Assembly: GCA_023249725.1 (NCBI GenBank)
Contig: JAHFBZ010000014.1
Location: 1-35,741, forward strand
Source of the DNA: Methanobacteriaceae archaeon
GTDB lineage: Archaea > Methanobacteriota > Methanobacteria > Methanobacteriales > Methanobacteriaceae
Direction: 5' to 3'
Length of the DNA: 35,741 nt
Shown here: piece after piece, positions 1 to 35,741 of the stretch
Layout: each line of letters begins with the position of its first letter
Numbering within the stretch: the first letter of the stretch is position 1
Position numbers and translations under genes: made by a program
The notes under the pieces: model-generated
Database searches by the model: none
Told to the model about the DNA's origin: nothing
The model's input: only the letters and a program-made list of their open reading frames with translations

Positions 1-128
1 ATTTCTGCTTTAACAGATAATTCTTTAGCTGTAGCTGTTGCCAGCCTCATCATATCCGCAAATCCAGCATCTCGAAGTTTTTGGGCAGTTTTTTCGCCTA
101 CATTAGGCAAATCTTCTAATTCTACCAT
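1..128 (-). CDS. radA: DNA repair and recombination protein RadA (N-terminal fragment, runs off window)
   Basis: The reverse strand from 128 encodes about 42 residues beginning [18 protein letters not shown], followed by an alanine-rich helical stretch. This is the helix-hairpin-helix N-terminal domain typical of archaeal RadA, the RecA/Rad51-family recombinase that forms filaments on single-stranded DNA and drives strand exchange. The ATG is preceded by a GGGAGAT ribosome binding site about 6 bases upstream, which fixes the start. The ATPase core lies outside the window, so function is inferred from the N-terminus alone. The neighbouring RPA gene on the same strand, whose product binds the same DNA, supports the call. 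Confidence 0.85.
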
Positions 129-241
129 GTTTAATCTCCCTTAATCTTAATTTATTGAATTTTTTGTTAGTTTATGACTTATATTAATGAATTTTATATT
201 GAATTTAAAATTAAGTTAAATCATTATTCTATGATTATAAC

Positions 242-2614
242 TTATAATTCAAATTCAAGAATTTTTTTAGGATTTAGGCGTATTTCTTCATTATATTCAT
301 CAAATTTAGCATCACCGATAACCGTTATATGTAATCCATTTAAATCTTCTACTTTATCTTCTAAGGCACCTTCATCTGCACTTTTGGCAATGATATCAGC
401 CACTTCTGGAGTGGTCATACCCAGCAGTCTTTCAGCCTGTTTTCCAAAGAAGGTTACTCTAATTTCTCCAGTGTCATCAGCAATTCTTGCAGGAAGCATG
501 AGCAGATATTTTGGCTCTTCCGTGGTTTCACCGCAGAAATCACAAACATACTCTTCTTCTACTGATTCTAAACGGTTGTTGCAATTAGGACACCTGTAAG
601 ATAATACTCGACCACCAAAGGCATCTGTGATTTCTCCAGAAACTTTGATGTTTCTATCTTCCTCATCCAGATCCTCAATATTTCGGGGCTGATAAATCAT
701 CTCTTCCAATTCTTCAAATGTGGCCAAGCCCTCTAAGTCTTTATCTTTAGCTTTAACCATTTGGGTGTTTCTACCAATGCTCAATTCCAGATTGTCATTA
801 CGGAAAGTCACCCTAGGATTTTCTATACGCATAGCATCCCCAATAGTAATTGGAATTTCTGCTTTTTCATCCCACAGAGATGCCCTAATAGCACCAGTAT
901 CATCCGCAATTTCCATGGATCTGACTATTCCCGGGCTTCCATCGCTTCGTTGGAACTCATTAGGATCATATAAATCAATAACCCGAGCAATTACCCTCAC
1001 ATTACGATCGTCTTCTTCCAGATCATCAACTTTTTTAGTTGTGTAAATCATTTCTTCCAATTCTTCCAATGAAGGCAATCCTTCTAAATCTTCAGGTAGA
1101 GGATTCATTACCCTAGCAGTTTTTCCCACACTGAGATCCACACTATAAAGTCCTAACTTGGTTCGGGCATTTTCTATTCTGAGAGCTTCCCCTAATTTCA
1201 AGTTAGTATGGGCCTTTTCATCCCACAATGAAATTTTAACCGCACCACTCTCATCGGCCATATCTGCAGAACGTACTAATCCAGAAGTTCCGTCTTCTCT
1301 CTGAAATTCTCGAGCTTCACTAATAGATACCACACGACCTACAATATCTACTTCTTCCCCATCATCTTCCATTTCACTTATGGTTCCGATTTTAACAGGT
1401 TCTAAATGTTTTTTATATTCTTGAAGAACTTCCCGTAGATTTCCATCAGATTCTGGGTTAATAACAATACTAGTATTCCAATTGGTATTCAAACGATATC
1501 CAGAAGGAGAGTATTCATCAAATTCAGCGTTTCCACCAGTAATTTTTACTATATCTCCTTTATTGATTTCCAGATTAGTATCATCATTCCAAAGAGTTAC
1601 CCGGATGGAACCAGTATCATCAATAATTTCTATTGATTTTACTGCTCCAGATTTACCATTTGATCGTTCAAATATTATAGCATCCTGTACTTTAGTTACC
1701 AGACCCATAACAGTGACATCTTTTACTTCATGGGCGTCTCCTATTTTTAAAACATTTTCTTCAGCTTCAGGAACTTCATAATCTCCCTTAATTATCCGCC
1801 CCACCCAGGGATGAGTTAGAGAAATTTCGTCATTCCTCTTCCGGCTTTGAGCACCTAATATTTTTATAGAATCTCCTTCTTGAAGTTCCAGTTCCTTGAT
1901 TAAATCTGTGTCCTTATTCCAAAGAGTATAACTAATCTTTCCAGTTTCATCCTGAAGTTCTAGGGAAGCTACCTTACCTTCTTTGCCATCTTTATCAAAG
2001 GTTCTTATGCCCGGAAGCCTTATTATTCTAGCAATTATATTTACTTCCTGATCTTCTTCAATAGAGCCTATAGCAGTAATTTCCTCACTGTAATCAGGTA
2101 ATTTATCATCAGATTCTATTTTTTCCAGAGTGGATCTAGGCTGAAGATGAATTTCTTTTCTTCCCCGGTAACCATCTCTTACTGCCACCTTATCAATCTC
2201 AATTACATCTCCTTCTTTTATGTTTTTAAGGAGTTTTATGTTTTCAGTCCAGAAAACAACCTTTACCTCTTCTGTTTCATCAGCCAAAACCACATTTGCC
2301 ACTTTGCCGTTTTTTCCCTTACGGCTGGTAAAAAGCTTTGGATTGGAAACTCTCATTACTCGACCTTTAATTTTTAGTTTGTCGGCTCCTTCCTCCATTT
2401 TTGAAATTTTATCCATACTATGTTCTTTTTTTTGGGATAATGGAGTATTTTTTTCACTAATGAACTGCCCTACAATCATGCGCGCAATATCAATATCATT
2501 CATAAAGCTTACATCTTCATAGTCCTTCTTCATTTCGTCCATTTTTTCCAGGAACTCCACTTCAGATAACTTATCTTCAATTTTCTGATATTCCTGCATT
2601 ATTTCCTCATTCAT
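242..2614 (-). CDS. rpa: Replication protein A, six OB folds plus C-terminal zinc finger
   Basis: This is a single-stranded DNA-binding protein for replication, repair and recombination. The 790 residues contain six OB-fold segments at about 82-165, 192-275, 300-388, 421-506, 538-622 and 656-790, each carrying a 'DETG/DDTG..I...LW' strand signature. The last holds a zinc finger with Cys675, Cys678, Cys691 and Cys694, as in archaeal RPA41/RPA70-like proteins. The N-terminal 80 residues are helical and charged. I chose the ATG at 2614 because GAGGGA lies just upstream; an in-frame TTG at 2644 would add ten residues. Folds 4 and 5 and their linkers look like a recent duplication (offset 117 residues). 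It lies downstream in the same direction as cell-cycle neighbours and next to radA. Confidence 0.9.
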   Translation of the reverse strand: MNEEIMQEYQKIEDKLSEVEFLEKMDEMKKDYEDVSFMNDIDIARMIVGQFISEKNTPLSQKKEHSMDKISKMEEGADKLKIKGRVMRVSNPKLFTSRKGKNGKVANVVLADETEEVKVVFWTENIKLLKNIKEGDVIEIDKVAVRDGYRGRKEIHLQPRSTLEKIESDDKLPDYSEEITAIGSIEEDQEVNIIARIIRLPGIRTFDKDGKEGKVASLELQDETGKISYTLWNKDTDLIKELELQEGDSIKILGAQSRKRNDEISLTHPWVGRIIKGDYEVPEAEENVLKIGDAHEVKDVTVMGLVTKVQDAIIFERSNGKSGAVKSIEIIDDTGSIRVTLWNDDTNLEINKGDIVKITGGNAEFDEYSPSGYRLNTNWNTSIVINPESDGNLREVLQEYKKHLEPVKIGTISEMEDDGEEVDIVGRVVSISEAREFQREDGTSGLVRSADMADESGAVKISLWDEKAHTNLKLGEALRIENARTKLGLYSVDLSVGKTARVMNPLPEDLEGLPSLEELEEMIYTTKKVDDLEEDDRNVRVIARVIDLYDPNEFQRSDGSPGIVRSMEIADDTGAIRASLWDEKAEIPITIGDAMRIENPRVTFRNDNLELSIGRNTQMVKAKDKDLEGLATFEELEEMIYQPRNIEDLDEEDRNIKVSGEITDAFGGRVLSYRCPNCNNRLESVEEEYVCDFCGETTEEPKYLLMLPARIADDTGEIRVTFFGKQAERLLGMTTPEVADIIAKSADEGALEDKVEDLNGLHITVIGDAKFDEYNEEIRLNPKKILEFEL

Positions 2615-2893
2615 TTTAGGTCCCTCTCTTATAATGATGTTCAATTTCTATCTTTATAATATATTAGTGAGAGCTTGTGAAAAGTAATGATTTCTATTGC
2701 ACATAATCATATATTTCACTAGCTAGGTAACACCTTATTTAAGAATAGTATTACCAATATATAAATATTATTATTTCTATTAATAATTTTTATTAATTTA
2801 AGAAATATTAATTATTCAAGTTAATACATAGATATCATTTTAAATTTTTTTATATGTATATCAATAGGATATCTAGATAAATATTATTATTGA

Positions 2894-3037
2894 ATGATTT
2901 ATCGAAGTATAATTGATTTTTTAATTAAAAAAATAACTAAAAAAGATATACTCCCACAAGACAATAGTGAAATAATTCTAAAATTAGAAAATTTTTTAAG
3001 ATTTATATACTATCAATATAATAGACTATCAATATAA
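2894..3037 (+). pseudogene. Possible 47-residue ORF or gene remnant
   Basis: An ATG-initiated frame encodes 47 residues beginning MIYRSIIDFLIKK and ending LRFIYYQYNRLSI, with a plausible mixed hydrophobic/charged composition. There is no good ribosome binding site and the 3' end runs into a 16-bp tandem repeat. I do not recognise the family. It may be a chance frame in A/T-rich DNA or the remnant of a lost gene. Confidence 0.2.
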
Positions 3038-3040
3038 TAG
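3009..3040. repeat. Two perfect tandem copies of a 16-bp unit
   Basis: ACTATCAATATAATAG occurs twice head to tail. The first copy overlaps a TTTATATA box (3002-3009), so it could be part of a promoter or a replication-slippage product. Confidence 0.7.
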
Positions 3041-3258
3041 ATTAACCAGCAGCTAGACTGTTTAAAAATATTTTAAATCTTTTTACATATGAAAACTGAA
3101 AACACCCTATATCAAAATTTAAATTCTATTTCCATAGAATATGTCCATTACGGAATTTTAATCAGGGTTTTACGTATTTTGCACTTGAAAAACTTTTTTA
3201 TTATTTTATAAAATAAATTAGCCATGAAATTAATGGCCTGATTTTATGTTTTTAACAA

Positions 3259-3266
3259 TTTATATC
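3259..3266 (+). promoter_or_regulatory. Putative TATA box for leuC
   Basis: TTTATATC lies about 85 bases before the leuC start, so a transcript would begin near 3290 and carry a leader of roughly 55 bases. The assignment is from pattern only, in a very AT-rich background. Confidence 0.3.
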
Positions 3267-3345
3267 TAATTTTTAAAAAAATCAAACTCAAAAATTAGAT
3301 TCTATGAATAAACTAAAATAAAATGAAAATAAGGAGGATTGTAAA

Positions 3346-4608
3346 ATGTCCATGACCATGGCAGAGAAAATACTGGCCAAATCCGCCGGTAAAAAAGAAT
3401 CAGAAGCTGGAGAAATTGTTATGGCCAACATTGACGTGGCCATGACACACGACCTCACTGGACCATTATCAGTAGAGTCTTTTGAAAAAATAGGAACCCC
3501 CAAGGTGTGGGATCCAGAAAAAATAGTTATAGTCTTCGATCATCAAGTCCCCGCAGATTCCTTAGATGCAGCCAATAATCACTTGGTAATGCGCCAGTTT
3601 GTAAAAGAGCAGAAAATAAAAAATTTTTACGATGTTCGGGAAGGAGTATGCCATCAAGTGCTGCCTGAAAAAGGACATATAGTTCCTGGTGAAGTCGTTG
3701 TAGGAACTGATTCCCATACATGTACTCATGGAGCACTAGGAGCATTTTCTACAGGAATAGGATCAACAGATATGGCCATGGTATTTTCCACTGGCCAGCT
3801 ATGGTTTAAGGTTCCAGAAACCATTCGATTTGAAATAGAAGGAACTCTCGGAAATTATGTTTCTGCCAAAGATGTGGTATTAAACATCATCGGTCAAATT
3901 GGAGCTGATGGGGCCACTTACAAGGCCTGTGAATTTGTAGGAAGCACTGTTAAAGAGATGAATGTATCAGATAGAATGGTTCTCTGTAACATGGCCATTG
4001 AAATGGGTGGAAAGACGGGATTAGTGGAACCAGATGAAAAAACCCTGCAATATGTCAATGCCCGATCTAATAAAAGCTACGAAGTTATGAAAACTGATTT
4101 AGATGCACCGTCTCTAGAAACCATGCACATTGACGTAAATGAACTGGAACCCCAAATTGCCTGCCCTCATCACGTAGATAATGTAAAACCAGTTAGTGAT
4201 GTAGATGGAATTGAAATAGACCAAGTATTCCTGGGTTCCTGTACTAATGGTCGTATAAGTGATTTAAGGGATGCTGCCAAAATATTAAAAGGAAATCATG
4301 TTTCAGATAGTGTTCGAATGCTAGTAATACCTGCTTCCAGAGAAGTTTATACCAAAGCCTTAGATGAAGGACTTATGAATACCTTTGTGGATGCCGGTGC
4401 ACTGGTGACCAATCCCTGCTGTGGTCCTTGTTTAGGAGGCCATGTAGGACTTATAGGACCGGGCGAAGTCAGTTTATCTACTTCTAACCGAAATTTCAGA
4501 GGTCGTCAGGGAAGTCCTGAAGGAGAAGTTTACTTATCTTCTGCATCTGTGGCTGCAGCTTCTGCAATTATTGGAAAGATTACTGATCCTAGAAATATTA
4601 AATTTTAA
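3346..4608 (+). CDS. leuC: 3-isopropylmalate dehydratase large subunit (aconitase family; homoaconitase possible)
   Basis: The 420 residues form the large subunit of the archaeal IPM isomerase/homoaconitase family. The [4Fe-4S] ligands are visible as Cys299 (FLGSCTNGR), and Cys359 and Cys362 in [22 protein letters not shown] (about 120-134) is the aconitase signature. With the small subunit encoded next, it isomerises 2-isopropylmalate to 3-isopropylmalate in leucine synthesis. Methanogens carry a paralogous pair (HacAB) for coenzyme B 2-oxoacid elongation, so the large subunit alone does not decide substrate. The small-subunit loop and the LeuB-like dehydrogenase nearby point to leucine. GGAGGAT upstream fixes the start. 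Confidence 0.85.
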
Positions 4609-4725
4609 TTAATAAACTTTAATACTAAAATCCTATTATTCCATCTACAGCTCAATTAAAATCTGATGCTAAAAAAGGCAAAATAGGACTAAATAGAACA
4701 AATAAAAACAATAGCGGTGTTTATT

Positions 4726-5211
4726 ATGGAAGGAAACGTATGGAAGTTCGGAGATGATATTGATACAGATATCATAATTCCTGGACGTTATTTAGTAGTT
4801 ATAGATCCTAAAGAACTTGCGAAGCATGTTATGGAAGGTTTAGACCCTGATTTCCACAATAAAATTAATGAAGGAGATTTCATATTAGGTGGAAAGAATT
4901 TTGGATGTGGTTCATCTCGTGAACACGCCCCATTAGCCTTCAAAGGTGCCGGAGTTTCAGCAGTTATTGCTGAATCCTTCGCCAGAATTTTCTACAGAAA
5001 CTCCATAAATGTAGGAATTCCACTTTTAGAAGCTCCAGGAATATCTAAACATTTAGAAACTGGGGATAAAATCGAAGTGGATATGGACAAAGGAGTTATT
5101 CGTAAGTTGGAAACTGGAGAAGAATACAAATTCCAAAAATTACCTGAATTCATGCTGGAAATTCTTGATAAAGGTGGTTTAATCCCTTATGTTAAAGAAC
5201 AAATGGAATAA
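4726..5211 (+). CDS. leuD: 3-isopropylmalate dehydratase small subunit
   Basis: The 161-residue swivel-domain subunit partners LeuC. It shows DIDTDIIIPGRYL (about 11-23) and the GGKNFGCGSSREHAP active-site region. The specificity loop reads YLVV at residues 22-25. In the Methanocaldococcus pair, as I recall, the isopropylmalate enzyme has YLVY while homoaconitase has YLRT, so this copy looks like the leucine enzyme. I chose ATG 4726 because GGTG at 4716-4719 sits six bases before it. An in-frame GTG at 4717 would overlap that ribosome binding site. It follows leuC by about 115 bases and is probably cotranscribed or closely coregulated. Confidence 0.85.
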   Translation: MEGNVWKFGDDIDTDIIIPGRYLVVIDPKELAKHVMEGLDPDFHNKINEGDFILGGKNFGCGSSREHAPLAFKGAGVSAVIAESFARIFYRNSINVGIPLLEAPGISKHLETGDKIEVDMDKGVIRKLETGEEYKFQKLPEFMLEILDKGGLIPYVKEQME

Positions 5212-5335
5212 TTCATTTATTCTTTAATATGATAATTTAATTAAAAAATTAATAATAAATTGATTATGATTGATTAAATTAGTAAATAATGCTAATTTAA
5301 GCTTTAAATAGTAAAATTAGACACTTGGTGTTATC

Positions 5336-6325
5336 ATGTACAAAATATCTGTTATTCCCGGAGACGGAATAGGAAAAGAAGTAATGGAAGCAGCCCTTCA
5401 TGTTCTAGAAGCTGTTGACCTTGATTTTGATTATGAATTTGCCGAAGCCGGTGATGAATACGAAGCCGTGAGTGGAATACCGCTGCCTCCAGAAACAATT
5501 GATATTGTAAAAGATTCTCAATCCTGTTTATTTGGAGCTGCAGGTGAATCCGCTGCAGACGTAATTGTTAAAATGAGACAAGAATTAGATCTCTATGTCA
5601 ATTTAAGACCCGTGAAATCATATCCTGGAACAAAAAGTTTATTTGAGAATTTAGACTTTGTAATTGTTCGGGAAAACACGGAAGGAATGTACATTGGTCT
5701 GGAAGAAGAAACTGACGAAGGCGCTATCGCTAAGAGAGTCATAACTCGAAAGGCTTCTGAGAGAATTTCCCGGTTTGGGTTTGAATACGCTGTTAAAACC
5801 GGTCGAAAAAGTGTAACTGCTGTGCACAAGGCCAATGTCTTAAAAAAGACAGATGGTGTATTTAAAGACAGCTTTTACAAAGTTGCTGAAGAATTCCCAC
5901 AATTAGAATCCAATGATTTCTATGTGGATGCCACCGCCATGTATTTCCTAACTAAACCTGAAATATTCGACGTTATAGTCACCACTAACCTATTTGGAGA
6001 TATTTTATCTGATGAAGGTGCAGGACTGGTCGGAGGACTAGGATTAATACCTTCAGCCAATATTGGGGATAATCTAGGATTATTTGAACCCGTACACGGT
6101 TCTGCTCCAAGTCATGCTGGAAAAGGAACTGCTAATCCTGCAGCCATGATGTTATCTGCAGTTTTGATGCTGGATTATCTGGATGAAACTGAAGAAGCTC
6201 GTAAAATGGAAAATGCTATAGTTGAAACCTTAGCAGAAGGAAAAGTAGTCACCCAAGATCTAGGTGGTAAATCCTCTACTATGGCCATGGCCACTGAAGT
6301 TAAAAACAAATTAGAAAACTTATAA
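5336..6325 (+). CDS. leuB: 3-isopropylmalate dehydrogenase
   Basis: The 329-residue NAD-dependent beta-decarboxylating dehydrogenase oxidises 3-isopropylmalate to 2-oxoisocaproate. Visible motifs are IPGDGIGKEV at the N-terminus, RENTEGMY for substrate binding, the LFGDILSDEGAGLVGGLG metal/cofactor segment and FEPVHGSAPSHAGKGTANP at the NADP/NAD site. The FGAAGESAADVIVKMRQELDLYVNLRPVKSY segment matches methanogen LeuB more closely than AksF (homoisocitrate dehydrogenase), which has a different sequence after FGA. That comparison is from memory. GGTG at 5327-5330 precedes the ATG. With leuC and leuD it completes the middle steps of leucine synthesis. Confidence 0.82.
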   Translation: MYKISVIPGDGIGKEVMEAALHVLEAVDLDFDYEFAEAGDEYEAVSGIPLPPETIDIVKDSQSCLFGAAGESAADVIVKMRQELDLYVNLRPVKSYPGTKSLFENLDFVIVRENTEGMYIGLEEETDEGAIAKRVITRKASERISRFGFEYAVKTGRKSVTAVHKANVLKKTDGVFKDSFYKVAEEFPQLESNDFYVDATAMYFLTKPEIFDVIVTTNLFGDILSDEGAGLVGGLGLIPSANIGDNLGLFEPVHGSAPSHAGKGTANPAAMMLSAVLMLDYLDETEEARKMENAIVETLAEGKVVTQDLGGKSSTMAMATEVKNKLENL

Positions 6326-6349
6326 AATCATTTTATATCTGCTTTCTAA

Positions 6350-6357
6350 TTTTTTTT
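6350..6357 (+). terminator. Poly-T terminator after leuB
   Basis: A run of eight T lies 25 bases after the leuB stop codon. U-tracts of this kind terminate transcription in euryarchaea. Confidence 0.45.
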
Positions 6358-6560
6358 CAAACCTAAATATAACAATAGTTAATTATTATAGTAGGAATAT
6401 TGAAGAAAGGAAAAGAAAATAATAATGTGAAATTAATTAAAGAATAAATTGTATAAATATTAAATTAGTATATTAAAATAAATCTAGATTAATTATATTT
6501 ATATTATAAACTATATTTAATTGATAATTAGTTAATTCCCACAAGATGGAGAAATTTACA

Positions 6561-7760
6561 ATGGAAACTAGTGAAGTAAGGGCCGATATTCCCCTTTTAG
6601 AAAAAGTCATTTACTTAGATGCCGCCAGCACCACCCCTACACCCAAACCAGTGGTAGAGGCCATGTGCGATTACTTTTATAATTATAATGCCAATACCGG
6701 ACGGGGAGCTTACTCTTTAGCAATTAAAGCCACCCAAAAAATGAAAGAGGCTAAACAGAAAGTTGCTAATTTCGTAAATGCCTCTCCCGAAGAGATTGTT
6801 TTTACAAAAAACACCACGGAAGCCATAAATATTGTGGCCAATGGTTTGAGTTTTGAAAAGGGAGATTCTGTAATTGTGCCCAATATAGAACACCATTCTA
6901 ATTTTCTGCCGTGGTTAAATCTTCGAAAAAAAGGAGTTAATCTGAAAGTTGTCAAAACTGATTCTAGCGGAATAGTTGATCCTTATTCCATTGAAAATGC
7001 GGTGGATGAAACTACCCGCCTTATTGCAGTCACCCATGTTTCCAATGCTATAGGTTCTGTGCAGGACGTGCATGAAATTGGGAAAATTGCTAGAGAAAAA
7101 GATTTATTATATCTAATAGATGCCGCCCAATCCATAGGACATATGAAAGTAGATATTAGTGACATAAATGCAGATTTTGCAGCTTTTCCGGGACATAAAG
7201 GTACTTTAGGTCCAGTTGGTACTGGTTTTCTCTACTGCAACCAGAAAAGAGTTTCTGAGTTAGAACCCACTTCTCTGGGAGGTGGAACAGTGCTGGATGT
7301 TTCAGAAGATGATTTCGAATTAGAAACATTTCCAGCAAGATTTGAAGGTGGAACTGGAAATATTGCAGGTTTTATAGGTTTAGGAGCTTCAATTGACTAT
7401 ATTAATAGAATAGGGCTTAATAAAATTGAAAAACATAGTATAAATCTCACTCAAGAGCTTTATTCATCCTTAGCCAGTATAAAAAATGTAACTTGCTATG
7501 GAAATCCCCAAAATATTTATGGTATTGTATCATTTAACATTAATAATATGCATCCCCATGATGTGGCTAAAATTCTGGATGAAATAGGAGGAATATGTGT
7601 AAGAAGTGGTCATCACTGCGCAATTCCTGCTATAAAGCATATTGGTGCCTATGAACAGGGCGGAACAGTACGTGCATCAGTACACTATTATAATAACTTC
7701 GAAGAAATCCAGACACTAGCTACAACCGTGGAAGAGATTGCTAAAACATTTGGAGCGTAA
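6561..7760 (+). CDS. csd: Cysteine desulfurase, SufS/Csd type (class V aminotransferase)
   Basis: This PLP enzyme removes sulfur from cysteine for Fe-S clusters or thiolated products. The 399 residues show the class V fold: AASTTPTP near the N-terminus, the EHHSNFLPW histidine motif, the PLP lysine Lys213 in FPGHKGTLGPVGTG, and the catalytic cysteine Cys353 in RSGHHCAIP with the group II (SufS-like) context. I chose ATG 6561 because GGAGA at 6548-6552 is correctly spaced; an in-frame ATG at 6546 overlaps that site. No scaffold (SufB/U) gene is adjacent. A tiny membrane-protein ORF starts three bases after its stop and may be translationally coupled. Confidence 0.88.
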   Translation: METSEVRADIPLLEKVIYLDAASTTPTPKPVVEAMCDYFYNYNANTGRGAYSLAIKATQKMKEAKQKVANFVNASPEEIVFTKNTTEAINIVANGLSFEKGDSVIVPNIEHHSNFLPWLNLRKKGVNLKVVKTDSSGIVDPYSIENAVDETTRLIAVTHVSNAIGSVQDVHEIGKIAREKDLLYLIDAAQSIGHMKVDISDINADFAAFPGHKGTLGPVGTGFLYCNQKRVSELEPTSLGGGTVLDVSEDDFELETFPARFEGGTGNIAGFIGLGASIDYINRIGLNKIEKHSINLTQELYSSLASIKNVTCYGNPQNIYGIVSFNINNMHPHDVAKILDEIGGICVRSGHHCAIPAIKHIGAYEQGGTVRASVHYYNNFEEIQTLATTVEEIAKTFGA

Positions 7761-7763
7761 AAA

Positions 7764-7847
7764 ATGGAAAGACCTCAGGCAATAGCTCTTTTTATAATAT
7801 TTATCATGGTATTCAGTAGTGTAGCTTATGCACTACTTTGGATTTAA
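7764..7847 (+). CDS. 27-residue single-pass membrane microprotein
   Basis: The frame MERPQAIALFIIFIMVFSS... encodes 27 residues: a short polar N-terminus, then one continuous hydrophobic helix of about 19 residues (roughly 6-25), ending LLWI. The GGAG within the last codons of the cysteine desulfurase gene (7752-7755) lies eight bases before the ATG. The start is only three bases after the upstream stop, which suggests translational coupling. No family is recognised. It could be a small membrane regulator or chance, but the start signal and composition look real. Confidence 0.5.
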   Translation: MERPQAIALFIIFIMVFSSVAYALLWI

Positions 7848-7965
7848 TTCATGATTAATTCTATGAGTATTAAAAAAAAGAATTTTTAGCAAAAGTGAAT
7901 AATTTAAATATTTTAAAATATCAGTTTAAAGAAAATAAATATTATCTAATTTGGAGGTAGATTAA

Positions 7966-8376
7966 ATGGTTAATATTAGAATTGGGGCTGTTGTGGCAGA
8001 ATTTAATTATGATATAACCCATATGATGCTTGAACTTGCTAAAGAACATGCTAAATTTTTAGATTCAGAAATAACTGAAGTAATTACAGTTCCTGGGGTT
8101 TTTGACATGCCTCTGGCCATAAAAAAACTTTTAAAGCAAGAAAATATTGATGCAGTAATCACCTTAGGAGCAGTTATTGAGGGATCAACCGATCATGATC
8201 AAATCGTAGTACAACATGCTTCCCGGAAGATTGCAGATTTAGCCTTGGAATATGACAAGCCTGTTTCATTAGGAATTTCTGGTCCAGGTATGACACGTAT
8301 AGAAGCCCATCAACGAGTTGAATACGGTAAAAGAGCTGTTGAAGCTGTTGTTAAGATGTGTGACCGTTTAAAATAA
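7966..8376 (+). CDS. ribH: 6,7-dimethyl-8-ribityllumazine synthase
   Basis: This enzyme condenses 5-amino-6-ribitylamino-uracil with dihydroxybutanone phosphate in riboflavin synthesis; the same uracil precursor feeds coenzyme F420. The 136-residue protein is at the short end for the family, as in archaeal enzymes. Phe13 and Asn14 (AEFNYDI) form the ring-binding site, [11 protein letters not shown] is the canonical dimer-interface strand, and [14 protein letters not shown] holds the catalytic His77. GGAGGT precedes the ATG at good spacing. It sits alone after the microprotein, followed by a strong hairpin/T-tract terminator. Confidence 0.93.
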
Positions 8377-8406
8377 TTTGATTCAAATCAAATTATAATT
8401 TTTTTT
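8376..8406 (+). terminator. Hairpin plus T-run terminator after ribH
   Basis: ATTTGAT (8376-8382) pairs with ATCAAAT (8387-8393) around the tetraloop TCAA, and a run of eight T follows at 8399-8406. It overlaps the last base of the ribH stop codon and looks like an intrinsic terminator. Confidence 0.6.
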
Positions 8407-8585
8407 ATTATATATTTTTATTATATAAATAGAATAAAAATAATCTTTAATTCATTATTTAATTTATTTTTGTTATCATTATATTAATATATAAGAATAA
8501 TAGGAATAAAAATAAGATGTTTAAATTTTAATATCACAAATTTATTAAACCTTCAATAGAATATAATTTTTAATATATAAATTAA

Positions 8586-8636
8586 AAAAGTTAATTTTAT
8601 GGCATATTCTTGCCTAATTATAATTAATTAACTTTT
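8586..8636 (+). promoter_or_regulatory. Nested hairpin in the leader of methanogenesis marker 11
   Basis: AAAAGTTAATT (8586-8596) is exactly complementary to AATTAACTTTT (8626-8636), an 11-bp stem. Inside it GGCA (8601-8604) pairs with TGCC (8611-8614). The element ends about 20 bases before the GAGGT ribosome binding site (8658-8662). An A/T-rich TATA-like box at about 8572-8582 would start transcription just after 8600, so whether the full hairpin is transcribed is uncertain. If it is not, it may be a DNA operator. Confidence 0.4.
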
Positions 8637-8668
8637 AAAATCTCTTAAAGAATTTTAGAGGTATTTTA

Positions 8669-9601
8669 ATGGAAATTTTGACTCCTCAAGATCTAAAAGA
8701 AAAATTCAACGACCCCTGGATAGCTCCTTATCAAAAAGTTCTCACCATGGTTGATCAAGACCAGGTAGAAATTGTAGAATATCATCCCTGTGTATCTGGT
8801 TCGCACTGGATAGTTCACCAATATCAAAGAACCAGTGAATTAATCCTAAAATCATATCGAGACGGGAATAAACACGTTTTTATTACTAAGATAGGGAAAA
8901 CACCTCTGGATTTAAAGGCCAGCATAAATGCTGCAGGAATAGAAGAAGTAGCCGTAGAAGGAAATGAGGTCCGTGTGGTCCATGCGGGACTAGCCGGTGC
9001 GGGAGTAGGGGCTGCTATGTGTCGGGGGATGGCCGAGGGAGTAAAAAGAGTTGAATTATATGATGTAGGTGGTGGGTCAAAGATGGGAAAGGCCGCAGTT
9101 ATCACCCCTAGACTTGAAAAAGTGGTTTTAGGTGTGGATGACACAGATACTAAAGATGAAGGTGCTACTTGGACCATGGCCCATAATATGGCTATGGATT
9201 TAGCCAAACAAGGTTTTCAATATTTAGATCATGTTATTGTACAATTATATCCTCACAATCCCCATAAAACTCAAAACTGTGTTTCTATTGCACTCACCTT
9301 TGCTGTAAAACCTGGTGAAAAAGATAAGTTAGTTAAAAAAGCTCAAGAAATTTTAAAAGAAAAAACATTGTCCGAAAAAACATCAATTGCTGTTTTAGAA
9401 GGTATATCAATTCCTAAAGCTCTAAGAGAATATGCTGAAAGAACTAAAAAATCTATGATAACTGTTGAAGAAGCGGAATCCGTTGCCAAAGAGGTAGGGG
9501 TGGAATTAATTGAAGTTACAGGTTCACATGGAAAAATAGGTGCACTTGCAGCATTAGGATTATATGATGATGTGGATGAAGCCGTGAAAGTCTATTATTA
9601 A
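8669..9601 (+). CDS. Methanogenesis marker protein 11 (TiaS-like nucleotide-binding fold)
   Basis: This is a 310-residue protein of the methanogen-restricted marker 11 family, whose function is unproven. The N-terminal half (1-150) has a Gly-rich stretch (AGLAGAGVGAAMCRGM, about 106-121; GGGSKMGKAAVI, about 134-145). The second half begins with VVLGVDDTDTKDEGATW (about 152-168). Its Asp157/Asp158/Asp160 pattern is that of the TiaS tRNA(Ile2)-agmatidine synthase ATP-binding domain, suggesting it binds or hydrolyses ATP. SGSHGKIGALAALGLYD-like residues close the protein. GAGGT upstream supports the start. It stands alone with its own leader and terminator, so the neighbours say little about its role. 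Confidence 0.8.
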   Translation: MEILTPQDLKEKFNDPWIAPYQKVLTMVDQDQVEIVEYHPCVSGSHWIVHQYQRTSELILKSYRDGNKHVFITKIGKTPLDLKASINAAGIEEVAVEGNEVRVVHAGLAGAGVGAAMCRGMAEGVKRVELYDVGGGSKMGKAAVITPRLEKVVLGVDDTDTKDEGATWTMAHNMAMDLAKQGFQYLDHVIVQLYPHNPHKTQNCVSIALTFAVKPGEKDKLVKKAQEILKEKTLSEKTSIAVLEGISIPKALREYAERTKKSMITVEEAESVAKEVGVELIEVTGSHGKIGALAALGLYDDVDEAVKVYY

Positions 9602-9603
9602 TA

Positions 9604-9638
9604 ATTAATGCTACTATTTAATTATCATTAATTTTTTT
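9604..9638 (+). terminator. Hairpin plus T-run terminator after marker 11 gene
   Basis: ATTAATG (9604-9610) pairs with CATTAAT (9626-9632) and runs into seven T at 9632-9638. It separates two convergent genes. Confidence 0.5.
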
Positions 9639-9719
9639 AATATTTTTATTTTCAAATTGAAATTAAATTAATTTAAAATATCAATGATAAAAAGAGCCAG
9701 CCTAATAAAATTTTAATTT

Positions 9720-11453
9720 TTATTTAAGGGTTCCATTGATATTAAAATTTAAAAATTTACCTACCGATACTGGTGCAAATTTTACATCAGTAGTTATATA
9801 GTCTCCGATTTCAATTTTAATCTCATGAGTTCCCCACTGAACAAAATATTCATTCAAACTACGTTTATCGGTGAATTGAATAGTTTTTACCTTTAAATTA
9901 TTGATATAAATATTGTAAGATCCATTGTCCATTAAACCAGATGTAGTGACCAATTTTTCATTATCCACGTAAATATCAACCTTTCTACCAACTGCTTCAT
10001 TATTTTGAATTATTATTCCTTCCTGAAGTGTAATGTTACTGGCAGCTGATTCCTCAGTAGAAACATTTTTTTGAGCATAAATATTATTAAAAACTTTACG
10101 CAGATTTCCATCCTGTATGGCATCTCCTACATCAATATACAAGCTTTGACGGGCTTGCAAGGGTATCCTAATTATATTATCTTCCCCTGGCCGAGGCTGG
10201 TTCAAAACATACCCCTGCCCAGCAATATAAAGTTTATCCCCATAATTAAGGCCTAAAGTAGCTATAGCTTCTCTAGACATCCGTATACTAATATTTTCAT
10301 TTTCCAAAGCACTATCTACAGTATAAGGGCCACGAACATCAAATGTTCTATTATCAGAAGAATTTTTCCATATAATTAGATTTCCAGAATTTGGTTCTAT
10401 AGAAATTTTACCGTCATCAACATGCACGGCCCCTAATAATGTAGAAAGCATAGCAATCAAAATGATTCCTGACACCAGTATAGGGAAATGCATATATGTA
10501 AAAGATTTTAGTGACTGAGTTCTTCCTTCATGCCGCATCAACATGTGGATAGACCTTTTAATCAGTTTAAAAATGTAATATATTGCCAATACCATGCCCA
10601 ATAGAGATATTATTATCCAGATAGTAGCTGGAATTACTCTAATGAAAAATACTCCAAAAACACCTAAAGATGATAAAGAAAGCCCTAATATCCCCATACG
10701 AATGTATTTTCCCATGGAATCCATCATGGTCACCCGACCATATTCCATAGCCCTATCCACAATAGTTCGCACCACTTCATTGGCCACTACATTGAGATCT
10801 GCCAGATTAGACATCTGATGTTTGATATCACCTATATCAACTTCTTTTATACGAAGACCCTGAACATCTGCATCCAGTACAATTCCCACATCAACCCCAT
10901 AGTCCTCTTCAAATCTTATTTTATTTAGAGCGGTTCTTTTAGCTGCAAATTGTCCACTAAGTGGTTGATCAAACTTTATTTCTGGGAAGAAGAAATTTAA
11001 AAGAGGTTTAGCTGTTAATTCTGTTACCCGCCCACCTTCTCTTTTAAATTTAGTTTTGGTGATATCTGCTTTTCCCTCTAAAATAGGTTTAATCATGTTG
11101 TCAACCTGATTAATAGTTAGATTTTCCAAATCTGCATCTATAAATGCGACAATATCACCATTTGAATGTTTAAAACCCGTTTTAAGAGCTGCACCCTTAC
11201 CCTGGTTGGTAGTATGTCTTATTATACTGGCCCCTGCTATTTTTGCCTTTTCATAAGTATTATCCAAAGACCCATCATCTACAACCAATACTTCCTGAAC
11301 ATATTTACAGGAAAGAGCAGTTTTCACAACATGCGCCACATTTTCTTCTTCATTATATGCAGGTATCACCACAGAAACTCGCAAGTGAGGCCCATTACCA
11401 TTATTCTTTATGGCAGCTAATAGGAAAACGATGATTAGAATCAAGTAGGACAA
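9720..11453 (-). CDS. GpgS-like (GT81/GT2) glycosyltransferase with membrane segments and C-terminal outer domain
   Basis: About 577 residues. One N-terminal membrane helix (3-16) is followed by a GT-A domain (about 25-240) with VSVVIPAYNEEENV, DDGS (59-62) and the metal-binding DAD (106-108). GGRVTELTAKPLLNFFFP, QPLSGQFAAKR and EEDYGVDVGIVLD are signatures I associate with glucosyl-3-phosphoglycerate synthase. Three further helices (about 253-273, 275-297, 321-343) lead to a beta-rich, sequon-containing tail (345-577), presumably outside the cell. Ordinary GpgS lacks such a tail, so the acceptor may be a lipid or surface glycan. I chose TTG 11453 because GAGGTG (11465-11460) precedes it; GTG 11498 has no such site. 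Confidence 0.7.
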   Translation of the reverse strand: MSYLILIIVFLLAAIKNNGNGPHLRVSVVIPAYNEEENVAHVVKTALSCKYVQEVLVVDDGSLDNTYEKAKIAGASIIRHTTNQGKGAALKTGFKHSNGDIVAFIDADLENLTINQVDNMIKPILEGKADITKTKFKREGGRVTELTAKPLLNFFFPEIKFDQPLSGQFAAKRTALNKIRFEEDYGVDVGIVLDADVQGLRIKEVDIGDIKHQMSNLADLNVVANEVVRTIVDRAMEYGRVTMMDSMGKYIRMGILGLSLSSLGVFGVFFIRVIPATIWIIISLLGMVLAIYYIFKLIKRSIHMLMRHEGRTQSLKSFTYMHFPILVSGIILIAMLSTLLGAVHVDDGKISIEPNSGNLIIWKNSSDNRTFDVRGPYTVDSALENENISIRMSREAIATLGLNYGDKLYIAGQGYVLNQPRPGEDNIIRIPLQARQSLYIDVGDAIQDGNLRKVFNNIYAQKNVSTEESAASNITLQEGIIIQNNEAVGRKVDIYVDNEKLVTTSGLMDNGSYNIYINNLKVKTIQFTDKRSLNEYFVQWGTHEIKIEIGDYITTDVKFAPVSVGKFLNFNINGTLK

Positions 11454-11815
11454 ATTTTGCACCTCATCTCTACAATCAAGGCATGTATTTTTTAACACGA
11501 TTTTTGATAGTAGATTTAATTAGTAATTTTAATAATTTATGGATGAATTTATTAGAATTTTTATTATTTTATATTTATTCATTTTAAGTACTATAAAATA
11601 TTTTTAAATTGGATATTAAACAGATTTTATTGAATTAAATTTACAAGAATACTTAAAACAGTATATTGAAAATATATAATAGATTATAATAGATTTATTA
11701 TAATTCTTTTAATAGAGAAGCCTTAAATATATTTAATATATCAATTAATTTAATAATGATTTAATAAGAATTTAATTATTAAATTGTTATTCGACTTACT
11801 TAAATAATTTGTTAC

Positions 11816-11833
11816 CCTATAATAAATTATAGG
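11816..11833. promoter_or_regulatory. 18-bp palindrome, putative operator
   Basis: CCTATAAT and ATTATAGG are exact reverse complements around a 2-base centre, and the element is flanked on both sides by GTTAC. It lies 150 bases before purE and 360 bases before the divergent glycosyltransferase. It looks like a dimer-binding site; the regulator is unknown. Confidence 0.4.
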
Positions 11834-11913
11834 TTACTAATCAGCAAATAGCTAGTATTATCTACTATAATTCAAAAAATTTAACTAATTCAATTTAATT
11901 AAGTCTATAAAAA

Positions 11914-11921
11914 TTTATAAA
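11914..11921 (+). promoter_or_regulatory. Putative TATA box for purE
   Basis: TTTATAAA lies about 65 bases before the purE TTG start, which would give a leader of about 40 bases. Pattern-based only. Confidence 0.3.
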
Positions 11922-11984
11922 TTGCATAGTTAAATTTCAAATCTAATAAATTAAATCTAAAAATCAAAAACAGGTGAAACAAAA

Positions 11985-13010
11985 TTGAAAACTAAAGTTA
12001 TGATATTAATGGGAAGTGCATCTGATTTTAAAATAGCAGAAAAAGCCCTGAATATTTTAGAGCAGTTAGAGATTCCCTATGACATTAGAGTAGCTTCTGC
12101 TCACCGTACCCATGAAAAAGTGAAACAAATCGTACTGGAATCAACTCTTAGAGGAGTTGAAGTATTTATTGGAATTGCAGGACTATCGGCCCACCTTCCA
12201 GGGATGATTGCCGCTAATACTCATCGTCCAGTGGTGGGAGTTCCAGTTGATGTTAAAATAGGTGGTTTAGATGCCCTTTTTGCCTCATCACAAATGCCAT
12301 TTCCAGCCCCAGTAGCTACTGTAGGAATTGATAGGGGAGATAATGGGGCTCTTTTAGCAGCTCAAATTATTGGAATTCATGATGAAGATGTTAGAAAGAG
12401 AGTTTCTGGCCTTAGACAGGGTTTCTATGAGAAAGTTCAAAGGGATGAATACCAGTTATTAAATAACATTGAAGGAAACTATTACACCCCAGTCAATATT
12501 GAAATGCCAGATATTGATAAAGGTTTGTTTCCAGTTTCATCGTCAGAAAATAGTGATACAGACACACCAATGGTTGCCGTAATCCCCGGGAGCTATTCCG
12601 ACATGAAAATTGCCAAGAAAGCTACTATGTTTTTGGAGAGAATGGGAATATCCTACGATATGAACGTCATCTCCCCAGTAAGATATCCTGGTAGATTTGA
12701 AGAGTATATGGAAAGAATGGCTGACGTTAAACTATTTATAGCTATAAGTGGACTTTCCGCACATGTTACTGGTGCAGTAGTGGCCTTAAGCGAAAAACCA
12801 GTTATTGGCGTTCCTTGTCCTATGAGGATGGGTGGGCTAGATGCATTGTTATCTATGGTAAATATGCCACCCGGTGTTCCCGTGGGTACTGTAGGTGTGG
12901 CCAATGGTGGTAATGCTGCAGTTTTAGCTGCTGAGATGCTAGGAATAGGGGATCAAAAACTTGAAAATAGAGTTAAACGCTTGAAAAGTAAGTCATCTGA
13001 CTTTGGGTGA
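11985..13010 (+). CDS. purE: PurE, tandem-domain 5-(carboxyamino)imidazole ribonucleotide mutase/AIR carboxylase
   Basis: The enzyme makes CAIR in purine synthesis. The 341 residues hold two PurE domains. Domain 1 (about 1-165) has GSASD (10-14), SAHR with catalytic His40, and GLSAHLPGMIAA. Domain 2 (about 195-341) keeps GSYSD (202-206) and MPPGVPVGTVGV. However, the SAHR motif is replaced by SPVR (230-233), so Val232 stands where the histidine should be. The second domain therefore looks catalytically dead and probably completes the oligomer. Duplicated PurE is known in Methanobacteriales. The start is TTG, with AGGTGA correctly spaced upstream. Confidence 0.9.
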   Translation: MKTKVMILMGSASDFKIAEKALNILEQLEIPYDIRVASAHRTHEKVKQIVLESTLRGVEVFIGIAGLSAHLPGMIAANTHRPVVGVPVDVKIGGLDALFASSQMPFPAPVATVGIDRGDNGALLAAQIIGIHDEDVRKRVSGLRQGFYEKVQRDEYQLLNNIEGNYYTPVNIEMPDIDKGLFPVSSSENSDTDTPMVAVIPGSYSDMKIAKKATMFLERMGISYDMNVISPVRYPGRFEEYMERMADVKLFIAISGLSAHVTGAVVALSEKPVIGVPCPMRMGGLDALLSMVNMPPGVPVGTVGVANGGNAAVLAAEMLGIGDQKLENRVKRLKSKSSDFG

Positions 13011-13106
13011 TTAATTACTTAAAATAATCTTTTAAATAATATGATAACAGAATTTGAGCTTAATCCGATATATTAAAATTATAAATTCAATAGCTCTGGT
13101 GATCTA

Positions 13107-14387
13107 ATGAAAGAATTTTTAAAAATTATTGAAAAGGATTTTGGAGTAGTAAAAATAGATAATGAAGTTTCTAGCGTATTTGAAGCTGCTAAAATATTAA
13201 GAGAACATCCTAAAGAAGCAGTTATGCTTGAAAATGTAAAAGAATCAGATATTCCGGTCATTTCAGGTATTTGTAACACCAGAGACAAAATTGCTAGGGC
13301 TTTAAATACAGATGTAGCAGGAATCACCCACAGAATCATTCAGGGAATGGAAACTCCAAAAGCAGTACAGAATATTGGAAAAATTTCTGAAAATTATAAT
13401 ACTTCCCCTGCTAATTTAAGAAAATTACCTATAATCACCCATTATCAGCGTGATGGTGGCCCATATATCACTGCAGGTGTTATTTTTGCCCGAGATCCTG
13501 AAAATGGAACTAGGAATGCTTCTATTCACCGGATGCTGGTACTGGATAATAATAATCTCACGGTTAGAATAGTGCCTCGGCATTTATACACCTATCACCA
13601 GCGGGCCGAGGCCTTAGGAAAAGATTTGGACATTGCTATTGCCATTGGGATGAATCCAGCGACTTTACTGGCCACTACTACATCCATACCAATTACTGCT
13701 GATGAAATGGAAGTGGCCAACAGTTTCCACAATGGAAATATGAAACTGGTAAAATGTGAAAATTCTGATTTAGAAGTTCCAGAAGCAGAAATAATATTGG
13801 AAGGAAAACTTTTGGCTAATAAAAGAGCCGATGAAGGACCATTTGTTGATTTAACAGATACTTATGATGTTGTACGGCAGGAACCAGTGATAAAACTTGA
13901 TAAAATGCATATAAAAGATGATGCTATGTATCATGCCATTTTACCAGCTGGATTTGAGCACCGCTTATTACAAGGCCTTCCTCAAGAGCCAAGAATTTAT
14001 AAAGCTGTTCAAAACACAGTTCCCACTGTTCAAAACGTTGTTTTGACTGAAGGAGGTTGTTGTTGGTTGCATGCAGCAGTATCCATACAAAAACAGACCC
14101 CGGGTGATGGTAAAAATGTTATGATGGCCGCGTTAGCAGCACATCCCTCTTTAAAACATGTGGTTGTTGTTGATGAGGATATTGATATTTTTGACCCAGA
14201 GGATTTGGAATATGCTATGGCCGCTCGTGTAAAAGGAGATGATGATATTCTTATTGTTCCTAAAGCCCGTGGTTCTTCTCTGGATCCTGCAGCATTACCT
14301 GATGGAACTACTACCAAAGTGGGAGTGGATGCTACCAAGCCTTTAGATAAGAAAGAGAAGTTTGAAAGGGTTAGTTTATCTGAATAA
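13107..14387 (+). CDS. UbiD-family decarboxylase, probable trans-anhydromevalonate 5-phosphate decarboxylase
   Basis: The 426-residue protein is a UbiD/COG0043 decarboxylase, which uses prenylated FMN. Typical segments are [22 protein letters not shown] (about 112-133), the RMLVLDNNN strand and the [15 protein letters not shown]-like region carrying the acidic active-site residues. Most archaea use a UbiD homologue together with an AcnX-type phosphomevalonate dehydratase in a modified mevalonate pathway. In a methanogen with no aromatic degradation genes nearby, this is the likeliest role. A thiolase/HMG-CoA synthase-type DUF35 gene lies 3 kb away. GGTGAT precedes the ATG. No UbiX partner is in the window. 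Substrate assignment is inference. Confidence 0.8.
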
Positions 14388-14444
14388 TTAACTCAAATAT
14401 TATTTTTAAATAAATTATTTTTAAATAAATTTCTAAAAACTTTA

Positions 14445-14452
14445 TTTTTTTT
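14445..14452 (+). terminator. Poly-T terminator after the UbiD-family gene
   Basis: Eight T follow a 15-bp near-tandem repeat (ATTATTTTTAAATAA twice, about 14398-14428) in the convergent gap. Confidence 0.4.
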
Positions 14453-14498
14453 ATTATATTTGTAAATCAATATCCTAAGTAAAATTATATTTTAGAAT

Positions 14499-15509
14499 TT
14501 AAATTTTTATGTTGATTTTTGCTCCACATTCAGAACATTTTTTATTCTCATCAATCTTAATAGGGCCTAATCCATAGCCATTTCTCTCAATCAGTAGTTG
14601 GCCACAATTATAACAATAAGTATTCTCCCCATCCAGGCCAGGAGCATTTCCCACATAAACATTACGCATACCCTCGTCCCGGGCCATTTTTCGGGCATTT
14701 ATCAGGGTTGCTATAGGGGTAGGATTTACATCTTCCATTTTGTAGTTAGGAAAAAACCTTGTAAAGTGCAGGGGAACTTCCACTCCCACTTCTTCCACAA
14801 TGAACTTCACCAGGACCTTTAATTCCTCTTCTGAATCATTATATCCTGGAATTATTAGATTGGTGATTTCAATATGAATTCCCATTTCCTTCATTAAAAT
14901 TATATTTTCTAAAACAGGGCCCAGCCGTGCATTACATATTTCCCGGTAAAACTTATCGGACATTCCTTTTAAATCCACGTTAGCCGCATCCATATAAGGG
15001 CCAATTAATTCCAGAGATTCCTGAGTCATATATCCATTGGTCACATATATTGTCTTTAAATCATTTTTATGGGCCAATTTAGCAGAATCTAGGGTATATT
15101 CCAGCCACATGGTGGGTTCATTGTAGGTCCAGGCAATAGATTTGCACCGATATTCTTGGGCTAGTTTTATAGAAGTTTCTGGGGATATTTCCTGAGTATA
15201 AATACTATCCACTGTGGCCCGGGCAATTCTCCAGTTTTGACATTGCTTACAAGCTAAATTACAGCCAACGGTTCCTAGTGAATAAACCTTTGAGCCCGGA
15301 AGAAAATGAAATAATGGTTTTTTTTCAATGGGATCTACTCCCGAAGAAGAGACTGACCCATAATTAAGATTATATAAATTTCCATTATTATTTTCTCGAG
15401 TTAAACAAAAACCGCGATTTCCATCTAAAATAACGCATTTACGCTGGCATATATTACATTGTGTCTTATTTCCATCTAATTTATCATAAAGTAAAGTTTC
15501 AATTTTCAT
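14499..15509 (-). CDS. amrS: AmmeMemoRadiSam-type radical SAM enzyme (PflA-like)
   Basis: The 336-residue radical SAM protein has the CX3CX2C cluster motif at Cys83, Cys87 and Cys90 (GCNLACKQCQNW). Extra N-terminal cysteines are at 18, 21, 25 and 35 (CNICQRKC), and a C-terminal zinc-ribbon-like tail has two CX2C pairs (CYNC, CSEC). This layout fits the AmrS family (COG1180), long annotated as pyruvate formate-lyase activating enzyme but usually linked to AMMECR1 and Memo proteins; neither partner is here. The reaction is not established. Its ATG shares one base with the thiL stop (TAATG), so the two are cotranscribed and probably coupled. Confidence 0.85.
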   Translation of the reverse strand: MKIETLLYDKLDGNKTQCNICQRKCVILDGNRGFCLTRENNNGNLYNLNYGSVSSSGVDPIEKKPLFHFLPGSKVYSLGTVGCNLACKQCQNWRIARATVDSIYTQEISPETSIKLAQEYRCKSIAWTYNEPTMWLEYTLDSAKLAHKNDLKTIYVTNGYMTQESLELIGPYMDAANVDLKGMSDKFYREICNARLGPVLENIILMKEMGIHIEITNLIIPGYNDSEEELKVLVKFIVEEVGVEVPLHFTRFFPNYKMEDVNPTPIATLINARKMARDEGMRNVYVGNAPGLDGENTYCYNCGQLLIERNGYGLGPIKIDENKKCSECGAKINIKI

Positions 15510-16555
15510 TATTTATCCCCCCCCAAATGCTGATAGCCTCCAGGTGGTAAAATACTTGTTTTTCCATCTTTATTTACTATTTCTACATGAGCAGAATCAG
15601 TAACTTCTCCGATCACGTAAACATCCATTAGATTCTTTAATGCTCCAATCTCATCTTTTTTTACAGTTAAAAGCAGTTCAAAATCTTCCCCATAGTACAA
15701 AGTCATTTTATGGAGTTTTTTTCCAGTAATCTTTCCCACTTCTTCCACTAAGGGGTGAGATGGTATTTTATCATCGTATATTCTAATTCCAATATTATTC
15801 CCTGGTTTTAGCATTTCATGAAGTTCACTGGCGAGGCCATCAGTTATATCTGTGCAGGCAGTTACTATTTTTGATTCCGATGCTATAATTCCCTCTTTAA
15901 TTCTGGCCAGGGGTTCCAGAGCATGATTTACAGCTTTTTCCACAAATTCTCCTTTAAGCAATTCTATTTTTTTGAGAGAATCATTATCATCAGCAAGTAA
16001 AATCTCAAATCCAGCCGCTGCCATTCCCAATGTTCCAGTGACTACAATTAAATTTCCTTTCTGAAGGTTTTTCTTCATTAAAACCTTTTCCTTGTTTACT
16101 TCACCCAGTGCAGTTCCGTTTAAAACTATTTGAGGAGATTCATTGGTGTCTCCTCCAATTAAAGGAGTTTCATAGTAGGTACAGGCATCTAAAATACCTT
16201 CCACCAGTTCATTAAATTGTTCCATTGTCATGTCCCTAGGCAAGCCCATTGATATTAAAATACCTCGGGGATGGGCCCCCATGGCTGCTAGGTCACTGAC
16301 ATTCACGGTGACAATCTTCCAACCCATCTGCCGGTGGGTCATTTGCCGAGGAAAGTGGGTGTTCTGTAGCAACATATCCGATGTGCTGACTAGATATTTA
16401 GAATCAACTTCCATTAGTGCAGCGTCATCTCCTAAACTATCCTTAATCTGGGGATGAGTAGAAAAATAATCTTTCTGAAAAAAGTGGGCCTTCTGTATAA
16501 TATTTTCAATCAGTTTTTTTTCACCCAAATCAGAAATTAAAGGTTTTTTAGACAT
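15509..16555 (-). CDS. thiL: Thiamine-monophosphate kinase
   Basis: The 348-residue ATP-dependent kinase makes thiamine diphosphate from thiamine monophosphate. It has the PurM/ThiL fold: LGDDAALMEVDSKYLVSTSDML (Mg/ATP loop), KIVTVNVSDLAAMGAHPRG, GGDTNES in the middle, and YYGEDFELLLTV near the C-terminus. Length is normal for the family. The gene starts at ATG 16555 with a weak AGGGA upstream, and its TAA overlaps the start of amrS by one base. No other thiamine gene is in the window. Confidence 0.92.
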   Translation of the reverse strand: MSKKPLISDLGEKKLIENIIQKAHFFQKDYFSTHPQIKDSLGDDAALMEVDSKYLVSTSDMLLQNTHFPRQMTHRQMGWKIVTVNVSDLAAMGAHPRGILISMGLPRDMTMEQFNELVEGILDACTYYETPLIGGDTNESPQIVLNGTALGEVNKEKVLMKKNLQKGNLIVVTGTLGMAAAGFEILLADDNDSLKKIELLKGEFVEKAVNHALEPLARIKEGIIASESKIVTACTDITDGLASELHEMLKPGNNIGIRIYDDKIPSHPLVEEVGKITGKKLHKMTLYYGEDFELLLTVKKDEIGALKNLMDVYVIGEVTDSAHVEIVNKDGKTSILPPGGYQHLGGDK

Positions 16556-16804
16556 TGCATTTATTATATTCCCTATTAGAAATATAATTTTTGATTATTA
16601 TTTCTTTTTTAACTAAATTGAAAAAAATATTTCAGTAAAAAGAAATAACATACCAAAAGAGTATTATACTAAAAATGAATCATCTATTGGAATATAAATT
16701 TAAAACAGCACCTATTAATCAGATTATAATATAAAAATAACAAAAAATGGGATATAAATAAAATTTTTTAAGATTAAAATAAAAAATAAAATAATTCAAA
16801 GGAG

Positions 16805-17254
16805 TTATTGTAGGGAATTATTAACCCTATCTTTTAGTATTTCCACTAAACGCGGGTCAGAACCCAATGGTTCGGTATAAATAATTTCTCCATCAAACTT
16901 AATTTCTTCATCTTCTTCATCCTGGTGGCTGTGATCATGTCCATGGCCGTGGCCATGTTCCTGGCCATTATCCAGGCCCAAGATATGTGGAATATCCTGT
17001 TTAGTGTGAACCCCATGGGCTAAAAAGACTGGAGTTACAATAATTTTTTCCACACCTGCTTGAGACAATTCATTTATAGCTGAAGGTATGGATGGCTTAT
17101 TCATATTCATGAATCCAACACCTACGGGATAATCTGACTGTTCCCGATAAATTTTGGCCAGTCCATTGATTACTTCTTCTCCATAGGGTAGTCTACTTCC
17201 GTGTCCCACTAATAATACACCAATTTTACTTTTTGAGCTTGAATTTGAATCCAT
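16805..17254 (-). CDS. cfbA: Sirohydrochlorin nickelo/cobaltochelatase, short CbiX/CfbA type, with His-rich loop
   Basis: The 149-residue single-domain chelatase inserts Ni(II) for coenzyme F430, and can insert Co(II) for cobamides, into sirohydrochlorin. The metal/catalytic histidines are His18 (VGHGSR) and His80 (FLAHGVHTKQDIP). Between them and the C-terminal strand lies an insertion, EHGHGHGHDHSH (99-110), followed by an acidic run (112-117), a likely metal-binding or storage loop. The start is inside the upstream DUF35 gene (29-base overlap) and is supported by GGTGAT six bases before the ATG, so translation is probably coupled. Related genes cobJ, cbiG and cbiB lie elsewhere in the window. 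Confidence 0.9.
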   Translation of the reverse strand: MDSNSSSKSKIGVLLVGHGSRLPYGEEVINGLAKIYREQSDYPVGVGFMNMNKPSIPSAINELSQAGVEKIIVTPVFLAHGVHTKQDIPHILGLDNGQEHGHGHGHDHSHQDEEDEEIKFDGEIIYTEPLGSDPRLVEILKDRVNNSLQ

Positions 17255-17624
17255 ATGAAATCACCCCATCTTTGCCTTCTTCTCTGATTCGTCTAAATAC
17301 CATTTCCACTTCATCACCAATTTTAACGTCTTCCGGATTGCAATCCACTATTTGAGTAGTGACTTTTGCTCCTTCTTCTAATTCGACTATAGCTACCACA
17401 TAAGGTGCTATTTCCTTGAATTCATCAGTGGGCGTGGTAATGACTGAGTAAGTAAAAATTTTACCTTTTCCAGTTAATTGTATATCTTCCAGTTGCCCTT
17501 TTCTCCTACATTCCGGGCATATGATACGACTTGGGAAAAAAACCGTGCCGCATTGTGCGCATTTAGAACCTATTAGATTATAACGCTGTGGAATATGACG
17601 CCATGCTCGTACAGTATCTGACAT
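17226..17624 (-). CDS. DUF35 OB-fold/zinc-ribbon protein (thiolase/HMG-CoA synthase partner type)
   Basis: The 132-residue protein has an N-terminal rubredoxin-like zinc ribbon (Cys22, Cys25, Cys36, Cys39) and an OB fold (about 45-125). RHIPQRYNLIG and APYVVAIVELEEG are typical of archaeal proteins that bridge acetoacetyl-CoA thiolase and HMG-CoA synthase and channel the intermediate. Here neither partner is adjacent; instead the gene overlaps cfbA by 29 bases. GGAGGA precedes the ATG. The role in mevalonate synthesis is inferred from family and from the UbiD-family gene 3 kb away. Confidence 0.8.
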   Translation of the reverse strand: MSDTVRAWRHIPQRYNLIGSKCAQCGTVFFPSRIICPECRRKGQLEDIQLTGKGKIFTYSVITTPTDEFKEIAPYVVAIVELEEGAKVTTQIVDCNPEDVKIGDEVEMVFRRIREEGKDGVISYGFKFKLKK

Positions 17625-18221
17625 ATTAGTCCTCCATAATCTGATTTTGCCTAATATTTGATTTAATTTGTAATATAAAAAATTAAATTCAAAAATTTTA
17701 ATATATTTTCAAAATCGGAATTTTAATATAAATTTTAATATAAAATTACTTAATATCTTTCTTATTTTAATTAATTTTATTAATTTAAAGATTTTGTTGT
17801 CAAGTTTCATTAATTTAAGAATTCTATTATAAAAAATGCCGTATTAATCGGCCAAATATTAATAATAAAGTAAAAAAATTTTACTTCTAAATTACTCATT
17901 TAATCTTGGAAGTCATTATAATTAAATTCTTTGGTAGAAGAAAAAAGTAAATACGTTATATAATACTTAAAAATAATTTTAAGTGCTATTTATAAGTCTT
18001 AAATCTTTAATACTTACTATTGTTAGTTATTATTCGAATATAATCATTTAATTATTGTTTTTAGTTTTTTTGAAGTATTATTTATTAAATAAATAAATTT
18101 GCTTATTCATTACTATTTCTTATTATAGTTTAAAATAGTAATACTTTTATATAATAAATAATAATTAATTGATATAAAGTTAATACATAAATTAAACAAT
18201 TTAACTCGATCTGGTGAAAAC
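17625..18221. other. 597-bp AT-rich divergent intergenic region with inverted repeats
   Basis: No ORF recognised. It contains three short hairpins: GCCG/CGGC (17838-17852), AAGTAAAA/TTTTACTT (17868-17886), and ACTTAAAA/TTTTAAGT (17965-17984). There is a TATA-like box for the rightward gene at 18146-18154. A small RNA cannot be excluded. Confidence 0.45.
18146..18154 (+). promoter_or_regulatory. Putative TATA box for the Cys-rich surface protein gene
   Basis: TTTATATAA lies about 70 bases before the ATG at 18222, giving a predicted leader of about 45 bases. Pattern only. Confidence 0.3.
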
Positions 18222-19190
18222 ATGGATAAAAAAGGTTATGTAATGACAGGAACTTCTTTTTTGCTGATTTTACCAGCTATTTTAATTGCCATAACCTTAT
18301 TAAACTATGTTCATGGTGAAAACGAAATTACTACCCAGTCTATTCAATCAGATACCTTGAATTTTGCATCAGAAGATCTTAAAAGAAATATACCAACCCT
18401 ATCTAGACAATCTATGGAAAATATATCATTAGAGATAATTGATAATAACAAAACAGTTGAAAACAGCCCAGAATCTATAAAAAATCAGTTACAGATAAAA
18501 ATTAATAATTTAAGCTCACAATATGTGAAACAAGGCATTAATGTGACTTGCAATGTGGATTCAGTTCAAACATCACCACAAAATTCCTTTTTTATAGAAT
18601 TCAACACTACAATCATTGTAACTCAAGATAATTTAAAGCATAAAGAACATTTATCCCAATTGATTTCCATTGAAGGATTGCCTGATCCGCTTCCCTTTGT
18701 TAAATGTCGTCCTTATGGATACCTAACTCACAATAGTACCAGAACCAGTTATGGGAGTAGTTTAAATAATTACTTGGCAAACACTAGCGTAAAAAATGCG
18801 AGTTTATATGAAAATGCAAGTTCACCATTCATAATTAAAAAATGTCCCTATGATCCTTACTTAAGTCATGGTTCTAAAAATACTATGAAAAATTGTCAGG
18901 AAAATGGTTTTTATCACGATAGTAGTGATGGTTCCTGTTATCTCTGCCGTTTAGAAGGAAAAGGCCTCTGTGCTCATTTTGGATTTGAAGTTTTTATTCA
19001 GCCATCCCCTGTTTATTTTAATCCCCAAAATAATAGTTCAGTTAATTTAGAGGGTCCTTGTTCCTCGGATCATGTTATTTTTGGTGGAGAAACATATCCT
19101 GGCAAAGCCATAATTTATAAAATTGAAAATGGAACAAATTATTTCTTATTCTTAGATAATGGCCATGCTTCCAAATATGGTGCCATCTAG
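18222..19190 (+). CDS. Membrane-anchored, Cys-rich, sequon-rich surface protein (pilin-like N-terminus)
   Basis: The family name is not recognised. The 322 residues begin DKKGYVMTGTSFLLILPAIL, a lysine-glycine followed by one hydrophobic helix (about 7-29). This resembles an archaeal type IV pilin/class III signal, though the usual glutamine and glutamate are absent. The rest is extracellular in character, with about 12 N-X-S/T sequons. The C-terminal half contains most of the eight cysteines, in KCRPYGYL, KKCPYDPYLSHG, SCYLCRLEGKGLCAHFG and GPCSSDHVIFGG. GGTGA precedes the ATG. It is followed 54 bases later by a second protein of similar design. A surface or pilus-like role is inference. Confidence 0.65.
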   Translation: MDKKGYVMTGTSFLLILPAILIAITLLNYVHGENEITTQSIQSDTLNFASEDLKRNIPTLSRQSMENISLEIIDNNKTVENSPESIKNQLQIKINNLSSQYVKQGINVTCNVDSVQTSPQNSFFIEFNTTIIVTQDNLKHKEHLSQLISIEGLPDPLPFVKCRPYGYLTHNSTRTSYGSSLNNYLANTSVKNASLYENASSPFIIKKCPYDPYLSHGSKNTMKNCQENGFYHDSSDGSCYLCRLEGKGLCAHFGFEVFIQPSPVYFNPQNNSSVNLEGPCSSDHVIFGGETYPGKAIIYKIENGTNYFLFLDNGHASKYGAI

Positions 19191-19244
19191 ACTTTATTTT
19201 GTAATAAATAATGAAAAATAGAAAAATTCAAAATGTGAGAATAA

Positions 19245-20315
19245 ATGTATTTCCAGATTTTAAGCCTGCTCAAAAAATTTAATACCCAATCAATTTTGAA
19301 TGATTCCAAAGGGTTTATATTTTCAACTGATTTGTTGCTTTCAATAATCATAATAACAGTGATAATAGGAATTTCCGCTGATGCCATAGATTATAGTAAT
19401 GGTTTTATGGGAGATCAGAATTCCAGAGCAATCCTGGAACGTTGTACATTGGAAGCTGCAGATATACTTATTAAAACCCCAGGTTCTCCAGATAATTGGG
19501 AAGTACTTCCTAATTGTGAGGGAATATCTCCGGGATTGGCATTAAATTACAATAATTCTAAGAGCGTATCTAATACATTATCTTGGGAAAAAATAAATAA
19601 TCTCACTAAAAATTATGATAAACTCGTAGAAAACAAAATTTTTCCCAAAAATATCAAATCAAACATTATTATATATCCTCTAGATCCCCGAATAAAACCA
19701 ATAATCATTAATGAAGAACCTATATCATCTAAATCTGCAGAAATAGTAGTGATCAATCGAACAGTGCAATGCAATTTTTTGAGTAATTACACTGTTATAA
19801 TTATGGATTGGAATAAATACAAACTAAATAATTCTCAAAACGTATCTAACACATTTAAATATTCACAGTCAGATATTTGTCCCCATCAAGAATTAAATGA
19901 CAGTCTAAACCATACTTCACCCACAAATACATCCCCCTCTAAAATATGGGAATGCCATCACTTCAATACCAGCGCAGATTATTTGGAAAAAAATGATTAT
20001 TATTTACTCACTGATCCATCACCCATCATTGGAGAATCTTCTTACTGGAGTTTAGACACTGCAAATAATCTTTCTAGTGTAAATAACTCTTTTAAATCAC
20101 CTAATATAAAATTAAATGATGAAATAAAAAATTTGATGGAAAATAAAAAAAATATGACGTTATGGATTCATATAATTGGTCCTGAATCTACTATTAATTC
20201 TTTTAAAGTTTATTTAGTTGCTGTCCCTAAAAACACGGATTTTAATTATATAAAAGCAGAATATTTCAAATTTCAAACCTGTAATTTTATTTTAAAAACA
20301 TGGTTATCTGATTAA
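19245..20315 (+). CDS. Membrane-anchored sequon-rich surface protein, pilin-like
   Basis: The 356-residue protein has a polar 27-residue leader ending in KGFIFSTDLLLSIIIITVI, so lysine-glycine is followed by a hydrophobic helix (about 23-46). The helix leads into ADAIDYSNG and a TPGSPDNWE motif that I associate with archaeal pilin-like membrane proteins. About 13 N-X-S/T sequons mark the rest as a likely N-glycosylated exterior domain. Two C-X-H/C-rich short segments (SDICPHQ, WECHHFN) occur. The ATG has only a weak GTGAGA site, so coupling to the upstream gene is plausible. Function is unknown; the pair may form one surface structure. Confidence 0.65.
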   Translation: MYFQILSLLKKFNTQSILNDSKGFIFSTDLLLSIIIITVIIGISADAIDYSNGFMGDQNSRAILERCTLEAADILIKTPGSPDNWEVLPNCEGISPGLALNYNNSKSVSNTLSWEKINNLTKNYDKLVENKIFPKNIKSNIIIYPLDPRIKPIIINEEPISSKSAEIVVINRTVQCNFLSNYTVIIMDWNKYKLNNSQNVSNTFKYSQSDICPHQELNDSLNHTSPTNTSPSKIWECHHFNTSADYLEKNDYYLLTDPSPIIGESSYWSLDTANNLSSVNNSFKSPNIKLNDEIKNLMENKKNMTLWIHIIGPESTINSFKVYLVAVPKNTDFNYIKAEYFKFQTCNFILKTWLSD

Positions 20316-20454
20316 ATCTGATACCATCAATTTGTATAGATGAATCTGATTAAGATCTAGCAGTTATTAAAAATAAATTAAAATAATTTATTAAATGATT
20401 GATAATCCATTAAAATTAATAAAAATAATTATAAAAAGAATGGTTATGTAATCA

Positions 20455-21525
20455 TTATTTGATTTGAGAAGTCTTAAAAATACATTCCCTTCGCAGTTTT
20501 AAGAGATCTTTTTTCTTTTTTTTAAGGTCTTCAACATCATCTAAGATTTCAGGTAGTTTTTCCATTATACATTTAACTGTAGCATCATGGTGAATCCATT
20601 CACAGTCCTGACAGCTCCATACTCCCTTGTCTTTGATCCAATGGCCTCCAGTTGAAGTATCACCACAGGGATAAAAAGGACAGTAGCAGAATGTGCAGTT
20701 TTGAGGATGATGGTGGCATGGATAGTACTCACATGACCTATTAGGCCCATCTATACTTTCTCCATTCAGAAATTTCTCATAAAACTCTTTTGAAAGAGGG
20801 TGGATTGGTTGTTTAACTACATAGCCTCGGGGAGTGATCATATGTCCATTTTCTACATAGGTAGTAGAATTGCCAATAATTATTATGGTTGACATGTCAA
20901 TTTGATCTTCTTCTAGGTTTTCTAGAGTTGTGACTGTGATTTGAGGTGGTTGTGAACTACTTTTAACAAATCCCACCGTAGTGGCTGGATTTATAGTATT
21001 CATAAGTATTTTAATGGCTTCTCGAAATGGTGATTTTCGGGTTTTGCTGATAGGATTATACAAAGCTATAACCATGCCCCCAAGTGCAGCATGCTTAATT
21101 TTACGCTTTATTTCACTTAAAGGAGTTAATATGTCACTCAAACTAATAAGTGCAAAGTCGTGTAGCGGTGCTCCCAACAAAGAAGCCCCATAGTTAGCTG
21201 CTGTAACACCCGGAATGATTTCGAATTGAACACCACTATATTTTCCAGCTAATTGAAAGAAAACATTGGCCATGCCAAAAATTCCCGGATCACCAGAACT
21301 GATTAATGCTACTTGTTTACCATCCAGATGCTTTTGTATGGCCATTTCTACTCGGGCGATTTCATCACCCATTCCTTTTTTAATAACTTCTTTTCCATTT
21401 AATAAGTCTTCAATTGAATCAATGTACTTTTTATATCCAATGACTACTTCCGCTTTTTCTATAGATTCCAATGCCCTCAGAGTTATATCCTTAGGTGAAG
21501 GTCCTATGCCTATAATACTAATCAT
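20455..21525 (-). CDS. cobJ: Cobalt-precorrin-3B C17-methyltransferase with C-terminal Cys-rich domain
   Basis: The N-terminal 235 residues are a tetrapyrrole SAM methylase: [55 protein letters not shown] and YNPISKTR are the CobJ/CbiH signatures for ring-contracting methylation in cobamide synthesis. Fused behind it (about 262-320) is a small domain with ten cysteines counting the tail (265, 270, 277, 280, 282, 287, 305, 308, 319, 348), of the 'cysteine-rich small domain' type (PF04071). It is followed by a lysine-rich tail. The domain may bind metal or an Fe-S cluster. I chose ATG 21525 (GAGTGA upstream) over GTG 21534. Confidence 0.88.
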
Positions 21526-21588
21526 GAAATTCACTCTTTGTTTGATTCTGAATGTTGTTATTGGGTTTTAATGTGGTGTGTTTTCTCT

Positions 21589-21611
21589 AAACTGAATTAA
21601 TTATTCAGTTT
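21589..21611 (-). promoter_or_regulatory. Hairpin between the surface-protein gene and cobJ
   Basis: AAACTGAAT and ATTCAGTTT form a perfect 9-bp stem with a 5-base loop. Further CAGTT copies follow at 21612 and 21623. It lies just beyond the upstream gene's stop and about 65 bases before cobJ. No T-run follows on the minus strand, so it is more likely a processing or regulatory element than a terminator. Confidence 0.4.
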
Positions 21612-21621
21612 CAGTTATTAT

Positions 21622-22143
21622 TCAGTTATTGGTATACATTCTAGAAATTGAAACTATCTTAATAGAGTTCAAATCTATTAAGAATCCTTTGCTAGTACTA
21701 TTAGCATTTGCAGTGGCTGTAATCATGAAATCGGCACTAGGAGTAATTACAATTTGTCCTCCGCCAGTACTATTACCACCAGTACTATTTTCTTTATAAC
21801 CCATTATGGTAAGGTTTACCGGAACTGGACTTTTGCTTTGATCAGCAAAACTTGTGGCATTGAGAGTTTTTATGTCAACTCCATCTAATTTAGCCTTAGT
21901 TTGAAGTGATTGGGACACTAAATTAGTATTTGATATATTCAAAATATCAGGAGTGCCCGTTAATGCTTTATTCACATCACCACCCACATTAAAAATTGCA
22001 GAAATTCTGTCAATCTGCATGTTCATTAACTTTTCAATATCCGGTGGTTGTGAAGTAACTATAGTGTATGAGCTAACTAATCCCACTTCAAAAAAAACAA
22101 TGAAAAATACTAGAAAAATTATGAATTTCAAAATTCTTGACAA
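21622..22143 (-). CDS. Small secreted or membrane-anchored sequon-rich protein
   Basis: The family is not recognised. The 173 residues start with one hydrophobic helix (about 5-27, RILKFIIFLVFFIVFFEVG) acting as a signal or anchor. A short domain follows containing six N-X-S/T sequons and a Gly/Ser/Asn linker (ENSTGGNSTGGG, about 116-127). The C-terminal half is predicted beta-rich. The start is TTG, supported by AAGGTGG four bases upstream. It is divergent from the DNA polymerase gene and upstream of cobJ in the same direction. A surface location is inferred. Confidence 0.6.
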   Translation of the reverse strand: MSRILKFIIFLVFFIVFFEVGLVSSYTIVTSQPPDIEKLMNMQIDRISAIFNVGGDVNKALTGTPDILNISNTNLVSQSLQTKAKLDGVDIKTLNATSFADQSKSPVPVNLTIMGYKENSTGGNSTGGGQIVITPSADFMITATANANSTSKGFLIDLNSIKIVSISRMYTNN

Positions 22144-22507
22144 ATAACCACCTTTTTGCTATGTAGAAGAGTTTAGATTATTCTAAATTAATATAAATAA
22201 TGTATAGTGCTTTAAATAAGTATTGTACATCTTAAACCGTTTAAATTAAATATTTAGATTAATTATTTTTTAAATGGATTCTTTTAGAGACCTGAAATAA
22301 TTTATTAATGATTGTTATTGAATAATTGTTTAGAATTTATTTATAAATTTATCTTATAAATTACTACTCAGATTTACTATTTATATGATTGTAACTAGTA
22401 TTTTATATAAGAATTTCTAACATAGAATTATAGTTCACTAATTCAGATTTTATTGTTAAAAATATTTTAAACTATTTATCATTTTAAAAATTAATTTAAA
22501 GATTATT
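22144..22507. other. 364-bp divergent promoter region
   Basis: Highly AT-rich sequence between the small surface-protein gene (minus) and the PolD small-subunit gene (plus). No ORF, no structured RNA and no strong repeat seen; many A/T-only short palindromes. Confidence 0.4.
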
Positions 22508-24133
22508 ATGAGTCAAAATATTCTACTTAAGTTTGCTAATGCCGGAATTTTAGTTAATGAAGCTGCTTACGACAAAATCAACTTATTAGACGATCCGGTT
22601 CACATTTCTTCTTCATTAATTACAGATCTAGTTGGAAAAGGAATAAAAAAAAGAGATCTTGTAATTTTAACTGGAGAAATGTTAGATCGTTTTTTAGAAA
22701 AAGAAGGTATGATAAGCCAAGTAAAAATTTCAAGTTCGGAACCTAACTCCACAAACTTCGATTCTAGTTTAAAATTGGAATCAAGAATAAAAAACCTGGA
22801 AAGCACAGAAATTGACACAGAATATTCTTCATTAGGTAATTATTCACCGGAAATTGATTTAGTTACTGAATCTGTTTCTGAAGCAGATATCCCGTCATTA
22901 AATATTCCAAGTAATGTGGAATTTAATTTCGAGATTATTCAAGATACTAGTAAGAAATCTTACACCAGTGGAGATATTAAGGATATGATTTCTTATTTTA
23001 ATAGCAGATATGAGAAAATTAAAGGCATATTATCAAAAAGAAGGGAATTAAAAGGTTCTATCTCAATTACAGACATTTTTCAAACAAAAGATGAAGTTAA
23101 AATTATTGGAATGGTAAAAGATTTCCGAACTACTAAAAATGGGCATAAAATACTGGAAATAGAAGATGAAACGGGCGAAATCAGTGTTTTAGTGCATAAT
23201 GATAATCACAAGCTATTTGAAAAATCGGAAACCATTGTTAGAGATGAAGTTATTGGAATTATAGGTGTTAGAAAAGGGAATTTATTTATTTCCTCAGAAA
23301 TTATTCATCCTGGAGTTCCTAGAATTGAAGAAAAGCCCATGAATTTTTCTGCTGTATTTATATCTGATGTTCATATCGGCAGCCTCAACTTTCTGGAAGA
23401 GGTATTTGAAAAATTTATAAAATGGGTTAATTGTGAATTTGGAAGTCCTGAGCAAATTGAAATAGCTAAAGATGTTAAATATCTCTTGGTTGCAGGAGAT
23501 ATAGTAGATGGAATTGGTGTTTACCCAAATCAAGATGATGATCTTAATATAAAAGACATAACTCGACAATATGAAGAAGCAGCCCGCTTATTTGGTCAAA
23601 TCAGGCCAGATATAAAAATAATTTTTGCCCCTGGAAACCACGACGCATCAAGATTAGCTGAACCCCAACCAGCAGTTCCAGAAGAGTATGCTAAGGCTCT
23701 TTATAATCTTAAAAATGCTGAATTTGTAAGTAGCCCAGCTATTGTAAGTCTTGATGGTATAAAAACTCTTATTTATCATGGTAACAGTTTTCTTGACATA
23801 ACCATGAGTATTAAAGGATTGAGTCAAGAGAGATCTGACATTATTATGAAAGAACTTCTTGAAAAAAGACATTTAGCACCAATATATGGTGAAAGAACTC
23901 CGTTAGCATCTGAAATAGAAGATTATTTAGTAATGGAGGATATTCCACATATATTCCACACCGGCCATGTCCACATTAACTCCTACAAAAATTACAAAGG
24001 AGTTCATATGATAAACTCCGGAACCTTCCAGTCCCAAACCGATTTCATGAAACGGCTTAATATAGTTCCTACTTGTGGAGAAGTTCCAGTGATTCATAGG
24101 GGCGAATTCAAGCTTTTAAAATTTAGTGAATGA
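22508..24133 (+). CDS. polB: DNA polymerase D small subunit (DP1)
   Basis: The 541-residue small subunit of the archaeal replicative polymerase PolD provides the proofreading 3'-5' exonuclease. An N-terminal domain (1-70) and a variable acidic linker (about 75-150) are followed by an OB fold (about 195-265). A calcineurin-like phosphoesterase domain comes last, with SDVHIG (Asp287, His289), AGDIVDG (Asp331), GNHD (377-379), YHGNS (His424) and HTGHVH (His487, His489). All metal ligands are present, so the nuclease should be active. The ATG has no clear ribosome binding site, suggesting a leaderless or short-leader transcript. The large subunit is not in the window. Confidence 0.95.
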
Positions 24134-24234
24134 TATTTTTAATTAATTTTTGTGTGATATTTCAGTTTTAAATGAAATTTATAGGGAAATTGATAGAATA
24201 TTTTTTTAATAATCAGGATATGGAGATATTTAAA

Positions 24235-24816
24235 ATGAGTGGAAAAAATCTAGTAAAATCTGTAATAGACGCTTCAAATTACATTTTTAACAGAAAACTT
24301 GTCTCAGGTAAAGCAGGAAATGTTAGTGCTAGATTTAAAGACCATGAAATGGATATTGTAGCCATAACACCCACAGGAATTTCATTAGCAGATGTTAATC
24401 AAGAAAATGTGGTTTTAGTTGATTTAAATGGTAATTATCTTTCCAGAGGTCAGCCTTCTTCTGAACTTTTCTTACATTTAGAAATTTATAAAAATAGACC
24501 TGATGTCATGGGAATTGTGCATACTCATTCTCCTTATGCAACCGGTTTTTCATTTTCTGATAAAAAAATAAGGAGATTAGAAGGTTTCGGTGAAATCAAA
24601 AAACATTATTTAGAAGAATTGGAATATCAAAAACCAGGTAGTAGAGAACTTGCCCAAGAAACTGCTGCAAAAATGATTGATGAAGATGTAATCATATTAA
24701 AAAATCACGGCGTAGTAGCTAGTGGGATTAATGTAAAAGAAGCAGCTTCACTGGCAGAATTTGTGGAAGAAATAGCAAAAACCCAGTTTGTATCCCACAT
24801 TCTAAATATAAAATAA
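24235..24816 (+). CDS. fucA: L-fuculose-1-phosphate aldolase-type class II aldolase
   Basis: The 193-residue zinc-dependent aldolase has its zinc ligands His96, His98 and His158 (GIVHTHSPYATG; LKNHGVV) and probable catalytic Glu77 (SSELFLHLEIYK). GNVSARF near residue 29 is the phosphate-binding loop. In methanogens the homologue splits fuculose-1-phosphate to lactaldehyde, a proposed source of lactate for F420. I chose ATG 24235 because GGAGAT at 24222-24227 is correctly spaced. In-frame ATGs at 24172 and 24220 would give extra N-terminal residues absent from short archaeal homologues. It lies 100 bases after the polymerase gene. Confidence 0.82.
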   Translation: MSGKNLVKSVIDASNYIFNRKLVSGKAGNVSARFKDHEMDIVAITPTGISLADVNQENVVLVDLNGNYLSRGQPSSELFLHLEIYKNRPDVMGIVHTHSPYATGFSFSDKKIRRLEGFGEIKKHYLEELEYQKPGSRELAQETAAKMIDEDVIILKNHGVVASGINVKEAASLAEFVEEIAKTQFVSHILNIK

Positions 24817-24998
24817 TGAATAATCTATAAACTAAAAATAATCAAAATTAAGGTATTTTTATTTGAAAATAAGAATTATAATTGTTAAATATATTAAAAT
24901 TTTAATTTAAAAATAATCTAGAATAAGTATAATTTATAAAAAGTTATTTATTGTTTTTAATTAATAAATAAGATTAAAATATTAAAAATTTAATAAAT

Positions 24999-25253
24999 TT
25001 AGTTCCGAATTGATTCTAATTCGCTTAAAATTTCCCAAATTAATGTTCTAGCATGAATCGGTATATTTGGGTCATTACTAATCTCATCGAGAATTGAAAT
25101 TACGGTACTTGCTCTTACGGTAGAGTCTTCCCCTTCATTATTCAATATTTCATTTGATTCTTCTGCAGCCCTGCGTATATTACGTGGAACGCTAGTATCT
25201 TCAGTTATATGTTTTAAAATATCAGAAACGCGATTAAATGCATCCTTACTCAT
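24999..25253 (-). CDS. UPF0147 family protein
   Basis: This 84-residue all-helical protein belongs to the archaeal UPF0147 family, of unknown function. Recognisable segments are [22 protein letters not shown] and a second similar helix pair ([18 protein letters not shown]), giving an internal two-fold pattern. I chose ATG 25253 because GGAGGA lies ten bases upstream; an in-frame ATG at 25280 has none. It stands alone between fucA (convergent) and cbiG (same strand). Confidence 0.85.
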
Positions 25254-25401
25254 AATAAATTCCTCCAAGTATAATTCCAAAAAAATTTAGATAATAGTTA
25301 TATTCAATGTGCTTTATGTTACTTTATTTAAAAAGGTTTTGGTATAGTCTAATATCAATTCAGGAATATTTAAATTTTTATTTAAATTTAAAAATCCATA
25401 T

Positions 25402-26544
25402 TTAATTATCAGAAACTGCAACTGCGATAGTAACACCATTGAAAGCAGTCTTTTTAAATATTAATTTGGAATTATCACCAGCAATTAAAAGAGCTGCAGG
25501 TTCACATACTCCTTTTACTCCAAAAGTATTTTCTACAAACTCTGAAGGATGCATCTGTTCTGATTCGAATTCTTTTATTTGGTCCATTTTAACGATTTCC
25601 AGAGGAATATTTAATTCATTAGATGCTTCTAAAATTCCTTTTTCATCCTGTTTAATTTCAGCCGTAGCCATTAAATCAAATCTATTCACAGGCAAGTTTA
25701 ATATTTCAGCAGCTTTTTTTATGGAAATTATTACCTGATCTTTAGAAACTCCTTTACGGCTTCCAATACCAATTACTAATTTTTTAGGCCTTAAAATCAA
25801 TAAAACAGAGTTATTAATATTTTTATCTTCATTTAAAATGCTTTTATTTAAATCATTTTTTAAATTAGAATCATTTGAATTTAAATCCATATCATGTAGT
25901 TTTTCAGAGCAATTAACTGCTAAAATATCATTTTCTTGAAAATTATTAGAAATTTGATTAGATCTATTGAAATTATCTTTTAAATCCATTCCAGGTGAAT
26001 ATTGATATGTTTTACTAATTTTTGGATCATATAACAAATAATCTATATTTTTATTAGAAAATAAGCCAATTTTTTCTCCTTTTAAAATAAAAGAATTAAA
26101 ATTAAGAATTAATTTAGGATCCATAATTTCCCAGTGAAGTCCCCTGGCCATTTCATCAATTCCTACAAAACCATGAATATCTGTTGAAGTGGTTATAACT
26201 GGATTAGAATCTATTAAATCAGCTATTTTAATAGTTAAATTATTTGCACCACCTAAATGGCCGGACAATAGACTAATAACATTATTTCCACAATCATCAA
26301 TTACAATGATAGCAGAATCTGTAATTTTATTTGAAATTAATCCACAAGAAATTCTGACCATGATACCTAAAGCCATGATACCTATAATTGCGTCAAAATC
26401 ATTAAATACTTTATTTAAATTATTTTTAGCATTCTTATGGAATATTTGAACCTGCATTATAGTAGAATCTTGTTCTAGATTTATTTTAAGCTTATTGGCC
26501 AGTTCTTTACCATGTTTACTGACAGATAATATTGCTATTTTCAT
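25402..26544 (-). CDS. cbiG: Cobalt-precorrin-5A hydrolase CbiG
   Basis: CbiG opens the delta-lactone ring of cobalt-precorrin-5A and releases acetaldehyde in anaerobic cobamide synthesis. The N-terminal domain (about 1-150) has GIMALGIMVR and LLSGHLGGANNL; the C-terminal domain (about 253-380) has KLVIGIGSRKGVS and FGVKGVCEPAALL. The stretch between (about 187-247) is strongly enriched in Asn, Asp and Lys and low in complexity, apparently an expanded linker. GAAGGA precedes the ATG. The gene lies about 90 bases upstream of nothing on its strand but follows cbiB, so the two probably form one transcript. Confidence 0.9.
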   Translation of the reverse strand: MKIAILSVSKHGKELANKLKINLEQDSTIMQVQIFHKNAKNNLNKVFNDFDAIIGIMALGIMVRISCGLISNKITDSAIIVIDDCGNNVISLLSGHLGGANNLTIKIADLIDSNPVITTSTDIHGFVGIDEMARGLHWEIMDPKLILNFNSFILKGEKIGLFSNKNIDYLLYDPKISKTYQYSPGMDLKDNFNRSNQISNNFQENDILAVNCSEKLHDMDLNSNDSNLKNDLNKSILNEDKNINNSVLLILRPKKLVIGIGSRKGVSKDQVIISIKKAAEILNLPVNRFDLMATAEIKQDEKGILEASNELNIPLEIVKMDQIKEFESEQMHPSEFVENTFGVKGVCEPAALLIAGDNSKLIFKKTAFNGVTIAVAVSDN

Positions 26545-26638
26545 TATTTTTCCTTCAAATTCTATATTGAAATATTTTGAATTAATTAAAATTTACTTTA
26601 GGTATTAATAAAATATTTTGAACAGTTTATTATTTTCA

Positions 26639-27583
26639 CTACAAATTAAATAAGTAAATTGAAATTAGGTAATATATTAAAGAAAAAAAACTTATTGAAA
26701 TAATTAAAAATAAAAATACCACCATTTTAGTAAGTTTTATAGCAGCATGAATTGTTTCAATGTTTAGATTTTTTTTATTATCTCCAATTAAGTATATGTT
26801 TCGTTTTTCTAATTGTATTTCCAGTGCTCCAGCTGCAGCAGCCATTGTAAAACCAGAATTAGGGCTTGGAGAATTTCTAGCATCTCTTATCATTATTTTA
26901 AAACTATTTCTCCAGTTCATTCTTAAAACAAATGCAGCAATAACAATTATTAATCCTGTGACTCTTGCCGGAATATAATTAAGAATATCATCTAATTTAG
27001 CCGGAAACCATCCAATAAGTGCATTTTCTTCATTTTTATATCCAACCATAGCATCTAAAGTATTTACAAGTCTGAAAAACATTGCACCAGGAACTCCAAT
27101 TATAAATGCAAACAAAATAGGTGAGGTAATAGAATCTGTTATATTTTCAGTCAAACTTTCAATTGTAGCAGATATCAGTTGAGAATCGTCTAAATTTTCA
27201 GTATCTCGACTAACAAGATAAGAAACTTTTTGTCTGGCTTTTTCTGAATTTAAGGATAAATTAATTGCAACATCTTTTGAAGAGTTTATAAGCATTTTTA
27301 TGGAGAAAGTAGTAGATAACAAAATTCCTGAAATCAAAATATAAATTATATAATTAAATGAAGTATTATACAGAATTATTATAGTTGATAAAACAAATAA
27401 AACACTTAATATAAATGTTAATATGAAACCAGACCACTTACTTTTTATTTTAATTAAATACTGCTTTAAAAAATAAATTGATTGGCCCATCCACACTACA
27501 GGATGTATTTTTGAAGGGATTTCTCCCATTAAAAGGTCTATGAAAACTGCTAAAGCTATTATCATAAAAATCAAAGTATCCAT
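26639..27583 (-). CDS. cbiB: Adenosylcobinamide-phosphate synthase
   Basis: The 314-residue integral membrane protein attaches the aminopropanol side chain to adenosylcobyric acid. Several hydrophobic segments are visible. IDLLMGEIPSKIHPVVWMGQ (N-terminus), VSYLVSRDTENLDDSQ, AMFFRLVNTLDAMVGYKNE and RDARNSPSPNSGFTMAAAAGALEIQLEK are the CobD/CbiB signatures. I start it at ATG 27583; an in-frame TTG at 27592 adds three residues. It is followed on the same strand by cbiG, suggesting a cbiB-cbiG unit, and is divergent from the DUF2299 gene across a repeat-containing promoter region. Confidence 0.92.
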   Translation of the reverse strand: MDTLIFMIIALAVFIDLLMGEIPSKIHPVVWMGQSIYFLKQYLIKIKSKWSGFILTFILSVLFVLSTIIILYNTSFNYIIYILISGILLSTTFSIKMLINSSKDVAINLSLNSEKARQKVSYLVSRDTENLDDSQLISATIESLTENITDSITSPILFAFIIGVPGAMFFRLVNTLDAMVGYKNEENALIGWFPAKLDDILNYIPARVTGLIIVIAAFVLRMNWRNSFKIMIRDARNSPSPNSGFTMAAAAGALEIQLEKRNIYLIGDNKKNLNIETIHAAIKLTKMVVFLFLIISISFFSLIYYLISIYLFNL

Positions 27584-27618
27584 GATAAACAATATAAAAA
27601 CATGAATTATTAATGCTA

Positions 27619-27715
27619 TGCTTGTTAAAAATATAAAATGTAGTATGAACCCTATCTTAATGATATTATTGAAGATAGTAATTTGCTTGTTAAAAATATA
27701 AAATGTACTATGAAC
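27619..27715. repeat. Two 32-bp direct repeats flanking an inverted repeat
   Basis: A 32-bp sequence beginning TGCTTGTTAAAAATATAAAA occurs at 27619-27650 and 27684-27715 with one mismatch. Between them CTATCTT (27652-27658) and AAGATAG (27672-27678) form an inverted repeat. Each direct copy contains a TATA-like core, so the array may be a duplicated promoter with a central operator for cbiB and/or DUF2299. Confidence 0.75.
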
Positions 27716-27755
27716 AAAATGTAATAAGGATTATATAAAAATAGGAAGTGAGTAA

Positions 27756-28238
27756 ATGGCAGATATTCAAGATAAAGTACAAAAATGGCTCGCTGATGAA
27801 GGTTATTTCAGACAAAAAGTTCCTGATGAAAATTCAAACTTTCACTTTATTATAAATTACCCTGAAAGTCATGTAATTGATGTTATTCAGCCAAAAGGGA
27901 AAGATGATATGGTAGTTATTGGCTGTGCCACAAATGTAAGTCCAGAACACTTAAGCCAGATGAAAAAAATGAATTCGGATGAAAAAGAAGAGTTCATATG
28001 GGAATTTAGATTTGCTCTTAATGGTTTAATGGTTGATTTTCAAATTCAACATCCTGAAAATGTTTTACAAAGCTATGTTGTAAGTTCTGAAATTTATGAA
28101 GATGGTTTAACCAAGGATAGATTAATTTCAAGTGTAAAAAGTATTTTTAGAGCTAAACTTCAAGGTTTATGGAAGATCCAGGAAAAATTTGGTGAAGTAG
28201 AGAAAGAATCTAGTCATCCAGATGGTATGTACGTTTAA
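27756..28238 (+). CDS. DUF2299 family protein
   Basis: This 160-residue soluble protein belongs, by its DEGYFRQKVPDENSNFHF and DVIQPKGKDDMVVIGCATNVSPEH segments, to the archaeal DUF2299 family. The function is unknown; the fold looks alpha/beta (YbjN-like). GGAAGTGAG precedes the ATG. It borders the origin and is divergent from cbiB, but its stable position next to the origin does not by itself imply a replication role. Confidence 0.75.
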   Translation: MADIQDKVQKWLADEGYFRQKVPDENSNFHFIINYPESHVIDVIQPKGKDDMVVIGCATNVSPEHLSQMKKMNSDEKEEFIWEFRFALNGLMVDFQIQHPENVLQSYVVSSEIYEDGLTKDRLISSVKSIFRAKLQGLWKIQEKFGEVEKESSHPDGMYV

Positions 28239-28396
28239 AAATTGTTTAATTTATTTAATTTTTGACTAAAAATAATTTTAAATTTAATATTAATTATAGT
28301 TCATTTTTTTTATTTTTTATTTAAATAAATCAATATAATTACTTTTTTACAAATGGCCAAATTATTTTCCTATTAATAATTTTTATATTTTTTCAA

Positions 28397-28675
28397 AGAC
28401 ATATATTTCCACTGTAAAAAAATCATGAAAATTCTTAAATTGAATTAAAATTAATTTTGATATTTCCTTAACAAGAGAGACCTATATTTCCACTGTAAAA
28501 ATTAAAACAAGCAAATAAAAATTTAAAGAGAGGTATATTTCAACTGTAAAAATTAATGCTGATTAATGAATACTAATGATTTTAATTAATATCAAAGTGA
28601 GAGATGAATTTCAAGTGTATAATTATAAAAAATACTTGTAAAAAAAATAGTGAGACATACATTTCAACTGTAAAA
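28397..28675 (+). repeat. Left ORB array, five elements
   Basis: Copies at about 28397-28419, 28477-28500, 28528-28551, 28599-28622 and 28652-28675, each reading GAGA..(T)AT(T/A)TTTC(A/C)A(C/G)TGTA. The fourth has the AAGTG form also used on the right side. They are expected Orc1/Cdc6 binding sites. Confidence 0.9.
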
Positions 28676-29117
28676 AATATTTATTATTAATTTTTTAATA
28701 GTTAATTAAAATAATTAATTTAAAAATTTATTTTCAAAAAATATTTGAATATTATATTATATTTTAATTTTTTAATTTAGATCTTAAAATAGATTTTATT
28801 TATTTTTTCAATTAATATTTATATTAAATATTTTTTATTTTATTTAATTTATTTTATAATTTCTTGAAACGTTTGTTTTAATACTATTTAAATAATTTGA
28901 TTTTTAGCAATATATATAATCAAAATAATAACAAATTTATTAGTAAATTAAATATTTCTAAGAAAAAAAACAAAATTTTATAATTATATTTTTTAATTTA
29001 AATCATATTATATTAAACATAAAATATTATTATCAATATTAATTTTTAATTTAAATTTTTTTATTACATAATAATGTCTTTATATTTTTTATTTTTTTAA
29101 TTTAATGTATATTCAAG
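28676..29117. other. AT-rich origin core, probable DNA unwinding element
   Basis: About 440 bases of almost only A and T between the two ORB arrays. The main GC-bearing point is an AAACGTTT palindrome at 28867-28874. It contains no ORF and is the likely site of duplex opening. Confidence 0.75.
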
Positions 29118-29396
29118 TTTCACTTGAAATTGATGTCTGTCTGAATTTTTTTGTTTAAATTTTTTTTGTTTACACTTGAAATTGATGTCTCAGTATAGAA
29201 TCTGAATATTTTTTTTGTTTACACTTGAAATTGATGTCTGTCTGAATTTTTTTGTTTACATTTTTTTTTGTTTACACTTGAAATTGATGTCTCTCATGAT
29301 AAAATATATATTTAAAAACATAAAAACATACAATTTTGAGCTTTCATAATAAAAACTTTTATTTGATAGTTTAAATAACATTTTTACACTTGAAAC
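29118..29396 (-). repeat. Right ORB array, five elements
   Basis: Copies at 29118-29139, 29169-29191, 29218-29240, 29271-29293 and a shorter one at 29383-29396, reading TTTACACTTGAAAT..GATGTCT on plus, i.e. inverted relative to the left array. The middle three are identical over 22 bases. A spacer starting GTCTGTCTGAATTTTTTTG occurs twice (29135 and 29236), showing a ~100-bp duplication. Confidence 0.9.
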
Positions 29397-29505
29397 TTAC
29401 CATCACATGAGTTATAAATAATTTCTATTTAAGAAGTCTATTAATTCAATTCAGAATTTCATTATTGATTATTAATTCTAACAGTGATTGGTGTTTAATT
29501 CAGGA

Positions 29506-29523
29506 GACCTTGAATATAAGGTC
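29506..29523. promoter_or_regulatory. Inverted repeat upstream of orc1/cdc6
   Basis: GACCTT and AAGGTC flank the 6-base spacer GAATAT, a possible operator or hairpin about 100 bases before the start codon. Confidence 0.4.
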
Positions 29524-29543
29524 ATCTAAATTTTTTTAAGAGA

Positions 29544-29568
29544 TACATGTCTTTTTGTACATGTCTTT
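29544..29568. repeat. Direct repeat TACATGTCTTT before orc1/cdc6
   Basis: Two exact 11-bp copies (29544-29554 and 29558-29568), period 14, each with an ACATGT palindrome. They lie between the origin and the gene and may serve autoregulation. Confidence 0.55.
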
Positions 29569-29624
29569 GTTAGAATTGGGGTAACAAATAAATCTCAAGA
29601 TTTTATATTGGATGTGTGATCTTT

Positions 29625-30773
29625 ATGAATATATTTGATGAGTTAGGGGATAAACAAACAGTATTTCAAGATAAAAAGTTTTTAGATCACAGATTTTTAC
29701 CAGACAAACTTCCTCATAGGGAAGACCAGATAAAATCTATAGCTAAATATTGGATAGAGGCCTTAAAGGAAGTTACTCCTCCAGATATTACTATTTATGG
29801 AAAAACAGGAACTGGAAAAACAGCTGTGGCTAAATTTGCAATGAAACAACTCAAAGAGGCGGCTAAAGAACAAGATATTAATATTAAAACAGAATACATT
29901 CGATGCACTGATTATACAACTGAATATCAGGTTATTGCTCGTTTATGTCAACAAATGGGGCGTGATGTTCCTTATCGAGGATGGACCAAAGCAGAAGTTA
30001 TAAATACTTTTAGAAATTTATTTAAAAAGAATGCTTTTGGTAAAGACTTGATTTTATTAGTTGTATTGGATGAAATAGATATTCTTCTTAGAAACGATGG
30101 TGATGGTCTTCTTTACACACTTACTCGTACGGATAATGTAGCAATATTATCAATTAGTAATTATGTTGATTTTAAAAAATTTATAAAACCTCGTGTTCGA
30201 AGTAGTTTAAGGGATAGAGAAATTGTATTCCCACCATATGGTGCTCAACAGCTGGTAGATATCCTTGAAGAACGTTCTAATTTATCTTTTAATGGAGAAG
30301 CACTTAAAGATGATGTAATACCATTGTGTGCTGCACTGGCTGCTAAGGAAGAAGGTGATGCTAGATATGCTTTGGATCTTTTAAGAACATCTGGTGAGCT
30401 GGCTGATGAAAAAGATTCAGAACTTGTTCTTGGTGAGTATGTAAGGGAAGCAAAGGATTATATTGAACATAATAAAGTCACTGACATCATAATGACTTTA
30501 CCAAGTCAACAACAACGTGTTTTGGAGTCAATACTTTATCTAACTAAAAGAAAAGAAGAAATAACTTCTGGAAGACTTTATGAGGTTTATAAAGACATTG
30601 CTCGTGGAGACACGGTTTCTTACAGAAGAATTTTTGACTTTATAAATGAATTAGAGATGTTAGGTCTAATTTCAACCAATACAGTTTCTAGAGGACGCGC
30701 AAAAGGAAGAACTAATATAATTGATCTTCAATGCGATACTGCAGTTCTTGAAGAGGCTATTTGGGGAATGTAA
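29625..30773 (+). CDS. cdc6: Orc1/Cdc6 replication initiator
   Basis: The 382-residue AAA+ initiator binds ORB elements and loads the MCM helicase. Walker A is [13 protein letters not shown] (about 58-70), Walker [10 protein letters not shown] (144-152), sensor 1 SISNYVDF, and [22 protein letters not shown] the sensor-2/lid region. The C-terminal winged helix (about 285-382) would contact the repeats. I chose ATG 29625 because GTGAT at 29616-29620 precedes it, whereas the in-frame GTG at 29616 is that very site. The adjacent inverted ORB arrays strongly support the assignment. Confidence 0.96.
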
Positions 30774-30832
30774 ATATTTTATTTCCTAATTAATTTCCCT
30801 TATAATATCTAATTTATAATTTTATTTTAAAA

Positions 30833-30840
30833 TTTTTTTT
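30833..30840 (+). terminator. Poly-T terminator after orc1/cdc6
   Basis: Eight T, 60 bases after the stop codon, in the convergent gap to pyrB. Confidence 0.4.
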
Positions 30841-30916
30841 AATTATTTCTCTATTTTAAATTCTCATAATATAATAAAAATTAAAATATTTTAGATTATA
30901 TTATGTAATTATATAA

Positions 30917-31837
30917 CTAAAATGACTTTATTAAGGCATTTAAAATGGCCATACGCACGGGAACGCCATAAAATGCTTGTTCAAAATATTTTCCATATTT
31001 AGTATCATCAACATCAGGTGATATTTCATCAACCCTAGGCAATGGATGCATTACAATCAAATCTTTTCCATTTAAAAGTTCAGAATTGATAAGATAAGCT
31101 CCTTTAATTCTTGAATACTCTTCTGGATCTGGGAATCTTTCTTTTTGTATTCTAGTAACATATAATACATCTACTTCATCTAAAACATCATGAATATTAT
31201 CTGTTTCTCTGGTTACTGCTTTAGCCCCTTTCAAATCATGAAGAGTTTCTTGCGGCATTTTAAGCTCAGGAGGTGAAACAAAACTCATTTTAGCACCGAA
31301 CATTCCTAAAGCATAAGAAAGAGAGTGTACAGTTCTCCCATATTTTAAATCGCCAATTAAAGCTACATTGAGGCCTTTTATTTTCCCAAAAACTCTTTTC
31401 ATAGTGTAAATATCTAATAAAGTTTGGGTAGGATGCTGACCTGCACCATCTCCGGCATTAATAATAGGAACATCTACTATATCTGAAACATAGCGCGCTG
31501 CACCTTCTAAATTATGTCTTATTACTAGTGCATCAGCATATTCTGCAACCATACGAGCAGTATCAGCTAAATTTTCTCCTTTTGTGACAGAACTAGCCCC
31601 AGTTTCTGCAAAACCTATTACTCCACCACCTAATCTTTTCATTGAAGTTTCAAATGATAATCGAGTTCTGGTGGATGGTTCATAAAACATCATTCCCAGG
31701 ATTTTACCAGCCATATTTTGAGACATTTCCTGAGACCGGGCCACGGGTTCTAGCTTTTCAGTCTGCTTTAAAATGAAATTTATGTCATCTTTACTAAAAT
31801 CTTTAATAGAAATAATATTTTTAAGTGAAAAGGACAT
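30917..31837 (-). CDS. pyrB: Aspartate carbamoyltransferase catalytic subunit
   Basis: The 306-residue protein condenses carbamoyl phosphate with aspartate in pyrimidine synthesis. The phosphate-binding [15 protein letters not shown] (about 51-65), [12 protein letters not shown] and the aspartate-binding HPLPRVDEI are all intact and the length is normal for the catalytic chain. I chose ATG 31837 because GGAGGG is correctly spaced; the in-frame ATG at 31849 overlaps that site. The regulatory subunit gene (pyrI) is not adjacent. A 9-bp tandem repeat and an ORB-like sequence lie in its upstream region. Confidence 0.96.
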
Positions 31838-31854
31838 TATACCCTCCATTTACG

Positions 31855-31897
31855 ATTTATTTTATTTATTTTATTTATTTTATTTATTTTATTTATT
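31855..31897. repeat. 9-bp tandem repeat upstream of pyrB
   Basis: The unit ATTTATTTT recurs almost perfectly for nearly five copies. It is a simple-sequence tract within about 60 bases of the pyrB start, where copy-number change could shift promoter spacing. Confidence 0.8.
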
Positions 31898-31928
31898 ATC
31901 ACTTTATTCATTAACTTATGTAAACTTG

Positions 31929-31940
31929 TTTCAAGTGTTA
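31929..31940 (-). promoter_or_regulatory. ORB-like sequence upstream of pyrB
   Basis: TTTCAAGTGTTA, reverse complement TAACACTTGAAA, differs from the right-array core (TTTACACTTGAAA) at one aligned position. It is 2.5 kb from the origin and isolated. Confidence 0.3.
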
Positions 31941-32015
31941 ATAATGTTATAAAACTCGATAAAATCCATTAATTATCAATACTAGAAAATAATTTATCAA
32001 ATAAAATTTATAATA

Positions 32016-32035
32016 TTAATTAGGGTTAATTAGGG
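32016..32035. repeat. Tandem 10-bp repeat TTAATTAGGG
   Basis: Two exact adjacent copies immediately before the small ORF at 32045. Confidence 0.6.
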
Positions 32036-32044
32036 CCCGAATAC

Positions 32045-32221
32045 TTGAAAAAATATTTAATGGGCTTCTTGGTTCTAATATTTTTACTTTTAGGGCCCTG
32101 TTCTGCATCTAGTCCTCAAGAAGTTTCTGATGCCATTGTTACTCCTGATAGTCAGCAATATATAACTGAAGTTTTATTTTTTATTTTAGTAAAATATTTT
32201 TCAGCAAAATCAATTTTTTAA
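32045..32221 (+). pseudogene. Small ORF with signal peptide, probable remnant of a secreted protein
   Basis: A TTG-initiated frame (or ATG at 32060) of 58 codons begins KKYLMGFLVLIFLLLGPCSA, a good signal peptide or lipoprotein signal (leucine run then Cys). It continues SSPQEVSDAIVTPDSQQYITEV and ends in a hydrophobic, low-quality tail. No GGTG-type site precedes it. The sharp quality drop after the first 40 residues suggests the 5' end of a decayed surface-protein gene, though an intact small secreted peptide is possible. Confidence 0.35.
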
Positions 32222-32329
32222 TTTTAACTGTGATAAATTACTAAAATAAATAAAATAATTCTTATTAACATTAAAATAGAATCAAAAAATAAAAATTAAT
32301 TAGTATATGTTTATTTCTATTTATTTTAA

Positions 32330-33061
32330 TTATAACTTCCTAGCAAAACTTAAATAGCCTGTATGACCAACCATACGAGTTTTTGGCCTAGTGCCTTTAA
32401 CTTTAATCTCAATCTCTCTTAAAATACATTCAATAGTATTTATTTCAGAAAATCCAACTTTTTTAGAGATTCTATGAAGAATTTGTACTTGTTCTATATA
32501 TGGAGCATATACTGCCAGCCAACCACCTGTTTTTAAGCTTTCATATACCAATTCCAGTAATTCATATGGCCTTGGAAGATCTAAAAATACTAAATCAACA
32601 TCTTCCTCATCAATACCCTCTTTAATATCTTTATTTTTAATTTCAACATTTTTTAATTTAAATTGGTCAATATTGGACTGAGCTATTTGAGCAAAATCCT
32701 CTCTAATTTCATAACTGTAAACTTTTCCCTCATTTCCTACTACATTAGCAAAATGAAGAGATATGGCCGCGGCACCAGTACCCGCATCTACTACACGATC
32801 TCCACAACCTAAACCAGTGTACGAAATCACTATCCCTATATCTTTAGGAAGTAAAATAGAACATCTGCGTTGCATGAGTTCAATTAAATCATTTACATCG
32901 GCCTTAACTACTTTGATATGTTTTCCCATATGGGTTTCTAGAGTATCTCCTGGAACACAATCTTGAAAATCTTCTTTTTTGATTATTCCTAAATCATTCT
33001 GAAAATCCTGTTCTAAATTAAGTAGGTATTTCTTCCCTCTTTCATCTATTAAAATAAGCAA
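32330..33061 (-). CDS. trmI: tRNA (adenine-N1)-methyltransferase TrmI
   Basis: The 243-residue SAM-dependent enzyme methylates adenine 57/58 in the T loop of archaeal tRNA. An N-terminal beta domain (1-75; THMGKHIKV) precedes a Rossmann methyltransferase with motif I VVDAGTGAAAISLHFANVVG, SYEIREDF, and the catalytic-region VFLDLPRPYELLE. The C-terminal RMVGHTGYLSFARKL is characteristic of TrmI. The start is TTG, supported by GGTGAT just upstream. It lies between pyrB and hef on the same strand without overlap. Confidence 0.9.
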   Translation of the reverse strand: MLILIDERGKKYLLNLEQDFQNDLGIIKKEDFQDCVPGDTLETHMGKHIKVVKADVNDLIELMQRRCSILLPKDIGIVISYTGLGCGDRVVDAGTGAAAISLHFANVVGNEGKVYSYEIREDFAQIAQSNIDQFKLKNVEIKNKDIKEGIDEEDVDLVFLDLPRPYELLELVYESLKTGGWLAVYAPYIEQVQILHRISKKVGFSEINTIECILREIEIKVKGTRPKTRMVGHTGYLSFARKL

Positions 33062-33126
33062 ATTATCACCTTGTTAAATTAATATATTTATTATAAACTA
33101 TTTTAATCATGAATCAATACTTTAAT

Positions 33127-35499
33127 CTAATCAATGAGTTTCTTTTCTTCAGGAACTTTGAATCTTTTTAGCTCTCCCTCAACAACTTTTTTAATGGTTT
33201 TTGCAATTTTTTTCCCAATTCCATCTACTTTCTGAAGATCATCTTCAGTGGCATTGATTATTTTTTTGATAGAGCCAAATTCTTCAAGAAGTTTACGGGC
33301 ATTAACTGGCCCTACATTAGGTAAGGATTCCACAATAAAAAGTTGTTGTTCTAAAAATGTTAATGGTTTTTTTTCTGTTCGTACTTGAACTGGTGGTCTG
33401 TTCTGGCCCTGCTCCCGAATAGCAATACGCCTTAGCATAGCAGCAGTATCATCTGGTGAACGAGTGGGAATTATTGGTATTCCAAAATCAATAGCTATAG
33501 CCGATAAAGCTCCCCGAATAGCATTGGGATTCATAAATCCCGAATAAAGGTTATCCCCTTCTAATATGAGTACAGGCTTTTTAAATTCTCCCACCATCTC
33601 TTTTGCCTGTTTATATAATCTTTTATCTGCAATAGAACTTATAAAATCGGAGGCAGTTTTTCTCTCTATTCCTACCTCATCTGTTATTTGATAATCTGCC
33701 ACAGCCATAGTTTTAATTTCAATATCCACCCCTAATTTTATCAATTCTCTTAAAACATGTGAATTTCCTTCTCTAGAATCAGCATATATTAATGGCTTAA
33801 GAGATTGAGTGGATTTTAAAGGTATTTTAGGAGGAACATCCTCAATATTTCCATCATTATTTAAGGCTTCAGTTTTTTCTAGTTCTAAATTCACGATCTT
33901 AGAATTATTTTTAGTATTATCATTTTCGTCAGTTTGCAATGAATTCAATGAAGCAGAATTTTCAGGGAAAGGTTTTATTTTTAGATTGCTTAAAGCTGAA
34001 GCATCTCCTAATTGTTCCTTCATTTTTTTCTCTTTATGAATACTTGACCAGTAATATCCTTCGTCCCTAGTCCCTTTGGTAATAAGAACTTTCATTTTAC
34101 CAGTATTTTTCCTCCCAGTACGTCCCCTTCGCTGTATCATTCTAATTTCTGAAGGAACAGGTTCATAAAGCACCACTAGATCTACTGCCGGTATGTCAAT
34201 ACCTTCTTCGGCCACACTGGTTGATAGTAAAACATCATAGGTGCCCATTCTAAAAGATTTAATAATTTGTTTTTGCTCTTTTTGGGTAAGACCCTTCTCA
34301 CCATTACTTTTTCCCTGCCCAAAGAATTTAACAGCATTAATATTTTCTTTTTCGCAACATTGGTAAATCTGTTCTAATGTATCACGATATTGGGTAAATA
34401 CAATTACCTTTGATTTATTTTTTAGTTCCTTTTGAAGAATTTTTATAAGCTTATTTAATTTAGGGTGTTCTACTCCCATTTCATATGCTTTTTTGGTGAG
34501 AATCATGGCCGGAGCAAAATCTGCATCCACAAGTAATCCTTTGGCGGCTTTAGTATTCTTTTTCCCCAGCCTGATGAAATAATGCTGTAATGTACTAATT
34601 CCCTGGGTTTCCAAAAGTTCTAGTGCATGTTGCACATTTATGGAGGCAGCAATCAATGAAATAGCCCGGAAACACTCTTTGGGTGGAGTAGTACTGCGAC
34701 CAATACGGTTTTGAACTTTTCCACGGGCCATTAATAGATCTTTTTTGCCTACGGAAATGGTAGGCAGTACTTCAATACTCTTGAGTAATTTTAAACGCTG
34801 TTTAAGGGCCTTATTTAAATGTTCTTTTATCCTTTTTTGTTCTTCTCCCATTTCCACACTTACCCATTCCACTTCAATGGGATTGAAGTAAGGTGATACA
34901 TCAGGATCTTCTTCATTTTTAATAATTACTTCCTGAATGAAGAGATTTTCACAAACACATTTTATTTTATCTTTATCAGAACCAGGAGACGCGGTTAAAC
35001 CTAAAATCAGTGGAGCTTGGGCTGCTTGAAAATAGCGAGAGGCAAGGTATACATATGCATATGATCCCACACCCCGGTGGCATTCATCAAATACCATTAA
35101 AGAAACATCTTTTAAGGAGTATCGATTATTAATAAGGTCTGATTCTACTGTTTGTGGTGTTGCACAGATTATTTGAGATTCATCCCACCTTTTTGCCCTT
35201 TCTTCTGGTTTTATGGCTCCCGTAATAGATGTGGAACTAACAGTTAAGAACTCCCGGAAGCTTTCCTCATGCTGGACTACCAGTGGTTTACTAGGGGCCA
35301 CTACCAGTACTTTGGAGTTAGGGATCTTTTCCAGCCTATCCGCGGCCACTAAAGCAGCCACAATAGTTTTCCCTAGGGCCGTGGGGGCCACTATCATAGT
35401 ATTTCCTTTTTTTAAAACATCTGCAGCTAGCAATTGTTGATAAAGACGGGCCTCAACCTTGTTAGGATGGACAAGGAGATGGCTGATATACTTTTCCAT
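33127..35499 (-). CDS. hef: Hef: fork-structure helicase/nuclease (FANCM/XPF-like)
   Basis: The 790-residue protein processes stalled forks. The N-terminal SF2 helicase has APTALGKTIVAA (Walker A, about 38-49), VFDECHRG (DECH box), GLTASPGS and, near 450, GRTGRKNTGK. A variable acidic linker (about 515-560) leads to an ERCC4 nuclease domain with YADSREG and the catalytic ERKTASDF, then tandem helix-hairpin-helix motifs (LPNVGPVNARKLLEEFGS; VDGIGKKIAKTIKK). Both helicase and nuclease motifs are intact. ATG 35499 has no clear ribosome binding site, so it may be leaderless. It is homologous to Pyrococcus Hef by domain order. Confidence 0.95.
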   Translation of the reverse strand: MEKYISHLLVHPNKVEARLYQQLLAADVLKKGNTMIVAPTALGKTIVAALVAADRLEKIPNSKVLVVAPSKPLVVQHEESFREFLTVSSTSITGAIKPEERAKRWDESQIICATPQTVESDLINNRYSLKDVSLMVFDECHRGVGSYAYVYLASRYFQAAQAPLILGLTASPGSDKDKIKCVCENLFIQEVIIKNEEDPDVSPYFNPIEVEWVSVEMGEEQKRIKEHLNKALKQRLKLLKSIEVLPTISVGKKDLLMARGKVQNRIGRSTTPPKECFRAISLIAASINVQHALELLETQGISTLQHYFIRLGKKNTKAAKGLLVDADFAPAMILTKKAYEMGVEHPKLNKLIKILQKELKNKSKVIVFTQYRDTLEQIYQCCEKENINAVKFFGQGKSNGEKGLTQKEQKQIIKSFRMGTYDVLLSTSVAEEGIDIPAVDLVVLYEPVPSEIRMIQRRGRTGRKNTGKMKVLITKGTRDEGYYWSSIHKEKKMKEQLGDASALSNLKIKPFPENSASLNSLQTDENDNTKNNSKIVNLELEKTEALNNDGNIEDVPPKIPLKSTQSLKPLIYADSREGNSHVLRELIKLGVDIEIKTMAVADYQITDEVGIERKTASDFISSIADKRLYKQAKEMVGEFKKPVLILEGDNLYSGFMNPNAIRGALSAIAIDFGIPIIPTRSPDDTAAMLRRIAIREQGQNRPPVQVRTEKKPLTFLEQQLFIVESLPNVGPVNARKLLEEFGSIKKIINATEDDLQKVDGIGKKIAKTIKKVVEGELKRFKVPEEKKLID

Positions 35500-35741
35500 G
35501 ATTTTTATATTAAAAAGGAAACATATAAAAAATGTGTTTTTGAAAATTAGAATTCACCCAAAAGATAAAATTTTGGAAATTTTTTTAAAGAATTTAAAGT
35601 ATTATAAGGGGGTTGTAAAGTTTAGGGGGTGTTGGAACTTTTGAAAAAAATATTTGAAAATATTATTTTCTGGATTTTAATGGAGTCTAATTCAAAATTA
35701 GCCTAGTTAAATATAAGTATTAGGTGAGAGTAGATATATTA
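35500..35741. other. Region upstream of hef, window end
   Basis: No gene recognised. Two G5 tracts (35608-35612 and 35625-35629) stand out in A/T-rich DNA and may belong to a gene or signal beyond the window. Confidence 0.3.

Follow-up and report, generated by a model that had tools for sequence, protein, structure and literature searches.

Inverted arrays of initiator boxes around an A/T-rich core very probably form the chromosomal replication origin of a Methanobacteriales archaeon

Results

The intergenic region upstream of orc1/cdc6 in the window (the whole stretch of 35,741 nucleotides from a Methanobacteriaceae archaeon that we analyzed) is very probably the chromosomal replication origin (oriC) of this member of the Methanobacteriales. 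The region adjoins the gene for the Orc1/Cdc6 initiator and carries inverted ORB elements, five (and one more) on one side and five on the other, around a core of ~93% A+T. A first-pass annotation had read the locus as the active oriC, and this reading is supported by a layout conserved across the order, by turns of the GC skew in the relatives G033 and G017, and by the match to a published ORB motif. That the origin is active is an inference, the organism's own genome being a draft of 143 contigs.

The intergenic boxes, ten in number, are 24 bp long. They have the core TTTACA[C/G]TTGAAA and the tail ATGTCTC, and the consensus derived from relatives is TTTACA[C/G]TTGAAAT-N-N-A-[T/C]-[C/G]-TCTC. 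The 13-bp core is an imperfect dyad, while the TCTC tail sets the polarity of the box, and every tail faces outward, away from the A/T core. The left arm occupies the minus strand, with boxes (from the innermost) at 28651..28674 (TTTACAGTTGAAATGTATGTCTCA, central G, likewise in 3 of 3 genus members), 28598..28621 (TATACACTTGAAATTCATCTCTCA, central C), 28527..28550 (TTTACAGTTGAAATATACCTCTCT, central G), 28476..28499 (TTTACAGTGGAAATATAGGTCTCT, central G), and 28395..28418 (TTTACAGTGGAAATATATGTCTTT, central G). On the plus strand, the right arm begins with the innermost box at 29117..29140 (GTTTCACTTGAAATTGATGTCTGT) and continues at 29169..29192 (TTTACACTTGAAATTGATGTCTCA), 29218..29241 (TTTACACTTGAAATTGATGTCTGT), and 29271..29294 (TTTACACTTGAAATTGATGTCTCT). 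Its outermost box, 29383..29406, has an exact 13-bp core and a mismatched tail (15 bits); the core and the bases directly after it are identical in two genus relatives.

When we searched the 1.38-kb intergenic region for TTTACACTTGAAA, we found 10 matches with at most 2 mismatches, compared with 0.33 on average and at most 3 in 200 first-order Markov shuffles of the same region, and 4 exact matches, compared with 0 in the shuffles. The ten related elements of the first-pass annotation, five per side and in opposite orientation, were thus confirmed. A 24-bp profile built from relatives gave 11 matches at or above 12 bits across the 35.7-kb window: the ten intergenic boxes and an eleventh, missed before, at 28115..28138 on the minus strand (20.7 bits), which carries the exact TTTACACTTGAAA core and lies within the coding sequence of the neighboring DUF2299 gene. 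Hence, the arrangement described as complete and as "5+5" holds for the intergenic boxes and becomes 6+5 once the gene-internal box is counted, with 11 copies between 28115 and 29406, 6 of them left of the core (minus strand) and 5 right of it (plus strand). The extended motif TGAAATNNAYSTCTC occurs exactly 5 times in the 2.4-Mb draft genome, every time at the origin locus, and its reversed control had 0 matches in the same genome.

Within the right array (29118-29268), a stretch of 50 nt is duplicated almost exactly (96% identity, copies 101 bp apart), and the number of boxes at this place varies among genus relatives, which together suggest recent gain and loss of boxes.

The core between the arms (28675..29116) is the presumed duplex-unwinding element. 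Its length of 442 bp agrees with the 440 bp given earlier; with 93.0% A+T (measured over 28677-29117), it is A/T-rich but not almost pure A/T. In two relatives, G035 and G049, the middle of the core holds a weak box-like sequence, TTTTTTCACTT[G/A]AAACTTATGTT, at a place corresponding to 28800-28825 of the window, which reads TTTTTTCAATTAATATTTAT there.

As annotated before, orc1/cdc6 (29625..30773, plus strand) is directly downstream of the arrays, and begins ~220 bp beyond the last box. The start codon is the ATG at 29625; the mechanically called reading frame begins at a GTG at 29616. The product scored 410 bits against TIGR02928 (cut-off 181) and has a Walker A motif (GKTGTGKT), a lid domain (Cdc6 lid, PF22703), and a C-terminal winged helix (Cdc6_C, PF09079). 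Judged by these features, it is a standard Orc1/Cdc6 protein. Its best solved relatives, found with phmmer, are the Cdc6 homologues 2qby and 2v1u, both of which are structures with origin DNA bound. Between the last box and the gene, at 29500-29580, GACCTT...AAGGTC forms an inverted repeat and ACATGTC recurs; these sequences, largely kept in two genus relatives, are possibly a promoter or regulatory site of orc1/cdc6. Rfam and tRNA scans of the 35.7-kb window gave no matches.

We compared the locus with the origins of 69 genomes from ~17 genera and three families of Methanobacteriales. Boxes are present upstream of orc1/cdc6 in nearly all of them, usually in a left array that reads on the minus strand and a right one that reads on the plus strand; the exceptions are G039, cut short by a contig end, G069, with almost no boxes, and G040, with a scrambled pattern. 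Arms usually have 2-6 boxes. In most genomes the core measures 38-470 bp; this genus falls at 442-469 bp, genus g18 at 44-155 bp, and most g3 genomes at ~100 bp. Most spacings within an array are 47-53 bp, and 110 of 149 between boxes of the same orientation fall within 47-56 bp. No period near 10.5 bp, as helical phasing would give, stood out among these 149 spacings.

GC skew in relatives also points to this locus. In the closed genome of G033 (2.39 Mb, 50% sampled), the cumulative skew reaches its lowest point at 1.41 Mb, near orc1/cdc6 (1.371 Mb), and its highest at 0.21 Mb, roughly on the other side of the chromosome. The closed genome of G017 (1.751 Mb, first half sampled) has orc1/cdc6 at 1.278 Mb, and the skew peaks at 394-414 kb, the antipode of the gene being at 402 kb. 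In the near relative G072, from another genus of the family, the skew falls past orc1/cdc6 (111 kb on the 240-kb contig C14) and is low at ~135-140 kb, a loose turn, and in the genus relative G049 (contig C12, only 43 kb to the right of the locus) it is weak. The skew inflection by which the first-pass annotation expected an origin to be recognized was found, in relatives only, as a turning point at the orthologous locus in G033 and as the opposite turn at the antipode in G017. This is strong but indirect evidence that the orthologous locus is the origin.

The left neighbor of the origin is a DUF2299 gene (27756..28238, plus strand; PF10061, 154 bits), which bears the sixth left box toward its 3' end. 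The order of DUF2299 gene, inverted boxes, and orc1/cdc6 recurs in all three families; among the g4 genomes listed (presumably Methanosphaera), no DUF2299 gene was detected. The only close solved relative of the protein is 3cxj, an uncharacterized protein, and the family is not named in the literature that we searched. Seven DUF2299 proteins that we compared contain a KDRLIS[ST][VI]K stretch, and in genera g1, g9, g16, and g18 its codons spell the initiator box. In g19 and g5 the gene-internal box is absent, though a similar peptide is encoded. Resampling the codons with the protein held fixed gave approximate p values of 0.0016 for this genus, 0.001 for g16, 0.005 for g9, and 0/40,000 for g18, to be read with the profile including the genus's own boxes and the g18 codon table coming from few codons. 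These results suggest that the left array may extend into the DUF2299 gene.

The left and right forms of the box distinguished earlier, AACTG and CACTTG, for which a possible difference in affinity had been proposed, differ, in box orientation, by a swap of the central base between G and C. Here, G is present in 4 of 6 left boxes (the boxes at 28115 and 28598 have C), and C in 5 of 5 right boxes. Across 29 regions, the central base is G in 46 of 103 left boxes and 17 of 112 right boxes. The difference is clearer at the innermost position: of 66 genomes, 34 have G in the left box and 6 in the right. By genus, 9 lean toward G in the innermost left box, 1 leans the opposite way, and 5 are tied (p = 0.02 in a sign test without phylogenetic correction). 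We rejected a fixed rule by arm: the pattern is reversed in G072, G021 and G011 have only C in either arm, and in G003 the main boxes carry G on both sides. What stands of the earlier claim is confined to the innermost left box, where G shows a genuine tendency to occur, and does not hold for the arm as a whole.

Discussion

If the locus works like other archaeal origins, Orc1/Cdc6 made from the adjoining gene would bind the 24-bp boxes, whose TCTC tails orient both arrays away from the A/T-rich core. The predominant array repeat of ~50 bp would suit cooperative binding of several initiators. By analogy with, for example, Sulfolobus oriC1 (PMC12141716), the bound initiators would recruit MCM helicases to the core, which would then be unwound for bidirectional replication. 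A change between C and G in the center of the box swaps the middle base pair of the imperfect dyad and is tolerated. We also consider, as a tentative and on balance doubtful idea, that the boxes are not interchangeable, the innermost left box with its distinct, lineage-conserved G marking one side of the origin, for example to order the loading of initiator or helicase, and the left array extending into the end of DUF2299, where codon choice would be constrained to keep an initiator box.

The boxes could instead be operators through which Orc1/Cdc6 controls its own synthesis, with replication starting elsewhere. They do lie upstream of orc1/cdc6, the last one at the distance from the gene start given above, and transcription regulators are known among Orc1 paralogues (PMC9738581). 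However, one arm is more than 950 bp upstream, points in the opposite direction, and lies beyond the 442-bp A/T core, and the skew turns at the locus or its antipode in two closed relatives. Autoregulation would also be compatible with origin function, and we regard operators without an origin as very improbable. Slightly less probable still is that the main origin is located elsewhere and that this locus is a secondary or dormant one, or belongs to an integrated element. The genome does have a second, divergent orc1/cdc6 (26% identity, the only other copy), and contig gaps could conceal another array. Nevertheless, housekeeping genes are present on both flanks of the locus, the gene order is common to three families, and the draft genome showed only this one cluster of boxes. 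Box repeats were looked for around the second orc1/cdc6 and none were seen, and we rejected a second origin at that gene. Against the main reading, certain archaea, Thermococcus kodakarensis among them, do without their origin in replication (PMC5663688).

The chromosomal origin of another Methanobacteriales genome is thus placed with good confidence, and the variation of origins across the order is laid out. Two details can be tested, the uneven choice of central base at the innermost left box and the initiator box in a coding sequence; the constant place of DUF2299 beside oriC means that its function may merit attention; and a well-defined origin could aid the construction of replicating vectors for methanogens.

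The origin type is already known, from the Ori-Finder 2 motif and from experimental study of the Methanothermobacter thermautotrophicus origin. Within the literature that we searched, novelty is limited to the view across the order, the asymmetry at the innermost left box, and the gene-internal box. The M. thermautotrophicus origin, with ORB and mini-ORB repeats, was described by Capaldi and Berger (2004) and Majernik and Chong (2008), as cited in PMC4010727; according to reviews, it has been shown experimentally (PMC3984812; PMC5333045), and the Cdc6 of this species binds cooperatively (PMC5333045). Like the locus studied here, it lies beside orc1/cdc6 and has inverted arrays of the same box, with DUF2299 on the left, as seen in g18, presumed to be Methanothermobacter. 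Unlike it, the g18 origins have a core of 44-155 bp and 12-14 boxes, compared with 442 bp and 11 boxes here.

The Methanobacteriaceae ORB motif of Ori-Finder 2 and DoriC, TT[TA]CACTTGAAAT followed by a [CT][CG]TC tail (PMC4164010, Table 1), is the same element as our boxes, and the earlier statement that the box core matches mini-ORBs of Methanobacteriales agrees with it. The right-arm boxes fit TT[TA]CACTTGAAAT...TC, and most left boxes fit apart from the central G. The published expression fixes a central C, whereas 28% of the boxes in the profile from relatives carry G. Sulfolobus oriC1 likewise has inverted Orc1 boxes around an A/T-rich unwinding region next to orc1 (ORB2-DUE-ORB3; PMC12141716). 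It differs in having three boxes and a 130-bp ORB3-DUE-ORB2 region on a chromosome with three origins (PMC12141716), whereas we found arrays of five or six boxes and detected one cluster.
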